Shown piece by piece: positions 1 through 64,000 of a DNA stretch of 64,000 bases. The notes below the pieces were generated by a model. The model was not told where the DNA came from. It was given only the letters and a program-made list of their open reading frames with translations, and did no database searches. The stretch comes from Leifsonia sp. EB41 (GTDB lineage Bacteria > Actinomycetota > Actinomycetes > Actinomycetales > Microbacteriaceae). How positions within the stretch are numbered: the first letter of the stretch is position 1; every line of letters begins with the position of its first letter. Made by a program: the position numbers and the translations under genes. The DNA lies in NCBI RefSeq assembly GCF_041262565.1, contig NZ_JBGCCJ010000001.1, forward strand, positions 1,054,001 to 1,118,000. Reading direction: 5' to 3'.

Positions 1-142
1 GGTTGCCCGCGGTGAGGTCGAGCAGCTCCTGGAGGCGCGGGAACGACATGCTGCCGCCCTCCGCGACCGTCGCCAGGGTCGCCGTGATCTTGAGGCGGGC
101 GGCGGCGTGGATGATCGGGTCCAGCTCGTCCACGCCGGTCAC
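1..142 (-). CDS. Winged-helix transcriptional regulator (N-terminal fragment)
   Basis: The first 47 residues of a protein that runs off the left edge of the window. The GTG start at 142 overlaps the TGA of the upstream membrane-protein gene by GTGA, so the two are translationally coupled. The visible sequence begins MTGVDELDPIIHAAARLKI and continues to LQELLDLTAGN. This is the pattern of the short ArsR/MarR-like winged-helix family (HTH_34), in which the LxDLTxGN segment starts the recognition helix. These proteins are usually about 100 residues and repress their own operon. A palindrome at 770-786 in front of the operon is the obvious candidate site. The C-terminal half lies outside the window, so effector residues cannot be checked. 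Confidence 0.8.
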   Translation of the reverse strand, partial: MTGVDELDPIIHAAARLKITATLATVAEGGSMSFPRLQELLDLTAGN

Positions 143-765
143 CCCCGCCGGGCGCTCGGGGTGCGCAGCGTCCGGAGGGTGACGATGGCTCCCGCGCCGA
201 AGATCACGCCGCCCGCGACGGCCATGAGCAGCAGGTTGGGGCCGAGGCCGAGGAACGGCGCGACCGCGCCCACGACCAGCAGGGCGAGGCCGAGCACGAG
301 CTGCAGCCGGTCGTGCCAGATCGCGGAGCCGGCGAGGTAGAGGGTGCCGCACATCAGCGCGTAAGCGCTCGGGAAGTACAGTCCGGCGAAGTCGCCCGCA
401 AGGCCCTGCACGATCATGCCGATGCCGAGCAGCGCGAACGCGACGGAGCACACCGACCAGGAGACGCCGTAGACGGTGCCCGCGTACTGGGACTCCCCGC
501 GTACGCCGCGGCCGATGCGCGAGCCGATCACGGCGGAGGCGACGATCGAGCCGGCGATCAGGACGCCGAAGACGATGCCGGCGACGACCGGATCGAACAG
601 GCCGAGCTGCGCGAGGTAGAGGGCGAGGAAGCCGACCAGCCAGGCCACCGCCCACACGGTGTACAGCCAGACGACGGGGAGGCGGTATTCACGGCTGACA
701 CGACGTTGCTGGCCGTCGATGAGGTCCAGCATCTCCCGCGCGTCGCCGGGCGTGTTCTCGTTCAT
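139..765 (-). CDS. Hypothetical multi-pass membrane protein
   Basis: A 208-residue protein starting MNENTPGDAREMLDLIDGQ. A soluble N-terminus of about 45 residues precedes four to six hydrophobic helices (for example LYTVWAVAWLVGFLALYLAQ near residue 35), and the C-terminus is basic (TLRTLRTPSARRG). I chose the ATG at 765 over an upstream in-frame start because it lies just downstream of the operator-like palindrome at 770-786. It is the first gene of a two-gene unit with the overlapping winged-helix regulator. In actinobacteria this pairing is common and is thought to be autoregulated. No catalytic motif or transporter signature is visible, so the function is unknown. Confidence 0.75.
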   Translation of the reverse strand: MNENTPGDAREMLDLIDGQQRRVSREYRLPVVWLYTVWAVAWLVGFLALYLAQLGLFDPVVAGIVFGVLIAGSIVASAVIGSRIGRGVRGESQYAGTVYGVSWSVCSVAFALLGIGMIVQGLAGDFAGLYFPSAYALMCGTLYLAGSAIWHDRLQLVLGLALLVVGAVAPFLGLGPNLLLMAVAGGVIFGAGAIVTLRTLRTPSARRG

Positions 766-769
766 GCGC

Positions 770-786
770 ACTTTGTAACACAAAGT
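770..786. promoter_or_regulatory. Perfect 7-3-7 palindrome, probable operator of the winged-helix operon
   Basis: ACTTTGTAACACAAAGT has perfect 7-bp arms with a 3-bp centre and ends 4 bp before the ATG at 765. It is AT-rich against a strongly GC-rich background. Its position over the translation start or core promoter suits repression by the operon's own regulator. It lies between two divergent genes, and hrpA starts at 852, so it could also influence hrpA. Confidence 0.6.
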
Positions 787-851
787 ACTCTGCGTGCACA
801 AGAGTTTTGCGAAACTGTAAATGTCCGCCGAACGGATAGACTGGAGGGCTC

Positions 852-3800
852 ATGTCCGCACCGGTCGCCCTCCCCCGCATCGTCTTCCCGCCCGAGCTGC
901 CCGTCAGCCAGATGCGGGACGACATCGCGCGCGCGATCCGCGAGAACCAGGTCGTCATCGTCGCCGGCGAGACCGGTTCCGGCAAGACGACGCAGCTCCC
1001 GAAGATCTGCCTCGAACTCGGCAGGGAGAGCATCGGCCACACCCAGCCGCGCCGGCTCGCGGCCCGCACGATCGCCGAGCGCATCGCGGAGGAGCTGGGC
1101 CAGAGCGTCGGCGAGCTGGTCGGCTACCAGGTGCGCTTCACCGACCGGGTGTCCGCGGCGACCCGCATCAAGCTGATGACGGACGGCATCCTGCTCAACG
1201 AGATCCACCGCGACCGGTTGCTGCGCGCCTACGACACGATCATCATCGACGAGGCGCACGAGCGCAGCCTCAACATCGACTTCCTGCTCGGCTACCTGCG
1301 CGAGCTGCTGCCGAAGCGTCCCGACCTCAAGGTGATCATCACCTCCGCCACCATCGACCCGGAGAGCTTCGCCGCGCACTTCGCCGCCGCGGACGGCACG
1401 CCTGCGCCGATCGTGGAGGTCTCCGGCCGCACCTACCCCGTCGAGCTGCGCTACCGGCCGCTCGTCGCCGAGGCACTGGAGGCCGACGAAGACGACCCGG
1501 ACCCGGTGCCCGCGGCCGACCGCGACTACCTCCAGGGCATCAACGACGCCCTCGACGAGCTGGCCCGCGAAGCAGCAGGCGACGTGCTCGTGTTCCTCTC
1601 CGGCGAGAACGAGATCCGGGACGCCGCCGATGCGATCCGCGGCCGCAACCTCCCCGGCACCGAAGTGCTGCCGCTGTACGGGAGGCTGTCCTCCGCCGAG
1701 CAGCACCGCGTCTTCCAGCCCTCCACCATGCCCGGCGTCCGGCGTCGCGTGGTGCTCGCGACCAACGTCGCCGAGACCAGCCTCACCGTGCCCGGCATCA
1801 AGTACGTCGTGGACGCCGGCACCGCCCGCATCAGCCGCTACTCCACGCGCGCCAAGGTGCAGCGCCTCCCGATCGAGGCCATCTCGCAGGCGAGCGCCAA
1901 CCAGCGCTCCGGCCGGTCGGGCCGCACCAGCGACGGCATCGCGATCCGGCTGTACTCGCAGGAGGACTTCGAGAAGCGGCCGGAGTTCACCGAGCCGGAG
2001 GTGCTGCGCACCAACCTGGCGGCCGTCATCCTGCAGATGATCTCGCTCGGGCTCGGCGACATCGCCGCGTTCCCGTTCCTGACCCCGCCGGACTCGCGCG
2101 GCATCAAGGACGGGCTGGACCTGCTGGCCGAGCTCGGCGCGACCCGCCCGTCCGCCCGCTCCGGCGGCATCGAGCTGACCAAGATCGGGAGCCAGCTCGC
2201 CCGGCTCCCCATCGACCCGCGGTTCGCCCGCATGGTCGTGGAGTCGAAGCGGCACAACACGTCGCGGGAGGTCATGGCGATCGTCGCCGGCCTCACCATC
2301 CAGGACGTCCGCGAGCGGCCGGTCGAGAAGCGCGGCAGCGCCGACGAGAAGCACGCGCGGTTCGTCGACCCGACCAGCGACTTCCTCACCCTGCTGAACC
2401 TCTGGAACTACCTGGAGGAGCAGCAGCGCGAGCTGTCCTCCAGCGCGTTCCGGAGGCTCTGCAAGGCCGAGTACCTCAACTTCCTGCGCGTGCGCGAGTG
2501 GCAGGACGTCTACCGGCAGCTCCGCCAGCTCGCCCGGCCGCTGGAGCTCACCATCGGCGAGCCGTCGATCAACCCGGACGGCATCCACCGCTCGCTGCTG
2601 GCCGGGTTGCTGTCGCACCTCGGGCTCAAGGACGTCAGGGAGTCGGGCAACAAGGGCTCCGCGCGCGGCCAGCGGCAGTCGGAGTACCTCGGCGCGCGCC
2701 AGACCCGGTTCGTGATCTTCCCCGGCTCGGCGCTCGCCAAGAAGCAGCCGAACGCGATCATGTCCGCCGAGCTCGTGGAGACCTCCCGGCTCTTCGCGCG
2801 GATGAACGCGGCTGTCGACCCGGCCTGGGCCGAGCCGATCGCCGGCGACCTCTGCAAACGGCAGTACAGCGAGCCGCACTGGGAGAAAAGCCAGGGCGCG
2901 GTCGTCGCCTACGAGCGCGTCACGCTGTACGGCGTGCCGATCATCCCGCGCCGGCGCGTGCAGTACGCGCGGATCGACGCCGAGCTGTCGCGCGAGCTGT
3001 TCATCCGGCACGCGCTGGTGGACGGCGAGTGGGACTCGCGGCAGGCGTTCGACCGGGCCAACCGCAAACTGCTCGCCGAGCTGCGCGAGCTGGAGGAGCG
3101 CACCCGCCGCCGCGACATCCTCAACGACGACGAAGCGGTGTTCGAGTTCTACGACGCACGCATCCCCGCCGATGTGACCTCCACCCGCTCCTTCGAGGGC
3201 TGGTGGAAGAAGGCGCGCACCGAGACGCCCGACCTCCTGACGATGACCGCCGAGGCGCTGCTCGAGGACGACGCGGCCGGGATCGACGAGGAGGCCTTCC
3301 CGCCGGTCTGGCGGCAGGGCGACCAGCGGCTCACCCTCCGCTACCGCTTCGAGCCGGGCGCGGAGGACGACGGCGTGACCGTGCAGGTGCCGCTGCCGCT
3401 GCTCGCCGGGCTGGTGCCGGACGGCTTCGACTGGCAGGTTCCCGGCCTCCGCCAGGACCTGGTCACGGCATTGATCAAGTCGCTGCCGAAGGCGATCCGC
3501 CGCCAGGTCGTCCCCGCCGCCGACTGGGCGAAGCGCCTGCTCGGCGAGCTGTCCAGCGCGGCCGGGATGGACGCCCACGCCGGGCGCCGGCCCGCGGCCT
3601 CCCTCGCCGAGACGCTCGCCGCCACCATCTCGCGGCAGACCGGCTCGCGGGTCAGCGCAACGGACTTCGACCTGGAGCGGCTGCCCGCCCATCTGCGGCC
3701 GACCTTCCAGGTGCTCGGCGAGCGCGGCCGCCCGCTCGCGAGCGGCAAGGATCTGATGGCGCTGCAGGAGCGGCTGCGCTCGCGCGCCCGCGACTCGGTC

Positions 3801-4715
3801 GCCCGCGTCGCGGAGGCGCGCACGCCCGACGCGATCGAGCGCTCCGGCCTCACCACCTGGGACCTGGAGGAGCTGCCCCGCCACCTCGACACGACGCAGA
3901 AGGGTCCGGGCGGCACGGTCAACACCATCCGCGCCTACCCCGCGCTGGTGGACGACGGCGCGAGCGTCAGCATCCGGCTGATGTCGACACCGACCGAACA
4001 GGCGCGCGCGCTCCCCGGCGGCGTCCGGAGGCTGCTGCTCGCGAGCATCCCGTCGCCCGTCGCGTACGTGCAGCAGCACCTGACCGCGAACGAGAAGCTG
4101 ACGCTGGCGGCGAGCCCGTACCCGAACACGAAGGCGCTGTTCGACGACTGCCTGCTCGCCGTGATCGACTCGGTGCTGTACCGGATGAAGCCGGACGGCC
4201 AGCTCTTCATGCGCGCCGAGTTCGAGGCGGTCCGCGACCGGGTGTCGGGGGTCGTGATGGACTCGATGTTCGAGACGGTCGCGCTGGTCACCCGTATCCT
4301 GACCGCTGCGCGCGCCGCCGAGAAGGCGATCGGTGGCACGACGGCGCTGGCGTACCTGCCGGCGCTCAACGATGCGAAGACGCAGCTCGGTGGGCTGGTC
4401 TATCCGGGTTTCGTTTCGGCGACCGGCCTCGTCCAGCTCGCGCACCTCCCCCGCTACGTGAACGGGATCACCCAGCGCATGCAGGCGCTGCCGACCAACC
4501 CCGGCCGCGACCGCGCCTGGCAGACGCAGGTGGAGACGGCGACGGCGCTCTACACGGAGGCTGGCGGCCGCATCCCGCCCGCCGCGCACGCGCCGGAGAA
4601 CCTCGTGCACGCGCGGTGGATGCTGGAGGAGTTCCGCGTCTCGCTGTTCGCGCAGTCGCTCGGCACCGCCGAGACGGTGTCCATCCAACGCATCCGCAAA
4701 GTCCTCGCCGGCTGA
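852..4715 (+). CDS. hrpA: ATP-dependent RNA helicase HrpA
   Basis: A 1287-residue DEAH-box helicase, close to the usual 1280-1300 of bacterial HrpA. Walker A is GETGSGKT (residues 39-46), the DEAH box is at 133-136, SAT at 165-167, and the motif VI segment QRSGRSGR is near residue 353. Helicase-associated and OB-fold regions follow, and the long C-terminal third matches the DUF3418 region typical of HrpA. The family unwinds or remodels RNA and, in other bacteria, helps rescue stalled ribosomes or process mRNA. The ATG at 852 follows a GGAGG-type ribosome site. The gene stands alone between a divergent membrane-protein operon and a convergent SDR gene, with a long inverted repeat after its stop. 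Confidence 0.97.
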   Translation: MSAPVALPRIVFPPELPVSQMRDDIARAIRENQVVIVAGETGSGKTTQLPKICLELGRESIGHTQPRRLAARTIAERIAEELGQSVGELVGYQVRFTDRVSAATRIKLMTDGILLNEIHRDRLLRAYDTIIIDEAHERSLNIDFLLGYLRELLPKRPDLKVIITSATIDPESFAAHFAAADGTPAPIVEVSGRTYPVELRYRPLVAEALEADEDDPDPVPAADRDYLQGINDALDELAREAAGDVLVFLSGENEIRDAADAIRGRNLPGTEVLPLYGRLSSAEQHRVFQPSTMPGVRRRVVLATNVAETSLTVPGIKYVVDAGTARISRYSTRAKVQRLPIEAISQASANQRSGRSGRTSDGIAIRLYSQEDFEKRPEFTEPEVLRTNLAAVILQMISLGLGDIAAFPFLTPPDSRGIKDGLDLLAELGATRPSARSGGIELTKIGSQLARLPIDPRFARMVVESKRHNTSREVMAIVAGLTIQDVRERPVEKRGSADEKHARFVDPTSDFLTLLNLWNYLEEQQRELSSSAFRRLCKAEYLNFLRVREWQDVYRQLRQLARPLELTIGEPSINPDGIHRSLLAGLLSHLGLKDVRESGNKGSARGQRQSEYLGARQTRFVIFPGSALAKKQPNAIMSAELVETSRLFARMNAAVDPAWAEPIAGDLCKRQYSEPHWEKSQGAVVAYERVTLYGVPIIPRRRVQYARIDAELSRELFIRHALVDGEWDSRQAFDRANRKLLAELRELEERTRRRDILNDDEAVFEFYDARIPADVTSTRSFEGWWKKARTETPDLLTMTAEALLEDDAAGIDEEAFPPVWRQGDQRLTLRYRFEPGAEDDGVTVQVPLPLLAGLVPDGFDWQVPGLRQDLVTALIKSLPKAIRRQVVPAADWAKRLLGELSSAAGMDAHAGRRPAASLAETLAATISRQTGSRVSATDFDLERLPAHLRPTFQVLGERGRPLASGKDLMALQERLRSRARDSVARVAEARTPDAIERSGLTTWDLEELPRHLDTTQKGPGGTVNTIRAYPALVDDGASVSIRLMSTPTEQARALPGGVRRLLLASIPSPVAYVQQHLTANEKLTLAASPYPNTKALFDDCLLAVIDSVLYRMKPDGQLFMRAEFEAVRDRVSGVVMDSMFETVALVTRILTAARAAEKAIGGTTALAYLPALNDAKTQLGGLVYPGFVSATGLVQLAHLPRYVNGITQRMQALPTNPGRDRAWQTQVETATALYTEAGGRIPPAAHAPENLVHARWMLEEFRVSLFAQSLGTAETVSIQRIRKVLAG

Positions 4716-4725
4716 CGTCCCGCCG

Positions 4726-4791
4726 CAATCTGTTCCGGAGTTGTGTACGCAACACGCCGTCGACGGGCGTACACAACTCCGGAACTGATTG
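4726..4791. repeat. Long intergenic inverted repeat (family D) between convergent genes
   Basis: Two 25-bp arms (4726-4750 and 4767-4791) pair with one mismatch around a 16-base centre that is itself nearly palindromic. The inner part contains ACGCAACACGCCGT, which is also the core of the family C elements at 51919 and 58001. It lies between hrpA (ending 4715) and the opposing SDR gene (ending 4801). It could act as a bidirectional terminator, although no T-tract is present. Confidence 0.75.
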
Positions 4792-4800
4792 CTGGGGGCG

Positions 4801-5544
4801 CTACACGGGGAGGTGGAAGCCGCCGTTCGAGTGGAGGAGCTGGCCGTTGATCCAGCCGCCGGACGGCGACAGCAGGAACGCGACCAGGTCGGCGGTGTCC
4901 TGCGGACGGCCGAGGCGGCCGAGCGCGGTCTCGGCCGCGAGGGTCTCGGCGAGGTCGGGCGTCATCCAGCCGGTGTCGATGGGGCCCGGGTTGATGAGGT
5001 TGGCGGTGATCCCGAGGTGGGCGAGCTCCACGGCGGCCGCTATCACGATGCGGTCGAGCGCGCCCTTGCTGGCGCCGTACGGGAGGTTGTGCGCGGTGTG
5101 GTCGCTGGTGAGGGCGACGATGCGGCCGGAGCCGGGCTCGCCCACGAACTGCTCGGCGAACGCCTTGATCAGCAGCCAGCTCCCCCGGGTGTTGACGGCG
5201 AAGTGCCGGTCGAACGCGGCGACGCTCGTGTCGAGGAGGCCGCTGTCGACGGAGTACGCGTGGCTGCCCACGAGCGCCCGGATCGGTCCCAGCTCGGCGC
5301 GCACCCGGCGGACGAGCTCCTCCGGGCCGCTGCCGGTCGAGAGGTCGGCCACGAAACCGGCCACCCGGGCGCCCGGCGCCCCGGCCTCCGCGGCCAACGC
5401 CTCCGGGAATCCGGGCTCTGGCGTCAGGTCCGCGAACGCGACATCCCAGCCGTCGGCGGCCAGCCGCCGGACGATCCCGGTCCCGATCGCAGCGGGCCGG
5501 CCGACACCGGTGACCAGGACGAGGGGACGACTGTTCTCGGTCAT
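4801..5544 (-). CDS. SDR family oxidoreductase
   Basis: A 247-residue short-chain dehydrogenase/reductase. The N-terminal nucleotide-binding segment is VTGVGRPAAIGTGI, a variant of TGxxxGIG with an insertion. The catalytic residues read as Ser in ALTSDHTAHN, then YGASK (Tyr and Lys). The conserved NNAG after strand 4 is replaced by GSHA, which is unusual. The C-terminal end (GGWINGQLLHSNGGFHLPV) is standard for the family. The substrate is unknown. The gene is single and convergent with hrpA, and the downstream amino-acid transporter operon is on the same strand 36 bp away but reads away from this gene's start. Confidence 0.9.
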   Translation of the reverse strand: MTENSRPLVLVTGVGRPAAIGTGIVRRLAADGWDVAFADLTPEPGFPEALAAEAGAPGARVAGFVADLSTGSGPEELVRRVRAELGPIRALVGSHAYSVDSGLLDTSVAAFDRHFAVNTRGSWLLIKAFAEQFVGEPGSGRIVALTSDHTAHNLPYGASKGALDRIVIAAAVELAHLGITANLINPGPIDTGWMTPDLAETLAAETALGRLGRPQDTADLVAFLLSPSGGWINGQLLHSNGGFHLPV

Positions 5545-5580
5545 CCCCTCATCCTGGCAGAGCGAATACGCAGCGCCCGG

Positions 5581-6384
5581 CTACAGCACCTTCGACAGGA
5601 AGGCCTGCGTGCGCTGGTGCTGCGGGTTGGCCAGCACCTCGCGCGGGTCTCCGGACTCCACCACGACGCCGCCGTCCATGAAGACCAGCTCGTCCGCGAC
5701 CTCGCGGGCGAAGCCCATCTCGTGGGTGACGACGACCATCGTCATGCCGGAGGCCGCCAGGCCCTTCATGACATCCAGCACCTCGCCGACCAGCTCGGGG
5801 TCGAGGGCGGAGGTCGGCTCGTCGAACAGCATCAGCTTCGGGTCCATCGCCAGCGCGCGGGCGATCGCCACACGCTGCTGCTGGCCGCCGGAGAGCTGCG
5901 ACGGGTAGTGGTCGCCCTTGTCGGCGAGGCCGACGCGCACGAGCAGCTCGTTCGCCCGCTCCACGGCCCGAGCCTTCGGCAGGCCCTTGACCCGGATCGG
6001 CGCCTCGATGATGTTCTCGAGAGCCGTCATGTGCGGGAACAGGTTGAAGCGCTGGAACACCATGCCGATCTCGCGGCGCTGGCGGGAGGCCTCCTTGGGC
6101 TTCAGCTCGTAGAGCTTGTCCCCGTGCTGCCGGTAGCCGACCACCTGGCCGTCGACCGACAGCCGGCCGGCGTCCACGCGCTCCAGGTGGTTGATGCAGC
6201 GCAGGAAGGTGGACTTGCCCGAGCCGGACGGCCCGATGATGCAGAGCACCTCACCCGGCCGCACGGACAGCGAGATGGACTTGAGCACCTCGTTCGAGCC
6301 GAAGCTCTTGGAGACGCCCTCGGCCAGGACCATCGGCGTCACGCCGCTCCGCGCGCTGGTGTCCCGTTGCGTCGCGTCGCTCAT
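5581..6384 (-). CDS. Polar amino-acid ABC transporter, ATP-binding protein
   Basis: A 267-residue ABC ATPase of the GlnQ/HisP class. It carries Walker [11 protein letters not shown]-loop region [11 protein letters not shown], signature LSGGQQQR and Walker [15 protein letters not shown] with the following H-loop (VTHEMGFA). The ATG start at 6384 overlaps the permease stop by ATGA, so it is the last gene of a three-gene importer operon (binding protein, permease, ATPase). It powers uptake of an amino acid or related small molecule. A 16-residue N-terminal extension before [11 protein letters not shown] is not part of the fold. Confidence 0.95.
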
Positions 6385-7367
6385 CCCTTGCCTCCCAGGT
6401 TGTTGCCGTCGGGTGCGCCGGCCGCGGGCAGTGCGCCCGTGGCGAGCGCCGGCTCCTTGTTGTCCGGCCGGCGCATGTTGACGCCGCGCGAGAACCGCTT
6501 CTCGAGGAAGTACTGGCCCACCATCAGGATCGAGGTGAACAGCAGGTACCACAGCGAGGCGACGATCAGCAGCGGGATCGGCGTGTAGGTGACCGCCGAG
6601 ATGTCGCGCGCGACACCGTAGAGGTCGGTGGTGAGCGGGATCGCCGCGACCAGCGAGGTGGTCTTCAGCATCGAGATGACCTCGTTGCCGGTCGGCGGGA
6701 TGATCACGCGCATGGCCTGCGGGATGACGATGCGGGTCATCGTCTGCCACCACGACATGCCGAGGGCCGTCGCGGCCTCCTCCTGGCCGCTGTCGACCGA
6801 GAGGAGTCCTGCACGGACGATCTCGGCCATGTACGCGGCCTCGTTGAGCGCGAGGCCGATGATCGCGATGATGAACGCGTTCTGCATGAAGCCGAGGTCG
6901 AAGGTCACGCCGACGTCGGTCCACGGCACACCGAGGAAGACGTGCGGGTAGATCAGCGAGAACAGGCCCCAGAACACGAGCTGCACGTACACCGGGGTGC
7001 CGCGGAAGACCCAGAGGTAGAGCCAGGCGACGGACTTGACCACCGGGTTCGGCGAGAGCCGCATCACGGCCAGCACGAGGCCGAGGATGACGCCGATGAC
7101 CATCGAGTAGATCGTGAGCTGGAGGGTCACGAGCGCAGCAGCACTGATGCGCTTGTCGAAGACGTACTTGCCGACGTACTGCCAGCCGTAGGCCGAGCGC
7201 TGCGAGGCGTCGATGATGAACCAGACGAACAGCAGGACGAGAACGACCGCGAACACGATCCGCCACGGGTGGCGGAGCTTGATCGCCTTGATCGGCTCGG
7301 ACGGCGGGGCGCCGGCCGGCGACGGGGCTGCCCCCGTCGCCGGACCGGCAGGAATGCCCTGGGACAT
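6381..7367 (-). CDS. Amino-acid ABC transporter permease
   Basis: A 328-residue membrane permease of the HisMQ type. A Pro/Ala-rich cytoplasmic N-terminus ([19 protein letters not shown]) leads into a first helix ([20 protein letters not shown]). A periplasmic stretch and five further helices follow. The conserved cytoplasmic EAA loop reads [15 protein letters not shown] with the downstream IVIPQAMR, the site that docks on the ATPase. I chose the ATG at 7367, four bases after the binding-protein stop, over an upstream in-frame start inside that gene. It overlaps the ATPase start. One permease is present, so the channel is probably a homodimer. Confidence 0.94.
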
Positions 7368-7371
7368 CAGG

Positions 7372-8274
7372 TCAGCTCTTCGACGCTGCGTTGAGGTCCG
7401 CCTTCGTGACGCTGCCGTCGGCGACACCCCACTTGTCGAGGATCTTCTTGTAGGTGCCGTCGTCGATCAGCGCCTGGATGGTCTTCTGCAGCACCGGGGT
7501 CAGGTCGGAGTTCTTGGCGACCGGGATGCCGTAGGGCGCGACATCGAAGGTCTTGCCCGCGGCCTGGAGCTTGCCGCTCGACTTGGACACCGCGTACAGC
7601 GTGACGGGCGAGTCGGCGCTGAGCGCGTCGGCCTTGCCGAGGATGACCGCGTTGGTGGCGTCGTCCTGGTTGTCGTAGCGCAGCGCCTGGATGGCGGGCT
7701 TGCCCTTGTCGGTGCAGGCCTTCGACTTGGCGGGGACCTCGTCGGTGTCCTCGTACGTGGTCGACTGGACGGCGACCTTCATGCCGCAGGCGTTGTCCGG
7801 GTCGACGGTCTTGCCCTTGGCGGACGCCCACAGGATGCCGGCGTTGTAGTAGTTGACGAAGTCGACCTGCTTCTCGCGCTCGACAGTGTCGGTGAACGAG
7901 GACATCCCGAAGTCGTCCTTGCCTCCGGTGATGCTGGGGATGATGTTGTCGAACTTGGCGATCGCGTAGTTGATCTTGAGGCCGAGCTTCTGGCCGATCG
8001 CGTTGGTGAAGTCGACCTCCCAGCCGGCGGGGTTGCCGTTGTCGTCCTTGTACTCGTTCGGCGGGTAGGTGTCGTCCATTCCGACGGTGAGGACACCGGC
8101 GGACTTGATCTTCGAGGGGACGCTGTTCGCGAGCGAGTCGTCCTTCTTCACGTCGAACGCGGCGCTCGACGCTGAGCCGCTCGACGAGGGGGTGGAGTTG
8201 TCGACACAGCCGGACAGCGCGAGCGCTGCCACGGCGGCGAGGGCGGCCACAGGGGCCACGGAACGGATGCGCAT
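7372..8274 (-). CDS. Amino-acid ABC transporter substrate-binding lipoprotein
   Basis: A 300-residue extracellular solute-binding protein of family 3. The lipoprotein signal ends in LALSGC (Cys near residue 23), followed by a Ser-rich tether and the mature domain (GVLTVGMDDTYPPNEYKDDN). The usual lobe motifs appear, including GKDDFGMSSFTDT and REKQVDFVNYY. It captures a polar amino acid or similar ligand for the permease and ATPase encoded after it. First gene of the operon, with a 220-bp upstream region shared with a divergent GNAT gene. The ligand cannot be read from sequence. Nearby sulfur and amino-acid enzymes suggest, without proving, a cysteine-like or aromatic substrate. Confidence 0.94.
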   Translation of the reverse strand: MRIRSVAPVAALAAVAALALSGCVDNSTPSSSGSASSAAFDVKKDDSLANSVPSKIKSAGVLTVGMDDTYPPNEYKDDNGNPAGWEVDFTNAIGQKLGLKINYAIAKFDNIIPSITGGKDDFGMSSFTDTVEREKQVDFVNYYNAGILWASAKGKTVDPDNACGMKVAVQSTTYEDTDEVPAKSKACTDKGKPAIQALRYDNQDDATNAVILGKADALSADSPVTLYAVSKSSGKLQAAGKTFDVAPYGIPVAKNSDLTPVLQKTIQALIDDGTYKKILDKWGVADGSVTKADLNAASKS

Positions 8275-8494
8275 GATGGTAGTTGTCCTTCTTCCTGGTG
8301 CAGGGTGTGCAGGGAGGGGTAAAGGGAGAATACCCTAGGCCCCACGCGTTATACGCATACTAAATCGCGCGTGAAACGCCAGTTTTCCTGCAAGTTTCGC
8401 AGAGATTTCGTGTTTCTTTGCGCGGATTTCGTTGTCTGCGACGCCCGGCGACATCGAATGCGCGCGACGCGCCCTGCCGCGCTAGGGTCGGGTC

Positions 8495-9004
8495 GTGATC
8501 CAACCGCAATCCGGCCTCGCCGCGACGGCTCGCGTGGTCGTCACCCGCCCCGACGATCCGCTCGCCGCACCGCTGGTCGAGGAGCTCTCCCGCGAGTACG
8601 ACGAACGCTACGGATTCAACGACGGCATCCCCTCCTCGGCGGAGCTGTCGCGGTATCCCGCGGAGCGTTTCACGGCGGAGGAGGGCGGCACGTTCCTGCT
8701 GCTCGTGGACGAGGACGGCACCCCGGTCGCGGGCGGCGCGTTCATGCGCGAGGACGACGCCACCGTCGAGGTGAAGCGGGTCTGGACGCACTCCGGGTTC
8801 CGCCGGAAGGGGCTCGCCCGCCGGGTGATGAGCGAGCTGGAGGCGGAGGCGGCCCGCCGCGGCATCGGCACGATCGTGCTGACCACCGGCGCCCGCCAGC
8901 CGGAGGCCGTCGCGCTGTACATCTCGCTCGGTTACTCGCCGCTCTTCGACCTCGACGGCGACTGGGAGCGCGTCTCCTACCTGGGGTTCCGCAAAGACCT
9001 CTGA
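8495..9004 (+). CDS. GNAT family N-acetyltransferase
   Basis: A 169-residue GCN5-related acetyltransferase. The acetyl-CoA binding motif A reads VWTHSGFRRKGLARRVMSEL, matching the R/QxxGxG/A pattern (RRKGLA). It is followed by GIGTIVLTTGARQPEAVALY and the C-terminal LGYSPL strand. The substrate is unknown. The GTG start at 8495 sits 6 bp after TAGGGT, a plausible -10 element, so the transcript may be leaderless. It is divergent from the amino-acid importer and upstream of the DUF1611 gene. Confidence 0.9.
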   Translation: MIQPQSGLAATARVVVTRPDDPLAAPLVEELSREYDERYGFNDGIPSSAELSRYPAERFTAEEGGTFLLLVDEDGTPVAGGAFMREDDATVEVKRVWTHSGFRRKGLARRVMSELEAEAARRGIGTIVLTTGARQPEAVALYISLGYSPLFDLDGDWERVSYLGFRKDL

Positions 9005-9026
9005 GAGCCGTGTGCTACTGTCCAGG

Positions 9027-9127
9027 AGCCGGTGATCACCGGCTTCAGGGAAGACGCCTCGTTGACCGTTGGATCGCCATTCGGTCCGGCCACGATCCCG
9101 TCGCCTCCTCTGTGTCGATCAGAGGAG
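9027..9127 (+). promoter_or_regulatory. Structured leader with a Shine-Dalgarno-sequestering hairpin before the DUF1611 gene
   Basis: Three stem-forming pairs occur in 100 bases. AGCCGGTGA/TCACCGGCT is at 9027-9044. GGATCG (9071-9076) can pair with CGATCC (9093-9098). CTCCTCTG (9105-9112) pairs with CAGAGGAG (9120-9127) around a 7-base loop. The last stem contains the whole ribosome site AGAGGAG, five bases before the ATG at 9133. A TACTGT at 9016-9021 could be a -10 element just ahead. This geometry fits a cis-acting RNA switch. The first stem could instead be the GNAT terminator. No known riboswitch class is recognised. Confidence 0.4.
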
Positions 9128-9132
9128 TTGCA

Positions 9133-10242
9133 ATGTCCCTGTCCCCACGCGCCGTCATCTACTGCGAAGGCCTGTTCGGCGAGCCCGACGGCAAGACCGC
9201 GAACGGTCTGGTGCGCTCGTCGGAGAGCTACGAGATCGTCGCCGTCATCGACAGCACCCGGGCCGGCCAGGACGCCGGCGCGCTGCTCGACGGGGTCGCC
9301 AACGCCGTCCCCGTGCTCGCGGATCTGGCCGAGGTGGTCGGCCACCTCCCCGCGGCGCCGGACGTGCTGATCGTCGGGATGGCTCCGGCCAGCGGCATGC
9401 TCTCCCCCGCCGACCGGCTCGTCCTGCTCGACGGCATCGCCCGCGGCCTCCACCTCGTCAACGGCCTGCACGAGTTCCTCGGCGATGACCCGGAGTTCGC
9501 CGCCGCCGCGCTGATCGCCGGTGTCACCATCACGGATGTGCGCCGCCCGAAGCCCACGAAGGACCTCCGGCTCTTCTCCGGCAGGATCACCGAGGTCACC
9601 TGCCCGCGGATCGCGGTGCTCGGCACCGACGGCGCGATCGGCAAGCGCACCACGACCACCCTCCTGGTGCAGGCGCTCAACGCGCGCGGGATCCGAGCCG
9701 TGATGGTCGGCACGGGCCAGACGGCGCTGATCCAGGGCGCCCGCTATGGCGTGGCGCTGGATGCGACCGTGCCGCAGTTCTGCTCGGGGGAGGTCGAGGG
9801 CCAGGTGCTCGACGCGTTCGAGAACGAGAGCCCGGACGTCATCGTGGTCGAAGGGCAGGGCGCGTTGAGCCATCCCGCCTACCTGACCTCGGCCTACATC
9901 CTGCGCGGCAGCCGACCGGAGGCCGTCATCGTGCAGCACGCCCCCGCGCGTGCGGTCCTGGACGACTACCCCGCGATCGCGATGCCGACGGTCGCGAGCG
10001 AGATCGCCCTGATCGAGGCGTTCGCCGAGACCAGGGTCATCGGCGTGACGGTCAACCACGAGCACCTGTCCGATAGCCAGCTCGGCGAGGCGATCGATGA
10101 GCTCGAACTGGAGCTCGGCATCCCGGCCACCGATCCGCTGACCAGGAGCCTGGACGAACTCGTCGGGATGGTGCTGCTCGCGTTCCCCGCTCTGGCGGCC
10201 ATCGCGGTTCCGCTCGCCGCCCCGCTCGCGGCCGCGAGCTGA
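9133..10242 (+). CDS. DUF1611 / DgcN-like protein
   Basis: A 369-residue member of the DUF1611 family. A Rossmann-like N-terminal domain (about residues 1-140) precedes a P-loop domain with a Walker-A-like GTDGAIGKRT (about 164-173) and DVIVVEGQGALSHPAY. DgcN proteins of this family have been described as N-acetyltransferases working with the epimerase DgcA in D-glutamate breakdown, but no epimerase gene is adjacent here. The C-terminal 20 residues are an Ala/Leu/Pro run (LAAIAVPLAAPLAAAS) that looks like an extension. The ATG at 9133 is fixed by AGAGGAG five bases upstream, which lies inside a hairpin. It converges on the ammonia-lyase homologue. Confidence 0.8.
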   Translation: MSLSPRAVIYCEGLFGEPDGKTANGLVRSSESYEIVAVIDSTRAGQDAGALLDGVANAVPVLADLAEVVGHLPAAPDVLIVGMAPASGMLSPADRLVLLDGIARGLHLVNGLHEFLGDDPEFAAAALIAGVTITDVRRPKPTKDLRLFSGRITEVTCPRIAVLGTDGAIGKRTTTTLLVQALNARGIRAVMVGTGQTALIQGARYGVALDATVPQFCSGEVEGQVLDAFENESPDVIVVEGQGALSHPAYLTSAYILRGSRPEAVIVQHAPARAVLDDYPAIAMPTVASEIALIEAFAETRVIGVTVNHEHLSDSQLGEAIDELELELGIPATDPLTRSLDELVGMVLLAFPALAAIAVPLAAPLAAAS

Positions 10243-10249
10243 CCCGGGC

Positions 10250-11746
10250 TCAGGCGCGTTCGGCGCTGCTCGCGAGGCCGAGCAGACCCTCCGTCGCGCG
10301 CACGAGGTCGTCGGCTGCGCGTCCGTCCAGGCTCGCGGCCAGCGCCGCCGCGAGCCGGCCCGTCCCGGCGCCGGACGGAGCGGCGTCGAGGACGCCGAGC
10401 AGGTCGGCGGCGTGCAGCGCCTCGATCGCGACGACCTCCGCGGTCCGCGCGAGCGAGCGCCGCAGGAGCCGCAGGGCCAGGGGCGCGTAGGTCGCGTGAT
10501 CCTCCACGCCCGACAGCGTGGAGCTGCCGAGCGTCGCCGGGGCCGCGAGCTGGCGCACCTCGGCGACCGCGTCGGCGGCCGCATAGAGGAGGAGGCCGGG
10601 GATGCGGGTGCGGCCCTCCCGGCGAGCGGGGGCGAGCGCCGACGAGAGGGCGGCCGTGCGACGCTCCGAGGCCTCGGCCGCGTGGGCCAGCGCCAAGCGC
10701 AGGTTCTCCAGCGCGAGCGACAGCGGGAGCGCCTGGAAGTTTCCGCCGGAGATCAGGCGGCCGCTCGGGAGGTCGACCACCGGGTTCTCCGAGCGCGCGG
10801 CGAGCTCCGCCTCCAGCTCTGCGCGGAGCCGGGCGATCGACTCACGGAGGGCGCCGTGGAGCTGCGGCGCGGTCCGGAAGGAGAGCGGGTCCTGGACGCT
10901 GACCGTGCGATCCGTCGCCTCCACAGCGCTGCCGGCCAGAGCCACACGGATCGCGTGGGCGGACGCGCGCTGACCCTCGCCTCCGCGCGCGTCGGCCACG
11001 GCCTCGGCGTACGGGCTGAGGTTGCCCGCGGGTCCGTGGGCGGCGACAGCCTCCAGCGACAGGGCGACGACCAGGTCGGCCGCCTCGGCGAGCTGCCGGG
11101 CGGCGACGGCGGCGAGCGAGCCGACGCCCACGCTCAGCGCGTTGGCGCTCAGGGCGGCCAGCGCTTCGTGCGGCGCGAGCTCGATGGGCTGGAGGCCGGC
11201 GTCGGCGAGGGCGGCCTCGGCCGGCACTGCTTCCCCGTCGCGCAGCACAGTGCCGGTGCCGATGACCACGGCGGCGACCTCCGCCAATGCGGTCAGGTCC
11301 GCCGCCCCCACCGAGCCGCGCGAGGGGATGCGCGGCGTCACGCCCGCGTTGAGCAGTGCCGCGTACGCATCGGCGAGCTCGGGCCGAACGCCCGCTCCCC
11401 CGCGCGTGAAGCCGGCGAGCCGCGCGGCGACCACCGCGCGCGCCTCCGTCTCGGTGAGCGGCTCGCCGACGCCGCCGCGGTGGTTCGCGATGGTGCGGCG
11501 CTGGAAGGCGGCGAACTCGTCGGCCTCCACCGCGTCGTCGCGGCCGGCGCCGAGCCGGCGGTTCAGTCCGTAGACCGGCTCGCCCGACTCGATCGCACGG
11601 TCGACCACGGCACGGGAGGCCGCGAGCGTCGCCCGCGCGTCGGCGTCGAGTTCGACCGGTGCGCCCTCGGCGACCGCCACGATGTCGGAGACGGTCGGAG
11701 GCTGCGCGCCGAGCCGGACGGTCCGCATCTCAACAGCGCTGGCCAT
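10250..11746 (-). CDS. Aromatic amino-acid/histidine ammonia-lyase homologue lacking the MIO tripeptide
   Basis: A 498-residue member of the HAL/PAL superfamily. Conserved active-site segments are VYGLNRRLGAG (VYGxN), the dyad region QDPLSFRTAPQLHG, SENPVVDLPSGR, GGNFQA and GVEDHATYAPLA. The segment that normally reads GSVGASGDLAPL, whose Ala-Ser-Gly cyclises to the MIO electrophile, reads GSVGAADLTAL here (residues 144-154). The protein is one residue shorter at this point and lacks Ser and Gly. MIO-dependent deamination is therefore unlikely. The gene starts one base after the stop of the LLM monooxygenase and is the last of a three-gene unit with a cysteine-synthase-like enzyme. It may be a lyase of different chemistry or a non-catalytic homologue. 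Confidence 0.85.
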   Translation of the reverse strand: MASAVEMRTVRLGAQPPTVSDIVAVAEGAPVELDADARATLAASRAVVDRAIESGEPVYGLNRRLGAGRDDAVEADEFAAFQRRTIANHRGGVGEPLTETEARAVVAARLAGFTRGGAGVRPELADAYAALLNAGVTPRIPSRGSVGAADLTALAEVAAVVIGTGTVLRDGEAVPAEAALADAGLQPIELAPHEALAALSANALSVGVGSLAAVAARQLAEAADLVVALSLEAVAAHGPAGNLSPYAEAVADARGGEGQRASAHAIRVALAGSAVEATDRTVSVQDPLSFRTAPQLHGALRESIARLRAELEAELAARSENPVVDLPSGRLISGGNFQALPLSLALENLRLALAHAAEASERRTAALSSALAPARREGRTRIPGLLLYAAADAVAEVRQLAAPATLGSSTLSGVEDHATYAPLALRLLRRSLARTAEVVAIEALHAADLLGVLDAAPSGAGTGRLAAALAASLDGRAADDLVRATEGLLGLASSAERA

Positions 11747-11747
11747 C

Positions 11748-13049
11748 TCAGAAATCGGCCAGGTTCTGCCGCAGGCCCGCGTCGCCGAGCTCGGTGCGCA
11801 GCAGGCCGCGCCGCCGCAGGGCGGGCACCAGCGGGTCGAGCGTGCGGTGCACGTTGGCCGGGTGTACCTGGCCGGTGAAGAGGAACCCGTCTCCGCCGAC
11901 GGCCTCCCCCAGCTCGCCCAGGTGGTCGGCCACCTCGTCGGCCGTGCCGATGATCGCCAGGCCGTCCTTCTTCGCACGGGTCTGCAGGATCTCGCGGAGG
12001 GTGGAGCCCGCCGGAGCCGACGAGACGAAGTTGTCGAGGGTGCCGCGGTTGCTGTTGGTGGTGACGTCCGGCAGCGGGGCGTCGAGGTCGAAGGTCTTGA
12101 AGTCGACGCCGGTCAGGTAGCTGATCGACTGGAGCTGCTCGTCGATCGCGGCCTGCGTCAGCTCGGCGCGCGCGGCGCGGACGCTGGCGGTCTCCTCGGC
12201 GTTCGCAGTCAGGATCGGCTGCACGACGAACAGCACCTTCACCGCGTCGGCCGGGCGGCCGTGCTGCTCGGCGACCTCCCGGATGCTGTCGCGGTACTCC
12301 CGCATCCGCTCGGCGGTGGAGGCCAGCGCCAGCACCACGTCCGAGTTCTTGCCGGCGAAGTCGCGGCCGCGGCCGGACGCTCCCGCCTGCACCATGACCG
12401 GGTCCTCCGCCGCGGGTGCGGTGTTGAGCGGCCCGCGGACGCGGAAGAAGCGGCCCTCGTGGTCGATGGTGTGGACCTTGCGGAAGTCGGCGAAGACGCC
12501 GCCCGCGACGTCCTCGACGATCGCGTCAGGCTCCCAGCTCCGCCAGAGCTTGCGGACGACCTCCACCCACTCGTCGGCGCGGTCGTAGCGGAGGTCGTGC
12601 TCCACCTGCTTGTCGAGGCCGTAGTTCTGGGCCGCCAGGTCGGAGCCGCTGGTCACCACGTTGAAGCCGAGCCGGCCGCCCGCGAAGTGCTGGAGGGTGC
12701 TCAGCAGGCGCGCGGCGGTGAACGGCTCGTAGAAGCTCGCGCTCAGCGTGGGCACGATGCCGAGCCGGGAGGTCGCCCCGAGCAGGTACGGCACGAGCGG
12801 CAGCGGGTCGTGCTTCGGGACGAAGCGCGCGGCAGCGAGGTTCACTTCGGCGGAGCCGCCGTAGGTGTCGGGCACGGCCACGCCGTCCTCGATGATGAAG
12901 AGGTCGAAGCCGGCGCCCTCGAAGGCGCGCGCGGCATCCTGGTAGACCGGCGGCTGCTTCCAGTCGTAACCGACGCCGTAACTCGGGTCGCCCCAGCCCT
13001 GGACGCCGAAGCCCGCGCCGAGGAACCAGCCGAAGTGGAGGAGTGCCAT
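11748..13049 (-). CDS. LLM class flavin-dependent monooxygenase (NtaA/SnaA/DszA type)
   Basis: A 433-residue FMN-dependent monooxygenase. The luciferase-like core includes LLGATSRLGIVPTLSASFY, RLGFNVVTSGSDLAAQNYG, RYDRADEWVEVVRKLWRSWE and PVMVQAGASGRGRDFAGKN, which mark the nitrilotriacetate/dibenzothiophene-sulfone subgroup. These enzymes use FMNH2 from a partner reductase to oxidise C-N or C-S bonds. No reductase gene is visible nearby. It lies 44 bp after the cysteine-synthase-like gene and 1 bp before the lyase homologue. In Bacillus, an LLM enzyme, a GNAT and an amino-acid ABC importer together degrade S-succinocysteine, and a similar set surrounds this gene. The substrate is inferred only by that analogy. 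Confidence 0.92.
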   Translation of the reverse strand: MALLHFGWFLGAGFGVQGWGDPSYGVGYDWKQPPVYQDAARAFEGAGFDLFIIEDGVAVPDTYGGSAEVNLAAARFVPKHDPLPLVPYLLGATSRLGIVPTLSASFYEPFTAARLLSTLQHFAGGRLGFNVVTSGSDLAAQNYGLDKQVEHDLRYDRADEWVEVVRKLWRSWEPDAIVEDVAGGVFADFRKVHTIDHEGRFFRVRGPLNTAPAAEDPVMVQAGASGRGRDFAGKNSDVVLALASTAERMREYRDSIREVAEQHGRPADAVKVLFVVQPILTANAEETASVRAARAELTQAAIDEQLQSISYLTGVDFKTFDLDAPLPDVTTNSNRGTLDNFVSSAPAGSTLREILQTRAKKDGLAIIGTADEVADHLGELGEAVGGDGFLFTGQVHPANVHRTLDPLVPALRRRGLLRTELGDAGLRQNLADF

Positions 13050-13093
13050 GCGTTCCTTGCTGTGAGTAGTGCTGTCTGGTGGTCAGTGCTGTG

Positions 13094-14116
13094 TCAGTCG
13101 ACGCCGACGCCCGCGGCGCTCAGCCAGTCCGCGTCGTACGCCTTGGTCAGGTAGTTGGTGCCGCCGTCCGGGGCGATGGCCACGATGACCGACCCGGGCC
13201 GCGCCTCCCGCGCCACCCGCAGGGCCGCCGCGACGGCGAGCGCCGACGACGGTCCGAGCAGCAGCGCCTCCTCGGCGGCGAGCCGGCGGAGCGTGCGGTA
13301 GACCACCCCATCCTCGACCGTGTGCACTTCGTCCACCACCCCCGGGTCGAAGGTCTGCGGCCAGAACTCGCGCGGCCACGCGGTTCCGACGCCGTCGACC
13401 AGGATGCGGCCGGCCGCTCCCCCGTCGTAGGTCGAGCCCGCCGGGTTGGCGCCGTGCACCTCGACGGCGCCGCCGCTGACCTCCTTGAGGTAGCGGCCGG
13501 TGCCGCTCACGGTGCCGCCGGTGCCGATGGCGGCCACGAAGTGCGTGACCCGGCCCGCGGTCTGCCGCCAGATCTCCGGCCCGGTGCCGCGGTAGTGCGC
13601 CTCGGGGTTGGCGGTGTTCGCGAACTGGGCCGGACGCCAGGCGCCGGGGGTCTCGGCGGCGATCCGGTCGGCGACCGCGCGTGGGTTGGCCGGGTCGTCG
13701 GGGCCGGCCTCCCAGTCGGCCTCCAGCAGGCGGGCGCCGTAGGCCGCGAGGACCTTACGCTTCTCGTCCGAGATGTCGGAAGCGTGGACGATGACGACGG
13801 GATGGCCGGTGAGCCGGCCGATCAGTGCCAGGCCGATCCCGGTGTTGCCGCTGGTCGCCTCCACGATCGTGCCGCCCGGGGCGAGCACGCCGGCCGCCTC
13901 CGCGGTGCGGATCATGTTGAGCGCGATGCGGTCCTTGGAGGAGCCGCCGGGGTTGCGGCCCTCCAGCTTGACCAGGACCCGCACGTCGAGCCCGGACGGC
14001 AGCGCGTGCAGCTCGACGATCGGGGTGTTGCCGATGAGCGCTGCCGCCGAGTCGCACACCTCGCCCAGCGGGAGGTTCCCGGGGGCGGAGGAGGGGATCA
14101 GATCGAGCGCGGTCAT
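13094..14116 (-). CDS. PLP-dependent cysteine synthase family protein
   Basis: A 340-residue fold-type II PLP enzyme related to O-acetylserine sulfhydrylase and cystathionine beta-synthase. The PLP lysine is in GRNPGGSSKDRIALNM, the substrate loop is EATSGNTGIGLAL, and the phosphate cup is AIGTGGTVSGTGRYL. The end IAPDGGTNYLTKAYDADW matches the CBS-like subgroup. The first strand motif IGNTPIVEL is present. It would form or use cysteine or a related thio-amino acid by beta-replacement. As first gene of the unit with the LLM monooxygenase and lyase homologue, it supports a sulfur amino-acid theme. The ATG at 14116 is the only sensible start. Confidence 0.92.
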   Translation of the reverse strand: MTALDLIPSSAPGNLPLGEVCDSAAALIGNTPIVELHALPSGLDVRVLVKLEGRNPGGSSKDRIALNMIRTAEAAGVLAPGGTIVEATSGNTGIGLALIGRLTGHPVVIVHASDISDEKRKVLAAYGARLLEADWEAGPDDPANPRAVADRIAAETPGAWRPAQFANTANPEAHYRGTGPEIWRQTAGRVTHFVAAIGTGGTVSGTGRYLKEVSGGAVEVHGANPAGSTYDGGAAGRILVDGVGTAWPREFWPQTFDPGVVDEVHTVEDGVVYRTLRRLAAEEALLLGPSSALAVAAALRVAREARPGSVIVAIAPDGGTNYLTKAYDADWLSAAGVGVD

Positions 14117-14167
14117 GGAGGAACGATAGGCCCGTGCGCTGGGAAGCGCACGGGCTGTTTCGACGTA

Positions 14168-15046
14168 TTACGCGGCGCCCACCGCGACCGGCCGCGCGGG
14201 GTCGTTGGACCACGCGGAGAACGAGCCGGGATACAGCGCAGGCACCGGCAGGCCGGCGGCCTCCATCGCGAGCGCGGCGTGCGCAGCGGTGACGCCGGAG
14301 CCGCAGTAGACGCCCGTGGGAGTGTCGGAGGTGACGCCGAGCGCGGCGAACCGGGCGGCGAGCTGTTCGGGGCTCAGCATCCGGCCGTCCGGCGCGATGG
14401 TGTCGGCGGTCGGAGCGCTCACGGCGCCGGGGATGTGCCCTGCCCGTGGATCGATCGGCTCGACCTCGCCGCGGAACCGCTCGCCGGCGCGCGCGTCGAG
14501 CAGCACACCGCTGGCGGCGAGTGCGGCGGCGGCGTCCGCGTCGAGCGTCGGTAGCGACCCGTAGGCGAGCGTCACCGACCCGGGGACCATTACGGAACTG
14601 CTCGTGTCGAGACCGCCGCCGAACGCGACCCACGCGGCCAGCCCGCCGTCGAGCAGGCGGACGTCCTCGAACCCGGCGTAGCGCAGCAGCCACCAGAGCC
14701 GGGCGGCCGAGGTGCCGGAGACGTCGTCGTAGACGACGACGCTGTCCCCGTCGTTCACGCCCCAGCGGCGCGCGGACGCCTGGAACGCGTCGATGTCCGG
14801 CAGTGGATGCCGGCCGTCTGTCGGCACGCCGTGTCCGGCCAGCTCGGTGTCCAGGTCGACGTATACCGCTCCGGGAATGTGCCCCGTCGCGAACTCCTCG
14901 GCGCCGGGAGGGCCACCGAGCTTCCAGCGCACATCCAGTACGCGCACCGTCGACCGCCGCCGGCCGGCGCCGCTCCACAGGGACTCGGTCCCGAGAGCGA
15001 CATCCAGCGCGGCGGCGGTGATCAGCGGAGAGTTCCGCACCGTCAT
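14168..15046 (-). CDS. Thiosulfate/3-mercaptopyruvate sulfurtransferase (tandem rhodanese)
   Basis: A 292-residue protein with two rhodanese domains. The N-terminal one (about 1-145) is inactive, with SGTSAARLWW at the loop position. The C-terminal one (about 160-290) carries the catalytic loop CGSGVTA with Cys248. The CG[ST]GVT loop is more typical of 3-mercaptopyruvate sulfurtransferases, whereas CRxGx[RT] is the thiosulfate type. It starts one base after the nrdB stop, so it can be cotranscribed with ribonucleotide reductase, and it ends 52 bp before the cysteine-synthase-like gene on the same strand. Transcription may therefore run from nrdA into the sulfur genes. Confidence 0.92.
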   Translation of the reverse strand: MTVRNSPLITAAALDVALGTESLWSGAGRRRSTVRVLDVRWKLGGPPGAEEFATGHIPGAVYVDLDTELAGHGVPTDGRHPLPDIDAFQASARRWGVNDGDSVVVYDDVSGTSAARLWWLLRYAGFEDVRLLDGGLAAWVAFGGGLDTSSSVMVPGSVTLAYGSLPTLDADAAAALAASGVLLDARAGERFRGEVEPIDPRAGHIPGAVSAPTADTIAPDGRMLSPEQLAARFAALGVTSDTPTGVYCGSGVTAAHAALAMEAAGLPVPALYPGSFSAWSNDPARPVAVGAA

Positions 15047-15047
15047 C

Positions 15048-16037
15048 TCAGTGACCGCTCGACGCCTTCGCGTTCGACTCGTACGAGGTGTTGGTCGACT
15101 CGAAGAAGTTGACCAGCTCGAGCGTGTCGTTGGCGGTCGCCATCCACTTCGCCGGGTTGGAGACCTTGTACTCGGCCTCGAAGCCGAGCTCCTCCAGGCG
15201 GCGGTCGGCCAGGTAGCGGACGTACTGGTTGATGTAGTTGGCGTTCAGACCCAGGATGCCGCCGGGCAGGAGGTCGCGGTTGTACTGCTCCTCCATCTCC
15301 ACGGCGTCCAGGATCATCTGGCGGATCTCGTTCGCGAACTCCGGCGTCTGCAGGTCGGGGTTCTCCTCCAGCACCGTCAGGATGAGGTTGATGCCGAACT
15401 TGAGGTGCAGCGACTCGTCGCGCACCACCCAGTCGATCAGCGAGCCGAAGTTGCGCAGCAGGTTGCGCTGGCGGAACGACAGCGCCACCATGAAGCCCGA
15501 GTAGAACCAGATGCCCTCGAGGATCACGTTGTAGGCCACGAGGTTGCGGATGAAGTCCTGCTTGCCCTCGGTGGTCGTGATGTCGAGCGTCTGCTCGGTC
15601 ATCCGCTTGATGAAGCCGACCTCGAACTCCTCCTTTCGCGCCATCGACGGGATGTCGACGTGCGAGTTGTAGGCCTGCTCGCGGTCGATCGGGAACGTCT
15701 CCAGGACGTACTCGAACGACATGCAGTGGTTGGCCTCCTCCCACATCTGCTTCGCGAGGTAGAGGTGCGCCTCGGCCGCGTTGATGTAGGGGTAGACGCC
15801 GAAGGCCAGCGCCTTGTTCACCAGGAGCTCGTTCGGGTTGAAGTAGCTCATCAGGAAGGTGACCGCGTGACGCTCTTCGTCGGTCATCCGCTTGAAGTCC
15901 GCGATGTCCTCACCGAGCTGGATCTCGTTGGGGAACCAGGTGTTCGCGACGGCCTGGTCGTAGAGGTCCATCGCCCACTTGTACTTCACCGGCTTGAGGA
16001 GGAGGCCCTCCTCGATTCCCGTTCCCAGGATGCCCAT
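15048..16037 (-). CDS. nrdB: Ribonucleotide reductase R2 subunit, class Ic signature
   Basis: A 329-residue ferritin-like radical-generating subunit. Metal ligands can be read as Glu70, Glu101, His104, Glu174, Glu208 and His211. The residue four after His104, where standard class Ia/Ib enzymes have the radical tyrosine, is Phe108 (HCMSF). The first ligand is Glu rather than Asp. Both features, and every ligand spacing (31, 3, 73, 34, 3), match my recollection of the Chlamydia trachomatis class Ic enzyme, which uses a Mn/Fe cofactor in place of a tyrosyl radical. C-terminal Tyr319 (NTSYESNAKASSGH) may be part of the electron path to NrdA. The gene lies 33 bp after the tail ORF with a good AGAGAAGAG ribosome site. 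Confidence 0.95.
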   Translation of the reverse strand: MGILGTGIEEGLLLKPVKYKWAMDLYDQAVANTWFPNEIQLGEDIADFKRMTDEERHAVTFLMSYFNPNELLVNKALAFGVYPYINAAEAHLYLAKQMWEEANHCMSFEYVLETFPIDREQAYNSHVDIPSMARKEEFEVGFIKRMTEQTLDITTTEGKQDFIRNLVAYNVILEGIWFYSGFMVALSFRQRNLLRNFGSLIDWVVRDESLHLKFGINLILTVLEENPDLQTPEFANEIRQMILDAVEMEEQYNRDLLPGGILGLNANYINQYVRYLADRRLEELGFEAEYKVSNPAKWMATANDTLELVNFFESTNTSYESNAKASSGH

Positions 16038-16070
16038 CTTCGTCTCTTCTCTATCTGTCTCGCGGTGGGC

Positions 16071-16148
16071 TTACTGGCAGGACTCGCACTGCAGGTCGTC
16101 CATCGGGTCGACCGGCACGTAGTACTCCTCGATCTTGGTGCTGTTCAT
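16071..16148 (-). CDS. 25-residue ORF encoding the redox-active NrdA C-terminal tail
   Basis: A 26-codon ORF between nrdA and nrdB. Its ATG (16148-16146) overlaps the nrdA stop codon as TAATG, and it ends DPMDDLQCESCQ before TAA. A Cys pair at the extreme C-terminus is the part of class I NrdA proteins that re-reduces the active-site disulfide (Cys754/Cys759 in E. coli). The 828-residue NrdA encoded just upstream has no cysteine after residue 456, so this peptide appears to be its missing tail. No slippery heptamer is present at the junction, and the -1 frame has a TGA (16158-16156) a few bases upstream. Termination-reinitiation is more likely than frameshifting. A one-base assembly error is the alternative. 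Confidence 0.7.
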   Translation of the reverse strand: MNSTKIEEYYVPVDPMDDLQCESCQ

Positions 16149-18634
16149 TACTTCTCACCGCCAGCCGGGGTGTTCGAGGTCAGGCCACCGAAGCCGAAGC
16201 CGCGGCGGGCGGGGGCGGCCGCCGGAGCGGTCTCGGTGACGGCGGGGGCGGCCGGAGCGCCGGCACCCACCGTGGCGAAGCCGGTGCGGGCGCCCGAGAT
16301 CTCCTCGGCCTTGTTGACCTTGACGGTCGACTGCTCGGCCTGGTGACGCGGCTTCATGTGCAGGTAGTAGGTCGTCTTGACGCCCTTCTCCCACGCGGCG
16401 TAGTAGATGTCCATCATGTCGCCGAGGTCGCGCGTCTCCAGGTACATGTTGCGGCTGATCGCCTGGTCGATCCACTTCTGGGCGCGGGCGGCCACCTCGA
16501 TGAAGGCGTACGGCGAGAGCTGGAAGCTGGTCTTGAACGTGGCCTTGACCTCGTCCGGGATCGCCGCGATGCCCTGGATGTCGCCCTGCGAGCGCAGGAT
16601 CGCCTCGCGGACGTCCTGCCAGATGCCGCGCTCCTGCAGCGTCTCGACCAGGTTGCGGTTGACCTCCAGGAACTTGCCCGACGAGGTCGACCGGCTGAAG
16701 ATCTGCGAGAACTGCGGGTCGAAGCCCGGCGTGGTGCCGGCGACGAGGCCGATGGAGGCCGTCGGCGCGATGGCCATCAGGGTCGCGTTGCGCATGCCGC
16801 CCTTGACCTTCTCGCGCAGGCGGTCCCAGTCGAGGCGGATGGTGCGGTCGACCGTGATCGGGAGGCCCCGGTCGGCCTCCGTCAGCGCGATCGAGTCGAA
16901 GGGCACCAGGCCCTGCGACCAGCGCGAGCCCTCGAAGTTCGGGTACGCGCCGCGCTCCTGGGCCAGGTCGGCGCTCTCGTCGATCGCCGCGTACGAGACG
17001 TGCTCCATGATCTCGTCGATCAGGGCGTACGCCTCCTCGCTCTCGTAGCTGAAGCCGAGGCGCTCGACGATGTCGGTGAAGCCCATCACACCGAGGCCGA
17101 TCGCGCGGTTCTGCTGGTTGGAGAAGTCCGCCTCGTCCACGCTCGACACCGTGATGTCGATCAGGTTGTCGAGCTGGCGGACGGCCTGGCGGGCGCTCGC
17201 CTCGATGCGCTCCCAGTCCATCTTGCCGTCGACGAGGTGGCGCGACAGGTTGATGGAGGCCAGGTTGCAGACCGACACGTTGTCGCGGTCCTGCGGCAGC
17301 GTGATCTCGGTGCAGAGGTTGGAGAGGTGGATCGTGCCCGTGTTGTTGTTCAGGGCGCGGTTGTTGATGGTGTCCTTCCAGGTCAGCCACGGGTGGCTGG
17401 TGGTCTGCAGGCTCATCAGGATGTCCTTGAACTGCGAGCGCGCGCTGATCTTCTTGAACATGCGCAGTTCGCCGGACTCGGCCATGGCGACGTACTCGGC
17501 GTAGCGCTCGGAGAACGCCTTGCCGTACAGCTCGTTGAGGTCGGCGACCTCCAGCGGGTCGAAGAGGTACCAGTCCTCGTCGTTCTGGACGCGCTTCATG
17601 AACTCGTCGCTGATCCACACCGCGGTGTTGGCGGTGCGGGTGCGGCGGTACGGGTCGCCGGAGTTCTGGCGGAGGTCGAGGAACTCCGGGAAGTCCATGT
17701 GCCAGTTCTCCATGTAGAAGCACAGGGCGCCGAACTTCTTGCCGCCGCGGCTCACCGCGCGCAGCACCGAGTCGATCGTGTGCATGAACGGGATCGGGCC
17801 CGTGGAGGTGGTGTTGTTGGAGCGGATGGGCGAGCCCTGCGCGCGCAGCTTGGTGACCGCGAGGCCGATGCCGCCGGTGCCCTTGGTGAGCCACATGACG
17901 TCGCGCACCGACTTGGCGATGTGCTCGATGTCGTCCTGCATCTCCATGACGAAGCAGTTGGAGAGCTGCGGGTACGCGGTGCCCGCGTTGACGAGCGTGG
18001 AGCCCGCGGCCAAGTACTCCAGGTTGGACATCTTGTCGTAGAACGCGAGGGCGTGCGCGGTCGGGTCGGCCTCGTTGAGGGAGAGACCCATCGCGATGCG
18101 CATCCAGAAGTACTGCGGCACCTCGAGGGAGTCGCCGTTGCGCGCCTTGATGCCGTAGCGGTTGTTGAGGGTGACGACGCCGATGTACTTGAGCAGCTCG
18201 TCGCGCGACGGGTCGAGGAAGCCCGCGAGGCGGTCGAGGTCGAAGAGGGTCGTGAAACGCGAGTCGAGGAGGGTCTCGGCGACGCCCCGCTCGATGTAGC
18301 CGCGGAAGTGGGAGGTGTGCAGCTCGGTGAGCTCGTCGAGGGTCTCGTAGTCGCCGAGGACGCGCTTGTAGATCGTCTTGAGGAGGAGGCGCGCGGCGAC
18401 GGTGTCGAACGCCGGGTCGTCCTTGACGTTCTGGAGGGCGACCTGGATGACTGCCTCGTCGAGCTGCTGGGTGGTGATCCCGTCGAAGAGGGTCAGCTCC
18501 AGCTCGCTCGCGATCTGGGTCACCCAGGTGATGTTCTCGTCCAGACCGGCGGCGGCGTGCTCGATGGCCAGGTTGATCTTGTTGGCGTCGTACGGCTCGC
18601 GCTCGCCGTTCCGCTTCACAACAGTGATAGCCAC
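16148..18634 (-). CDS. nrdA: Ribonucleoside-diphosphate reductase subunit alpha (R1)
   Basis: An 828-residue catalytic subunit. An N-terminal ATP-cone (about residues 1-95, VKRNGEREPYDANKI) gives allosteric activity control. The active site is complete: Cys227 (SNCF), Asn439/Cys441/Glu443 (SNLCTEI), Cys456, and the radical-path tyrosines 756-757 (KTTYYLHMK). The protein then runs into an Ala/Pro/Gly-rich linker ending NTPAGGEK with no cysteine. The usual redox tail is in a separate overlapping ORF at 16071-16148. The GTG start is preceded by GGGAGAG. It is the first gene of the nrdA-tail-nrdB-sulfurtransferase unit, and its promoter region carries tandem NrdR boxes. It reduces ribonucleotides to deoxyribonucleotides. 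Confidence 0.96.
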   Translation of the reverse strand: MAITVVKRNGEREPYDANKINLAIEHAAAGLDENITWVTQIASELELTLFDGITTQQLDEAVIQVALQNVKDDPAFDTVAARLLLKTIYKRVLGDYETLDELTELHTSHFRGYIERGVAETLLDSRFTTLFDLDRLAGFLDPSRDELLKYIGVVTLNNRYGIKARNGDSLEVPQYFWMRIAMGLSLNEADPTAHALAFYDKMSNLEYLAAGSTLVNAGTAYPQLSNCFVMEMQDDIEHIAKSVRDVMWLTKGTGGIGLAVTKLRAQGSPIRSNNTTSTGPIPFMHTIDSVLRAVSRGGKKFGALCFYMENWHMDFPEFLDLRQNSGDPYRRTRTANTAVWISDEFMKRVQNDEDWYLFDPLEVADLNELYGKAFSERYAEYVAMAESGELRMFKKISARSQFKDILMSLQTTSHPWLTWKDTINNRALNNNTGTIHLSNLCTEITLPQDRDNVSVCNLASINLSRHLVDGKMDWERIEASARQAVRQLDNLIDITVSSVDEADFSNQQNRAIGLGVMGFTDIVERLGFSYESEEAYALIDEIMEHVSYAAIDESADLAQERGAYPNFEGSRWSQGLVPFDSIALTEADRGLPITVDRTIRLDWDRLREKVKGGMRNATLMAIAPTASIGLVAGTTPGFDPQFSQIFSRSTSSGKFLEVNRNLVETLQERGIWQDVREAILRSQGDIQGIAAIPDEVKATFKTSFQLSPYAFIEVAARAQKWIDQAISRNMYLETRDLGDMMDIYYAAWEKGVKTTYYLHMKPRHQAEQSTVKVNKAEEISGARTGFATVGAGAPAAPAVTETAPAAAPARRGFGFGGLTSNTPAGGEK

Positions 18635-18765
18635 TTTCTCTCCCTCTGTTTACCTCAACGGTGCCGCTCCGGTGAGCGGCGAAGTCCCTGCGGCGGGGTG
18701 AGCGGAGCGCCCCGAAAACCTCGTATCGAGGCCTCAGGTGCCGGTCGGACCCCCTGTCGCGTCCA

Positions 18766-18813
18766 CCACTATATAGCCGGGTGCCGACATTTCCACGCCC
18801 CCATATCTAGTGG
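18766..18813 (-). promoter_or_regulatory. Tandem NrdR boxes upstream of nrdA
   Basis: Two 16-bp sites resemble the NrdR consensus ACACTATATATAGTGT. Box 1 at 18766-18781 contains CACTATATA with a weaker right half. Box 2 at 18798-18813 contains ATATCTAGTG. Their starts are 32 bp apart, about three helical turns, as known for NrdR pairs. They sit about 130-180 bp before the nrdA start. NrdR is the (d)ATP-sensing repressor of ribonucleotide reductase genes. The region is AT-rich for this genome. Confidence 0.75.
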
Positions 18814-18839
18814 GCGTGTCATCCACAGGTGTGCAGAAG

Positions 18840-18848
18840 TTATGCACA
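18840..18848. promoter_or_regulatory. Possible DnaA box near the nrdA promoter
   Basis: TTATGCACA matches the DnaA consensus TTATNCACA. TCATCCACA at 18819-18827 differs from TTATCCACA at one position. E. coli nrdAB is controlled by DnaA, so a similar input is possible. Two weakly clustered boxes are too few for a replication origin. Confidence 0.35.
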
Positions 18849-18918
18849 TTTCCACACCCCCTCGAATGGGTTTCACGACCCTTCCGTGGCCGGGCCGGAC
18901 CGATAGAGTGAGCAGACT

Positions 18919-20131
18919 GTGAGCAGCTACACGAGCCTTCTGAAGACGCCGGGCGTCGCGCGGATCATCGCCGCGCAGCTGACCGCGCGCTTCCCCGTTC
19001 GGGATGCTTTCGCTGGCGTTCCTGCTGCACATCGAGCGCATCCACCACTCGTACGGCGCGGCCGGGCTCGTGCTCGGCGCGATGAGCATCGGGCAGGCCA
19101 TCGCCGGCCCGATGACCAGCCGGCTGATGGGCGTGGTGGGGATGCGCGTTGTGCTGTGGACGACGCTCGCCCTATGCTCCGCCGCCGTCGCCGCGATCGG
19201 CATCTTCGTCATGCCCATCCCGCTGACGATGGCGGTGGCCTTCTTCGCCGGGCTCAGCATGCCGCCCATCCAGCCGGCCGTGCGGACGATCTATCCGAAG
19301 ATGGTCAACTCGAGGCAGCTCACCCCGCTGTTCTCGCTGGACGCGTCCGCCCAGGAGATCATCTGGATCGCCGGCCCGGTCGCCATCACCTTCGTCTCCA
19401 CCCAGATCGGCACGGTCGAGGGCATCCTGATGTCGGTGGCGATCATGCTGCTCGGCGGCACCTGGTTCATCTCCTCGCCCGAGGTCGGCCGGGTGCGCAT
19501 CCCGCGCAGCAAACGGCGGTTCGGGGTGGTGCTGGCGCGGCCTCCCGTGCTGCTGGCGACCGTGGTCGGCTTCCTGCTCATCGGCTCCTGCGCGGCGGTG
19601 GAGGCCGGTGTCGTCGCGAACTTCGGCGAGGGCTCGCCGTTCGCCGGCATCGTCCTGGCGATCTGGTCGCTCGGCTCGCTGGTCGGCGGTCTGGCCTTCG
19701 GACACATCCCGATCGGGCCGTGGGCGACGGCGCGCCGGATGCTCATCGTGTTCGTCGGCGTCGTCATCTCCACGTTCATGCTGTGGTCGTGGTGGGGGCT
19801 GTCGCTGTCGCTGATCATCGCGGGCCTCGGCATCGCGCCCGCGCTGGCGGTGCTGTTCGCGATCGTGTCGGCGAGCGTGAAGTTCTCCGACACGGCGGAG
19901 GCGTACGGCTGGGTCGGCACCGGCCAGCTCATCGGCGCGGCGCTGGGCTCCGCGCTGGCGGGCTTCCTGATCGACGGGAACGGGCCGGTCGGCGCGTTCT
20001 GGGTGGCGGGCGCCTTCGCGCTCGTCGGCTTCCTCGTGCCGGCGCTGGCGTGGCGGGTGCACCCCGACCTCCGCGGCCGCGACGCCTCCCCCATCCCCGA
20101 CACCGAGCCCGTCCCCGTCCAGCCCTCCTAG
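18919..20131 (+). pseudogene. MFS transporter with a +1 frameshift near its N-terminus
   Basis: The GTG start at 18919 encodes SSYTSLLKTPGVARIIAAQL, the typical N-terminus of a 12-helix MFS family. After ARF the frame is lost at CCCC (18993-18996). Removing one C gives RFPFGMLSLAFLLHIERIHH, which runs continuously to the TAG at 20131. The downstream frame has the remaining helices and the usual A-motif position. The total would be about 403 residues. Without the extra C the gene would be intact. It may be a real frameshift, a phase-variable C-run, or a sequencing indel. An alternative start at the ATG in the downstream frame (19004) would lose most of helix 1. It is divergent from nrdA. Confidence 0.8.
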
Positions 20132-20145
20132 CCGCGAAACTGCTT

Positions 20146-20208
20146 CGCCGAGGGGCACGTTGTTGTCACTTTTGCGCCCGAAAAGTGACAACAACGTGCC
20201 CCTCGGCG
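20146..20208. repeat. Perfect 28-bp inverted repeat (family A, copy 1)
   Basis: Arms 20146-20173 and 20181-20208 are exact reverse complements around the 7-base loop GCGCCCG. The outer module is CGAGGGGCACG and the inner module TTGTTGTCACTTTT. It lies 14 bp after the MFS stop and ahead of a gene on the same strand. Two further copies occur at 21152 and 22231. Confidence 0.9.
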
Positions 20209-20263
20209 CAGAGGGCTGTGGATAACTCGGGAGGGCGGATGGCGAACCTGGCAGGGTGGCGGG

Positions 20264-21142
20264 ATGACGCGACGCATCGACCCTCTTCCTCAGCCGCTTC
20301 AGAGCGGGCCGTTCTCGACGCGAGCCGCGCTCGACGCCGGGGTGGGAGCACGGCGACTGCGCAGGAGCGACCTCGTCCGGCCCATCCGAGGCTTCCGCAT
20401 CGCCAAGGCTGACGATGGATTGGTGTCCCGCTGCCGCGCGTATGCGTCGCATCGCGGGACGGATTTCGCATTCAGCCACACCACCGCGGCACTCCTCTAC
20501 GGGATACCGCTTCCCCGGGTCGACGGAACCATCCACGTCAGCGTCCGCGCTCCCGGTCGAGCACCGACCATCGAGGGGTTCGCCGGTCACAAACTCGGTC
20601 GGTGGGAGATCCGCATGGTCGCGGACCTGCCGGTCACCACGCCCGAGCAGACGTGGCTGGACCTCGCGCAGCTCCTCCATCGGGACGCACTGGTCGCAGC
20701 AGGGGACTACCTCGTCGGCGGAGTGGAGCCGCTCACGGATCGGCTGGCGCTCGCGCACGCAGCCGCGGCTGCGGCGGGGCGCCGGGGTGTCGGGCGGGCA
20801 CGGGAAGCGATCGAACTCGTCCGGGCGGGGGCCGAGTCACCGGGCGAGACCCGTCTCAGACTGCTCCTCGCCGAGGCGGCGCTGCCGTCACCCGTGCTCA
20901 ATCACGAACTGCGGACGGCCGCGGGCGCCTTCGTCGCCCGTGTTGATTTCGCATTCATCGCCAAGCGCGTCGCACTGGAATACGAGGGCGACATCCATCG
21001 CGTGGACCAAGCGGTCTGGCGCAAGGACCTCCGTCGTCGCGAACGTGTCGAGGATCTCGGGTGGCGCATGGTGCGCGTGACCGCGGACGACATCGCCACC
21101 CCCGCCGAGCTCATCCGCCGCCTCCGCCGCCTCCTCGCCTGA
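20264..21142 (+). CDS. AbiEi-antitoxin-like / DUF559 domain protein
   Basis: A 292-residue protein of a family abundant in actinobacteria. The N-terminal region (FSTRAALDAGVGARRLRRSD, then the HTTAALLYGIPLP segment) resembles type IV AbiEi antitoxin-like proteins. The C-terminal part (about residues 210-292: RVDFAFIAKRVALEYEGDIH, then the RERVEDLGWRMVRVT segment) has the DUF559/Vsr-like nuclease-fold pattern, with D, E and a GW-R motif. No partner toxin gene is adjacent, so a toxin-antitoxin role is unsupported. It is flanked on both sides by family A palindromes and reads convergently with the aldo/keto reductase gene. The function is unknown. Confidence 0.8.
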   Translation: MTRRIDPLPQPLQSGPFSTRAALDAGVGARRLRRSDLVRPIRGFRIAKADDGLVSRCRAYASHRGTDFAFSHTTAALLYGIPLPRVDGTIHVSVRAPGRAPTIEGFAGHKLGRWEIRMVADLPVTTPEQTWLDLAQLLHRDALVAAGDYLVGGVEPLTDRLALAHAAAAAAGRRGVGRAREAIELVRAGAESPGETRLRLLLAEAALPSPVLNHELRTAAGAFVARVDFAFIAKRVALEYEGDIHRVDQAVWRKDLRRRERVEDLGWRMVRVTADDIATPAELIRRLRRLLA

Positions 21143-21151
21143 ACCACCCCG

Positions 21152-21208
21152 CGAGGGGCACGTTGTTGTCACTTTCGCGCACGAAAAGTGACAACTACGT
21201 GCCCCTCG
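21152..21208. repeat. Inverted repeat (family A, copy 2) between convergent genes
   Basis: The left arm begins at 21152 (CGAGGGGCACGTTGTTGTCA) and the right arm is 21182-21208. They pair with one mismatch and one bulged base. It lies exactly between the AbiEi-like gene (ending 21142) and the opposing aldo/keto reductase (ending 21218), where it could stop transcription from both sides. Confidence 0.85.
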
Positions 21209-21217
21209 GCGGAGGGG

Positions 21218-22198
21218 CTACCAGCGGGGGTGGGTGGTGGGGCGGAAGGCGCGGGTGTAGAGGGACTGGACGGCGTCGGCGAAGCCGTCGGGGAGGGCGA
21301 CGCCCGCGGCGGCGGCGTTCGCGCGGGCCTGCTCGGGCGAGCGGGCGCCGGGGATGACGGTGCTCACGCCGTCCTGGGCGACGACCCACGCGAGCGCCGC
21401 CTGCGCGGGCGTCGCGCCCTCCGGGGCGAGTGCGGCGAACTCGCGTGCCGCGCGCACACCCTCCGCATAGTCGACGCCCGAGAAGGTCTCCCCCACGTCG
21501 AACGCCTCGCCGTGCCGGTTGTAGCTGCGGTGGTCGTCGGCCGCGAACTCGGTGGTCTCGGTGTAGCGGCCGCTCAGCAGCCCGGAGGCCAGCGGAACAC
21601 GCGCGATGATCCCGACCCCGGCCTCCCGCGCCGCCGGCAGCACCTCGTCGAGCGGCTTCAGCCGGAAGGCGTTGAGGATGATCTGGACGGTGGTCGTCCC
21701 CGGCCGCGCGATGGCCTCCAGTGCCTCGGCGCAGGTCTCGACGCTGACGCCGTAGTTCGCGATCGCACCGTCCGCGACCAGCGTGTCGAGCGCGTCGTAG
21801 ACGGCGGCGTTCGAGAACACGGGGGTGGGCGGGCAGTGGAGCTGGACGAGGTCGAGCGTGTCCATCCCGAGGTTGCGGCGGGAGCGGTCCGTCCACTCGC
21901 GGAACTTCGCGAGCGTGAAGTTGGCGGGGTCCTGCTCCTCGCGGCGGCCCATCTTGGTCGCGATGGTCAGGGGGAGGTCGGGGCGGGAGGCGCGGTAGCG
22001 GCCGATGAGCTGCTCGCTGCGGCCGTCGCCGTAGACGTCGGCGGTGTCGAAGAAGGTGACCCCGGCCTCCGTCGCCGCGTCGAGGACGGCGAGCGCGTCG
22101 GCCTCGGTGACGTCGCCCCAGTCGGCGCCGAGCTGCCAGGTGCCGAGACCGATGACCGACACGTCGCGTCCGGTCCGTCCAAGAGTGCGCTGCTGCAT
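21218..22198 (-). CDS. Aldo/keto reductase
   Basis: A 326-residue (beta/alpha)8 NADPH-dependent oxidoreductase. The catalytic tetrad is visible as Asp and Tyr in FFDTADVYGDG, Lys in IATKMG and His in DLVQLHCPP. The C-terminal cofactor site reads VIPGARSPEQARAN. The start is the ATG at 22198 (MQQRTLGRTGRDV); an upstream in-frame start at 22273 would read through a palindromic repeat and is rejected. The substrate is unknown. The gene is monocistronic between two family A elements. Confidence 0.93.
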   Translation of the reverse strand: MQQRTLGRTGRDVSVIGLGTWQLGADWGDVTEADALAVLDAATEAGVTFFDTADVYGDGRSEQLIGRYRASRPDLPLTIATKMGRREEQDPANFTLAKFREWTDRSRRNLGMDTLDLVQLHCPPTPVFSNAAVYDALDTLVADGAIANYGVSVETCAEALEAIARPGTTTVQIILNAFRLKPLDEVLPAAREAGVGIIARVPLASGLLSGRYTETTEFAADDHRSYNRHGEAFDVGETFSGVDYAEGVRAAREFAALAPEGATPAQAALAWVVAQDGVSTVIPGARSPEQARANAAAAGVALPDGFADAVQSLYTRAFRPTTHPRW

Positions 22199-22230
22199 GC
22201 CCTCCACCCTATGCGCCGCCCAATCAACGC

Positions 22231-22287
22231 CGAGGGGCACGTTGTTGTCACTTTCACGGGCGAAAGGTGACAACGACGTGCCCCTCG
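22231..22287. repeat. Inverted repeat (family A, copy 3)
   Basis: The left arm is 22231-22255 (CGAGGGGCACGTTGTTGTCA then CTTTC) and the right arm 22261-22287, pairing with one mismatch and one bulge. It lies between two minus-strand genes, upstream of the aldo/keto reductase and 18 bp after the end of the membrane protein at 22305. Confidence 0.85.
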
Positions 22288-22304
22288 AGTTACAGAGCAG
22301 CGCG

Positions 22305-23408
22305 CTAGGCGGCGGCCTCGGTGACCTCCTGGTTGCGGAAGTGGCCCGCCAGCATCCCGACCACGCCGACGGCCGCCCAGCCCAGCAGCACCAGCCACGG
22401 GAACAGCGTGTCCGCGGACGGGAAGTACGACAGGTCGCGCAGCAGCGTGACGGAGGCGCCCGGCACGAACCACTGCCCGATCGCGCCCCACGGCCCGACC
22501 AGGAACTGCAGCGGCTGGGCCGCGGCCGACAGCGGGTTGCCGACCAGCACGGTCAGCACCGCGCCGATCGCGATGCCGACCCGGCCGAACAGCGCGTTCA
22601 TTCCGACCACGAAGGCCGCGATCGCGAACATCGCCAGCCCGACTGCGAGCGCGTTGACCCAGTAGTCGCCCTGCAGGATTCCGAACCAGCCCTGCAGGAT
22701 GCCGGTCACCGCCAGCCCGCCTGCCACGCCGTAGAGCGCGACCGCACCCAAGCGGCGCCAGCTTCCCGCGACGAGCAGGGAGATGAGCACGCCGCCGAGC
22801 ATCCCGCCCAGCACGAGCGGGAACGACGACGCGGCCAGCCCGAGCCCGCGCGCGTCGGTCGAGGCGAGCGGGACGACGTCGGTCACCTTGACCGTGATGA
22901 TGGGCGCCTTCGTGCCGACAGGCGCGTGGCCGGAGGCGATGGCCTGCTGCACGGCCGCCTGCGCCTGCGCGTTGGCGGCCGTCTGGAGGTTGGCGGCGAC
23001 CTGGTTCATGATCTGCGTGACCGCGGCGCCGTTGGCCGAGGCGGTCAGCACCTCGGGGCTGTCGCCGAGGACGATCGCGCCGTAGACGCTGCGCTTCTGG
23101 ATCGCGTCGACGGCCGCTTGCCGGTCGCTCAGGCTCGTGATCGCGAACGCGCCGCTCGCCGCTTTGTCGAGCTGCTTCTCCACGGCGGTGACCTGCGCGG
23201 ACGGACCCGCGATCGCGATCGGGAGGTCTTTGACCGTGGAGGTCACGGTCGGCCACAGGAAGGCGAGCAGGATGACGACGACGATGGCCGCGGCCCCCAC
23301 AGCGAGCGCGAGAGCCCGCGCCCAGGGCGTGTGGACGACGGCGGGACGCGTGGTCCCCTCCTGGCGCGACGCGACGCGGTCGACGCCGGGATCGGTGCTG
23401 GTGCTCAT
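22305..23408 (-). CDS. Integral membrane protein of the ABC-2/YhgE-Pip-like exporter type
   Basis: A 367-residue protein. One N-terminal helix (ALALAVGAAAIVVVILLAFL) precedes an extracytoplasmic domain of about 170 residues containing the LPIAIAGPSAQVTAVEKQL and AVQQAIASGHAP segments. Five or six C-terminal helices follow. This layout is shared with DUF3533/ABC-2 and YhgE-type proteins. It is divergent from a TetR gene with two operator-like sites in between, a common arrangement for drug or envelope-stress efflux. No ATPase is encoded nearby. The start ATG at 23408 is 18 bp from the nearer operator. Confidence 0.8.
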   Translation of the reverse strand: MSTSTDPGVDRVASRQEGTTRPAVVHTPWARALALAVGAAAIVVVILLAFLWPTVTSTVKDLPIAIAGPSAQVTAVEKQLDKAASGAFAITSLSDRQAAVDAIQKRSVYGAIVLGDSPEVLTASANGAAVTQIMNQVAANLQTAANAQAQAAVQQAIASGHAPVGTKAPIITVKVTDVVPLASTDARGLGLAASSFPLVLGGMLGGVLISLLVAGSWRRLGAVALYGVAGGLAVTGILQGWFGILQGDYWVNALAVGLAMFAIAAFVVGMNALFGRVGIAIGAVLTVLVGNPLSAAAQPLQFLVGPWGAIGQWFVPGASVTLLRDLSYFPSADTLFPWLVLLGWAAVGVVGMLAGHFRNQEVTEAAA

Positions 23409-23425
23409 GGCAGCCTCCACTCAAT

Positions 23426-23493
23426 AAAAACGAATGCTCGTTCTTTATAATCGGCAGATCGGCCGCTATTGTCAAGAACGAACGTTCCTTTTT
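23426..23493. promoter_or_regulatory. Paired TetR operator sites in a divergent promoter
   Basis: Two related AT-rich sites face each other. Site 1 is at 23426-23445, containing AACGAATGCTCGTT. Site 2 is at 23473-23493, containing GAACGAACGTTC. The reverse complement of site 2 aligns with site 1. They occupy the 106-bp gap between the membrane protein (start 23408) and the TetR gene (start 23515), so both genes are probably repressed together. Confidence 0.65.
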
Positions 23494-23514
23494 CCGAGTC
23501 GCGAGGAGGCCGGG

Positions 23515-24105
23515 ATGCCGAAGGTCACCGAGGAGTACCGCACCGCACGGCGCCACGAGATCGCCCAGGCCGCCCTCCGCTGCTTCGCGCGCAACGGCTT
23601 CGCCGCCACCTCGATGGCCGACATCATCGCCGAGTCCGGGCTGTCGGCGGGCGCGATCTACGGGCACTTCACGAGCAAGGACGAGCTGATGGAGCTGACG
23701 GCGTCGGAGATCCTCGACGCCCGCTTCCTGGAGGTCGCCGAGGCGCGCGCGCAGCAGCCCCTCCCCGCGCCCGGCGAGATCGTCCGCCTGCTCGTCACCG
23801 GCCTGATGACGCACATCACGGACATCCAGCTCCTCGTTCAGGTCTGGGGGCAGGTGCCGATCAACCCGCGGCTGAAGCAGATGTCGTCGGACATCGGCGG
23901 CCGCATCCGCGCCATGTTCACCGGCTACCTGACCGACTGGCACGCCCAGACGCTGCGCCTCGACGAGGCCCACGCCCTCGCGGAGCGGCAGGCGCCCGTC
24001 TACATCGGGCTCGTGCAGGGCTACGTCACCCAGACCGTGCTCTTCGACGGTTTCGACGGCGAGGGCTACCTGGAGGTCGTGGAGTCGCTCTCGCTGCCCG
24101 CCTGA
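23515..24105 (+). CDS. TetR/AcrR family transcriptional regulator
   Basis: A 196-residue repressor. The N-terminal HTH reads QAALRCFARNGFAATSMADI, followed by ESGLSAGAIYGHFTSKDELM, the classical TetR signature with YGHF. The C-terminal ligand domain (about residues 60-196) is family-variable. The ATG at 23515 follows GAGGAGG; an upstream start at 23434 would overlap the operator and is rejected. It faces the divergent membrane protein it probably controls. Its 3' end overlaps the convergent hydrolase gene by 40 bp. Confidence 0.93.
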   Translation: MPKVTEEYRTARRHEIAQAALRCFARNGFAATSMADIIAESGLSAGAIYGHFTSKDELMELTASEILDARFLEVAEARAQQPLPAPGEIVRLLVTGLMTHITDIQLLVQVWGQVPINPRLKQMSSDIGGRIRAMFTGYLTDWHAQTLRLDEAHALAERQAPVYIGLVQGYVTQTVLFDGFDGEGYLEVVESLSLPA

Positions 24106-24932
24106 CTGCCCGCGTACTGACCGCTCGGCGCATCGCAGGCCGCCGCGACCACCCGCGCGAGCCGCTTGCGGATGAGGTGGTCGTTGGCCTCCACCCGGTG
24201 CATCGTCACGTGCCGCATGGCCTCGATCACCGTGAGGCTCCCCGGCGCGATGAACGCGTCCATCGTGCCGTAGACGACCTCGACCGGCACGCGCACGCGC
24301 GCCAGATCGCCGACGACCGTCTGCCGTTCGACGCAGTTCTGCAGCGACAGCACGAACGGCCGCCAGCTCTTCTCCGTGATCTCGAAGACGTTCTTGATCG
24401 GCAGCAGCCTCGCCAGGATGGCGGCGTTGCGGAGGGTGAACTCCTTGTTGTTCCGCAGGAACTCGTACGCGCGCAGGTAGGCGCTCACCCGGGTGCGCAC
24501 GCGGCGGTCGCCGATCTCGGTGGGCGACGGGTACACCGGCGGCCCGACCAGCACCAGCCTGCTGAGCGCCCCGGGATGCTCGGCGGCCCAGCGCGCGACG
24601 ATGAGGCTGCCGAGCGAGTGGCCGACGAGCACGAACGGCTCGCGCAGCCTCAGGGAGCGCAGCGTGCGGTCGAGCGCGGCCACGTGCTCGTCCATCGTGT
24701 ACTGCGCGTCGTCCGGCGCCGGCGAGCGGCCGAAGCCGAGGATGTCGATCGAGATGGCGCGGTGTCGCGGCTCGAGCAGCGGCACGAGGTTCTGGAACGT
24801 CACCGACGAGGACGCGATGCCGTGCACGAGCACGACAGCCGGCCCCTCCCCCACGTCGGAGGCGATGTGCAGCAGCGGCGCGCGGCGCAGTCCGAGGCCG
24901 CGGCGCAGCCGTTCGAGGAGGCCGTCGCTCAT
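24066..24932 (-). CDS. Alpha/beta hydrolase
   Basis: A 288-residue alpha/beta-hydrolase-fold enzyme. The oxyanion segment is VLVHGIASSS, the nucleophile elbow GHSLGS (Ser), an acidic residue is in YGTMDAFI and the catalytic His is in EANDHLIRKR. The lid region spans about residues 130-200. The substrate is unknown. The ATG at 24932 overlaps the stop of the upstream TetR gene (ATGA), so the two form one unit. Its last 40 bp overlap the convergent TetR gene at 23515-24105. The tail after the catalytic His is Ser/Gly-rich and probably disordered. Confidence 0.9.
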   Translation of the reverse strand: MSDGLLERLRRGLGLRRAPLLHIASDVGEGPAVVLVHGIASSSVTFQNLVPLLEPRHRAISIDILGFGRSPAPDDAQYTMDEHVAALDRTLRSLRLREPFVLVGHSLGSLIVARWAAEHPGALSRLVLVGPPVYPSPTEIGDRRVRTRVSAYLRAYEFLRNNKEFTLRNAAILARLLPIKNVFEITEKSWRPFVLSLQNCVERQTVVGDLARVRVPVEVVYGTMDAFIAPGSLTVIEAMRHVTMHRVEANDHLIRKRLARVVAAACDAPSGQYAGSQAGSESDSTTSR

Positions 24933-25591
24933 CGGGACGGCCACCAGGGCGGCGTGAGCCGTTCGAGCAGCGCGAGGAGCGCCTCCACGTCCCGCGGCCC
25001 CGGCCGGGTGAGCCAGACCTCGATCGCGCCGATGATGCCGTCGGCCAGGTAGCGCTCGATCGCCCGGCGCTCCAGCTCGTCGGCGGCGGGGACGCTCACG
25101 CTGTGCTGGTCGAGCAGCAGTTCGATGGAGCCCTGGAAGTGGTCGCTGAGCATGGCGTGCAGGCCGGCCTCCGCGCCCTCCGCTCCGAGTCCGCGGCGGT
25201 AGACGGCGTCGTGCTCGTCGACATGCTGGAGGACCGCGCGCGTGACGCCGGTGATCGCCGCCGCGGCGTCGTCGGGCGCGACATCCACGAGGTACGCGGC
25301 TCGCAGCTCATCCAGCTGGGCGCGCAGCACGCGCTGCAGCAGGGCGGCGGGCGACGCGGCGTACTCGTACACGGTCGACCGGTGCACGCCGGCGGCGGAG
25401 GCCAGGCCGGAGACGGTCACGTCGGTGATCGGCCGCTCCGCTGCGAGGGCGAGCACGGCGGCGCAGAGCCGCGCCAGCGTCTTCTCCTGGCGGGCGTCGA
25501 GGCGCGTCCGCTCGAGCGCAGGCGCCGCGGGCGCGACCGTGTTCGCTCCGAGCGCATCCGGTTGCGGGCCGTTCGGCCTCCCTGTGTTCAC
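24929..25591 (-). CDS. TetR family transcriptional regulator
   Basis: About 220 residues. The HTH reads PITDVTVSGLASAAGVHRST followed by VYEYAASPAALL, the YxYxxS variant of the TetR signature. I chose the GTG at 25591 (VNTGRPNGPQ). A TTG at 25606 in frame would add five residues and cannot be excluded. About 40 residues precede the HTH, more than usual, and are probably disordered. It is divergent from an SDR gene with a perfect palindrome between them, and is followed by the overlapping hydrolase gene. All three genes probably belong to one small regulon. Confidence 0.88.
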   Translation of the reverse strand: MNTGRPNGPQPDALGANTVAPAAPALERTRLDARQEKTLARLCAAVLALAAERPITDVTVSGLASAAGVHRSTVYEYAASPAALLQRVLRAQLDELRAAYLVDVAPDDAAAAITGVTRAVLQHVDEHDAVYRRGLGAEGAEAGLHAMLSDHFQGSIELLLDQHSVSVPAADELERRAIERYLADGIIGAIEVWLTRPGPRDVEALLALLERLTPPWWPSR

Positions 25592-25613
25592 CTTCTGATC
25601 GTACAATCGGAGT

Positions 25614-25633
25614 TATCCGACAGGTGTCGGATA
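25614..25633. promoter_or_regulatory. Perfect 9-2-9 palindrome, TetR operator
   Basis: TATCCGACAGGTGTCGGATA has perfect 9-bp arms around GG. It lies in the 61-bp gap between the TetR gene (start 25591) and the SDR gene (start 25653), 20 bp before the SDR ATG. This is the expected position for a TetR site controlling both. Confidence 0.8.
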
Positions 25634-25652
25634 TCTGGAAGGAGAACAATTC

Positions 25653-26408
25653 ATGGCTCAGTACGATGTCGCCGGCCGGTCCGCGATCGTCACCGGCGGT
25701 GGCTCGGGCATCGGACGCGCAGTGGCGCTGACCCTCGCGGCCAGCGGCGCCGCGGTCCTGGTCACCGACCTCAACGAGGAGCACGCGAAGGCCGTCGTCG
25801 CCGAGATCGAGGCCGCGGGCGGAACCGCCGCCGCGCTCGCAGGCGACGTGACCGACCCGGCGTTCGCCACGGCGAGCGTCGAGGCCGCGAACGCCCTCGC
25901 CCCGCTGAAGATCGCGGTCAACAACGCCGGCATCGGCGGGGAGGCCGCCCCGGTCGCCGACTACTCGCTGGAGAGCTGGCGCAAGGTCATCGAGGTCAAC
26001 CTCAACGCGGTCATGTACTCGATGCAGCCCCAGCTCACCGCGATGGCCGCGAACGGCGGCGGCGCGATCGTCAACATGGCGTCCATCCTCGGCAGCGTGG
26101 GCTTCGAGAACTCGTCCGCCTACGTCACCGCCAAGCACGGCCTCCTCGGCCTCACCCAGAACGCGGCGCTGGAGTACGCCGGCCAGAACGTGCGCGTCGT
26201 CGCCGTCGGCCCCGGCTTCATCAAGACCCCGCTCGTGGAGGCCAACCTGAGCCCGGAGGCGCTGCAGTTCCTGGAGGGCAAGCACGCCCTCGGCCGGCTC
26301 GGGCAGCCGGAGGAGGTCGCGGCTCTCGTCGCGTTCCTCGCCTCCGACGCCGCGTCGTTCATCACCGGCAGCTACCACCTGGTCGACGGCGGCTACACCG
26401 CCCAGTAA
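25653..26408 (+). CDS. SDR family oxidoreductase
   Basis: A 251-residue classical short-chain dehydrogenase. Cofactor motif VTGGGSGIGRAV; Asp in VTDLN suggests NAD preference. NNAGIGG is present, and the catalytic Ser, Tyr and Lys occur in SSAYVTAKHG. The C-terminus ends ITGSYHLVDGGYTAQ. The ribosome site AAGGAGAAC precedes the ATG. Its divergent TetR neighbour and the intervening palindrome suggest induction by the substrate. The physiological substrate is not evident. Confidence 0.93.
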   Translation: MAQYDVAGRSAIVTGGGSGIGRAVALTLAASGAAVLVTDLNEEHAKAVVAEIEAAGGTAAALAGDVTDPAFATASVEAANALAPLKIAVNNAGIGGEAAPVADYSLESWRKVIEVNLNAVMYSMQPQLTAMAANGGGAIVNMASILGSVGFENSSAYVTAKHGLLGLTQNAALEYAGQNVRVVAVGPGFIKTPLVEANLSPEALQFLEGKHALGRLGQPEEVAALVAFLASDAASFITGSYHLVDGGYTAQ

Positions 26409-26426
26409 GCGCAGCCACTGCTCCGT

Positions 26427-26483
26427 CGAGGGGCACGTGAACGCCCCTAAAACCCGGATTTAGGGGCGTTTACGTGCCCCTCG
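26427..26483. repeat. Inverted repeat (family B, copy 1)
   Basis: The left arm 26427-26452 and right arm 26459-26483 pair with one mismatch. The outer module CGAGGGGCACGT is shared with family A, but the inner module is AACGCCCCTAAA. It lies between two plus-strand genes. Its right flank supplies the purine-rich ribosome site for the next gene. Confidence 0.85.
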
Positions 26484-26500
26484 GCGTTGGGAGTCATAGT

Positions 26501-27673
26501 GTGTGGAGGGTGAGTGATGTCGAGCGGGTGCTGCTGAGCGACGAGCGACTGGAGCGGTTCCGCTCCCGGGCCGCCGGGTACGACGCGGAGAACCGGTTCT
26601 TCACGGAGGACTTCGCCGAGCTGGCCGACGACGGCTACCTGAAGGCCCTCGTGCCGACCGAGTTCGGCGGCCTCGGGCTGTCGCTGGAGCAGACCGCGCG
26701 CCTCCAGGTCCGGCTCGCGGGCGCCGCGCCTGCCACCGCCCTCGCGGTGAACATGCACCTGGTCTGGACCGGCGTCGCCAAGACCCTGCGCGACCGCGGC
26801 GACGACTCGCTGGAGTTCCTGCTGCAGGAGGCCGGCGCCGGCGAGGTGTTCGCCTTCGGGCTGAGCGAGGCCGGCAACGACCTCGTGCTGTTCGGGTCGA
26901 CGACCGAGGCCCGGCCGGAGGCGGACGGCGCGTACCGCTACTTCGGCACCAAGATCTTCACCTCCCTCTCCCCCGCGTGGACGCGGCTCGGCACGATGGG
27001 CCTCGACACGGCGAGTGCCGACGCGCCGAAGATCGTCTACGGCTTCGTGGAGCGCACCGGCGGCGGCTTCGAGATCCGCGAGGACTGGGACACGATCGGG
27101 ATGCGGGCGACGCAGAGCAGCACGACCGTGCTCGACGGCGCGCTCGCCCCCGCGGACCGCGTCGTGCGCCGGCTCGACCCCGGACCCAACCCCGACCCGC
27201 TCGTCTTCGCCATCTTCGCCAACTTCGAGCTGCTGCTCGCCGCCGTCTACACCGGCATCGGCGCCCGGGCGCTGGAGCTGGCCGTGGCCTCCGCGCACCG
27301 CAGGAAGAGCCTGAAGAACGACGGCCGCACCTATGCGAACGACCCGGACATCCGCTGGCGCGTCGCCTCCGCCGCGATCGACCAGGACGCCCTCCTCCCC
27401 CAGCTCGACGCGATCACCCGTGACGTCGACACCCTCGCCGACCACGGCGCGCAGTGGTTCCCGAAGCTGGTCGGGATGAAGGTCCGCGCCACCGAGACCG
27501 CCCGCCGCGTCGTCGACCAGGCCATCCGGGTCTCGGGAGGCTCGACCTTCTTCGCCGGGAACGAGCTCGGCCGGCTGTACCGCGATGTGCTCGCGGGCAT
27601 CTTCCACCCGTCCGACGCCGAGTCCGCGCACAGCACCGTCGCGAACGCCTGGCTCGGCCCGATCGAGGAGTGA
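26501..27673 (+). CDS. Acyl-CoA dehydrogenase family protein
   Basis: About 390 residues with the acyl-CoA dehydrogenase fold. An N-terminal helical domain (YDAENRFFTEDFAELADDGY) is followed by the beta domain, with FGLSEAGNDLVLFGS in the usual substrate/FAD loop region and YFGTKIFTSLSP. The C-terminal helical domain has RRVVDQAIRVSGGSTFFAGN. The expected catalytic Glu is not obvious by eye. The start is uncertain: the GTG at 26501 has GGAG 8 bp upstream, and a GTG at 26510 is also possible. A start at 26474 lies inside the palindrome and is rejected. It is followed 5 bp later by the peptidase gene. Confidence 0.9.
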   Translation: MWRVSDVERVLLSDERLERFRSRAAGYDAENRFFTEDFAELADDGYLKALVPTEFGGLGLSLEQTARLQVRLAGAAPATALAVNMHLVWTGVAKTLRDRGDDSLEFLLQEAGAGEVFAFGLSEAGNDLVLFGSTTEARPEADGAYRYFGTKIFTSLSPAWTRLGTMGLDTASADAPKIVYGFVERTGGGFEIREDWDTIGMRATQSSTTVLDGALAPADRVVRRLDPGPNPDPLVFAIFANFELLLAAVYTGIGARALELAVASAHRRKSLKNDGRTYANDPDIRWRVASAAIDQDALLPQLDAITRDVDTLADHGAQWFPKLVGMKVRATETARRVVDQAIRVSGGSTFFAGNELGRLYRDVLAGIFHPSDAESAHSTVANAWLGPIEE

Positions 27674-27678
27674 CCGCC

Positions 27679-28788
27679 ATGCAGCAGATCACCGCCCAGC
27701 ACTTCGCCGACCGGCTGGCCCGCGGCGCCGCCCAGGCGAAGGAGGCCGGGCTCGACGCCCTCCTGGTCGCCCCGGGACCCGACCTCGCGTACTTCGCCGA
27801 TTATCTCCCGCCGGCGACCGAGCGGCTGACCATGCTGGTGATCCCGACCGAGGGCGAGCCGACGATGATCGTGCCCGTGCTGGAGCACGACAGCGCCGCC
27901 GCCACCCGCTCGGCCGGCGCGATCCGCCTGATCACCTGGGCCGACGGCGAGGACGAGCACGCGCCCCTGGTCGACCAGCTCTGGTCGGGAGGCCGCTACG
28001 CCGTCTCCGACTCGGCCTGGGCGCTGCACCTGCTCGCGCTGCAGCACGAGCTCCCGGATGTGCGCTTCGCGGCGTTCTCGACCGCCTTGCCGATGCTGCG
28101 CGCGGTGAAGGGCCCCGACGAGATCGACCGGCTCGCTGCCGCAGGGGCCGCGGCCGACGCGACCTTCGAGGACATCCTCACCGTGGCCTTCGCCGGCCGC
28201 CGCGAGAACGAGGTCGCCGCCGACCTGGACCGCCTGCTGCGCGCGCACGGCCACTCCCAGGTGGACTTCACGATCGTCGGCTCCGGGCCCAACGGCGCAA
28301 ACCCGCACCACGAGGCGGGCGAGCGCGTCATCCAGCAGGGCGACATGGTGGTGCTCGACTTCGGCGGGCTGATGGACGGCTACGGCTCGGACACCACCCG
28401 CACCGTCCACGTCGGCGAGCCGACCGACGAGGAGCACGAGGTCTTCGAGGTGGTGAAGCGGGCGCAGCAGGCCGCGTTCGAGGCGGTCGCGGTGGGCGTG
28501 CCGCTGCAGGAGATCGACCGCACGGCGCGCGCGGTGATCCGGGACGCGGGCTACGGGGAGTACTTCGTCCACCGTGTCGGCCACGGAATCGGCACCACCA
28601 CGCACGAGCCGCCGTACCTGGTGGAGGGCGAGGAGCAGCCGGTCGTGGCCGGGATGTGCTTCTCGATCGAGCCCGGCATCTACCTGCCGGGGAGGTTCGG
28701 CGTGCGCATCGAGGATATCGTGGTCGCCGACGACGACGGGGCGCGCAGGCTGAACAACACCAGCCGCGAGCTCCACATCGTCCGGTGA
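27679..28788 (+). CDS. M24 family Xaa-Pro aminopeptidase
   Basis: A 369-residue creatinase-fold metallopeptidase. An N-terminal creatinase/prolidase domain (about 1-140) precedes the pita-bread catalytic domain. The five metal ligands can be read as Asp in MVVLDFGG, Asp in GSDTTRT, His in RVGHGIG, Glu in FSIEPGIY and Glu in VRIEDIV. It removes N-terminal residues preceding proline or cleaves X-Pro dipeptides in the cytoplasm. It lies 5 bp after the acyl-CoA dehydrogenase and overlaps the DUF445 gene by GTGA, so the three genes are an operon. Confidence 0.94.
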   Translation: MQQITAQHFADRLARGAAQAKEAGLDALLVAPGPDLAYFADYLPPATERLTMLVIPTEGEPTMIVPVLEHDSAAATRSAGAIRLITWADGEDEHAPLVDQLWSGGRYAVSDSAWALHLLALQHELPDVRFAAFSTALPMLRAVKGPDEIDRLAAAGAAADATFEDILTVAFAGRRENEVAADLDRLLRAHGHSQVDFTIVGSGPNGANPHHEAGERVIQQGDMVVLDFGGLMDGYGSDTTRTVHVGEPTDEEHEVFEVVKRAQQAAFEAVAVGVPLQEIDRTARAVIRDAGYGEYFVHRVGHGIGTTTHEPPYLVEGEEQPVVAGMCFSIEPGIYLPGRFGVRIEDIVVADDDGARRLNNTSRELHIVR

Positions 28789-30113
28789 GCGCGCCGACCG
28801 CCCGCACGGGCGACGCCGAGAGCGCCTCCTCCGACCGCATCCGGGCCGAGCGCGCGGCGGCCGAGCTGCGCGACGCCGAGCGCCGCCGCGCGCTCCGCAG
28901 CATGAAGGCCCTCGCGACCAGTCTGCTGGCGGTCGCCGCCGTGATCTTCGCCGTCTCGTTCGCGCTCCAGGACCGCTACCCCTGGCTCGGCTTCGTGCGC
29001 GCCGCCGCGGAGGGCGCGATGGTCGGCGCGCTCGCGGACTGGTTCGCCGTGACGGCGCTGTTCACACATCCGCTGGGCCTGCGCATCCCGCACACCGCGA
29101 TCATCCCGACTCGCAAGGACGAGATCGGCGAGACGCTGGGCGAGTTCGTGGAGACCGAGTTCCTGTCCGACGACGTGGTCGCGACCCGGCTGACCGCGTA
29201 CGACGTGTCCGGCGCCGCCGCCCGCTGGCTGACCGAGCCGGGCAACGCGCGCCGGGTGGTGGACGAGGCCTCCGGCGCCGTTGTCGGCTTCTTCGGCCTG
29301 CTGGACGACGACCGCATGCGCGAGGCCGTGGAGGCCGTCGTGCGCACGCACGTGATCGAGCCGGAGTGGGCGCCCCCGATCGGCCGCCTCGGCGTGCGCA
29401 TCCTCAGCTCCGGCGGCCACCACGACGCCGTCGACCTGCTGCTCGACCGGTTGGACGACTGGCTGGTCATCCACCCGGACGCGCTGACGAACCTCGTCTC
29501 CGGCCGGCTCCCGTCCTGGCTGCCGTCGTTCGTGGACAAGCTGGTGGACGAGCGGGTGTACCAGGAGCTGCGCCGCTTCATCGCCGACGTGCGCCGCGAC
29601 CCCGCGCATCGCGCCCGTCGGGCGTTCGACGGCTACCTCGCCGAGCTCGCCGACCGCCTCCAGCACGACCCGGAGACGATCGCCGGCCTGGAGGCCGCGA
29701 AGGCCCGCGCGTTCGACGACCCGCGCATCCGGGAGCTGGCCGCGCAGGCCTGGGCGGCCGCGCGCTCGGCGGCTGTGGACGCTCTCAGCGACCCGGACAG
29801 CGAACTCCGAAATCGAGTGTCCGCGGCCCTCGCCGACGCCGCCGGCCGCGTCGCCGCCGACCCGGAGCTGCGGGCCTCTCTCAACCAGCGCATCGCCGGC
29901 GCGGCCGGTCACCTCGTGTCGACCTACAGGCACGACATCGCGAGCGTGATCACCGAGACCGTGCGCGGCTGGGACCCGGCGGAGACGACCGACAAGATCG
30001 AGGTGCAGGTGGGCCGCGACCTGCAGTTCATCCGGATCAACGGGACGGTGGTCGGCGCGCTCGCCGGCCTGGCCATCTACACGATCGCGACGCTCGTCGC
30101 CTCGGCGTTCTGA
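28785..30113 (+). CDS. DUF445 family protein (YjiN-like)
   Basis: A 442-residue membrane-anchored protein of the DUF445 family. A charged N-terminus precedes a helix (MKALATSLLAVAAVIFAVSF). The family hallmark GALADWFAVTALFTHPLGL and IPHTAIIPTRKDEIGETLG follow. The body is a long helical region, and a C-terminal helix (VVGALAGLAIYTIATLVASA) ends the protein, giving a two-anchor layout. The GTG at 28785 overlaps the peptidase stop. The family role is not established, and it is usually described as an inner-membrane protein. Confidence 0.92.
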   Translation: MSAPTARTGDAESASSDRIRAERAAAELRDAERRRALRSMKALATSLLAVAAVIFAVSFALQDRYPWLGFVRAAAEGAMVGALADWFAVTALFTHPLGLRIPHTAIIPTRKDEIGETLGEFVETEFLSDDVVATRLTAYDVSGAAARWLTEPGNARRVVDEASGAVVGFFGLLDDDRMREAVEAVVRTHVIEPEWAPPIGRLGVRILSSGGHHDAVDLLLDRLDDWLVIHPDALTNLVSGRLPSWLPSFVDKLVDERVYQELRRFIADVRRDPAHRARRAFDGYLAELADRLQHDPETIAGLEAAKARAFDDPRIRELAAQAWAAARSAAVDALSDPDSELRNRVSAALADAAGRVAADPELRASLNQRIAGAAGHLVSTYRHDIASVITETVRGWDPAETTDKIEVQVGRDLQFIRINGTVVGALAGLAIYTIATLVASAF

Positions 30114-30116
30114 GCC

Positions 30117-30497
30117 CTACGCCCGCCGGAGCGCCCGGCGCCGCGCGAACGGGATGGCGGCGATCCGCCATCCGACCAGGAAGATGCCGAGGACCACGAA
30201 GGCCACCGCGATGAACGCCGGCTCCACGCCCTGACCGGCGGAGGTGCGGATGAGCATCCCCAGCGCGACCGTCATCAGCCAGACCGGGACGCCCGGCCAG
30301 ATCAGCGCGAGCGGGCGGCGCCAGGCCCAGGTGACGAACCAGCCGGCGACGAGGCCGATGAAGAACGGCCAGTACGTGCTCAGCACCCCGGAGACGGTCG
30401 CCGCCTCGCCGTGGCTGCGACGCCCGACGAGCACGAACACGAGGATCAGCACGGCGTCGATCACGAACGCCACGGCCGCTGTCCTCGAGGATTTCAC
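30117..30497 (-). CDS. DUF3054 family membrane protein
   Basis: A 126-residue protein with four transmembrane helices. The family motifs FVLVGRRSHGEA and YWPFFIGLVAGWFV are followed by a Pro/Trp-rich loop (WRRPLALIWPGVPVWLMTVA). The C-terminus is strongly basic (ARRRALRRA). DUF3054 is widespread in actinobacteria and has no assigned role. It is convergent with the DUF445 gene, with 3 bp between the stops. Confidence 0.93.
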   Translation of the reverse strand: MKSSRTAAVAFVIDAVLILVFVLVGRRSHGEAATVSGVLSTYWPFFIGLVAGWFVTWAWRRPLALIWPGVPVWLMTVALGMLIRTSAGQGVEPAFIAVAFVVLGIFLVGWRIAAIPFARRRALRRA

Positions 30498-30599
30498 GCG
30501 TCGATGCTACGATGCCGCGCCCGAGCGTTCGCTGGGTGCGACCCGTGCGGAGGCTTCAATAGACTGGCCGCGTCCAGCCCCCGCAGCCGAGGAGCAGCC

Positions 30600-33476
30600 G
30601 TGCCCAATTCCGACTTCCTGGCCCAGCCGTCCCTGCCCCGTCCGGAGGTCGGCGCGGACGACGCCGCGGCCGTGGCCGAGCACGCCTTCGGGCTCACCGG
30701 GCGGATCACCGAGCTGGGCAGCAACCAGGACCGCAACTTCCTCGTCGACACCGGCACGCACCGCTACGTGCTCAAGATCGCCAACCCGGTCTTCGCGGTC
30801 GAGGAACTGCACGCCCAGAACGCGGCGCTCGCGCTGCTCGCCGGGGCCGACGCACGCATCCCTGCCGTGCTCGCCGCCCGCGACGGCGGCGACGTCGTCG
30901 CGGTCGAGGTGCGCGGGCGGACCCTGCACGCGCGGGTGCTGAGCTTCCTCGACGGCGAGCCGCTGACCGATGTCGAGCGCCTGAGCACCGAGCAGCTGCG
31001 CACCCTCGGCCGGCTCTCCGGGAGCATCGCCGCGGGGCTCGCCGGGCTGCGGCATCCCGGGCTCGCCCGCACCACCCAGTGGGACGCGCGGATCGGCGGC
31101 GACGTCGTCGCGCTGCTGGCCGATCACGTGCTCCAACCGGCGAAACGGCTGGCCGCGGTGGCGGCGGCGGAGGGCGCGCTCGCCGCGCTCGACCCGCTGC
31201 GACGGCGGCTGCGGGTGCAGGCCATCCACGGCGACGTGACGGACGACAACATCGTGCTCGGCGCGGACGGCCCCGGCGTCATCGACTTCGGCGACGTCGC
31301 GGACGGCTGGCTGGTCGCCGAGCTCGCGGCCACCGTGACCAGCGCCCTCCACCATCAGCCGGAGGACCCGCTGGCCGTGCTGGACGTGATCGAGGCCTTC
31401 CACGCGGAGGCGCCGCTCGACGACGCCGACCTCGCCGCGCTCTGGCCGCTCGTCGTGCTGCGCGGCGCCGTCCTCGTGGTCAGCGGCGAGCAGCAGGTCG
31501 TCCTCGACGGGGACAACGCGTACGCCGACGAGAACCGCGCCCACGAGTGGGTGGCGTTCGACGTGGCGCGGCGACTGCCCTTCAGGGAGGTGGAGGCCGC
31601 GATCCGCTCGCGACTGGCTCCGGGCTACCGCCGGCCCGACGCGCAGGCACTCGGCCGCCTCATCGCGCTCGACAGCACCGATGCCCACCTCGCCGACCTC
31701 TCCGTCACCGGCCACGACCTCGACGACGGCCGCTGGCAGCGCGCGGGCTTCGAGGACGCCGTGCTGGGGCGGATCTGCCGGGAGAACGGCCACGCGCTCA
31801 CCCGCTACGCCGAGGCCCGGCTCACCCGCGCGCGCCTCGACCGCACCGAGCCGTCGCCGACGATCGCGCTCGGCGTCACGCTCGACGCCCCGGCCGGGAC
31901 CGTCGTGCACGCGCCGTTCGCCGGCGAGCTGCGGCTGGTGGAGGGCGCCTGGCTGCTGCACGGCGACGAGGTCGACCTCTGGCTGGACGGGCTGTCCCGC
32001 CCGCTGACCACGGCCTCCGTCGACCGCGGCGAGGTGATCGGCAGCGCCGCACGGCTGAGCGCGCAGCTCAGCCGCGTGCCCGGCTGGCGGCCACCGGCGT
32101 TCGTCACGCCCGCGCTGCCGACGGCGGTCTGGCGCGCGGTTTCGCCTGACCCCTCCGACCTCTTCGGCGTCGACCTCGCGGCGGCCGCAGCCGACCCGGC
32201 CGACGTGCTGTCGCGCCGCGACTCGTCGTTCGCGCGCGTGCAGGAGCACTACTTCGCCGAGCCCCCGCTGATCGAGCGCGGCTGGGGGCACCACCTGTTC
32301 GACACCCGCGCGCAGAGCTACCTGGACATGGTCAACAACGTGACCCAGATCGGGCACGCGCACCCGAGGCTCGTGCGCGCGGTCCGCGACCAGTGGGCGC
32401 TGCTCAACACGAACTCCCGGTTCCACTACGAGGAGCTCTCCCGGTTCACCGAGCGGCTCGCGGAGGTCGCTCCGGACGGGCTCGACACCGTCTTCCTCGT
32501 CAACAGCGGCAGCGAGGCGGTCGACCTCGCCCTCCGGCTCGCGCAGGTGCACAGCGGCCGCCGGACGATCCTCGCCGTGACGGAGGCGTACCACGGCTGG
32601 ACGGTCGGGGCCGACGCCGTCTCGTCGTCGCTGGGCGACAACCCGCGCGCGCTCGAGACCCGGCCGGACTGGGTGGAGCTGATCGCGTCGCCGAACGTCT
32701 TCCACGGCCGCCACCGGGGTCTCGCCTCCGGGCCGGAGTACCTCGCCGAGCTGGACGAGCAGCTCGCCGCGCTCGACGCAGCAGGCACCGGCCTCGCGGG
32801 CTTCATCGCGGAGCCGGTGTTCGGCAACGCGGGCGGGCTCATGCTCCCGGACGGCTACCTCGCGGGCGTCTACGAGCGGGTCCGCGCCCGCGGCGGCGTC
32901 TGCATCGCCGACGAGGTGCAGGTCGGCTACGGCCGGCTCGGCCACTACTTCTGGGGCTCGGCGCAGCAGGGCGTCGTCCCCGACGTGATCACGGTGGCGA
33001 AGGCGATGGGCAACGGGCACCCGCTCGGAGCGGTCATCACGCGGCGGGAGGTCGCCGAGTCGTTCGCGGCGGAGGGGTCGTTCTTCTCGTCCGCCGGCGG
33101 CAGCCCGGTCAGCTCGGTCGTCGGCCTGACGGTGCTCGACGTGATGCGCGACGAACGGCTGCAGGAGAACGCGGCCGAGGTCGGCGACCACCTGGCCGCG
33201 CGCCTGCGCGCGCTCGGGGAGCGGCATCCCCTCGTCGGCGCGGTGCACGGAATGGGGCTCTACCTCGGCGTGGAGCTCGTCCGCGACCGGGAGACGCTGG
33301 AGCCGGCGACCGACGAGGCCGCGCTGGTGTGCGAGCGGATGCTGCGGGAGGGCGCGATCGTGCAGCCCACCGGCGACGGCAAGAACGTGCTGAAGATCAA
33401 GCCGCCGCTGTGCATCACGCGCGCGAGCGCCGACCGGTTCGTGGACGCGCTGGACCTGGTGCTGGCGACGATCTAG
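30600..33476 (+). CDS. Fusion of APH-type kinase, M23-like domain and class III aminotransferase
   Basis: A 958-residue three-domain protein. Domain 1 (about 25-300) is an aminoglycoside-phosphotransferase-like kinase with IHGDVTDDNIVL and VIDFGDV. The middle part (about 425-500) resembles an M23/LytM beta-sandwich (GTVVHAPFAGELRL, LLHGDEVDLW) without obvious zinc ligands. Domain 3 (about 545-958) is a class III PLP enzyme with FLVNSGSEAVDLALRLAQ, IADEVQVGYGRLG and the PLP lysine in VAKAMGNGHPLGAV. The same kinase and lyase types act in phosphohydroxylysine and ethanolamine-phosphate breakdown, so the fusion may phosphorylate an amino alcohol and then eliminate phosphate. The substrate is inferred. 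The GTG start is preceded by GAGGAG. Confidence 0.9.
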   Translation: MPNSDFLAQPSLPRPEVGADDAAAVAEHAFGLTGRITELGSNQDRNFLVDTGTHRYVLKIANPVFAVEELHAQNAALALLAGADARIPAVLAARDGGDVVAVEVRGRTLHARVLSFLDGEPLTDVERLSTEQLRTLGRLSGSIAAGLAGLRHPGLARTTQWDARIGGDVVALLADHVLQPAKRLAAVAAAEGALAALDPLRRRLRVQAIHGDVTDDNIVLGADGPGVIDFGDVADGWLVAELAATVTSALHHQPEDPLAVLDVIEAFHAEAPLDDADLAALWPLVVLRGAVLVVSGEQQVVLDGDNAYADENRAHEWVAFDVARRLPFREVEAAIRSRLAPGYRRPDAQALGRLIALDSTDAHLADLSVTGHDLDDGRWQRAGFEDAVLGRICRENGHALTRYAEARLTRARLDRTEPSPTIALGVTLDAPAGTVVHAPFAGELRLVEGAWLLHGDEVDLWLDGLSRPLTTASVDRGEVIGSAARLSAQLSRVPGWRPPAFVTPALPTAVWRAVSPDPSDLFGVDLAAAAADPADVLSRRDSSFARVQEHYFAEPPLIERGWGHHLFDTRAQSYLDMVNNVTQIGHAHPRLVRAVRDQWALLNTNSRFHYEELSRFTERLAEVAPDGLDTVFLVNSGSEAVDLALRLAQVHSGRRTILAVTEAYHGWTVGADAVSSSLGDNPRALETRPDWVELIASPNVFHGRHRGLASGPEYLAELDEQLAALDAAGTGLAGFIAEPVFGNAGGLMLPDGYLAGVYERVRARGGVCIADEVQVGYGRLGHYFWGSAQQGVVPDVITVAKAMGNGHPLGAVITRREVAESFAAEGSFFSSAGGSPVSSVVGLTVLDVMRDERLQENAAEVGDHLAARLRALGERHPLVGAVHGMGLYLGVELVRDRETLEPATDEAALVCERMLREGAIVQPTGDGKNVLKIKPPLCITRASADRFVDALDLVLATI

Positions 33477-33514
33477 CCTCACGCCGGCGTCTCCTGGCTG
33501 TCCTCCCTCTCGCC

Positions 33515-33573
33515 TTGACTAGTACCCCTCCTGGGTATAAAGTCGTCTCTGTTGGGATACCCCCTCTGGGTAT
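33515..33573 (+). promoter_or_regulatory. Copper-operon promoter with two CsoR-type operators
   Basis: GTACCCCTCCTGGGTAT (33522-33538) and ATACCCCCTCTGGGTAT (33557-33573) match each other and the CsoR operator pattern of C-run/G-run half sites flanked by TA. The first site lies between TTGACT (33515-33520, -35-like) and TATAAA (33536-33541, -10-like), so binding would block RNA polymerase. No csoR gene is in the window. Confidence 0.8.
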
Positions 33574-33594
33574 ACGCGAAGCGAAGGATGTGCC

Positions 33595-33804
33595 ATGACG
33601 ACCACGACGTTCCAGGTGACCGGGATGACCTGCGAGCACTGCGAGCGCGCCGTGACCGAAGAGGTGACCTCGATCGCCGCGGTGACCGGCGTCGGCGTCT
33701 CGGCCGCGACCGGCGTGCTGACCGTCGAGTCGGCCTCCCCCGTCGACGACGCCGCCGTGCTCGCCGCCGTCGAGGAGGCCGGGTACAGCGCGGTCCGCGC
33801 CTGA
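33595..33804 (+). CDS. copZ: Copper chaperone, heavy-metal-associated domain
   Basis: A 69-residue single HMA domain with the metal site MTCEHC (Cys13 and Cys16) and a C-terminal AVEEAGYSAV strand. It would bind Cu(I) in the cytoplasm and pass it to the adjacent ATPase. The ATG is 21 bp after the second CsoR-type site. The stop overlaps the copA start (TGATG), giving coupled translation. Confidence 0.95.
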   Translation: MTTTTFQVTGMTCEHCERAVTEEVTSIAAVTGVGVSAATGVLTVESASPVDDAAVLAAVEEAGYSAVRA

Positions 33805-36044
33805 TGTCCGCGACCGGCGCTCCGAACACGTCGCCGCGGCTGGAGCTGCTGATCGGCGGCATGACGTGCGCCTCCTGCGCGGCCCGGGTCGAGAAGAAGC
33901 TCAACAAGCTGGACGGCGTGGAGGCCAGCGTCAACTACGCCACCGAGAAGGCGACGGTGTTCGCGCCGGCGGGGTATGACACCGCGGTGCTCGTCGCGCA
34001 GGTGGAGAGCGCCGGGTGCACGGCGGCGGTTCCGGCACCCGCCGAGTCGGCGGCGCGGGCTGCCGACCCCGAACTCGCCTCGCTCCGCCGGCGGCTGATC
34101 GTGAGCGCGGCTCTCGGCCTCCCGGTCGTGCTGCTCTCGATGATCCCGGCTCTCCAGTTCCCGGGGTGGCAGTGGGTCGCCCTCGCACTGGCGACGCCCG
34201 TCGTCGCGTGGGGCGCGTGGCCGTTCCACCGCGCCGCCGCCGTCAACCTCCGGCACGGGGCAGCCACGATGGACACCCTGGTATCGCTCGGCGTCACCGC
34301 GGCGTTCGTCTGGTCGGTGTATGCACTGCTGTTCGGCGGCGCGGGCGCTCCCGGCATGACCGGTGCGGACCTCTACCTGGAGGTCGCCGCCGGCGTCACG
34401 GTCTTCGTGCTCGCCGGGCGCTACCTCGAGAAGCGCTCCAAGCGGCAGGCGGGGGCGGCGCTGCGGGCGCTGCTGGAGTCCGGCGCCAAGGAGGCGTCGG
34501 TGCTGCGCGACCGCGACGACGTGGACGCGCCCCGCGAGGAGCGCATCCCGGTCGAGCGCCTGGTCGTCGGCGACGTCTTCGTCGTGCGCCCCGGCGAGCG
34601 GATCGCCGCGGACGGCGTCGTGACGGACGGCTCCGGCGCGGTCGACGCGTCGATGCTCACGGGCGAGTCGGTCCCGGTGGAGGTCGGCCCCGGCGACAGC
34701 GTCGCGGGCGGGACAGTCAACGCCGGCGGGCGCCTCCTCGTGCGCGCGACCTCGGTCGGCGCCGACACGAAGCTCGCGCAGATCGCTCGGCTGGTCGAGG
34801 ACGCGCAGTCCGGTAAGGCCGCGGCACAACGCCTGGCCGACCGGATCAGCGGCGTCTTCGTCCCGGTCGTCATCGGGATCGCGCTCGTCACCCTCGCGGC
34901 GTGGCTGCTCCTGGGAGCGCCCGTGGACGCGGCGTTCACCGCGGCGGTGGCCGTGCTCATCATCGCGTGCCCGTGCGCGCTGGGCCTCGCGACCCCGACC
35001 GCGCTGCTGGTCGGCACCGGGCGCGGGGCGCAGCTCGGCATCCTGATCACGGGGCCCGAGGTGCTGGAGGCGACGCGGCGGGTGGACACCGTGCTGCTGG
35101 ACAAGACCGGGACGGTCACCACGGGGCGGATGACGCTGGCGGGCGTCATCGCGGAGGACGGCGATTCGGCCGGGGCGCTGCGCCGCGCCGGCGCGGTGGA
35201 GGACGCCTCCGAGCACCCGATCGCGCGTGCCATCGCCGACGCCGCCCGGGCCGAAGGGGCCCTGCCGCCCGTCGCGGACTTCCGCACCGACGGCGGACTC
35301 GGCGTCTCCGGCACGGTCGACGGCGAGCGCATCGTCGTCGGACGCGTATCGTTCCTGGCCGCAGCACGTATGCCGCTCGGCCCCGGCCTCCAGCAGGCGG
35401 TCGCCGAGGCGGAGGCCTCCGGCACGACCGCGGTCGTGGTGGGCTGGGCTGACCGCGCCAGAGCCGTCCTCACGCTCGCGGACGCCGTGGCCCCGCATAG
35501 CGCGGAGGCCGTCCGCCGGCTGACGCGGCTCGGCCTGACGCCGGTGCTGCTCACCGGCGACAACGAGACCGTCGCGCGCCGGGTCGCCCAGGAGGTCGGG
35601 ATCGCGGAGGTGATCGCCGGCGTCCTCCCGGCCGAGAAGGCGGCGGTGGTCCGGCGCCTGCAGGCGGAGGGACGGCGGGTGGCGATGATCGGCGACGGCG
35701 TCAACGACGCGGCGGCGCTCGCGGCGGCCGACCTCGGGCTGGCGATGGGGACGGGGACGGACGCCGCCATCCAGGCCGCCGACCTCACCCTGGTGCGCGG
35801 CGACCTGACCGCCGCCGCTGACGCCGTGCGGCTGTCCCGGCGTACGCTGGCGACCATCCGCGGCAACCTGTTCTGGGCGTTCGCGTACAACCTCGCGGCG
35901 CTGCCGCTGGCGGCGTTCGGCCTGCTGAACCCGATGATCGCGGGCGCCGCGATGGCGTTCTCGAGCGTCTTCGTGGTGACCAACAGCCTGCGGCTGCGCA
36001 CGTTCCGGCCGGAGGGCGGAGCCGAGGAGCGGAGGAGATCGTGA
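33804..36044 (+). CDS. copA: Copper-translocating P1B-type ATPase
   Basis: A 746-residue P1B-1 ATPase. One N-terminal HMA domain (GMTCASC, residues 19-25) precedes the membrane helices. The transport motif is CPC in IIACPCALGLATPT. The phosphorylation site is DKTGTVTTG, the nucleotide-domain HP is in EDASEHPIARAI, and the hinge is GDGVNDAAAL. CPC marks Cu(I)/Ag(I) export. The ATG overlaps the copZ stop, and the 3' end overlaps the next ATPase gene by GTGA. All three genes are controlled from the CsoR-type promoter. Confidence 0.96.
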   Translation: MSATGAPNTSPRLELLIGGMTCASCAARVEKKLNKLDGVEASVNYATEKATVFAPAGYDTAVLVAQVESAGCTAAVPAPAESAARAADPELASLRRRLIVSAALGLPVVLLSMIPALQFPGWQWVALALATPVVAWGAWPFHRAAAVNLRHGAATMDTLVSLGVTAAFVWSVYALLFGGAGAPGMTGADLYLEVAAGVTVFVLAGRYLEKRSKRQAGAALRALLESGAKEASVLRDRDDVDAPREERIPVERLVVGDVFVVRPGERIAADGVVTDGSGAVDASMLTGESVPVEVGPGDSVAGGTVNAGGRLLVRATSVGADTKLAQIARLVEDAQSGKAAAQRLADRISGVFVPVVIGIALVTLAAWLLLGAPVDAAFTAAVAVLIIACPCALGLATPTALLVGTGRGAQLGILITGPEVLEATRRVDTVLLDKTGTVTTGRMTLAGVIAEDGDSAGALRRAGAVEDASEHPIARAIADAARAEGALPPVADFRTDGGLGVSGTVDGERIVVGRVSFLAAARMPLGPGLQQAVAEAEASGTTAVVVGWADRARAVLTLADAVAPHSAEAVRRLTRLGLTPVLLTGDNETVARRVAQEVGIAEVIAGVLPAEKAAVVRRLQAEGRRVAMIGDGVNDAAALAAADLGLAMGTGTDAAIQAADLTLVRGDLTAAADAVRLSRRTLATIRGNLFWAFAYNLAALPLAAFGLLNPMIAGAAMAFSSVFVVTNSLRLRTFRPEGGAEERRRS

Positions 36045-38095
36045 GCCAGACCGACCACACCGGGCACGCCGAGGCGATGCACGACCACGCCGAGCACGCC
36101 GACCACCCCCAGTCGTCTCACGACCACTCCGCACACGACCACTCCGGGCACGTCGACGCCTTCCGCCGCCTCTTCTGGATCAACCTCGTCATCGCCGTCC
36201 CGGTCGTCGCCTTCTCGCCGATGTTCGCCATGATCCTCGGCTACCCCCTTCCGGACGTCGCCTGGGTGACGTGGATCTCCCCCGTGCTCGGCACCGTCAT
36301 GTTCGTCTGGGGCGGCCGGCCGTTCCTGACCGGTGCTGTCTCCGAGCTGCGGGCGCGGCAGCCCGGGATGATGCTGCTCATCGCGCTCGCCATCACCGTC
36401 GCGTTCGTCGCGTCGTGGGGCGCGGCCCTCGGCCTCCTCGACCACCAGCTCGACTTCTGGTGGGAGCTCGCCCTCCTCATCGTGATCATGCTGCTCGGTC
36501 ACTGGATCGAGATGCGCTCGCTCGCCCAGACCACCTCCGCCCTCGACTCGCTCGCGGCCCTGCTGCCCGACGAGGCTGAGAAGGTGGAGGGCGACGGCAC
36601 GGCCGTCGTCTCCCCCGCGGACCTCGCGGTGGGCGACCTCGTGCTGGTGCGTCCGGGAGGTCGCGTCCCTGCCGATGGGCGCGTGGTGTCCGGCGCAGCG
36701 CAGGTGGACGAGTCCATGATCACCGGCGAGTCGCGTGCGGTCTCCCGCGGCGAAGGCGACCCCGTGGTCGCGGGGACGGTCGCGACCGACTCGGCGCTGC
36801 GCGTGCGGGTCACCGCAGTGGGCGACGACACCGCGCTGGCGGGCATCCGCCGGCTCGTCGCCGACGCCCAGAACTCGTCCTCCCGCGCCCAGCGGATCGC
36901 CGACCGCGCCGCGGGCTGGCTGTTCTGGTTCGCACTCGGCTCCGCGGCGATCACCGCCGTGGTGTGGACCGCGATCGGCCTCCCCGACGACGCAGTGGTC
37001 CGCGCCATTACCGTGCTCGTGATCGCCTGCCCGCACGCGCTCGGCCTCGCCATCCCGCTCGTCGTCTCGATCGCGACCGAGCGGGCGGCCCGCGGCGGCG
37101 TCCTCGTGAAGGACCGGCTGGCGCTGGAGACCATGCGCACGGTCGACACGGTCCTGTTCGACAAGACCGGGACGCTGACCAAGGGCGAGCCCGCCGTCAC
37201 GGGCGTGGACACGGACGGCGACGACGACCGGGTGCTCGCTCTCGCAGCCGCCGCGGAGTCCGACTCCGAGCACCCGCTGGCTCGCGCGATCGTGTCCGCC
37301 GCCTCCGCGCGCGGCCTCGCGGCGCCCACTGCGAGCGACTTCACCGCCTCCCCCGCGGTCGGTGTGGCGGCGACGGTCGACGGGCAGCGGGTGGAGGTCG
37401 GCGGCCCTGCGCTCCTGGAGTTGCGCGGCGCCGCCGAGCGGCCGATCGCCGCGACATGGCGTCAGGAGGGTGCGATCATCCTGCACGTCCTGGTCGACGG
37501 ACGCACCGTCGGAGCGCTTCGCCTGGCCGACGAGGTGCGCGAGGAGTCCCGGCAGGCGGTGGCGGCGCTGCGGGAGCAGGACATCCAGGTCGTCATGATC
37601 ACCGGCGACGCGGAGGCCGTGGCCGCGTCGGTCGCCCGCGAGCTCGGGATCGACCGCTGGTTCGCCGGCGTCCGGCCGGAGGACAAGGAGTCGACCGTCG
37701 CCGGCCTCCAGGCCGAGGGCCGCACCGTCGCGATGGTCGGCGACGGCGTCAACGACGCCCCCGCGCTGGCACGCGCGGACGTCGGCATCGCGATCGGCGC
37801 CGGCACGGACGTGGCGATCGCGTCGGCCGGTGTCATCCTGGCCAGCGACGACCCGCGCTCCGTGCTGTCGGTGATCCGGCTGTCCCGGGCGAGCTACCGC
37901 AAGATGACGCAGAACCTGTGGTGGGCGGCCGGCTACAACCTGATCTCGGTTCCGCTCGCGGCCGGCGTCCTCGCGCCGATCGGGTTCGTGCTGCCGATGT
38001 CCGTCGGTGCCATCCTGATGTCGCTCTCGACAATCGTCGTGGCCCTGAACGCGCAACTCCTCCGCCGCCTCGACCTCCGCCCCGAGGCCCTCTGA
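36041..38095 (+). CDS. copB: CopB-type heavy-metal P1B ATPase (CPH motif)
   Basis: A 684-residue P1B-3-like ATPase. The N-terminus is His-rich (about 12 His in the first 38 residues: HDHAEHADHPQSSHDHSAH) and replaces the HMA domain. The transport motif is CPH (VIACPHALGLAIPL), the phosphorylation site DKTGTLTKG, with SDSEHPLARAI and GDGVNDAPAL. CPH enzymes have been linked to Cu(II)/Cu(I)/Ag(I) export. The GTG start overlaps copA, so the cell encodes two copper pumps of different type in one transcript. Confidence 0.95.
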   Translation: MSQTDHTGHAEAMHDHAEHADHPQSSHDHSAHDHSGHVDAFRRLFWINLVIAVPVVAFSPMFAMILGYPLPDVAWVTWISPVLGTVMFVWGGRPFLTGAVSELRARQPGMMLLIALAITVAFVASWGAALGLLDHQLDFWWELALLIVIMLLGHWIEMRSLAQTTSALDSLAALLPDEAEKVEGDGTAVVSPADLAVGDLVLVRPGGRVPADGRVVSGAAQVDESMITGESRAVSRGEGDPVVAGTVATDSALRVRVTAVGDDTALAGIRRLVADAQNSSSRAQRIADRAAGWLFWFALGSAAITAVVWTAIGLPDDAVVRAITVLVIACPHALGLAIPLVVSIATERAARGGVLVKDRLALETMRTVDTVLFDKTGTLTKGEPAVTGVDTDGDDDRVLALAAAAESDSEHPLARAIVSAASARGLAAPTASDFTASPAVGVAATVDGQRVEVGGPALLELRGAAERPIAATWRQEGAIILHVLVDGRTVGALRLADEVREESRQAVAALREQDIQVVMITGDAEAVAASVARELGIDRWFAGVRPEDKESTVAGLQAEGRTVAMVGDGVNDAPALARADVGIAIGAGTDVAIASAGVILASDDPRSVLSVIRLSRASYRKMTQNLWWAAGYNLISVPLAAGVLAPIGFVLPMSVGAILMSLSTIVVALNAQLLRRLDLRPEAL

Positions 38096-38110
38096 CGCTC
38101 GCCACCTCCG

Positions 38111-38169
38111 CCGAAGGGCACGTAAACGCCCTTAAAGCGGAGTTTTAGGGGCGTTTACGTGCCCCTCGG
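38111..38169. repeat. Inverted repeat (family B, copy 2) overlapping the LysR 3' end
   Basis: The left arm 38111-38137 and right arm 38143-38169 pair with three mismatches. The inner module is AACGCCCCTAAA, as in copy 1. The flank after the right arm (GCGTTGGG) is also shared with copy 1. It lies between the convergent copB and LysR genes and supplies the last codons and stop of the LysR gene. Confidence 0.85.
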
Positions 38170-39070
38170 CGTTGGGTGGGCGGGGCGGGGCGGGGCGGAG
38201 CGCGCCCGCGGCAGCGTGCGTGATTGCGGCGGCCACTGCGTCGAGCGCCGCCGAGTGCAGCGACCACTGCTGCCAGTACAGGGGCACGTCCACCGCCCCT
38301 CCGGGGTCCAGCACCACCAGCCGGCCGTCGGCCACGAGCGGGTCGGCCTGCAGGTCGGGCACCATCCCCCAGCCCAGTCCGAGCACCGCGGCGCCGACGA
38401 ACTCCGTGGACGCCGGGACGAAGTGCCGCGGCGGCCGCGCTCCCGGCGCCAGTGCGGCCACATAGCGGTCCTGGAGGGCGTCCTTGCGGTTGTAGACCAG
38501 CATCGGCGCGACCGCGGCCCGCTCCGCCGTCCAGCCGTCCGGGCACCAGCGCTCCACGAACGCGGGGCTGGCGAGCGGGCGGTAGCGCATGGCCCCCAGC
38601 GCGGTGACCGTGCAGCCCTGCACCGGCTCCGGGTCGGAGCCGATCGCGCCCATCGCCGTCCCGTCGCGCAGGCGGTCGATGGTGTGCTCCTGGTCGTCGA
38701 GAGCGATGTCGAACACCGCACCCTGGACGGTCGCGAGCGCGGGCAGCACCCAGGTCGCGAGCGAGTCCGCGTTGACGACCAGCGGGATCGGGGTCGCGGC
38801 GGCCCCGTCGCCGCCCTCCAGCTCAGCCGCCGCCTCCGCCTCCAGAAGCGCGACCTGGCGGGCCAAGCGCAGCAGGACGGCGCCGGCCTCCGTGGCCTGG
38901 ATGGGCTTGCTGCGCCGCACGAGCACCCGTCCGCTCTGCTCCTCCAGCGACTTGATTCGCTGGCTCACCGCGGAGGGCGTGATGTGGAGGGCCGCGGCAG
39001 CGCGGTCGAACGTGCCGTGGTCGACCACCGCGGCCAGAGTGCGGAGCTGATCGGTAGAAGCGTCCATCAT
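38132..39070 (-). CDS. lysG: LysR family regulator of the ArgP/LysG type
   Basis: About 312 residues. The N-terminal HTH reads TFDRAAAALHITPSAVSQRI, as in ArgP/LysG proteins. A LysR effector domain follows (NADSLATWVLPAL, then VFDIALDDQEHTIDRLRDG, typical of this subgroup). It is divergent from a LysE exporter, which it should activate in response to basic amino acids. The start is ATG 39070 or 39067, as the two are adjacent. The last residues (NAEGHVNAPKTPL) are encoded by a family B palindrome and are probably not part of the fold. Confidence 0.92.
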   Translation of the reverse strand: MMDASTDQLRTLAAVVDHGTFDRAAAALHITPSAVSQRIKSLEEQSGRVLVRRSKPIQATEAGAVLLRLARQVALLEAEAAAELEGGDGAAATPIPLVVNADSLATWVLPALATVQGAVFDIALDDQEHTIDRLRDGTAMGAIGSDPEPVQGCTVTALGAMRYRPLASPAFVERWCPDGWTAERAAVAPMLVYNRKDALQDRYVAALAPGARPPRHFVPASTEFVGAAVLGLGWGMVPDLQADPLVADGRLVVLDPGGAVDVPLYWQQWSLHSAALDAVAAAITHAAAGALRPAPPRPPNAEGHVNAPKTPL

Positions 39071-39135
39071 CAGCAATGCTAATGGTTCATAAGGAAATCA
39101 AGCTGTACTGATGGCTCGCTGTTCCCTATCGTCGA

Positions 39136-39738
39136 ATGGTGCTCTCCGTCTACCTCACCGGCCTCGGCTCCGCCGCCGCCCTCATCGTCGCCATCGGCGC
39201 GCAGAACGCGTTCGTCCTCCGGCAGGGGCTCCGCCGCGAGCACGTGCTCGCCGTGGTCGCGATCTGCGTCGCGAGCGACGCGCTGCTGATCGCCGCGGGC
39301 GTCGCCGGGATCGGGACACTGGTGAAGGCCGCCCCGCTCGCGCTGCAGATCGTGCGCTGGGCCGGGTTCGCGTTCCTGGTCGGCTACGCCGTGTTCGCCG
39401 CCGTGCGCGCCGTCCGCCCGACCACGCTGACGGCCGCGACCTCGGGAGGCGGCACGCTCGCCGCGGCGATCGGCACCTGCCTCGCGATCACCTGGCTGAA
39501 CCCGCACGTGTACCTCGACACGGTGCTCCTCCTGGGCTCGCTGTCGGCGACGCACGGCGACCCGGGCCGCTGGGTGTTCGGCGCGGGAGCGGCGACCGCG
39601 AGCCTGCTCTGGTTCGTGGTGCTCGGTTTCGGGGCACGGGTGGCGGCGCCGGTGTTCGCGCGTCCGATGGCCTGGCGCGTGCTGGACGCGGGGATCGCTG
39701 TGCTGATGCCGGTGCTCGCGGTCATGCTGGTCGTCTGA
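39136..39738 (+). CDS. lysE: LysE/ArgO family amino-acid exporter
   Basis: A 200-residue inner-membrane exporter with six predicted helices. Family motifs are AIGAQNAFVLRQGLRREHV near the N-terminus, and CVASDALLIAAGVAGIG and ITWLNPHVYLDTVLLLGS. It exports lysine or arginine when they accumulate, for example from peptide uptake. It is divergent from the LysG-type regulator. Its 3' end is followed by a strong hairpin at 39757-39786. Confidence 0.95.
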   Translation: MVLSVYLTGLGSAAALIVAIGAQNAFVLRQGLRREHVLAVVAICVASDALLIAAGVAGIGTLVKAAPLALQIVRWAGFAFLVGYAVFAAVRAVRPTTLTAATSGGGTLAAAIGTCLAITWLNPHVYLDTVLLLGSLSATHGDPGRWVFGAGAATASLLWFVVLGFGARVAAPVFARPMAWRVLDAGIAVLMPVLAVMLVV

Positions 39739-39756
39739 GGACAGCACCACAACGAA

Positions 39757-39786
39757 AAAAGGACCGCCATTCCTGGCGGTCCTTTT
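39757..39786. terminator. Bidirectional rho-independent terminator
   Basis: A 13-bp perfect stem (AAAAGGACCGCCA with TGGCGGTCCTTTT) closes a 4-base loop TTCC. An A6 run on the left gives a U-run for the minus-strand tRNA transcript, and TTTT on the right does so for lysE. It is the clearest intrinsic terminator in the window. Confidence 0.92.
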
Positions 39787-39794
39787 CCTTCCGG

Positions 39795-39867
39795 TGGAGC
39801 TAAGGAGATTCGAACTCCTGACCTCTTCGATGCGAACGAAGCGCGCTACCAACTGCGCCATAGCCCC
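39795..39867 (-). tRNA. tRNA-Ala (anticodon CGC)
   Basis: A 73-nt cloverleaf on the minus strand. The acceptor strands GGGGCTA and TAGCTCC pair with G3-U70, the alanine identity element, followed by discriminator A73. The anticodon arm is CTTCG-TTCGCAT-CGAAG, giving anticodon CGC. The T-loop is GTTCGAATC. CCA is not encoded. A terminator follows on the same strand. Confidence 0.97.
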
Positions 39868-39925
39868 GGGGGATTGCTTAGAAACAATAGCACCCTCGCG
39901 GTGCCGTTTCGAAATCGAGCGGGGC

Positions 39926-41011
39926 TCAGCTCGCGGCCCGACGGCGGCGCAGGACGGCGTCCAGGTCGAGGGCGCCGTCGTCGACCGAGCCGACGATCCC
40001 CATGCTCGAGTACATGCTCGGGACGGCCTCCACGACCGCTGCCGGAACGGCGCGAGGTGCGGCGGCAACAGCGACCGGGACGGCCTCGACCGGGCGCAGC
40101 CGCACGGGCGCGGGTACGGCGGTCTCCACCTCGGCGACGGCGGTCGCCTTCCGCTCGAACTCCGCTCGGGCGGCCGAGCGGCGCAGCTCGGCGGCGGCGT
40201 CCACCGAGGCCATCGCGGCCGCGGCCACCGTCCCCGGCGACAGGTGCAGCGGCTTCGGGAGCGGCTGCGGCGTCCAGCTCTGGCGCAGGGCCTCCTGCAC
40301 GGGGAGGTCGTGCTTGGCGTCGTCGTACAGCGCGGGCGACGCGGGCGCGGCCGGGATGAACGGGACGGGCGCGGGCATGGCGTTCGCCGCGCGGGACAGG
40401 CGGCTCAGCATCCCGAGTGCCGCCACCGTGACCGTGACCGACCCGGCGGCCAGCAGCCACGCGCCGGTCGCGAGGAGCAGCGCTGCGCCCGAGGCGATGC
40501 CCACCAGCCCGGCGACCAGCAGGAGAGTACAGAGGGCGCGGGAACGGCGCAGCCGGCGACGGCGCTGGGGCGAGAGCACGGGACGGGCGTTCAGCGCGGC
40601 AAGGGCGCGTGCCCGCTGGGCCGCTGCCGCACGGGACGCGCGCTCCATCGCGATGGCGTGGGCGGCGGCGCGCTCGGCCTCCTCCGCGGCTTCGCGGCGC
40701 TCCTCGGCGACAGCCTGCTCGCGGCGGGCGTGGGCTGCGGCCTCCGCGCGCGCGGTGGCCAGACGCCTCTCCTCCGCCCGGCGGAGAATGCGCTGCTGCT
40801 CCGCGACCGTCTTGGCGGTCGCCTCCATGCGGACCTCGTCCGGAAGCTCACTCGTCTCGGCCAGGATGCGCAGCGTCTGCTGCAGGCGCACGGCGTTGCG
40901 TTCGGTCGCCATGTACTCGCGGCGACGCAGCCACACCGGGACGAGGTAGGCCAGCCAGAGGGCGGCCGCGATGGCGACGACGACCCCTCCGCCCATCACA
41001 TCCCCAGTCAT
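39926..41011 (-). CDS. GlpR-like membrane protein of the galU-rimJ locus
   Basis: A 361-residue protein. The N-terminus is a single helix (VVVAIAAALWLAYLVPVWLR), then a long charged, Ala-rich coiled coil (about 30-140). Two adjacent helices lie near residues 155-205, and the Ala/Pro-rich cytoplasmic tail ends LDLDAVLRRRRAAS. Length, topology and position after rimJ match Mycobacterium Rv0996 and Corynebacterium GlpR, a membrane receptor for the gephyrin-like division protein Glp. No glp/moeA gene is present in the cluster here. Identity rests on synteny and topology rather than a domain hit. It is transcribed separately, 118 bp downstream of rimJ. Confidence 0.65.
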   Translation of the reverse strand: MTGDVMGGGVVVAIAAALWLAYLVPVWLRRREYMATERNAVRLQQTLRILAETSELPDEVRMEATAKTVAEQQRILRRAEERRLATARAEAAAHARREQAVAEERREAAEEAERAAAHAIAMERASRAAAAQRARALAALNARPVLSPQRRRRLRRSRALCTLLLVAGLVGIASGAALLLATGAWLLAAGSVTVTVAALGMLSRLSRAANAMPAPVPFIPAAPASPALYDDAKHDLPVQEALRQSWTPQPLPKPLHLSPGTVAAAAMASVDAAAELRRSAARAEFERKATAVAEVETAVPAPVRLRPVEAVPVAVAAAPRAVPAAVVEAVPSMYSSMGIVGSVDDGALDLDAVLRRRRAAS

Positions 41012-41129
41012 GCTCCTACGGTAGGGGTCGGCCGGTCGGCCTCCCGGTCAGCGCCCGGGTGTGTCACGGATGGAGAGGACTCTCAGCGTGCTTTCGACCG
41101 GCGTGCGGCACGCACAGAGCGACAGCGGC

Positions 41130-41792
41130 TCAGTGCCGCCGGGCCACCGGCAGCGGGATGGCCGCCGCCGCACGGTCCTCCGCGGTCACCGCGGCGGCCT
41201 CCGCGGGAGCCTCGCCGTCCATCCAGCGCCGCAGCACGCCCTGCTGCAGCTCCTCGGACACCAGGCCGAAGCAGTAGTGGTCGCGCCAGTCGCCGTTGAT
41301 GTGGATGTAGCGCCGGCGCAGTCCCTCGTAGCGGAAGCCGAGCTTCTCGACCACGCGCAGGCTCGGCGCGTTCTCCGGGCGGATGCAGATCTCCATGCGG
41401 TGCAGGCCGAGCTGGTAGAAGCAGTAGTCGGTCGCCAGCGCGACGGCGGTCGGCGTGATGTTGCGGCCGGCGAACTCCTCCGCGATCCAGTAGCCGATCG
41501 TGGCGCTGGAGAGCGAGCCGTAGGTCACCGACGAGACGTTGAGCTGACCGGCAAGCCGGCCGTCGTACTCCACGATGAACGGGAGGCCGTGCCCGGCCCG
41601 CGCGTTCGCGAGCAGGGAGCGGATGCTGGCGCGCGTGTCGAAGGAGCCGGGCGCGTAGGGGCTGGTGGCCTCCCACTGCCGCAGCCAGGACCGGTTGTCG
41701 AGCAGCGAGCGCTCCAGGGCGCGCGCGTCCCTCAGGCGGATCGGTCGCAGTCCGATGCGTCCCTCGCTCAGCGTGGGGATGACGAACGCCAC
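41130..41792 (-). CDS. RimJ-type GNAT N-acetyltransferase
   Basis: About 220 residues. Family features are IGLRPIRLRDARALE at the N-terminus, TIGYWIAEEFAGRNITPTAV in the acetyl-CoA loop, LGLHRMEICIRPENAPSLRV and EKLGFRYEGLRRRYIHINGDW. The family acetylates the N-terminus of ribosomal protein S5 or other proteins. I chose the GTG at 41792 because AAGGAGG lies 5-6 bp upstream. A TTG at 41813 would put this ribosome site inside the gene. It lies 42 bp after galU on the same strand. The Ala-rich C-terminal tail is extra. Confidence 0.88.
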   Translation of the reverse strand: MAFVIPTLSEGRIGLRPIRLRDARALERSLLDNRSWLRQWEATSPYAPGSFDTRASIRSLLANARAGHGLPFIVEYDGRLAGQLNVSSVTYGSLSSATIGYWIAEEFAGRNITPTAVALATDYCFYQLGLHRMEICIRPENAPSLRVVEKLGFRYEGLRRRYIHINGDWRDHYCFGLVSEELQQGVLRRWMDGEAPAEAAAVTAEDRAAAAIPLPVARRH

Positions 41793-41834
41793 GGCGTCCT
41801 CCTTCTGCGGCAACCGTTCGCCGCAGGTAGAACG

Positions 41835-42797
41835 CTAGCGGTTAACGCCCTCCGACGCGTCAGCCGCGTCGATCGGCATCTCCTCGAGGACCTCGCGGGG
41901 CTCGTCGTGGAGGCCGTCGGCGAACGCTTTCAGCCACGGCCGCAGCTCCGGGCCGAGGTCCTCGCGGTCGACGGCGAGCTGCACGATCGCCTTGATGTAG
42001 TCGAGGCGGTCGCCGGTGTCGTAGCGGCGGCCGCGAAAGACGACGCCGTACACGCCGCCCGTCCAGTCGGGCGCCTCAGCCATCGCCTGGAGGGCGTCGG
42101 TGAGCTGGATCTCGCCGCCGCGGCCCGGTTCGGTGCGCTCCAGCACGTCGAAGACCTCCGGGCGCAGCACGTAGCGGCCGATGATCGCGTAGTTGGAGGG
42201 CGCAACGTCGGCGTCCGGCTTCTCGACGAGGCCGGTGATGCGCACCACATCGTCGTCGCCGGTCTCCTCGATCGCGGCGGCGCCGTACAGGTGGATGGAC
42301 TCGCTCGGCACCTCCATCAGCGCGATCACGCTGGCGTTGTACTTCTGCTGGACGTCGAGCATGTGCAGCAGGAGGTCGTCGCGCGAGTCGATGATGTCGT
42401 CGCCGAGCAACACGGCGAACGGTTCGCGGCCGACGTGCATCTTGGCGCGGAGCACGGCGTGGCCGAGCCCCTTCGGGTCGCCCTGGCGCACGTAGTGGAG
42501 GTCGGCGAGGGAGGTCGAGTAGTGCACCTTCTCGAGGCGGTCGGTGTCGCCCTTCTTCTCGAGGGTGTCTTCCAGCTCGGCGTTGCGGTCGAAGTGGTTC
42601 TCGAGCGCGTTCTTGTTGCGCCCGGTGATCATCAGCACGTCGTGCAGCCCGGCGGCGACGGCCTCCTCGACCACGTACTGGATGGCCGGCTTGTCGACGA
42701 CCGGCAGCATCTCTTTCGGCATCGCCTTGGTCGCCGGGAGGAACCGGGTGCCGAGGCCTGCTGCGGGGATCACTGCTTTCGTCACGTGGTTAGCCAT
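41835..42797 (-). CDS. galU: UTP-glucose-1-phosphate uridylyltransferase
   Basis: A 320-residue nucleotidyltransferase with AVIPAAGLGTRFLPATKAMP (UTP site), KEMLPVVDKPAIQYVVEEA, and EKPDADVAPSNYAIIGRYVL. The length fits bacterial GalU. It makes UDP-glucose for cell-envelope glycans and glycolipids. It is divergent from the 5-formyltetrahydrofolate cyclo-ligase gene, as in mycobacteria and corynebacteria. The downstream gene is rimJ rather than the expected glp/moeA. Confidence 0.96.
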   Translation of the reverse strand: MANHVTKAVIPAAGLGTRFLPATKAMPKEMLPVVDKPAIQYVVEEAVAAGLHDVLMITGRNKNALENHFDRNAELEDTLEKKGDTDRLEKVHYSTSLADLHYVRQGDPKGLGHAVLRAKMHVGREPFAVLLGDDIIDSRDDLLLHMLDVQQKYNASVIALMEVPSESIHLYGAAAIEETGDDDVVRITGLVEKPDADVAPSNYAIIGRYVLRPEVFDVLERTEPGRGGEIQLTDALQAMAEAPDWTGGVYGVVFRGRRYDTGDRLDYIKAIVQLAVDREDLGPELRPWLKAFADGLHDEPREVLEEMPIDAADASEGVNR

Positions 42798-42855
42798 ACG
42801 GCCACAGTATCCGCATTTCGATCGGGGTCCCGGGGGGATCTTCTAGGATTGCGCT

Positions 42856-43440
42856 ATGGAGACCGACACAGCAGCCCATCGCAAGCGCGCACTGCGCGCC
42901 GAGCTGCGCGAGCGCCGGCAGAACCTCACGAGCACCGAACGGCAGGCCGCGGCCGCCGGAATCACCCGGAACTTGGTCGACCTGACGACGGACCTCTCCG
43001 CCCGCTCCGTGGCCTGCTACCTGTCGACGACGATCGAGCCGGACACCCGCCCGTACGTCAACTGGGCCGTCGCCCAGGGGCTGCGCGTGCTGCTCCCGGT
43101 CTCCCGCGAAGACGGCCTCCTCGACTGGACCACCGGCGACGGCGAGACCGAGACCGAGGGGCTCTTCGGGATGCCGGAGGCCGTCGGCGAGCTGCTCGGG
43201 CCGATCGCGATCAACGACGTCGACCTCATCCTCGTACCGGCCGCCGCCGTCGACGCGAGCGGGATGCGCATGGGCTGGGGCCGCGGGTATTTCGACAAGA
43301 CCCTCGGCAGCATGGAAAAATGTCCCCCGGTGTACGCCGTCGTGTTCGACGGCGAGCTCGTGGACGAGGTCCCGCGCGAGCGGCACGATCAGCCGGTCGA
43401 CGGCGCGGTCACCCCCACCCGCATCGTCCAGTTCACCTGA
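42856..43440 (+). CDS. 5-formyltetrahydrofolate cyclo-ligase
   Basis: A 194-residue ATP-dependent enzyme that converts 5-formyl-THF to 5,10-methenyl-THF in one-carbon metabolism. Motifs are KRALRAELRERRQNL at the N-terminus, VACYLSTTIEPDTRPY, and the ATP/Mg loop GMRMGWGRGYFDKTL. The C-terminal ERHDQPVDGAVTPTRIVQF is standard. It is divergent from galU, and is followed 23 bp later by the FmdB-like gene on the same strand. Confidence 0.95.
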   Translation: METDTAAHRKRALRAELRERRQNLTSTERQAAAAGITRNLVDLTTDLSARSVACYLSTTIEPDTRPYVNWAVAQGLRVLLPVSREDGLLDWTTGDGETETEGLFGMPEAVGELLGPIAINDVDLILVPAAAVDASGMRMGWGRGYFDKTLGSMEKCPPVYAVVFDGELVDEVPRERHDQPVDGAVTPTRIVQFT

Positions 43441-43463
43441 CCCACCGAGCCACACGGAAGACC

Positions 43464-43838
43464 ATGCCGACCTACTCCTACTCGTGCCGCGACTGCGGCC
43501 ACGCCTTCGACATCCACCAGGCGTTCACCGACGACGCGCTCACGGTCTGCCCCAACTGCGGCGGCACGCTGCGCAAGGTGTTCGGGGCGGTCGGCGTGAC
43601 CTTCAACGGGTCCGGGTTCTACCGGACGGACTCGCGCGGCGGGGCGAAGACGGCGAGCGGGGGATCATCGCCGGGGTCGTCCTCGTCGTCGTCCGGGTCG
43701 TCCTCTTCTGGCTCCTCGTCGTCGGGCTCGTCCTCGTCCGGGTCGTCGTCGGGATCCTCCTCGTCCGGGTCGTCCTCGTCCGGGTCGTCCTCGTCGGGTT
43801 CGTCTTCGTCATCGAGTTCGTCGGGCTCCGCCGCCTGA
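43464..43838 (+). CDS. FmdB family zinc-ribbon protein with a long Ser/Gly repeat tail
   Basis: A 124-residue protein. The first 55 residues are an FmdB-type zinc ribbon with CRDC and CPNC knuckles (YSCRDCGHAF, LTVCPNCGGTL) and the family's FNGSGFYRTD. From about residue 65 to the end the protein is almost only Ser and Gly (GSSSS units). At DNA level this is a run of imperfect 15-bp units built on GGGTCGTCCTCGTCC (about 43674-43815). The function of the family is unsettled, with regulation suggested. The tail length may vary between strains. Confidence 0.92.
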   Translation: MPTYSYSCRDCGHAFDIHQAFTDDALTVCPNCGGTLRKVFGAVGVTFNGSGFYRTDSRGGAKTASGGSSPGSSSSSSGSSSSGSSSSGSSSSGSSSGSSSSGSSSSGSSSSGSSSSSSSSGSAA

Positions 43839-43887
43839 CCCACGTACCAGCACCACCAGTTCCATCCATCGAGCGAAAGGACCGGTC

Positions 43888-44328
43888 TTGCTCAAAGGCT
43901 TCAGAGAGTTCATCCTCCGCGGGAACGTGATCGACCTGGCAGTCGCCGTTGTCATCGGCGCCGCGTTCACGGCTGTGGTGACCTCGATCGTCACCAACGT
44001 CTTCAACCCGCTGATCAGCGCCTTCTTCAAGGCGAGCACGCTCGACGACGCGATGGTCGTCACCCTCAACGGCTCGCACATCAAGTTCGGCGCAGTGCTC
44101 GGCTCGATCGTCAGCTTCCTGATCGTCGCCGTCGTCGTCTACTTCGTGTTCGTCTTCCCGATCAACAAGCTCAAAGAGCGGATGGACCGCCTCCGCAAGA
44201 AGGGCGTGGTGGAGCCGGACGCCCCGATCACCGAGCTGGACTTGCTCAGCGAGATCCGCGACCTCCTGCAGGCGCAGCAGTCCCCGCCTGCGGCGAACGC
44301 CGGAAGGCACGCCGACCCGCTGCCGTAA
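43888..44328 (+). CDS. mscL: Large-conductance mechanosensitive channel
   Basis: A 146-residue MscL. The N-terminal amphipathic helix (LKGFREFILRGN) precedes TM1 (VIDLAVAVVIGAAFTAVVTS), a periplasmic loop, and TM2 (SIVSFLIVAVVVYFVFVFPI) with the charged cytoplasmic end KLKERMDRLRKK. It opens under membrane tension to release solutes on hypo-osmotic shock. The start is a TTG with GAAAGGA upstream. It converges with a small minus-strand gene 12 bp downstream. Confidence 0.96.
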   Translation: MLKGFREFILRGNVIDLAVAVVIGAAFTAVVTSIVTNVFNPLISAFFKASTLDDAMVVTLNGSHIKFGAVLGSIVSFLIVAVVVYFVFVFPINKLKERMDRLRKKGVVEPDAPITELDLLSEIRDLLQAQQSPPAANAGRHADPLP

Positions 44329-44340
44329 GGCTGCGCAGAC

Positions 44341-44511
44341 TCAGTAGTGCGGCGGCACGTCCCGCCGCAGCTGCTCGTCGTTGGAGGACCACGACTTCTC
44401 CTCGCGGTCGCGCTCCGGGACGTGTGGCGTAGGGTCGGCGCCCGGCGCACCCTCGCGCCGCACGCGGCGCGAGCGGCGTGACGGGCGTTCGGGGTCGGGC
44501 TTCTGACTCAC
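44341..44511 (-). CDS. Small conserved-type hypothetical protein
   Basis: A 56-residue basic/acidic mosaic starting at the GTG at 44511 (VSQKPDPERPSRRSRRVRRE) and ending NDEQLRRDVPPHY. The terminal (D/N)xxLxxDVPPHx pattern recurs, as I recall, in short actinobacterial hypothetical proteins, which supports a real gene. GAAGGGG lies directly before the GTG. No domain is recognisable. It is convergent with mscL. Confidence 0.6.
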   Translation of the reverse strand: MSQKPDPERPSRRSRRVRREGAPGADPTPHVPERDREEKSWSSNDEQLRRDVPPHY

Positions 44512-44542
44512 CCCTTCAGCGTACCCGCCCCCCATTCACCGA

Positions 44543-44633
44543 TTCCGCACGAATGCGGCGAATCGCCCCTCGGGCGATTCGGCACGAATATCGCGAATGG
44601 TGGCCCCAGAGGCGACATTCGGCACGAATGTCG
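44543..44633. repeat. Cluster of TTC(C/G)GCACGAAT repeats and two short hairpins
   Basis: TTCCGCACGAAT starts at 44543, and TTCGGCACGAAT recurs near 44579 and 44619. Two perfect hairpins are embedded: CGAATCGCCC/GGGCGATTCG with loop CTC (44559-44581), and CGACATTCG/CGAATGTCG with loop GCA (44613-44633). It lies between the end of the large helicase-like gene (44639) and the small gene starting at 44511. Confidence 0.6.
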
Positions 44634-44638
44634 GCGCC

Positions 44639-47600
44639 CTAGAGCTGCGGGAGGGTGATGGGAGCCGTCTCGGTGCTCGCCTCGTCGTTGACGCCGATGA
44701 GGCGGGCGATGCGGGACGCGACCGTGTCCGGGTCGGCGAACAGCTCGAAGCTGTGCACCCGGAGGTAGTGCCAGCCCAGGCGGCGGAGCACATCGGGCCG
44801 CAGGCGCAGCGACTCGCGGAGGCTGCCGCGGTTCACGTCGTCGTCCGTCTCGACCACGACCGCGCGGCCCACGTTCGACGCCACCAGGGTGAGCTTGCCG
44901 CGGTAGCCGATCTGCACATCCAGGCCGCGGCGTGCCAGGCGCTTGGCGAGGTCCACCACCATCGGGTCGGCGTCCGGGCTCAGGTACTCGGGCACGGCGG
45001 CCTGGAGCTGGTCGGCCTCCCCCAGCACCTGGGCGAGCGCGGCGATGCCGTGGCGCATCCGGGACTCGTCGATGTCGTCGGGGCGGAAGCAGGAGACGAT
45101 GTCCATGCCGCGGCGCGCGCGGGTCATGCCCACAGCGAGCAGGCGGTCGCCACCCGGCTCCGCGAGGGCCCCGAAGTTGGAGAGCAGGCGGCCGTGCGGG
45201 GTGCGGCCGTAGCCGATCGAGAACACCACGCGGTCGCGGCTCTGGCCGACGGACTGCTCCAGCGTGACGACGGAGAACGGCTCCGCCCGGTCGCCCAGGA
45301 TGAAGTCGGCCAGCTCGGTGCGCTTGGCGAACGCCGACAGCACCGCCTGGTTGACGCGGACCGCGTGCCGTTCGCTCGCCGTGATGACCATGAGGGACTC
45401 GCGCGGCCGGTCGGTCGCGTGCCGCAGCACGAGCTCGACGACCTTCGCCACCTCGGCGTCGGTGCTCTCCACCGCTCCGGTGTCGGTGTCGGGCATGCCC
45501 TGGCCGCCGGTGACGTAGTGGAGGGCGAGGCTGCCGTGCCCGAGGTAGGTGCCGGCCCACGGCAGGGAGTCGATGTTGCCGCCGTAGAAGCGACGGTTGA
45601 CCAGCTCGGCCAGGTCTTCGCCGCCCGCACGGTAGCTGCGGGCCAGCGTGTAGACGGGCAGCAGCTCGGAGAGCCGGGAGAGCGCGGAGTCGGCGTGCAG
45701 GGAGTCCACGTCCGTAGCCTCCACCGTCGTGCCGTACTCGTGCACGCCCACGTCGAAGCGGGACGGGGTCTGGGTCACCGGGTCGCCGAACGCGACCACC
45801 TGGCGGGCCCGGCGCAGCACGGGGACGTTCTCGGCGAGGCTGGAGGCGCCGGCGTCGATGAGCACGACGGTGTCGAACGCGACCTCCGCGTCGATGCTGG
45901 AGACCTCGTAGGGCGAGACCAGCCAGACCGGCGCCAGCGGGCGCGCGAGGTGCGGGGCCGCGGCGTTGAGCGTCGCGGCCGTCGGCGCGCTCGTGGTGAG
46001 CAGCTTCTTGAGGGCCTTGGCCTCCTCCGGCCAGTCCACGATGCCGATCTTCCAGGTCTCGGCGAGCATCCAGGCGAGCTGCTTGCCGGTGGCGGAGGCG
46101 TGGGCCTCGTCCACCAGGCGGAAGTCGGCCTCCAGCCGGTCGAGCACGCTCGTGTTGCCGCTGAGGAGGGCGCGGTCGGAGGCCAGCAGCGCCTCCAGCA
46201 CCGACTGCCACCAGGCCAGCTCCAGCTCGGCGCTCACCTGCGACTCGGGCACGTGACGGACGGACAGGTCGGACAGCAGCGGGTCCAGCCCGCGCTCGCG
46301 GAGCTGCCCGAGCAGCGCGGTGCGCTCCTGCAGGTTGGCGAGCACCTCGGACTCGGCGGCGAGGCCGGCGACCTGGCGGGTCAGCTCCTCGACAGGGAGA
46401 GCCGCGAGCGACTGCGGGGTCCCGACGCGACGCAGCGGGATGTCGAGCCGGGCGAGGTCTTCGGCGACGCGCTGGTAGGCCACCTGCACGTCGGCGATGC
46501 CCACCGGCACCTCCGGCACGACGCCGGCGACGGCGAAGCGGTTCCAGAGGATGCGCTGCTGCTGGATGCGGCGCAGGGCCTCGTTGAGGTCGGTGACGTG
46601 CACGCCGGGCCGCACGTACTCCAGGGCGAGCTTGCGCAACCGGCGGCGGTTCGCGCCCGACATGGCCGGCGACTCGCGGCGCGAGGAGGTCGCGGCGATC
46701 AGCTCGGCGATCGAGCGGTCGAACACCGCCGGGGTGAAGCGGTCGAGCGTCTCCCGGACGTCGAGCAGCAGGCGCAGGTAGACGCCGAGCTCGGCGATCG
46801 ACTCGAACGGCCGCATCCTGGTCTGCCCGATCAGGGCCTTGGCGCGGTCCAGGAGGCGCGGCAGCTCGGCGCGGCTGAGCTTCTTGGCGAGGTCGTGGGC
46901 GGACTTGCCCTCCTCTGTGGTGCCGAAGGAGGCGCCGTACCAGGGCGAGTCGTTGGGGCCGTAGCGGAACTCGCCGAGGCGAGCGGCACGGATCAGTGCG
47001 TCCGCCGCGGCGTCGCGCCCGGAGGCGAGCGCCTCGATGGAGGCCGGGCTGAGGCGCGCGGTCGTGGACGGCGGCGCAGGCAGCAGCGCGAGACGCGACA
47101 GCTCGCGCAGCGCGTCGAGCACCGAGACGTGCAGGACCGGGTCGCGACGGGCGAGCGACGCCCGGTAGTCCAGCAGCACCTTGCGGAGGCGGACGAGCGC
47201 GTCGTCCACGTCGGTGACGCGCGGCTGCTCGGCCTTCTCGTTGCGGCCGATCGCCTGGATCAGGTCGCGGCGCAGGCTGCGCGGTGTGACGGCGACGCCG
47301 GGCAGGCCGACCTTCGCGAACCGCTGCCCGATGTCCTCCAGACTGGAGCGCCGGGGGCCGACGACCAGGACGCGCTTGTGCTGGGCGACCAGCGCACCGA
47401 CGGCGTTCACGACCGTCTGGGTGCCGCCGGTGCCGGGGAGGGTCTTCACGACGAGCGAGTTGCCCGCGGCGATCTGGGCGACCACGTTCTCCTGCGCCTC
47501 GTCGGCGTCGAGCAGGAGGGAGTCGGTCGCCGGCGGCCGCTCGTCCTGTCGGACGGCCTGAGCCGGGCTGAAGGCGCTCTCGATCGTGGTGCGCGCGGTC

Positions 47601-48364
47601 GGGTTGCCGGCCAGCGCGTTGAGGAGCGTGGTGTCCAGATCGTCCGCCTCCGCGCGCAACGCCGGCGCGACGTCCACGAAGGACGACACCACCAGGCGGG
47701 GCTGGACGTTGAACCAGGGCAGGTGCGAGGTCAGGCCGCGCAGGCGGTCGATCACCGGCTGCGGCTTGAAGGCGCCGTTGTCGAGGGCGAGCGCCACGAA
47801 CGCGCTCGCGTCGAGGGTGATCTGGAATTGCTCGGCCAGCGCGCGCGACAGCTCGGGGTTGAGGAACGGCTGACCCTTGAGCTTCAGCTCGAAGTCCCGG
47901 CCATAGCGGCGGATCGCCATCGGGCGCAGCAGGATCGGCGCCAGGAACTCGTCCGTGCCGTGCCGCCACTGGGCGAGCCCGATCGCGAGATGTACGGATT
48001 CGATTCCGCGCACCGAGCGCAGCTCGATCCCCTTCGCCGTGATCGCGTTCGCGGCCGCCCGCGCGGTGCGCAGAGCGAGCTCGTCGCGGATCAGGCTGGA
48101 GAGCAGCGTGCTCTGCCCGGTGATGAACTGCGGGAGGCCGCCCGGATGCGTCGTGCTCAGCTCGATGCGCGTGCGCGGGCTGTCCTCGAAGTGCAACAGC
48201 GGGGAGTCGCCGCCGATCGCCGCGATCTCCTCGCGCCAGCGCGCCCACACCGGCTCGGCGATGTTGCCGGCCACGAGACCGGCCTCGCCGAGGCTGAGCG
48301 TGTGCGGCGAGGTGGTGTTGGCGGCCGGGCGCAGGGCGTCGCCCTCCAGCACGTCGGACGTCAT
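44639..48364 (-). CDS. Giant SF1-helicase-like protein with degenerate ATPase motifs and nuclease-like C-terminus
   Basis: A 1241-residue protein. An N-terminal region of about 280 residues (SRALAEQFQITLDASAFVAL) precedes an SF1 core. The Walker A position reads TLPGTGGTQT, with Gly314 where the invariant Lys should be. The Walker B position reads VVLIDAGASSL, where VxIDEA is expected. Motif III-like VVAFGDPVTQTPS, IV-like LARSYRAGGEDLAELVNRRF and V/VI-like VVTLEQSVGQSRDRVVFS and AVGMTRARRG are retained. The C-terminal 100 residues (AVVVETDDD, LRRLGWHYLRVHSFELF) resemble the Vsr/MTES_1575-type nuclease fold of DUF4011-like proteins. ATP hydrolysis looks doubtful. The ATG at 48364 is chosen; a GTG at 48403 is possible. 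It stands alone. Confidence 0.8.
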   Translation of the reverse strand: MTSDVLEGDALRPAANTTSPHTLSLGEAGLVAGNIAEPVWARWREEIAAIGGDSPLLHFEDSPRTRIELSTTHPGGLPQFITGQSTLLSSLIRDELALRTARAAANAITAKGIELRSVRGIESVHLAIGLAQWRHGTDEFLAPILLRPMAIRRYGRDFELKLKGQPFLNPELSRALAEQFQITLDASAFVALALDNGAFKPQPVIDRLRGLTSHLPWFNVQPRLVVSSFVDVAPALRAEADDLDTTLLNALAGNPTARTTIESAFSPAQAVRQDERPPATDSLLLDADEAQENVVAQIAAGNSLVVKTLPGTGGTQTVVNAVGALVAQHKRVLVVGPRRSSLEDIGQRFAKVGLPGVAVTPRSLRRDLIQAIGRNEKAEQPRVTDVDDALVRLRKVLLDYRASLARRDPVLHVSVLDALRELSRLALLPAPPSTTARLSPASIEALASGRDAAADALIRAARLGEFRYGPNDSPWYGASFGTTEEGKSAHDLAKKLSRAELPRLLDRAKALIGQTRMRPFESIAELGVYLRLLLDVRETLDRFTPAVFDRSIAELIAATSSRRESPAMSGANRRRLRKLALEYVRPGVHVTDLNEALRRIQQQRILWNRFAVAGVVPEVPVGIADVQVAYQRVAEDLARLDIPLRRVGTPQSLAALPVEELTRQVAGLAAESEVLANLQERTALLGQLRERGLDPLLSDLSVRHVPESQVSAELELAWWQSVLEALLASDRALLSGNTSVLDRLEADFRLVDEAHASATGKQLAWMLAETWKIGIVDWPEEAKALKKLLTTSAPTAATLNAAAPHLARPLAPVWLVSPYEVSSIDAEVAFDTVVLIDAGASSLAENVPVLRRARQVVAFGDPVTQTPSRFDVGVHEYGTTVEATDVDSLHADSALSRLSELLPVYTLARSYRAGGEDLAELVNRRFYGGNIDSLPWAGTYLGHGSLALHYVTGGQGMPDTDTGAVESTDAEVAKVVELVLRHATDRPRESLMVITASERHAVRVNQAVLSAFAKRTELADFILGDRAEPFSVVTLEQSVGQSRDRVVFSIGYGRTPHGRLLSNFGALAEPGGDRLLAVGMTRARRGMDIVSCFRPDDIDESRMRHGIAALAQVLGEADQLQAAVPEYLSPDADPMVVDLAKRLARRGLDVQIGYRGKLTLVASNVGRAVVVETDDDVNRGSLRESLRLRPDVLRRLGWHYLRVHSFELFADPDTVASRIARLIGVNDEASTETAPITLPQL

Positions 48365-48482
48365 GTCGTCGTCGTCCTCGCTCTTCCTATCCAGTCGCCA
48401 CACACCGACACCCTACGTGCCGATCCGCGAAACGTCTGGCAATCGGCCGGGTTTCGCGCCAAGTCGCCGCGTCGGGCGGGCG

Positions 48483-49754
48483 TCAGGACGGCGTCGACCG
48501 GGAGGCGGCAGGCTCCGGCACGGCCTCCCGGGTCGCGCGGCGGCCGCCGAGGAACACCAGCGCGATCACACCGCAGAGGAGATAGAGGGAGGCCTGCACG
48601 TCGAGCACGTGCACGGCGCCGACCGAAGCCGCGACGAGCCCGGCCACCAGGAGGCCGACGCCCTGGGCCGCGCCCGAGATCGTCCTCACCGCCGCGATCA
48701 CCCGGCCGAGGGCCGCACGCGGCGTGACCGTCTGCACGAGGGTGATCTCGCCCGTCTCGGTCGCGACCGCGGGCAGGCCCATCGCAATGAACAGCCCCGC
48801 GTAGACCCAGACGGCCGTGGTGACGGGCGCCAGGTTCCAGGTCAGCAGGGAGAGCGCGCCGAACACCAGGTAGCCGACGCCGATCAGCGCGCGCGGCGCG
48901 ACGCGGCGGACGAGCAGGCCGGCGACGAGGCCGCCGAGCACGCCGCCGATCGCCTGGACGCCGCGCAGGATGCCGACCTCGGTGTCCCCGGCGTGCAGGT
49001 TCTCGGTGACGTAGACGATGAAGAGGACGAGGAAGACGCCCTGCGCGAGGCTGCCGATCACGGCGATGACCGCGACGGTCGCGAGCTCGCGGCTGCGGAC
49101 GATGGTGGCGATGCCCTCCACCCACTCCCGCAGCAGGCGGCGCTCGACGGCGGGCGCGGACTCCTCCCCCGGCTCCGGCACGCGGGGCGGCAGCGGGCGG
49201 GTGAAGGCGACGAGCAGGGCGGTCACGACGAACGACACCGCGTCCACGATCACGACGCCGGGCAGGCCGGACACCGCGAACGCGAGACCGCCGAGCGGCG
49301 AGCCGACCAGCCGGGCGAGGTTGTCGCTGATCGCGAGAAGCGCGTTGCCTCGGCCGAGCTCGTCCGGCTTGAGCAGCCGCGGCACCATCGACTGGCGGGC
49401 CGGGTTCATGACGGCGCCGAGGCAGGCCTCCACCGCCGCGACCGCGTACACGATGCCCATCCGGTCCGGGCCGGCGGCGAGCAGCGGCAGCAGCGCGAGC
49501 CCCTGGAGGAGCGCAGTGACGATCATGGTGCGCCGCGGGTCCCAGCGGTCGACCAGCACGCCGAGGAAGGTGCCGGCCAGCAGCATCGGGATGAGCTCGG
49601 CGAGGAACACGGTCGAGGCGCCGAGCGCCGAGCCGGTCGCGGAGAACGCGAACAGCGGGAGGGCGATCATGAGCAGCCAGTCGCCGGTGTCGGAGACGAG
49701 GCCGGCCGACCAGATCAGGGCGTAGTCGCGGCGGAGCAGCGGAGAGCGGGTCAT
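48483..49754 (-). CDS. MFS transporter
   Basis: A 423-residue 12-helix transporter. The N-terminus (LLRRDYALIWSAGLVSDTGD) is typical of the MFS_3/enterobactin-exporter-like group. Motif A reads GVLVDRWDPRRTMIVTALL, and NPARQSMVPRLL follows helix 4. A 20-residue acidic/Pro linker joins the two halves. It probably exports a drug or metabolite. The ATG overlaps the upstream ArsR gene (ATGA), so expression is tied to that regulator. Confidence 0.93.
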   Translation of the reverse strand: MTRSPLLRRDYALIWSAGLVSDTGDWLLMIALPLFAFSATGSALGASTVFLAELIPMLLAGTFLGVLVDRWDPRRTMIVTALLQGLALLPLLAAGPDRMGIVYAVAAVEACLGAVMNPARQSMVPRLLKPDELGRGNALLAISDNLARLVGSPLGGLAFAVSGLPGVVIVDAVSFVVTALLVAFTRPLPPRVPEPGEESAPAVERRLLREWVEGIATIVRSRELATVAVIAVIGSLAQGVFLVLFIVYVTENLHAGDTEVGILRGVQAIGGVLGGLVAGLLVRRVAPRALIGVGYLVFGALSLLTWNLAPVTTAVWVYAGLFIAMGLPAVATETGEITLVQTVTPRAALGRVIAAVRTISGAAQGVGLLVAGLVAASVGAVHVLDVQASLYLLCGVIALVFLGGRRATREAVPEPAASRSTPS

Positions 49755-50374
49755 GATGCGCCGCCCTCGTCGGACGCGAGCGGCTCATCCGGGTGCCGGA
49801 AGGCGTTGAGGCCCAGCACGACCACGGAGCTGTCGTCCGGGGCCTCCGAGCGGGTGAGCGCGATGTACGGGCGGATGAGCGCGTCCAGCCGCTCCCCCAG
49901 CTCGCGGAGCTCCTCCGGCGCGATCCGCAGAGCGTAGCCGGAGAGGATGCTCGCCTCCCGCCACTCGGGAGGCACGCTGTCGCGCTGCGCGATCGAACGG
50001 TGCAGCCGGGCGGCGTCCTCGTCGATCTGGTGGTCGGCGAAGAACCGCTCGACGGTGTCGACGCCGAACTGCATTGCCGGGTCCTCTGTGCGGCCGAGCG
50101 TGAGCCCGGTGGCCGTGGACTGCCAGGGCCGCTCGCGGCCGTCCTCGGCCTCCACCCGCTCCACGAGGCCGAACTTGGCCAGGGCGCGCAGGTGGTAGCT
50201 GCAGTTGGAGGGCGTGGAGCCGACCGCGTCGGCGCACTCGCTCGCGGTGCTCGCGCCGAACGACATCAGATGGTCGAGCAGCGCGAGGCGGAGCGGGTGC
50301 GCGAGCGCCCGGAGCGCCCGCGGGTCGGTGACCGTGCGGCGATCCTCCGGGCGACCTCCCGATATGAAAGACAT
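49751..50374 (-). CDS. ArsR family transcriptional regulator
   Basis: A 207-residue regulator. The winged-helix domain (about residues 15-95) reads RALRALAHPLRLALLDHLMS, then ASECADAVGSTPSNCSYHLR with ALAKFGLVERVEA. No metal-binding CxC is visible in the recognition helix. The C-terminal half is an uncharacterised helical domain, making it longer than classical ArsR. It is coupled to the MFS gene by a 4-bp overlap. A TGAAA-N6-TTTCA palindrome overlaps its start codon and may be its own site. Confidence 0.9.
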   Translation of the reverse strand: MSFISGGRPEDRRTVTDPRALRALAHPLRLALLDHLMSFGASTASECADAVGSTPSNCSYHLRALAKFGLVERVEAEDGRERPWQSTATGLTLGRTEDPAMQFGVDTVERFFADHQIDEDAARLHRSIAQRDSVPPEWREASILSGYALRIAPEELRELGERLDALIRPYIALTRSEAPDDSSVVVLGLNAFRHPDEPLASDEGGAS

Positions 50375-50380
50375 GTTTCA
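50365..50380. promoter_or_regulatory. Palindrome overlapping the ArsR start, possible operator
   Basis: TGAAAGACATGTTTCA has 5-bp arms around 6 bp, and the ATG of the ArsR gene lies inside it. It falls in the 83-bp gap between the divergent ArsR-MFS pair and the DHA2 exporter gene (start 50458). It could control both transcripts. Confidence 0.5.
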
Positions 50381-50457
50381 GATTGTGCGCCCTGCTCTCT
50401 TTCACGTCAAGTCGGTCGGAGGGGAATGATCCCGACCGGGGGCTGTTGTTCACAGAG

Positions 50458-51903
50458 ATGAACGAAATCACCCGGGCAAGCGTCGGCTTCCGCTCCGAGC
50501 GCGGACCGATCCTGATCGCACTCATGCTGACGACCGGACTGGTCGCCATCGACGCGACCATCCTCGCCACCGCCGTCCCCTCGATCGTCCGCGACCTGGG
50601 CGGCTTCGCGCAGTTCCCGTGGCTGTTCTCCATCTACCTGCTGGCGCAGGCGGTCTCGGTTCCGGTCTACGCCAAGCTGTCCGACACGGTCGGGCGCAAG
50701 CCGATCGTCCTGGCGGGCATCGGCCTGTTCTTCCTGGGCTCCGTTCTCTGCGGCTTCGCCTGGAGCATGCCGGCGCTCATCGCATTCCGCGCCCTGCAGG
50801 GGCTCGGCGCCGGCGCCATCCAGCCGATGTCGATGACGATCGCCGGCGACATCTACACGGTGGCGGAGCGCGCAAAGACCCAGGGCTACCTCGCGAGCGT
50901 GTGGGCGATCTCCTCCGTCGTCGGGCCGACCCTCGGCGGGCTGTTCTCCCAGTTCCTGTCGTGGCGGTGGATCTTCTTCGTCAACGTGCCGCTCTGCATC
51001 CTGGCGGCGTGGATGCTGATCCGCAGCTTCCACGAGAGCATCGAGCCCAAGAAGCACCGGATCGACTACGCGGGCTCCGTGCTGCTGACCGCCGGGATGT
51101 CGCTGATCATCCTCGCGGTGCTGGAGGGCGGTCAGGCCTGGGCGTGGGACTCGGTCTGGAGCATCGGCGCGTTCGCGCTCGGCGCCCTCCTGCTGGTCGC
51201 TTTCGCCTTCGTCGAGCATCGCGCGGCCGAGCCGGTCATGCCGCTCTGGGTGTTCTCGCGCCGGCTGCTGGTGACGACGACGCTGATCTCGCTCGGCATC
51301 GGCGCCATCCTGATCGGCCTCACCTCGTATGTGCCGACCTACCTGGAGGCGACGGTCGGCGCGCCCCCGCTGGTCGCCGGCCTCGCGGTCGCAGCGTTGA
51401 CGCTCGGCTGGCCGATCGCGGCGAGCATCTCCGGACGGTTCTACCTGCGGATCGGCTTCCGCAGCACCGCCCTGCTCGGCACCAGCATCGCGATCCTCGG
51501 GACGATCATCCTTGCGGCGACGAGCGTGCACCCGAGCGTGCTCTTCGTGGCGCTGAGCTGCTTCGTCGTCGGGCTCGGGATGGGCCTCGTCGCGACACCG
51601 ACGCTGATCGCGGCGCAGTCGAGCGTCGCCTGGAGCGAGCGCGGCGTGGTCACCGGGACCAACATGTTCGCGCGGTCGATCGGCAGCGCCGTCGGCGTGG
51701 CGGTCTTCGGCGCGATCGCGAACGCGATCATCCTCTCCAGCACGGGCGGGGCGCACTCGCCCACGGCCGTGCAGGGCGCGTCGACCGCGGTGTTCACGGC
51801 GGTGGCCGTCGTCGCGGCGCTGACCATCGTGGCGGGCGTCGCCATGCCGCGCTCGCGCGTGGAGGACGTGGAGTTCCGCGGCGCCGCCGCTCCCGCCGAG
51901 TAG
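50458..51903 (+). CDS. DHA2-type MFS drug exporter
   Basis: A 481-residue transporter with 14 predicted helices, as in EmrB/QacA-like DHA2 exporters. Motif C-like LTTGLVAIDATILATAVPSI is in helix 1, motif A KLSDTVGRKPIVLAGIGLF in loop 2-3, and QGLGAGAIQPMSMTIAGDIY with WRWIFFVNVPL follow. These expel hydrophobic compounds using proton motive force. It is divergent from the ArsR-MFS pair, which may share regulation. The ATG at 50458 has only a weak ribosome site (ACAGAG). Confidence 0.94.
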   Translation: MNEITRASVGFRSERGPILIALMLTTGLVAIDATILATAVPSIVRDLGGFAQFPWLFSIYLLAQAVSVPVYAKLSDTVGRKPIVLAGIGLFFLGSVLCGFAWSMPALIAFRALQGLGAGAIQPMSMTIAGDIYTVAERAKTQGYLASVWAISSVVGPTLGGLFSQFLSWRWIFFVNVPLCILAAWMLIRSFHESIEPKKHRIDYAGSVLLTAGMSLIILAVLEGGQAWAWDSVWSIGAFALGALLLVAFAFVEHRAAEPVMPLWVFSRRLLVTTTLISLGIGAILIGLTSYVPTYLEATVGAPPLVAGLAVAALTLGWPIAASISGRFYLRIGFRSTALLGTSIAILGTIILAATSVHPSVLFVALSCFVVGLGMGLVATPTLIAAQSSVAWSERGVVTGTNMFARSIGSAVGVAVFGAIANAIILSSTGGAHSPTAVQGASTAVFTAVAVVAALTIVAGVAMPRSRVEDVEFRGAAAPAE

Positions 51904-51918
51904 CCGCCCACCCGCCAT

Positions 51919-51975
51919 CGAGGGGACGCAACACGCCGTTCCGCCACGCCGCGGACGGCGTGTTGCGTCCCCTCG
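51919..51975. repeat. Perfect 21-bp inverted repeat (family C, copy 1)
   Basis: Arms 51919-51939 and 51955-51975 are exact complements (CGAGGGGACGCAACACGCCG plus T) around a 15-base loop. The outer CGAGGGG is shared with families A and B, and ACGCAACACGCCGT with family D. It lies after the exporter stop and before the LldR-type gene, which is on the same strand. Confidence 0.88.
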
Positions 51976-52007
51976 TCGTCGTGGTGGACACCGCCGCCGC
52001 GTGATAA

Positions 52008-52041
52008 CGTGTGGTCGGACCACATGTGGTCCGACCACACG
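52008..52041. promoter_or_regulatory. 34-bp perfect palindrome containing two FadR/LldR-type operators
   Basis: Positions 52008-52024 are the exact reverse complement of 52025-52041. Within it lie TGGTCGGACCA (52012-52022) and TGGTCCGACCA (52027-52037), each itself palindromic and matching the FadR/LldR consensus TNGTCNNACNA. They are 15 bp apart. The element ends 19 bp before the ATG of the GntR regulator, so autoregulation and control of lldD are expected. Confidence 0.88.
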
Positions 52042-52060
52042 CGACGACGAGGGAGGCGGG

Positions 52061-52789
52061 ATGACGACGGAGCCGAAGGCGTGGGAGAGCGTGCTCGCCC
52101 GCATCGAGGAGCGCCTGGTCGACGGCCGGCTGCGCCCCGGTGACCACCTGCCTCCCGAGCGCGCCCTCGCGGCCGAGTTCGGGGTCGCGCGCTCCAGCGT
52201 CCGCGAGGCCATCCGGGTACTGGAGGCCATGGGCCTGATCCGCACCCAGACCGGCTCCGGGCCGAGCTCCGGCGCGATCATCGTCGCGCGGCCGCTCGGC
52301 GGGATGCAGGCGCTGATGCGCCTCCAGGTCGCCGCGAGCGGGTTCCCGGTCGCCGATGTGGTCAGCACGCGACTGCTGCTGGAGTCGTCGGTCGCGGGCG
52401 AGCTCGCCGAACGCGGGTCCGCCGACCTGGCGGACGCCCGCCAGCTCCTCGACGCGATGGACGACCCCGCCCTCACCGCGCAGGAGTTCCTGGCGCTCGA
52501 CGCGCAGTTCCACCTCGCGCTCGCGGAGGCGGCGGGCAACACCGTCGTCGCCACGATGATGGCCGGCCTCCGCAGCTCCATCGAGGGCTACGTGCTCGCC
52601 GGCGCCGAGCGCATCCCGGACTGGGAGGTCATGGCCGCCCGGCTCCGCGCGGAGCACCGCGGCGTGATCGACGCCATCGACGCCGGCGACCCGGCGGCGG
52701 CGCGCACCCGCGTCCACGACCACATCAGCGGCTACTACCGCGACGCCTCCCCCGCACACCCCCTGTCCCCGTCCACCGACGCACGTTAG
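52061..52789 (+). CDS. lldR: FadR-family GntR regulator, probable lactate repressor
   Basis: A 242-residue regulator. The winged-helix reads [20 protein letters not shown] followed by [20 protein letters not shown]. The C-terminal FCD domain (about 85-235) shows the metal/effector pattern: Asp and His in [14 protein letters not shown], and His in [11 protein letters not shown] and VHDHISGYY. It is followed 10 bp later by an L-lactate dehydrogenase gene and preceded by operators of the LldR consensus. Lactate is therefore the likely inducer. The ATG at 52061 has GGAGGCGGG just upstream. Confidence 0.88.
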
Positions 52790-52799
52790 GCACACGAAC

Positions 52800-54056
52800 A
52801 TGGTCACCCGCCAACTCCCCAACCCCGCCGAGCTGTTCGAGCTCCTGTCGTTCAAGAAGCCGGAGCTCGACGCGAAGAAGCGCCGGCTGAACGCCGCGCT
52901 CACGATCGAGGACCTGCGCACGATCGCGAAGCGCCGCACGCCGAAGGCCGCCTTCGACTACACCGAGGGCGCCGCCGAAGGCGAGCTGTCGCTGGCCCGC
53001 GCGCGCCAGGCGTTCCAGGACATCGAGTTCCACCCGTCGATCCTGCGCGACGTGTCGACGGTCGACACCTCGTGCGAGATCTGGGGCGGCACGTCCGCGA
53101 TGCCGTTCGGGATCGCGCCCACGGGCTTCACCCGCCTCATGCAGACCGAGGGCGAGATCGCAGGAGCGGGAGCCGCCGGCGCCGCGGGCATCCCGTTCAC
53201 GCTGTCGACGCTCGGCACGACCTCCATCGAGGGCGTGAAGGCCGCCAACCCGACCGGGCGCAACTGGTTCCAGCTCTACGTGATGCGGGACCGGGAGATC
53301 TCCTACGAGCTGGTGCGGCGCGCCGCCGCGAACGGCTTCGACACCCTGTTCTTCACGGTCGACACCCCGGTCGCCGGTGCGCGGCTGCGCGACAAGCGGA
53401 ACGGCTTCTCCATCCCGCCGCAGCTCACCCTCGGCACCATCGTCAACGCCATCCCGCGGCCGTGGTGGTGGTACGACTTCCTCACCACGCCCAAGCTGGA
53501 GTTCGCGTCGCTGTCCTCCACCGGCGGCACCGTCGGCGAGCTGCTGGACGCGGCGATGGATCCGTCGATCAGCTTCGCGGACCTCGACATCATCCGGAGC
53601 ATGTGGCCGGGCAAGATCGTCGTCAAGGGCGTGCAGAACGTCGAGGACTCGCAGAAGCTCGTCGACCTCGGCGTCGACGGCATCGTGCTCTCCAACCACG
53701 GCGGCCGCCAGCTCGACCGGGCGCCCATCCCCTTCCACCTGCTGCCGAAGGTCGTGGAGGCCGTCGGCGACCGCACCGAGGTCGCCATCGACACCGGCAT
53801 CATGAACGGCGCCGACATCGTCGCCGCCTACGCGCTCGGGGCCAAGTTCACCCTGATCGGCCGCGCCTACCTGTACGGGCTGATGGCGGGCGGCCGCGCG
53901 GGCGTCGACCGCACCATCCAGATCCTCAGCGACCAGGTCGTCCGCACGATGAAGCTGCTGGAGGTGCCGGCCCTCGCCGACCTCACGCCGGCGCACGTGA
54001 CGCAGCTGCAGCGGTTGGTACCCGTCGCGTCGGCCGGCGCGAGGGCCCGAATCTGA
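52800..54056 (+). CDS. lldD: FMN-dependent L-lactate dehydrogenase
   Basis: A 418-residue alpha-hydroxy-acid oxidising flavoprotein. Motifs are [46 protein letters not shown], and the FMN/active-site segment [19 protein letters not shown] with [10 protein letters not shown] (catalytic His and Arg). The end [20 protein letters not shown] matches the phosphate-binding region. The length and N-terminus resemble mycobacterial LldD2. It oxidises L-lactate to pyruvate and passes electrons to the quinone pool. It is cotranscribed with the upstream regulator. Confidence 0.94.
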
Positions 54057-54150
54057 CCCGAACTCCAGCGGGTGCTCGGCGCATCCAAAGCTTTTGCCAA
54101 TACGCTTGCTTCTCGGATACCGTCCCCCTTTCTCGAATGGAATGACCTGC

Positions 54151-55053
54151 ATGGCTGCTACGGGCAGAGGCGCCTCGACCCCGACGAAGAACGATCGCCG
54201 AGCCGAGGCACGCGAGACCGCTCGCCGGATGCGCGAGGAGGCCGCCAAGAAGGCCAAGCGCCGCAAGATCGTCGTCCAGAGCTCGGTGATCGTCGGTGTG
54301 ATCGCGGTGCTCACGGTCATCGGCCTCATCATCTTCACCAGCGTCGGCGGGACCACCAGCGTCGCCAACCCGAAGAACATGCTCAGCGGCGGCCTCCTGC
54401 TCACCGCGTCCGACAAGGCGGTCACGACCCCGGCGATCGCGCCGGGCGCCAAGCCCACGCCGACGAAGCAGACGCTGGACGGCAAGACCGCGCACATCCA
54501 GATCTGGCTCGACTACCAGTGCCCGTTCTGCGACCAGTTCGAGACCACCAACGCACCGCAGATGAAGCAGTGGATGGCGGACGGCGCGGCGACGCTCGAG
54601 ATCCACCCGGTCGCGATCCTCGACTCCAGCACGAACAACCAGTACTCGACCCGAGCAGCGGCGGCGATGTCGTGCGTGGCGAACTACGAGCCGGACAAGT
54701 ACTTCGACCTCAACAGCGCGCTGTACGCCAACCAGCCGGACGAGCAGACCGGCTCCGGCCTCACCAACGCGAAGATGCTGTCGCTGTTCAAGAGCGGGGG
54801 CGTCAGCTCCACTGCGGTCACGGACTGCGTGAACAAGCAGACGTTCGCGAAGTTCGTCACCGACCGCACGAACGAGGCGGTGGCGAACTCCCAGCTCAAG
54901 AACCCGACGTCGGGAGGCTTCGGCACCCCGACCGTGTTCGTGAACGGCGAGCGCTACCAGGGCGGCTTCACCGACGCGTCCCAGTTCGCCGCCTTCGTCG
55001 CGGCGGCGGTCAAGGACGCCGGATCCAGCGGCACGTACAGCTTCCCGAAGTAA
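54151..55053 (+). CDS. DsbA-like membrane-anchored thioredoxin-fold protein
   Basis: A 300-residue protein. The N-terminus is charged and helical (about 1-40), followed by one transmembrane helix (about 41-63, VVQSSVIVGVIAVLTVIGLI). The extracellular DsbA/Thioredoxin_4 domain has the active site CPFC at Cys124-Cys127 (LDYQCPFCDQF) and the cis-Pro loop GFGTPTVFVNG. Two more cysteines (SCVAN and DCVNK) could form a second disulfide. It probably catalyses disulfide formation in exported proteins. ATG 54151 is chosen; ATG 54142 is in frame and possible. Confidence 0.9.
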   Translation: MAATGRGASTPTKNDRRAEARETARRMREEAAKKAKRRKIVVQSSVIVGVIAVLTVIGLIIFTSVGGTTSVANPKNMLSGGLLLTASDKAVTTPAIAPGAKPTPTKQTLDGKTAHIQIWLDYQCPFCDQFETTNAPQMKQWMADGAATLEIHPVAILDSSTNNQYSTRAAAAMSCVANYEPDKYFDLNSALYANQPDEQTGSGLTNAKMLSLFKSGGVSSTAVTDCVNKQTFAKFVTDRTNEAVANSQLKNPTSGGFGTPTVFVNGERYQGGFTDASQFAAFVAAAVKDAGSSGTYSFPK

Positions 55054-55144
55054 GCGCCTCCGTCCCCTCTCCCCTCTCCTGCTGCGCCCGCCCGCGGGTG
55101 TACGTTCGGCCCGAACAGGCCGGACCGCAGGAGAGGGGACGAGG

Positions 55145-55474
55145 ATGGACGACCGCATTCCGGAGGACGGCGCGGACGACCCGGAGATCGGCGACTCCGA
55201 CGCCGGCGACACGGCCGGCTGGGTGGACCCCGGCGACGGCGAGGTCGACTACGCACTGGACGACCCGATCGCGGAGGCCGACTTCGCCGACGAGCTGGTG
55301 ACGAACGACGGCGTGGCCGGCGAGACGGTCTGGGACGGCCCGGGCGACGGCAACGACGGGCCGACCGGCGGGCAGTCCCGGGAGGCCGAGCCCTACTACG
55401 ACGAGCACGATCCGGAGGGGAACCCGGAGGACGGGGTGCTCACGCAGGACGACCTGGACGAGGAAGGGATCTAG
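55145..55474 (+). CDS. Acidic hypothetical protein
   Basis: A 109-residue protein with extreme acidity: Asp and Glu make up over a third of it (for example EDGADDPEIGDSDAGDTAGW), with almost no basic residues. No cysteine, signal peptide or transmembrane segment is present, so it is probably disordered. The ATG follows AGGAGAGGGGACGAGG, a strong ribosome site, which supports translation. Its stop overlaps that of the convergent TetR gene by 4 bp. No function can be assigned. Confidence 0.7.
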   Translation: MDDRIPEDGADDPEIGDSDAGDTAGWVDPGDGEVDYALDDPIAEADFADELVTNDGVAGETVWDGPGDGNDGPTGGQSREAEPYYDEHDPEGNPEDGVLTQDDLDEEGI

Positions 55475-56061
55475 CGGGGCACAGCCTCCACCACCCCGTT
55501 CGCGCTGCGCTCCAGGAACGCGACGATGTCCCCCGACGGGATGTCCGTCCCGATCGCGCTGGACACCAGCACGTCCTCCGCGAACGCGATCCACGAGCGG
55601 AGGCCGATCCGCAGCAGCGGAGTGTCCGTCGCGCCGAGTTCGAGGAACACGGCGAGGATGCGGTCGGCCTGCTCCGCCCTGGCCTCCTCGATCACGACGC
55701 GCACCTCCTCGTCGCCGCTCGCGACTCCGCGGACCAGTGAGTAGAACGTGCCGCTGTGCTCGCGCACGAATGCGACGATGCGGGTCAGGGTGTCGTGGAG
55801 GCGCTCGCGCGGCGGAAGCTCGGGGACGGGCTCCGTGGCGTGCAGCATGCTGTCGCGCGCGGTGCGGACGACCTCCCGGTGCAGCCCGTGTTTCGAGCCG
55901 AAATAGTGGAAGAGAAGGGCGCGGGACACCCCTGCCTGCGCTGACAGCTCCTCGATGGTGAGGGAGTCCAGCGGCTGGTCGGCGAGGTGCGCGACGCCGA
56001 GCGCGACGAGCTGGGCACGGCGCTCGTCCGGGGTGAGCCGGGTGCGCCGATCGGTGTCCAT
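55471..56061 (-). CDS. TetR family transcriptional regulator
   Basis: A 196-residue repressor. The HTH reads QPLDSLTIEELSAQAGVSRA followed by LLFHYFGSKHGLHREVV, the canonical HYFGSK form. The C-terminal domain (about 60-196) begins with the DSMLHATEPVPELPP segment. It is divergent from the DUF6230 operon, and a palindrome over the -35 region of that operon is its likely target. Confidence 0.92.
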   Translation of the reverse strand: MDTDRRTRLTPDERRAQLVALGVAHLADQPLDSLTIEELSAQAGVSRALLFHYFGSKHGLHREVVRTARDSMLHATEPVPELPPRERLHDTLTRIVAFVREHSGTFYSLVRGVASGDEEVRVVIEEARAEQADRILAVFLELGATDTPLLRIGLRSWIAFAEDVLVSSAIGTDIPSGDIVAFLERSANGVVEAVPR

Positions 56062-56110
56062 ACGTCGAGCCTAGTTGCCGGAACGGTCTTTCCGTCCTCC
56101 ATTCGGCCGA

Positions 56111-56141
56111 CTATTGACAACCGGTCAATAGCGTCTACTCT
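56111..56141 (+). promoter_or_regulatory. Promoter with TetR palindrome over the -35 element
   Basis: CTATTGAC (56111-56118) and GTCAATAG (56124-56131) form perfect 8-bp arms around 5 bp. The consensus -35 TTGACA (56114-56119) lies inside, with a -10-like TACTCT at 56136-56141 after a 16-bp spacer. Binding would block the promoter of the DUF6230 operon starting at 56194, and possibly that of the divergent TetR gene. Confidence 0.78.
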
Positions 56142-56193
56142 CGTCGTGGGAACGACCGCACCGCCGCTGTCAAGCCCCCGAACAGGAGGATCG

Positions 56194-56790
56194 ATGAAGT
56201 TCCGCAAGCTCGCCGGCTCCCACGCCGGACGCATCGTGCTCGCCGCCGTGCCCGTCGCACTGGTCTCCACCGTGCTGATGGCCGGCGTCGCTCAGGGGGC
56301 CGTCCCGGTCTCGTTCGCCGTCTCCGGCAGCCAGTTCCAGATCAGCGCGTCGAAGCTCGACGGCACCGGCTTCTCGCAGTACGCCGGCGTCGCCCCCGAC
56401 ACCGCGGGCAAGCAGCACCAGGTCGCGATCGCCAACATCAAGTCGGCCACGCTCGCCGACCTGTGCCAGTCGGTCGTCTCCGACACGCCGCTCGGCAAGG
56501 TCGGCATCCTGATCACGGCGGGCGGCGGAGGCAACCCGGCCAGCGCCTCCGACCTCCAGATCGGCATGACCGACCTCGCGGGCGACGCCCAGTTCCACAA
56601 CATCCGCATCGGCGTCGACGCCTCGACGGTCAACACGGCCGCCAAGGGCAGCGCGGGCGACTTCGCCCAGGACGCCGACACGGTGACCATCGCCAACCTG
56701 AAGCAGACCGCGTGGAGCACGCAGGCCTCGGTCTTCACGCTCACCGGCATGCACGTGCAGCTCACGGACGGATCGAAGGGATGCTTCTGA
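56194..56790 (+). CDS. DUF6230 family exported protein
   Basis: A 198-residue protein. The signal-like segment IVLAAVPVALVSTVLMAGVA ends at AQGAVP. The mature domain has VSFAVSGSQFQISASKLDGT, then two similar blocks with hydrophobic beta-strand patterns (VAIANIKSATLADLCQS, VTIANLKQTAWSTQAS). It ends GSKGCF, so one Cys near 92 and one near the C-terminus could pair. AGGAGG precedes the ATG. DUF6230 is usually found beside DUF6114 in actinobacteria, with no established role. First gene of a TetR-controlled operon. Confidence 0.88.
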   Translation: MKFRKLAGSHAGRIVLAAVPVALVSTVLMAGVAQGAVPVSFAVSGSQFQISASKLDGTGFSQYAGVAPDTAGKQHQVAIANIKSATLADLCQSVVSDTPLGKVGILITAGGGGNPASASDLQIGMTDLAGDAQFHNIRIGVDASTVNTAAKGSAGDFAQDADTVTIANLKQTAWSTQASVFTLTGMHVQLTDGSKGCF

Positions 56791-56834
56791 GCCGCCAGGG
56801 GACGAGGCCCGCGATGATCGAGCCGGAGGTGGGG

Positions 56835-57278
56835 ATGCCCGACCCGAGCACCTGGCAGCGGTTCCGCGCCTGGCGCCGCGAGCGCCCCTTCGTCGGCGGA
56901 CTGCTGACCGCGCTCGGCGGCATCGAGATGTTCTTCTCCGGACAGCTCGACATCGGCCGCATCCACGTCCAGCTCGGCATCGAGGGGCTGCAGGCGACGA
57001 TCATCCCCATCCTGCTCGTGCTGCTCGGCATCCTGGTCGTGGCGATGCCCGCGCACCGGATCTTCTACGGCGTGATCGCGCTCGCCATCGCGGTGTACTC
57101 GCTCGTCGGCGTCAACCTCGGCGGCTTCTTCATCGGGATGCTGCTGAGCACCGTCGGCGGCGTGCTCACGGTGGCGTGGATGCCGCTGGAGCAGCGCGGC
57201 GAACGACGGTCGCGTGGCCGTCGCCGCCGTCGCGAGAGCACGCTCACCGGCGACGACGCGGCGGAGGAGATCGCGTGA
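56835..57278 (+). CDS. DUF6114 family membrane protein
   Basis: A 147-residue protein. The N-terminal RFRAWRRERPFVGGLLTALG is the family signature. Four hydrophobic helices follow (GGLLTALGGIEMFF; ATIIPILLVLLGILVVAMP; FYGVIALAIAVYSLVGVNLG; FFIGMLLSTVGGVLTVAWMP). The C-terminus is basic then acidic (RRSRGRRRRRESTLTGDDAA). I chose the ATG at 56835 because GGAGG lies 5 bp upstream. Upstream in-frame ATGs at 56781 and 56814 are possible. It overlaps the next gene by GTGA and lies 44 bp after the DUF6230 gene. Confidence 0.88.
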   Translation: MPDPSTWQRFRAWRRERPFVGGLLTALGGIEMFFSGQLDIGRIHVQLGIEGLQATIIPILLVLLGILVVAMPAHRIFYGVIALAIAVYSLVGVNLGGFFIGMLLSTVGGVLTVAWMPLEQRGERRSRGRRRRRESTLTGDDAAEEIA

Positions 57279-57988
57279 AGGCCCGCAGAGGACCCGCCGG
57301 CGTCGCACTGGCGGCCGGGCTCGCGCTGGCCGGCGCGCTGACCGGGCTCGGCGCGACCCCGGTGCCGGCCTCGCGCACCGCCGCGCCGGCCTCCCTCTGC
57401 CTCCCGATCTTCGCCTCGTGCGACCCGTCGTCCCCGACGCCGTCGCCCTCGCCGTCATCCGGCACCCCCTCCCCCGGGCTGCCGCTGCCCGGCCTCCCGA
57501 GCGCGCCCGGCGCCCCGGTGACCGGCACCGCGACGCCGACCCCCGCGCCGACGCCCGCCTCCCCGGACGGCGCAGCCCCCGTCTTCACCCAGCCGCCCGC
57601 GCAGCTCGGCAGCAACTCGCTGTCGTTCACCGGGCTCAAGGGCGCCACCGTCGTGACGGTCGCGATGGCGGACGGCAGCCGCATCCCGGTGATCAAGATC
57701 TCGGCGGACTCCATCACGATCCAGGGGTTCAGCCTCAATGTCCGCAAGCAGACCGGGCCGGTGCTGCTCACGACCGCGGACACGATGACGCTGAGCGGGA
57801 ACGTCCAGGTCTACCTCGACTCGGCGACCGCCACCCTCCCGGACGGCACGCCGCTCACCCTCGGCGCGTCGACGCCGCCGCCGAACAGCGGCCTGCCGCC
57901 CCAGCTGCTGCGGGTCACGCTCGGCCTCGTCGGCGCCACCGCGGACTCGATCGTCTACACGAACACGAAGCAGCACCTCTCCGAGTAG
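57275..57988 (+). CDS. Secreted Pro-rich hypothetical protein of the DUF6230-DUF6114 operon
   Basis: A 237-residue protein with a signal peptide (VALAAGLALAGALTGLGATP). A short Cys-containing segment (SLCLPIFASCDPS) and a long Pro/Ser/Thr-rich linker (about 50-105) follow. The C-terminal domain of about 130 residues is beta-rich (SLSFTGLKGATVVTVAMADG, VIKISADSITIQGFSLNV). The GTG start overlaps the DUF6114 stop. Third gene of the operon and probably an extracytoplasmic partner. The domain is not recognised. Confidence 0.82.
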   Translation: MKARRGPAGVALAAGLALAGALTGLGATPVPASRTAAPASLCLPIFASCDPSSPTPSPSPSSGTPSPGLPLPGLPSAPGAPVTGTATPTPAPTPASPDGAAPVFTQPPAQLGSNSLSFTGLKGATVVTVAMADGSRIPVIKISADSITIQGFSLNVRKQTGPVLLTTADTMTLSGNVQVYLDSATATLPDGTPLTLGASTPPPNSGLPPQLLRVTLGLVGATADSIVYTNTKQHLSE

Positions 57989-58000
57989 CCCCTCGCCTCG

Positions 58001-58053
58001 AGGAGACGCAACACGCCGCTGTCCGCGCTGGGCAGCGGCGTGTTGCGTCCCCT
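58001..58053. repeat. Inverted repeat (family C, copy 2) between convergent genes
   Basis: Arms 58001-58021 and 58033-58053 pair with one mismatch around 11 bases. The core ACGCAACACGCCG matches copy 1 and family D. It lies between the secreted-protein gene (ending 57988) and the opposing DUF1992 gene (ending 58093). Confidence 0.85.
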
Positions 58054-58092
58054 GGTTCGCGGAGAAGCGGCTCGCGGAGGGGCGGCTCGCGG

Positions 58093-58692
58093 TCAGCGGG
58101 CCTTGCGGAGGCGGCGGCGCTCGCGCCGGCTGAGGGCGGCCAGCGCCTCCGCCTCGGCGCGCCGGGTCGCCTCGGCCTCGCGGAGGCGCGCGTCGCGGCG
58201 CTCGGTCCAGCGCGCGACCTCCTCGTCGGCGTCGCGCGTCGGCGTGACGACGGGAGGACCGCCCTGGAGCTGCCGCCGGGCGTTCACCACCCGGCGGTTG
58301 AAGTCGGCCACGTGCTCGCGCACCGCCCGCTCGGAGGCGAGCCGGTCGAGCCTGGCGTCGAACTCGGCGTGCTCGGTGCGCAGCGTGAGGGCGGGAGGGC
58401 CGAGGCCGGTGAGCTGCTCGCGCTCGATCTTGCGGCGGATCCACCAGTCCGGGTCGTGGGTGCCGGTGAGCCCGGGCAGCGGCTTGCCCGCACCGGGGAG
58501 GTCGTCGAAGTCGCCGCGCCGGATCGCCTGCTGGATCGCGTTCTCGATCACGTGCGCGCGCTGATCCATGGTCGGCTGGCCGGCGTTGGCCTCCTCGACC
58601 TCCTCGCCGCGGGCCACTGCGTCGCGGCGCAGGCGGTAGCGCGCGGCATCGACCTGAGCGTCGGGCCGGGAGTGAGGACTTTCGTCGGCCAT
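58093..58692 (-). CDS. DUF1992 (DnaJ-C28-like) family protein
   Basis: A 199-residue protein with the DUF1992 core at about 45-115: ENAIQQAIRRGDFDDLPGAG then KPLPGL, and DPDWWIRRKIEREQ. The C-terminal third is a highly charged coiled coil (RLREAEATRRAEAEALAALS) ending in a basic cluster. The family is related to a conserved domain of eukaryotic DNAJC28, and its role in bacteria is unknown. Its 5' end is divergent from the epoxide hydrolase gene by 83 bp. Confidence 0.92.
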   Translation of the reverse strand: MADESPHSRPDAQVDAARYRLRRDAVARGEEVEEANAGQPTMDQRAHVIENAIQQAIRRGDFDDLPGAGKPLPGLTGTHDPDWWIRRKIEREQLTGLGPPALTLRTEHAEFDARLDRLASERAVREHVADFNRRVVNARRQLQGGPPVVTPTRDADEEVARWTERRDARLREAEATRRAEAEALAALSRRERRRLRKAR

Positions 58693-58775
58693 ACTGCCAG
58701 CCTACGACGGCACCCCGCACGCCTTCCAGCGGCGCCGGGCCAGAGGCTGTCGGCGGATGGGAATAGCGTCGTGGC

Positions 58776-59858
58776 ATGGAGCCGTTCCGGATCGCTGTGC
58801 CCGACGATGTCCTGTCCGACCTCGACCGCCGCCTGCGAGCGACAATCCTGCCCGGGAGGACGCCGGGGCAGGACTGGTCCAACGGCATCCCGCCCGAGGT
58901 CCTGGGCGGCCTGCTGGAGCGGTGGCGCGACGGGTACCACTGGCGGGAGGCCGAGCGGCGGCTGAACCGCTTCGAGCAGGTCGTCGTGCCGATCGACGGC
59001 TGCGACGTCCACGCCGTCGTCGCACGCGGCCGGCACCCCGGCCGCCTCCCTGTCGTGGTCACGCACGGCTGGCCGTACTCGTTCGCCTCCATGCTGCCGC
59101 TGGTCGACGCGCTCGACGGCGACCTGGACGTCGTGGTGCCCTCGCTGCCGGGCTACGGATTCTCCGGAGTCCTCCCGTCCGGCTACTCCTCGGCCGCCGT
59201 CGCCGACCGGTGGGACGCGCTCATGACGACCCACCTCGGCTACGAGCGCTACCTGACCTACGGAGAGGACGTCGGCGCGGGCGTCAGCGACTGGCTCGCC
59301 GGCGCGCACCCCGCGGTCGCGGGCATCGTGGCCAGCCACGCGTCGTTCTCCGGGCGCAGCCGGCCGGGCGTGGAACTCGACGACGCCGAGCGGGCCTTCC
59401 TCGCGTCGGTCGCGACCCCTGCCGAGTCCGGGTACGCGCACCAGATGGGCACTAGGCCGGACACGCTCGCGGCCGCGCTGATCGACTCCCCCAGCGGCCT
59501 GCTGGCGTGGATCGCCGAGAAGGTCGCGGCCTGGAGCGACGGCGACGGCCTCTCAGCGTTCGAGCCGGACGACGTCCTCACGAACGTGATGGTCTACTGG
59601 GTCACCCGCTCGATCGGGACCAGCTTCCGGCCCTACTGCGAGTCGCCGGACGACGACGACCTCCACCCGGTCGTGCAGGCGCCGGCGAGCATCCTCGTCC
59701 AGACCCACGAGTCCGGGTACCCGCGCTCACTGGCCGAGAAGAGCTACGCCGACATCCGCTCGTTTTCCAGGCTGACGCAGGGCGGTCACTTCACGGCATG
59801 GGAGAACCCCGCTGCAGTGGCGGAGGCGATCCTGGCACTGGAGGCCGAGGTCCGGTGA
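58776..59858 (+). CDS. Epoxide hydrolase (EHN-type alpha/beta hydrolase)
   Basis: A 360-residue epoxide hydrolase. The N-terminal EHN domain has the RIAVPDDVLSDLDRRLRATI segment. The oxyanion motif is VVTHGWPYSF (HGWP), the nucleophile is Asp in TYGEDVGAGVSDWLA, and the catalytic His is in GGHFTAWENP. A lid tyrosine is available (VMVYWVTRSIG). It opens epoxides to diols by an ester intermediate, probably for detoxification. The GTG-rich upstream region is short (83 bp), shared with the divergent DUF1992 gene. It ends 20 bp before a promoter-like element. Confidence 0.92.
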   Translation: MEPFRIAVPDDVLSDLDRRLRATILPGRTPGQDWSNGIPPEVLGGLLERWRDGYHWREAERRLNRFEQVVVPIDGCDVHAVVARGRHPGRLPVVVTHGWPYSFASMLPLVDALDGDLDVVVPSLPGYGFSGVLPSGYSSAAVADRWDALMTTHLGYERYLTYGEDVGAGVSDWLAGAHPAVAGIVASHASFSGRSRPGVELDDAERAFLASVATPAESGYAHQMGTRPDTLAAALIDSPSGLLAWIAEKVAAWSDGDGLSAFEPDDVLTNVMVYWVTRSIGTSFRPYCESPDDDDLHPVVQAPASILVQTHESGYPRSLAEKSYADIRSFSRLTQGGHFTAWENPAAVAEAILALEAEVR

Positions 59859-59910
59859 AATCCGCGCCGCAACCCGGTTGACAACCGGTAGGGCACGCAT
59901 AATGTGTGCA

Positions 59911-60035
59911 CTAAGCAACCGGATGGCAGGCCGAACCGTAAGGGGACGGGCGGCTGTACTGCGTTCCCGGTGGGCGATGGCCCGGCCTGTGGCAGGCCGG
60001 GCCATCTCCCGGCTTCCCGCTCAACGGGAAGCCGG
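59911..60035 (+). ncRNA. Candidate small non-coding RNA
   Basis: After the epoxide hydrolase stop, TTGACA (59878-59883) and TAATGT/CATAAT (around 59898-59905) make a plausible promoter with a 14-16 bp spacer. No ORF follows on the plus strand for 130 bases. The stretch ends in two perfect hairpins at 59976-60006 and 60009-60035. A transcript from about 59911 would be 95-125 nt. No known RNA family is recognised. The promoter could instead be fortuitous and the hairpins only terminators. Confidence 0.3.
59976..60035. terminator. Two tandem hairpins between convergent genes
   Basis: Hairpin 1 (59976-60006) has perfect 14-bp arms (GATGGCCCGGCCTG and complement) with loop TGG. Hairpin 2 (60009-60035) has perfect 11-bp arms (CCGGCTTCCCG and complement) with loop CTCAA. 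No U-tract follows either. They lie between the epoxide hydrolase (ending 59858) and the opposing cold-shock gene (ending 60056). Likely a terminator region for one or both. Confidence 0.65.
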
Positions 60036-60055
60036 ATATCTCAGTCTGACCGCTG

Positions 60056-60259
60056 TCAGAGCGGGCGGATGTTGGAGGCCTGCATCCCCTTCGGCCCCTG
60101 GGTCAGGTCGTACTCGACCTTCTGGTTCTCCTCCAGCGTGCGGTAGCCCTGCGAGGCGATCTCGCTGAAGTGGGCGAAGACGTCGGCACTGCCGTCATCC
60201 GGGGCGATGAACCCGAACCCCTTCTCTGCGTTGAACCATTTGACGGTGCCTGTAGCCAT
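60056..60259 (-). CDS. Cold-shock domain protein
   Basis: A 67-residue CSD protein. RNP1 reads KGFGFIAP ([20 protein letters not shown]) and RNP2 reads VFAHFSEI. The length and OB-fold pattern match CspA-type RNA chaperones, which bind single-stranded RNA or DNA. AAGGAAGAAAACG upstream of the ATG is a good ribosome site. The gene is monocistronic and divergent from a small XRE regulator. Confidence 0.96.
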
Positions 60260-60349
60260 CGTTTTCTTCCTTCGTCGTCTTCTCCGAGCGCTCGATCGAG
60301 CGCACGGCATTGCCAGGCTACTCTCCGCGGGCTTGTTAGCATTCATCGC

Positions 60350-60598
60350 GTGCACTCGGAAAGTAACGCGATCGCCGACCGGATCGGCGAGAACATCCGC
60401 GGACGTCGGGAACGGCTGCTCTTCACGCTGGAAGAGCTGGCCCGGCGCGCCGAGCTCCAGGAGCACACGCTCTGGCGGATCGAGCGGGGCACGATCATGC
60501 CCACCGTGCTGAATCTCGTGCACCTGGCCGACGTGCTGGAGTGCCGGCCGGGCGAGTTGCTGCACGGGGTGTCGGCGACGATGGACGAGGCCTCCTGA
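60350..60598 (+). CDS. Small XRE-family helix-turn-helix protein
   Basis: An 82-residue protein with a single Cro/C1-type [23 protein letters not shown] followed by [20 protein letters not shown] and [20 protein letters not shown]. The GTG at 60350 is the best start, since earlier in-frame starts run back over the cold-shock gene. It ends ATMDEAS. No partner toxin or metabolic gene is adjacent. It may control itself or the divergent cold-shock gene. Confidence 0.88.
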
Positions 60599-60624
60599 GT
60601 CCTGTCGACCGGGTGTAGCCGCGC

Positions 60625-60780
60625 TCAGTCGTAGCCGAGGATGACGACGTCGGCGTCGCTGCGGAAGCCGCCGCCGAGTCCGCCGATCCCGAGCGCGCCG
60701 CCGAGCCCGAGGGGTGCACCGGTGTGCGTTCCCTCTGCGGGGTGAACCCGGGTCCGGTCTTCGTCGACGATGGCGCTCAT
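60625..60780 (-). CDS. Candidate 51-residue Gly-rich peptide, leaderless start
   Basis: An ORF starting [20 protein letters not shown], with a Gly/Leu core ([16 protein letters not shown]) and the end [10 protein letters not shown]. No ribosome site is visible, but TACCAT lies 7 bp before the ATG, the spacing expected for a -10 element of a leaderless actinobacterial transcript. The acidic N-terminus plus Gly-rich C-terminal half is reminiscent of a small precursor peptide, but no modifying enzyme is encoded nearby. It could be a chance ORF. Confidence 0.4.
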
Positions 60781-60815
60781 GTCAAGGATGGTAGGCCCGC
60801 AGCCGTAACGTCAGA

Positions 60816-60861
60816 ATCGACACCGCGTCCAATGTCCGGGCGCGGATCGACACCGCGTCCA
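60816..60861. repeat. 16-bp direct repeat in an intergenic region
   Basis: ATCGACACCGCGTCCA occurs at 60816-60831 and again at 60846-60861, exactly 30 bp apart. The 284-bp gap between the small Gly-rich ORF and the gene at 61064 otherwise holds no clear gene. The spacing suggests a tandem protein-binding site or a minisatellite remnant. Confidence 0.55.
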
Positions 60862-61063
60862 TCCACTCGCGGCTTCTCCCTCGCCAACCTGGAGACCTCC
60901 GGGACCTGGGACGACATCAACCGTTCCCCCAGAATTTCCCGACATTCCCGATTGCCCCCTTCCTGGGGGTGGTCCGCTCGTGCCAGAATCACGGAACCCG
61001 CCGCCGGTCGGCGGTGCACCAAGGCCCGAACACGCTGACAACGACGCCACGAAGGAGAGCCTT

Positions 61064-61456
61064 ATGACGGACATCATCGCCCCCGCCGCGGTGCGCGCCG
61101 CCCTGGACCACGCGGTCGCCGCAGCCGGGGAACGGCATCGCTACGCGTTCCCGGCCGACGGGCTGGTCCGGTTCACCTGGGACGCCGAGGGGACCGAGCG
61201 CGGCGACCTGATCGGCGAAGCGCTGCGCGAGCTGGCGCCCGACGTCTACGAGCACCTCGCCACCGTCGAGACGGACGACCCCGGCCAGCCGATCGAGTCG
61301 GTGCTCGACCTGGCCGAGCACGGACTGGCCGTCCCGCTCGCCACGGTGGCGGCGCTGGACGAGGCGCGCGCGATCGAGGACGCCGGGGGCACCTGGGGGG
61401 AGGCGCTCGCGTGCTTCCACGAGAGCTACTTCGACTCGGAGGCGCTGGCGGGCTGA
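61064..61456 (+). CDS. Hypothetical protein
   Basis: A 130-residue soluble acidic protein starting MTDIIAPAAVRAALDHAVAA, with GAAGGAG ahead of the ATG. The sequence RYAFPADGLVRFTWDAEGTE and LIGEALRELAPDVYEHLATV suggests an alpha/beta fold. There are no cysteines except one near the end (ALACFHESYF). I do not recognise a family. It is convergent with a membrane-protein gene and preceded by the 16-bp direct repeats. Confidence 0.75.
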   Translation: MTDIIAPAAVRAALDHAVAAAGERHRYAFPADGLVRFTWDAEGTERGDLIGEALRELAPDVYEHLATVETDDPGQPIESVLDLAEHGLAVPLATVAALDEARAIEDAGGTWGEALACFHESYFDSEALAG

Positions 61457-61495
61457 GGGCGCGAGCCTACGGCCGCGACGTTCCTCGCGTCGCGC

Positions 61496-62131
61496 TCAGG
61501 CGCGCGACTCCCTGGAGGCACGGCGGAGCGTGGTGAAGCAGCCGAGCACGGCGAACAGCAGGGCCAGCAGCACCGAGGGCAGGTAGGACTGCCACATGTC
61601 TCCGTTGGTGAACAGGTTGTCCCAGAACAGGCCCCACACCCGGCCATCGGTGAGGGCGTCGCCGAGCGGGATCTTCAGGGCGGCGACGAGGTCGGTGAAG
61701 ATTCCGGCGAGCAGCGACAGCGCGACGGTCACAGCGACGATCGCGATGATGCCCCAGAACGCTCCGCGGGTGACCCGCGCCTTCGACCCGACGCGGTAGA
61801 GCCAGACGGTTCCGATCGCGACACCCCACGTGACGATCGAGGCGATGAAGCCGATGTTCCAGAGGACGGTCCAGACGATGACGCCGGCCGGGATGATGAG
61901 CAGCGCGAGCGCGATGCCGCGACCGACGCGCTCGGACTGGCTGAAGGGCTGGTGTGCAGGCGCGGACGCGGCGAATGGATCGGACACAGCGAAGGGATCC
62001 GACGCCGCGAACGGAGCCGACGAGGCGAAGGGATCGGATGCCGCGAAGGACGCGCCCTCGACGGGAGCCGGCACGGACGGCTGGGCGCCCTCCGGAGCAG
62101 GCTGGACTCGGTCGTCGGTCGCGTCGGTCAC
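61496..62131 (-). CDS. Hypothetical membrane protein with N-terminal ASDPFA repeats
   Basis: A 211-residue protein. The N-terminal 65 residues are low complexity, with repeated ASDPFA-type units (FAASDPFASSAPFAASDPFA). Four hydrophobic segments follow (GIALALLIIPAGVIVWTVLW; FIASIVTWGVAIGTVWLYRV; GAFWGIIAIVAVTVALSLLA; YLPSVLLALLFAVLGCFTTL). The GTG at 62131 is preceded by GGGGGAA. An upstream in-frame ATG at 62242 overlaps the SDR gene and is rejected. The function is unknown. Confidence 0.75.
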   Translation of the reverse strand: MTDATDDRVQPAPEGAQPSVPAPVEGASFAASDPFASSAPFAASDPFAVSDPFAASAPAHQPFSQSERVGRGIALALLIIPAGVIVWTVLWNIGFIASIVTWGVAIGTVWLYRVGSKARVTRGAFWGIIAIVAVTVALSLLAGIFTDLVAALKIPLGDALTDGRVWGLFWDNLFTNGDMWQSYLPSVLLALLFAVLGCFTTLRRASRESRA

Positions 62132-62238
62132 GCTGGTTCCCCCTTCGCGCGCCACCGTGGCGCGCGCTGGACAGCCTGGCACAGCGGTCCCGCGGAAATC
62201 GATCGCGCGGCGGCCCCCAGTTCGGGGTGCGGCGCCCG

Positions 62239-63021
62239 TCACATCGTCGGCCGCATCCCCCCGTCGATCACTACGTCCGACCCGGTCAGGTTGCCGAGGA
62301 CCGGGCTCGCGAGCATCGCCACCAGGGCGCCGACCTCCTCCGGCGTCGTGAATCGGCCGGTGACCATCGCCTGCTCTGCGCCGTGCCGCACCTCCTCCGG
62401 GGTGCCGCCGCCGGCCGCTGACACCGTCTGGGCGACGCCGCCCGCGCCCAGCCAGAGTGCGGTGGCGACCGGACCCGGACTGACCGAGTTCACGCGGATC
62501 CCGCGCGGCCCGAGCTCCTTCGAGAGCGACTTCGTGAAGCTCAGCAGCGCCGCCTTGGCCGCGCTGTAGTCCATCACCAGCGGGTCGGCGAGGATCGCGT
62601 TCTCGCTGACCACGTTGACGATCGCCCCGCCGTCGGGGATCAGATCGAGCAGCGCGCGGGTGACGCGCACCGCGGCGAGCGCGTTCAGCTCGTAGGTGCG
62701 CAGCCAGTCGTCGTCCGTGATGGAGGCGAAACCGCCGGGACGCGGCGGCGCGGAGCCGACGTTGTTGACCAGGACGTCGACCCGACCGCCGTCGCCGGCC
62801 AGCTCGTCGCGGAACCGCGCGATCCCGTCCGGGTCGGAGAGGTCGGCGGGGTGGAAGCGGAAGCCTGCGGAGGCCTCCAGCGCCCGCGACTCGTCGGTCG
62901 GGGTGCGCGCGACGCCGATCACGGTGGCGCCCTCGTCGAGGAGGGCGCGGGCGGCGGCCAGGCCGATGCCGCGGCTGGCGCCGGTGACGACGGCGAGGGT
63001 GTCGGTCAGTCGGAGGTCCAC
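62239..63021 (-). CDS. SDR family oxidoreductase
   Basis: A 260-residue short-chain dehydrogenase. The cofactor motif is VTGASRGIGLAAARALLDEG, followed by NNVGSA and the catalytic segment DYSAAKAALL (Tyr and Lys) with Ser in NVVSENAILA. The C-terminal VDGGMRP-type end (DVVIDGGMRPTM) is normal. It contains a 15-residue insertion after strand 6 (GAGGVAQTVSAAGGGTPEEV). The start is 53 bp from the end of the FAD monooxygenase on the same strand, so the two may be cotranscribed. Confidence 0.92.
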   Translation of the reverse strand: MDLRLTDTLAVVTGASRGIGLAAARALLDEGATVIGVARTPTDESRALEASAGFRFHPADLSDPDGIARFRDELAGDGGRVDVLVNNVGSAPPRPGGFASITDDDWLRTYELNALAAVRVTRALLDLIPDGGAIVNVVSENAILADPLVMDYSAAKAALLSFTKSLSKELGPRGIRVNSVSPGPVATALWLGAGGVAQTVSAAGGGTPEEVRHGAEQAMVTGRFTTPEEVGALVAMLASPVLGNLTGSDVVIDGGMRPTM

Positions 63022-63073
63022 GCGCGAAACCTAATGCCTCCGCGCCGTTGACGTCCAGGGCCGATCGCGGCCG

Positions 63074-64000
<927 letters not shown>

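Follow-up and report, generated by a model that had tools for sequence, protein, structure and literature searches.

The window, a stretch of 64,000 nucleotides from Leifsonia sp. EB41, encodes a ribonucleotide reductase (RNR) on its minus strand. Two NrdR-like boxes, identified by consensus scan, lie upstream of nrdA (box 1, CCACTAGATATGGGGG, at 18798..18813; box 2, CCCGGCTATATAGTGG, at 18766..18781, 32 bp from box 1). nrdA (16148..18634) encodes an 828-aa large subunit (R1) with an ATP cone and a catalytic barrel, and nrdB (15048..16037) encodes a 329-aa radical-generating small subunit (R2) of class Ic type. Between the two sits a stand-alone microgene (16071..16148) for a 25-aa peptide, MNSTKIEEYYVPVDPMDDLQCESCQ, which corresponds to an R1 tail and is conserved in Microbacteriaceae. 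The microgene is in a different frame from R1, and its ATG begins on the final base of the R1 stop (TAATG). The host genome is a complete chromosome of 4.16 Mb. Searches of it with PF00268 and PF02867 matched no second RNR large or small subunit, and R1 and R2 are therefore the sole RNR found in this genome.

nrdB encodes the small chain of a ribonucleotide reductase, with matches to Pfam PF00268 (E=6e-74) and NCBIfam NF007186 (411.9 bits; cut-off 237). The original prediction had placed Phe108 at the site of the radical Tyr and Glu70 at that of the first-ligand Asp, with Glu101, His104, Glu174, Glu208, and His211 spaced as in the Chlamydia enzyme. All of these residues were in place in the 329-aa minus-strand frame. 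In the alignment with the closest solved relative, C. trachomatis R2c (1syy, E=5e-73), the offset was a constant 19 residues across all seven signature positions (E70/E101/H104/F108/E174/E208/H211). F108 paired with C. trachomatis F127, the position altered in entry 2ani, and the radical position is occupied by Phe, not Tyr. The predicted radical-path residues, a buried Trp (W34) and a C-terminal Tyr (Y319), paired with the W and Y of 1syy; like the seven signature positions, they are invariant in 17 of 17 diverse Microbacteriaceae R2s. C. trachomatis NrdB (1syy, 4d8f, 4m1i) shares the ligand set and its spacing, the Phe, and the Trp and Tyr of the radical path at ~38% identity to the Leifsonia protein.

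An AlphaFold model of R2 was of low confidence (pLDDT 54). A fold search with this low-confidence model returned Chlamydia R2c structures at ranks 1-13, with 1syy, 4d8f, and 4m1i at the top and the class Id proteins of Flavobacterium and Leeuwenhoekiella far lower. R2 is nearest in sequence, and in fold as far as a model of pLDDT 54 goes, to the Mn/Fe R2c proteins rather than to classes Ia, Ib, Id, or Ie. Because it has a Phe radical site, a Glu first ligand, and its best sequence and fold matches in the Chlamydia Mn/Fe enzyme, with class Id distant, the sequence gives good support to the class Ic assignment that had been proposed. By analogy with Chlamydia, the cofactor is most likely Mn/Fe, and we infer from this a Mn(IV)/Fe(III) center with a changed metal and stress dependence. 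That the Phe-containing R2 uses Mn/Mn, as class Id enzymes do, or some other cofactor is distinctly unlikely. Metal identity is unreadable from sequence, and class Id enzymes likewise have no radical Tyr (PMC8463856), but R2 goes with Chlamydia R2c in sequence and fold, far from class Id (5e-73 versus about 1e-18 to 1e-10), and its first ligand is Glu.

The pattern E-E-H-F-E-E-H was present in every one of ~150 R2s from the Microbacteriaceae/Micrococcales clade and its nearest outgroups, and a more distant actinobacterial clade had D-E-H-Y-E-E-H. As judged from these alignments, Glu/Phe and Asp/Tyr change jointly between actinobacterial R2 clades, and a signature constant across a clade is not attributable to chance. 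Some actinobacterial R2s (L155-L156) carry Leu, rather than Tyr or Phe, at the radical position. The class Ic signature is clade-wide and no novelty of Leifsonia sp. EB41, whose R2 is 99% identical to that of L. shinshuensis. Since a review already gives Tropheryma whipplei as class Ic (PMC4009431), a class Ic R2 is not new in this lineage, and the R2 finding alone is of little weight.

R1 matched NF005101 (PRK06539) with 1680 bits (cut-off 988) and has the class I features of an ATP cone, a catalytic barrel, three active-site cysteines, and a YY dyad. Class I R1s are re-reduced via two cysteines near the C-terminus, in most cases as CxxC (PMC9669993, PMC5704485). Through this tethered tail the disulfide in the active site is re-reduced, and thioredoxin or glutaredoxin in turn recharges the tail (PMC5704485). 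The Leifsonia R1 departs from this scheme, as it has no C-terminal CxxC and hence no redox Cys pair of the class I type on the same polypeptide. Its only cysteines are at positions 227, 305, 441, and 456, with none after 456. Likewise, none of the 96 distinct family R1s had a Cys after the motif KTTYYLH. The Leifsonia protein is 75% identical to an outgroup R1 whose tail is fused.

All outgroup R1s sampled, from other families and classes, carry the tail fused, and outgroup genomes had the tail pattern once, at the R1 end, or nowhere. Because the nearest outgroup R1s carry the tail in frame, ending in ...CPVDPMERLQCESCQ, the microprotein is, by its sequence, a homologue of the R1 C-terminal tail. 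Those nearest-outgroup R1s (L115-L131) have very long Ala/Pro-rich linkers, with open frames to ~1100 aa. They also have a third Cys just N-terminal to the PVDPM motif (CPVDPMERLQCESCQ), which some viral tails retain. Of 96 distinct Microbacteriaceae loci, 93 had a separate tail ORF, with its own ATG or GTG, in the gap from R1 to R2. Relative to R1, the linked tail was in frame +0 at 10 loci (after a stop), +1 at 7, and +2 at 76, and it started between -1 and +61 nt from the R1 stop. The occurrence of separate ORFs at 93/96 loci and in three frames rules out a sequencing indel as the origin of the split. Chance matches of the tail pattern were also ruled out, as a reversed control pattern gave 0 matches in the genomes. 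In an R1 tree of 81 sequences, built by a quick method, the split state occupied one side of a single branch with a support of 100 (SH-aLRT). The tree places a single departure of the tail from the R1 reading frame, in the ancestor of Microbacteriaceae (with Tropheryma).

Three loci (L069, L075, L079) and a Tropheryma-like genome (G015; 927,303 bp), which matches T. whipplei Twist in size, had no tail between R1 and R2. A whole-genome pattern search found one tail elsewhere in each of them, and this unlinked copy rules out plain tail loss at L069, L075, and L079. The same distribution bears on whether the split is only apparent, with R1 and the tail joined in a single protein through programmed frameshifting or readthrough of the stop codon. 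The overlap of the tail ORF with the R1 stop in the window (TAATG) and the 10 loci where the tail follows a stop in R1's own frame are compatible with such recoding, but tails occupy all three frames at gaps of up to +61 nt and begin with ATG or GTG, and no common slippery site is apparent at the R1-tail junctions. Three lineages and the Tropheryma-like genome, moreover, have the tail elsewhere and none downstream of R1, and a Shine-Dalgarno-like stretch precedes 65 of 70 unlinked copies. We consider recoding highly improbable overall, and its programmed-frameshift form was rejected on the strength of the three frames at 93/96 loci together with the lineages that have the tail elsewhere only.

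Codon-position entropy was calculated over a 42-nt core of the tails. It was 0.92 at position 3 for linked tails (0.27 at the first position and 0.19 at the second), 0.69 for unlinked tails (0.19 and 0.09), and 1.39 for viral tails (0.39 and 0.23). Position 3 is about 3-8 times as variable as positions 1 and 2, a contrast that is inflated at fixed residues because the tail sequences were gathered by a protein-motif pattern. The tail persists as a separate gene with start and stop codons of its own, and these substitution patterns show it to be under purifying selection. No family for the microprotein exists in Pfam, NCBIfam, or PHROGs, where a single sub-threshold match to a Pfam zinc finger was not credible. 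Searches of open-access papers turned up no description of a detached RNR tail, or of the RNR of Leifsonia or Clavibacter, and the detached R1 tail of Microbacteriaceae is apparently new to the literature.

A whole-genome pattern search of the window's genome found four exact copies of the tail pattern and one with two mismatches, the linked copy included. Among the unlinked copies is a 27-aa tail gene, MDYENDTVGGYAVPVDPMDLLQCDSCQ, at 3096373-3096456 of this genome. This gene recurs across the family, nearly always behind twin NrdR-type AT-rich palindromes at fixed spacing (for example AACACTACATGTAGTGGAATGACA...TTATATAGTG) that resemble those of nrdA. Scanning 1.75 Mb of loci with the consensus identified 170 distinct twin boxes, 78 before a recognised R1 start and 64 before a tail; the other 28 had no assigned gene and were mostly placed where R1 begins. 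Their spacing of 31-33 bp fits NrdR, for which about three helical turns are known (PMC9110341), and NrdR is also present. Three tail copies in mobile-looking stretches had no NrdR boxes: L212 (G000:C1:2798022-2798060), L213 (G000:C1:3211176-3211214), whose surroundings are similar to those of L212, and L214 (G000:C1:3263824-3263862), which forms the end of a 93-aa ORF that neighbors a ParB-like gene. Another family genome (G041; L016, L226, L227) had six tail copies, among them pairs in opposite orientation that lie within 4-5 kb on two contigs. Across 120 family genomes, the tail pattern was present in all 55 sampled genomes with this R1 and absent from 64 of the 65 without it, the exception being a 77%-complete MAG. 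The genomes without this R1 mostly encode a distant class Ib-like large subunit.

Translated searches revealed stand-alone tails on plasmids of Leifsonia, Clavibacter, and Gryllotalpicola and in Pontimonas phage phiPsal1 and Clavibacter phages CMP1 and CN1A, with a weaker match in Pseudanabaena phage Pan2. No R1 or R2 homologue was found over the whole length of phiPsal1 or CMP1. CMP1 (GQ241246.1, 3974-4699 and 36713-36769) carries, besides its stand-alone tail and without an RNR, a thymidylate synthase gene, another function in dNTP supply. The Pan2 match (Pan2_27, L436, ON968453.1 21250-21333) is a 27-aa tail-like gene, ...MDDFDTIDGFACPNDPADLVSCESCQ. Its phage is attributed to the cyanobacterium Pseudanabaena, which calls for a closer look either at that attribution or at how widely detached tails occur across taxa. 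A 33-aa plasmid tail peptide (L432, NZ_CP065038.1 49231-49332, WP_223361114.1) is named 'ribonucleotide-diphosphate reductase subunit beta' in RefSeq, a misnomer that may spread.

The exact tail pattern occurred in at least 120 IMG/VR contigs. No R1 or R2 was nearby in 116 of 120 viral stretches, which cover only parts of some contigs. The 5' neighbor of the viral tails varies by contig (terminase large subunit, holin, peptidase/endolysin, or an exonuclease-like gene), which suggests that phages took up the tail repeatedly. One viral contig, L363, has the tail, a tail-less R1, and R2 all together, with the tail gene upstream of R1 and R2 downstream. Its R1 frame (~9906-13316) is ~1137 aa long and includes an in-frame, intein-like insertion of ~300 aa in the catalytic subunit.

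Taken together, our preferred reading, to which we give a probability of about 80%, is that this class Ic-type RNR consists of three pieces: R1, R2, and a 20-40 aa CxxC microprotein that would re-reduce R1 in trans. R1 would perform catalysis, R2 would supply a tyrosine-free metal oxidant, and the microprotein would supply the CxxC pair. We infer the in-trans role from the homology of the peptide with fused tails. Once charged by thioredoxin or a similar redoxin, the reduced microprotein would enter the R1 active site, re-reduce the active-site disulfide after each turnover, and then leave. Several tail genes would allow dosage control, mobile copies without NrdR boxes could escape repression, and plasmid and phage tails could add reductant to the host RNR outside NrdR control.

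The free peptide might instead be a regulator or competitor of RNR or thioredoxin rather than a reductant, with phage copies inhibiting or redirecting host enzymes. A peptide with the very sequence of a binding tail can act as a competitor, and phages often encode small inhibitors. This Leifsonia R1, however, has no tail of its own to be displaced, and the peptide is kept in 55/55 genomes with this R1, mostly (by genus) within the nrdAB operon. Its CxxC is also invariant, to be read with the fact that CxxC formed part of the search motif. A regulatory role therefore appears unlikely.

Against in-trans reduction, a free 25-aa peptide forfeits the high local concentration that a tether provides, and it would therefore need high expression or a docking site. 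A candidate docking element is RRGFGFGGL, a conserved motif that lies where the R1 linker ends (16181..16207, minus strand). All 96 distinct family R1s have a [KR][KR]GFG sequence close to the C-terminus. Since a GFG-rich end is also found in some fused-tail R1 linkers (for example L122 and L143), it is older than the split. It may help dock the tail peptide, perhaps holding it at the active site, or it may serve another role. An AlphaFold model of a fused-tail R1, aimed at docking, had a pLDDT of 49. The conserved GFG-rich ends could also be taken to mean that the peptide is ligated to R1 after translation, giving back a normal tail. This is barely conceivable, as the N-termini of the peptides are variable and a ligase or intein signature was seen at neither the R1 nor the peptide end.

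Several known systems resemble this arrangement in part. In the Tropheryma-like genome, the tail gene of the class Ic RNR known from T. whipplei is likewise detached from R1, although only an unlinked copy is present there, whereas Leifsonia has linked and unlinked copies; we found no description of the detached Tropheryma tail in the open-access literature. In Pseudomonas aeruginosa, NrdJb performs disulfide exchange for NrdJa in trans (PMC4520616). The redox-active cysteines are thus on a second polypeptide, as in the detached Leifsonia tail, for which homology would imply the same exchange role. NrdJa/NrdJb, however, is a class II, AdoCbl-dependent enzyme, whereas the Leifsonia R1 and R2 belong to class I families. 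NrdJb also carries folded C-terminal domains (PMC9669993), compared with a 25-aa peptide in Leifsonia. Unlinked copies with NrdR boxes and phage copies are not reported for NrdJa/NrdJb, and both were found for the Microbacteriaceae-type tail. In genes-in-pieces phage RNRs, such as NrdA of Aeromonas phage Aeh1 (PMC3653736), R1 is in more than one piece, as in Leifsonia. Splits of that type are mostly ascribed to introns, inteins, and homing endonucleases, whereas in Leifsonia the redox tail is what became detached, with no mobile element at the break.

More broadly, it is probable, though held less firmly than the three-piece enzyme itself, that the R1 tail became a family-wide, diffusible 'micro-redoxin' of 20-40 aa with several genes that are mobile or under NrdR control, and that diverse phages and plasmids carry the tail alone, as a minimal auxiliary gene, and thereby drive host dNTP supply. 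With phiPsal1 and CMP1 encoding a tail and no RNR, the phage tail may be among the smallest auxiliary metabolic genes. Two further outcomes of the analysis are a microprotein family that Pfam, NCBIfam, and PHROGs do not contain and a 27-codon gene under NrdR-type regulation. Class I R1 is regarded as carrying its C-terminal CxxC tail as a built-in, tethered element, and here one clade detached it and held it detached through a family's radiation. A short synthetic peptide would thereby make it possible to study how far tethering is required, how fast the tail leaves, and how thioredoxin recharges it.

Follow-up and report, generated by a model that had tools for sequence, protein, structure and literature searches.

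A detached redox-tail peptide predicted to serve class I ribonucleotide reductase in trans in Leifsonia and other Microbacteriaceae

The redox tail of class I ribonucleotide reductase (RNR) is normally tethered and has been disordered in RNR structures (PMC5819950), so that its contacts are hard to study. In the class II (B12) enzyme of Pseudomonas aeruginosa, NrdJa/NrdJb, both chains are needed in vivo; the catalytic chain lacks redox cysteines, and NrdJb, a redox chain of 229 residues encoded in the same operon, mediates dithiol exchange (PMC4520616). NrdJb is further described as having folded domains (PMC9669993). The class I NrdA of phage Aeh1 is split into two chains and still active, a homing endonuclease having inserted in a functionally critical region in this one phage (PMC2988022). 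A 2015 paper described the NrdJ of proteobacteria as the sole split RNR outside viruses (PMC4520616), and a 2022 survey of RNR extensions, in its excerpted part, called only class II split (PMC9669993). Among the matches listed from open-licence PMC full text, none described a class I redox tail detached as a peptide.

The locus described here resembles NrdJa/NrdJb in that the redox chain is encoded apart from the catalytic chain and corresponds by homology to the C-terminus that relatives keep fused. It differs in belonging to a class I enzyme with an NrdB, in the size of the redox chain, which is a peptide of ~20–40 aa (25 aa in the case first noticed) instead of a protein with folded domains, and in possessing an extra stand-alone gene with NrdR-box-like sites as well as mobile copies. 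In contrast to Aeh1, the cut lies in the linker, is family-wide, and detaches the redox tail alone. With NrdJa/NrdJb and Aeh1 NrdA as precedents, the detached class I tail is an extreme form of split RNR, and the original prediction that a separate redox tail would be new stands in a reduced form: "wholly new" is too strong, and it is the regulated, mobile free peptide that is most novel and may be categorically new.

The window analysed, a 64,000-nt stretch of the Leifsonia sp. EB41 genome, holds nrdA, the tail ORF and nrdB in one operon (Table 1). The features first read from the letters proved right, coordinates included: an NrdA of 828 aa with its last cysteine at 456, and a tail ORF ending QCESCQ, the ATG of which has one base in common with the nrdA stop (TAATG). 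NrdA comprises an ATP cone, an all-alpha domain and a barrel, contains four cysteines (at 227, 305, 441 and 456 in close relatives) and ends in the linker ...ARRGFGFGGLTSNTPAGGEK, the C-terminal cysteine pair being absent from the chain. C227, C441 (in NLCTEI) and C456 are present in the window NrdA, in a region aligned to 5im3, and we take them, by analogy with E. coli NrdA, to be the active-site pair and the radical cysteine. The closest PDB sequences to the window NrdB are 1syy and 4d8f, and an NrdB phenylalanine aligns with theirs. We take 1syy to be the class Ic R2 of Chlamydia trachomatis, the aligned position to be the usual place of the radical tyrosine, and phenylalanine replacing tyrosine to be the criterion for class Ic; by this phenylalanine alignment the window RNR, a class I enzyme, resembles the chlamydial one and appears to be Ic-like. 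We know of no detached tail in the chlamydial RNR. A tblastn-type search of the one-contig genome of the window returned no second NrdA match; NrdD was likewise not found in this genome, and NrdR is encoded in it.

Table 1. Positions within the window of the nrdA-tail-nrdB operon and its upstream sites
Feature	Position	Strand	Remark
nrdA, RNR large subunit, 828 aa, GTG start	16148..18634	-	NCBIfam NF005101, E 0; Pfam PF02867, PF00317, PF03477
Putative detached redox-tail ORF, 25 aa, MNSTKIEEYYVPVDPMDDLQCESCQ	16071..16148	-	separate tail ORF in 106/110 junctions counted
GGTGA, Shine-Dalgarno-like, inside nrdA end, 6 nt 5' of tail start	16155..16159	-	
nrdB, RNR small subunit, 329 aa	15048..16037	-	closest solved relative: R2 of 1syy
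NrdR-box-like site 1, upstream of nrdA, CCACTAGATATGGGGG	18798..18813	-	pair score 21
NrdR-box-like site 2, 5' of nrdA, CCCGGCTATATAGTGG; distance to site 1, 32 bp	18766..18781	-	

We hold it to be highly probable, on comparative sequence evidence, that this RNR has its redox tail as a diffusible peptide, which acts in trans on NrdA. The class I enzyme would then have three pieces, the third, besides NrdA and NrdB, being a free tail peptide of ~20–40 aa. Translation of the operon tail would start behind the Shine-Dalgarno-like GGTGA in the nrdA end, probably coupled to termination, and this stop-start coupling would supply the tail along with NrdA. A second, stand-alone gene, found in most of the family and often near murB, would provide more tail when NrdR is relieved. 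The C-terminal CxxCQ of the peptide is proposed to enter the NrdA active site and reduce the turnover disulfide, putatively that of the C227–C456 pair, and to be recharged by a thioredoxin-type reductant. That the peptide is made, binds and passes electrons in trans is a prediction, and a free peptide of 25 aa would need either good affinity or a high concentration. The conserved (R/K)GFG at the NrdA terminus is a candidate docking site; this is only a lead, because fused outgroup linkers have similar repeats.

The nearest ordinary class I enzymes carry the same tail in covalent attachment. NrdA proteins from five other families of the order (for example, those of Demequina and Actinotalea) are 69–75% identical, and in all 14 of the 20 genes that were covered to their end, the chain runs on into ...CPxDPxxxLxC(E/D)(S/A)CQ. 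Of the remaining six, five were covered only in part, their reading frame being open up to the cut, and one (L133) stops early in a different frame. Two remoter NrdA relatives (39–41% identity) are also fused and end in CEACQ. We infer that the fused tail is the ancestral state, and the fused and detached tails, closely related in sequence and belonging to closely related NrdA proteins, would be expected to act at the same step.

The tail and NrdA occur together across the family. A 33-base tail pattern was found in 178 of 398 family genomes (reversed control, 0/398), and NrdA (E <= 1e-150) was found in 170 of the same genomes; both were present in 170, NrdA alone in none, the tail alone in eight and neither in 220. 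Seven of the tail-only genomes (G162, G220, G297, G337, G339, G370 and G384) are at most 94% complete. The eighth, G189, is 99% complete, and its copy, just 16 open codons long and lacking a start, may be decayed or a chance match. Joint absence is seen within genus g89, where G180, G232 and G278 have neither NrdA nor tail. A stricter tail pattern, run against 296 genomes of the class, most of them without a demonstrated NrdA of the same type, matched in G000 only. At least two tail copies are present in 153 of the 178 tail genomes and in 152 of the 170 NrdA genomes. The additional copies typically form small stand-alone genes, as exemplified by MDYENDTVGGYAVPVDPMDLLQCDSCQ. Of the 37 stand-alone loci retrieved, 31 also contain murB (or ppx), equivalent to 30 of 36 genes since two loci represent one gene.

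These stand-alone genes may be under the control of NrdR. Upstream of 35 of the 36 scored, all of chromosomal-type look, lies an NrdR-box-like pair with a score of 20–26 out of 32; in each of the 35 positive genes, none of 50 shuffles reached the observed score, and the single exception (L316) scored 16. The pair upstream of the window nrdA compares with a best score of 18 in 200 shuffles. Scoring was against an NrdR-box consensus, and random 270-nt windows from the same loci reached a score of 20 in 63 of 3000 draws, some of these lying over the sites themselves. Two 16-bp boxes with a spacer are found in the stand-alone tail genes and in the window nrdA alike, the start-to-start distance being 32–33 bp (spacer 16–17 bp) in 34 of the 35 pairs and 30 bp (spacer 14 bp) in L120. 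The optimum NrdR-box spacer is given as 15–17 bp in PMC12051234. Box pairs were absent from the operon tails (0/26), from the three isolate phages scanned (0/3) and from other cellular copies (0/15); the latter were 16 copies scanned separately, one of which was too near a contig end, and they include one chance match (L332) that reads TGG in place of the stop. Among viral tail copies, 1 of 79 has a box pair.

Copies of the tail also reside on mobile elements. A tblastn search with a 27-aa tail matched Pontimonas phage phiPsal1, Clavibacter phages CMP1 and CN1A, and Pseudanabaena phage Pan2, with weak E-values (0.009 to 3) that are expected from so short a query; in all four, the match is a short ORF ending in C..CQ-stop, which is annotated in Pan2 only. 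A pattern scan of IMG/VR yielded at least 120 viral stretches with a tail, and the reversed pattern yielded none. In each of the 80 of these loci that were inspected, a stop codon closes the motif; the open frame does not exceed 60 residues in 63 of them and 120 residues in 78, and NrdA or NrdB was seen in only two of the stretches covered. When 31 whole viral records were searched (27 of the 80 loci, picked mainly by length, plus the four isolates), NrdA was present in one and absent from 30; the IMG/VR contigs may be fragments, and the four isolate phage genomes were deposited as complete. In viral contig L221, the tail lies upstream of nrdA. An intein-like insert interrupts this nrdA, and the encoded NrdA ends in ...APRKGFGFKSAN, again without a C-terminal cysteine. 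Plasmid records with a tail number 19, from Clavibacter (15), Leifsonia (3) and Gryllotalpicola (1), at E-values of 5e-5 to 7e-2. In G000, which has four tail copies, two adjoin repressor-like and short excisionase-like ORFs, and one of these two also adjoins an integrase-like ORF, all functions being judged by eye.

Spare copies lie under NrdR-box-like sites and are also carried by phages and plasmids, which makes it probable that the tail functions as a free peptide. It is an even call whether the whole of a broader scenario holds, in which a diffusible, mobile tail is made by the cell from an NrdR-controlled gene and is also plugged into the host NrdA by RNR-less phages, plasmids and integrative elements that thereby raise dNTP supply, and in which this mobile spread may have let the NrdA of the family lose its own tail.

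The mobile carriers are also compatible with a different role, that of an RNR regulator (an inhibitor, a thioredoxin decoy or an assembly factor), with NrdA being reduced directly; carriage without NrdA, as in 30 of the 31 viral records, could fit interference as well as supply. We nonetheless consider this improbable. The peptide is homologous to the fused outgroup tail and keeps a CxxCQ-stop end, the window NrdA has no cysteine after 456, and a regulatory role leaves unexplained why the motif is present in all 170 genomes with NrdA.

A tail acting in trans is also favored by the way in which the family junctions are built. Between nrdA and nrdB, 111 junctions were read, and these comprise 106 with a separate tail ORF, five with no tail and none that is fused; the named and unnamed (G) genome sets partly overlap, so counts drawn from the two are not independent. 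In the genus (28 genomes, G000–G027), the tail ORF is intact in 28/28 and lies in the same shifted frame in 26; in G007 (L027) it is in the NrdA frame behind TAA-ATG, and in G006 (L028) it sits beside an NrdA with a frame-disturbed linker. The 82 other family junctions (L029, L030 and L035–L114) comprise 78 with a separate tail and four without, and the addition of G225, where the tail is absent, brings the 110 to 111. Relative to NrdA, the 106 tails are in frame 2 in 90 cases, frame 0 in 10 and frame 1 in six. When the start is assigned to whichever ATG, GTG or TTG comes first from a point 4 nt ahead of the NrdA stop, the tail start overlaps that stop in 83 of 104 scorable junctions (offset -1 in 49 and +2 in 34), and non-overlapping starts lie up to 60 nt past it. 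All 27 genus members that can be scored have GGTGA at most 18 nt upstream of the tail start, even though GGT is a minority glycine codon in the window nrdA (6/56), and a five-base Shine-Dalgarno word is found in 64 of the 104 junctions, as against 9% of random 18-mers from nrdA loci. Stop-start coupled translation is likely where the ORFs overlap, and the earlier suggestion of reinitiation would apply to those junctions and not to the ones that do not overlap.

The prevalence of one tail frame (90 of 106) and the frequent overlap of stop and start would also suit recoding, in which the ribosome shifts frame by -1, reads through the stop or hops, and the tail becomes part of a normal full-length NrdA. 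This was the other mechanism offered in the original prediction, and it is very improbable. Ten tails share the NrdA frame but follow a stop, and another six are in the third frame, four of the latter next to an undisturbed NrdA frame (L028 and L030 being the disturbed pair); tails begin as far as 60 nt past the stop, in viral contig L221 the tail precedes nrdA, and, as had been noted at the outset, no slippery heptamer is seen by eye at the window junction. Moreover, the five genomes whose nrdA and nrdB are not separated by a tail (G103, G172 and G225 of genus g75, G352 and G186) each have a remote stand-alone copy, and, judged from their gene content, would have to use the tail in trans. These remote-only genomes, together with viral tails that have no NrdA, mean that recoding is not the general route; as such a route, frameshifting and readthrough are excluded by tails in all frames, remote copies and tail-less junctions. 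The detached peptide acting in trans, which the same prediction had put forward, is strongly supported by this comparative genomics.

The tail ORF is, from its codon pattern, under strong purifying selection. All 106 tails share a P.DPM(D/E)...C..CQ-stop end, an invariance that is partly by construction because the finder demanded this motif; a looser finder, accepting any C..C within two residues of a stop, chose the same 106 of 110 loci. Over the last 15 codons of these tails, pairwise divergence per site is 0.09, 0.066 and 0.32 at codon positions 1, 2 and 3, respectively, as compared with 0.71–0.73 in the 45 nt 3' of the tail stop. A chance ORF is ruled out by this codon-position pattern and by the reversed-pattern controls of zero. 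An error in sequencing or assembly, or the decay of a formerly fused tail to a remnant, is suggested by G006 and G036 (L030), whose NrdA runs out of frame near its end in the linker, possibly through assembly error, yet as an account of the split either is vanishingly improbable and refuted by conservation: a separate tail is present in 106 of 110 junctions, these come from many genera, and change falls chiefly at third codon positions. The comparison of this junction in relatives that had been advised, looking for one continuous ORF, found it in other families only and in none of the 111 junctions of the family, which points to a real split and not to error.

If the detached peptide acts as proposed, a free-peptide enzyme would allow the affinity, kinetics and docking site of the tail to be titrated, phages would have a new means of aiding or disturbing dNTP synthesis in the host, and the tail would represent a natural case of an enzyme part turned mobile gene. 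It would also define an overlooked gene family of 20–40 aa in Microbacteriaceae, phages and plasmids. The tail peptides tried had no matches in Pfam, PHROGs or NCBIfam. One 33-residue plasmid protein, WP_223361114.1, is recorded as "ribonucleotide-diphosphate reductase subunit beta", a name that looks wrong; such a peptide is therefore already present in public annotation, under a seemingly mistaken name.

The separation of NrdA from its cysteine-bearing redox tail may also occur outside Actinomycetota, as a locus from a MAG labelled Ktedonobacteraceae (L343) encodes an NrdA that ends in ...AGFGFANISE, without a C-terminal Cys, followed by a separate, longer ORF ending in ACPIDPMERLLCESCQ and then by nrdB. 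A viral contig (L221) likewise carries an nrdA whose product has no C-terminal Cys; here the tail is encoded upstream of the gene, which also possesses an intein-like insert close to the radical-Cys position. A free tail was also found in Pseudanabaena phage Pan2, whose host on record is a cyanobacterium, reflecting either a wider host range for such tails or a doubtful host label.

Two of the tail copies in G000, a genome of the same genus as the window, adjoin repressor-like and short excisionase-like ORFs, and one of the two also lies next to an integrase-like ORF. These neighbors, recognized by eye, suggest that both copies reside in integrative elements. A tail peptide of 33 residues on plasmid NZ_CP065038.1 is recorded as "ribonucleotide-diphosphate reductase subunit beta", a name that is apparently wrong.

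Coordinates of tail-related features
Feature	Locus	Position	Source or sequence
Tail peptide WP_223361114.1, 33 residues	L401	4462-4563	plasmid NZ_CP065038.1
Tail motif	L144	G189:C18:26839-26871	CPVDSMDELNCDSCQ
nrdA end and separate ORF, ahead of nrdB	L343	about 5496-5900	JAICIM010000039.1, Ktedonobacteraceae-labelled MAG
Tail copy with neighboring ORFs	L392	7046-8061	G000 near 2798025
Tail copy with neighboring ORFs	L394	7231-8215	G000 near 3211179
Free tail ORF	L147	4993-5076	Pseudanabaena phage Pan2, MDDFDTIDGFACPNDPADLVSCESCQ
Viral nrdA and tail	L221	9780-13500	IMGVR_UViG_3300010885_033832

Within the family, one genome (G189, 99% complete) possesses the tail motif, and no NrdA match was found in it at E <= 1e-150. 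The motif sits in only 16 open codons, with no start codon among them upstream of it, and is either a decayed copy or a chance occurrence. Finally, in two relatives (L028 of G006 and L030 of G036), the NrdA frame is broken within Pro- or Gly-rich linker runs, through either a real disturbance or an assembly error, and the tail ORF is nevertheless intact in both.
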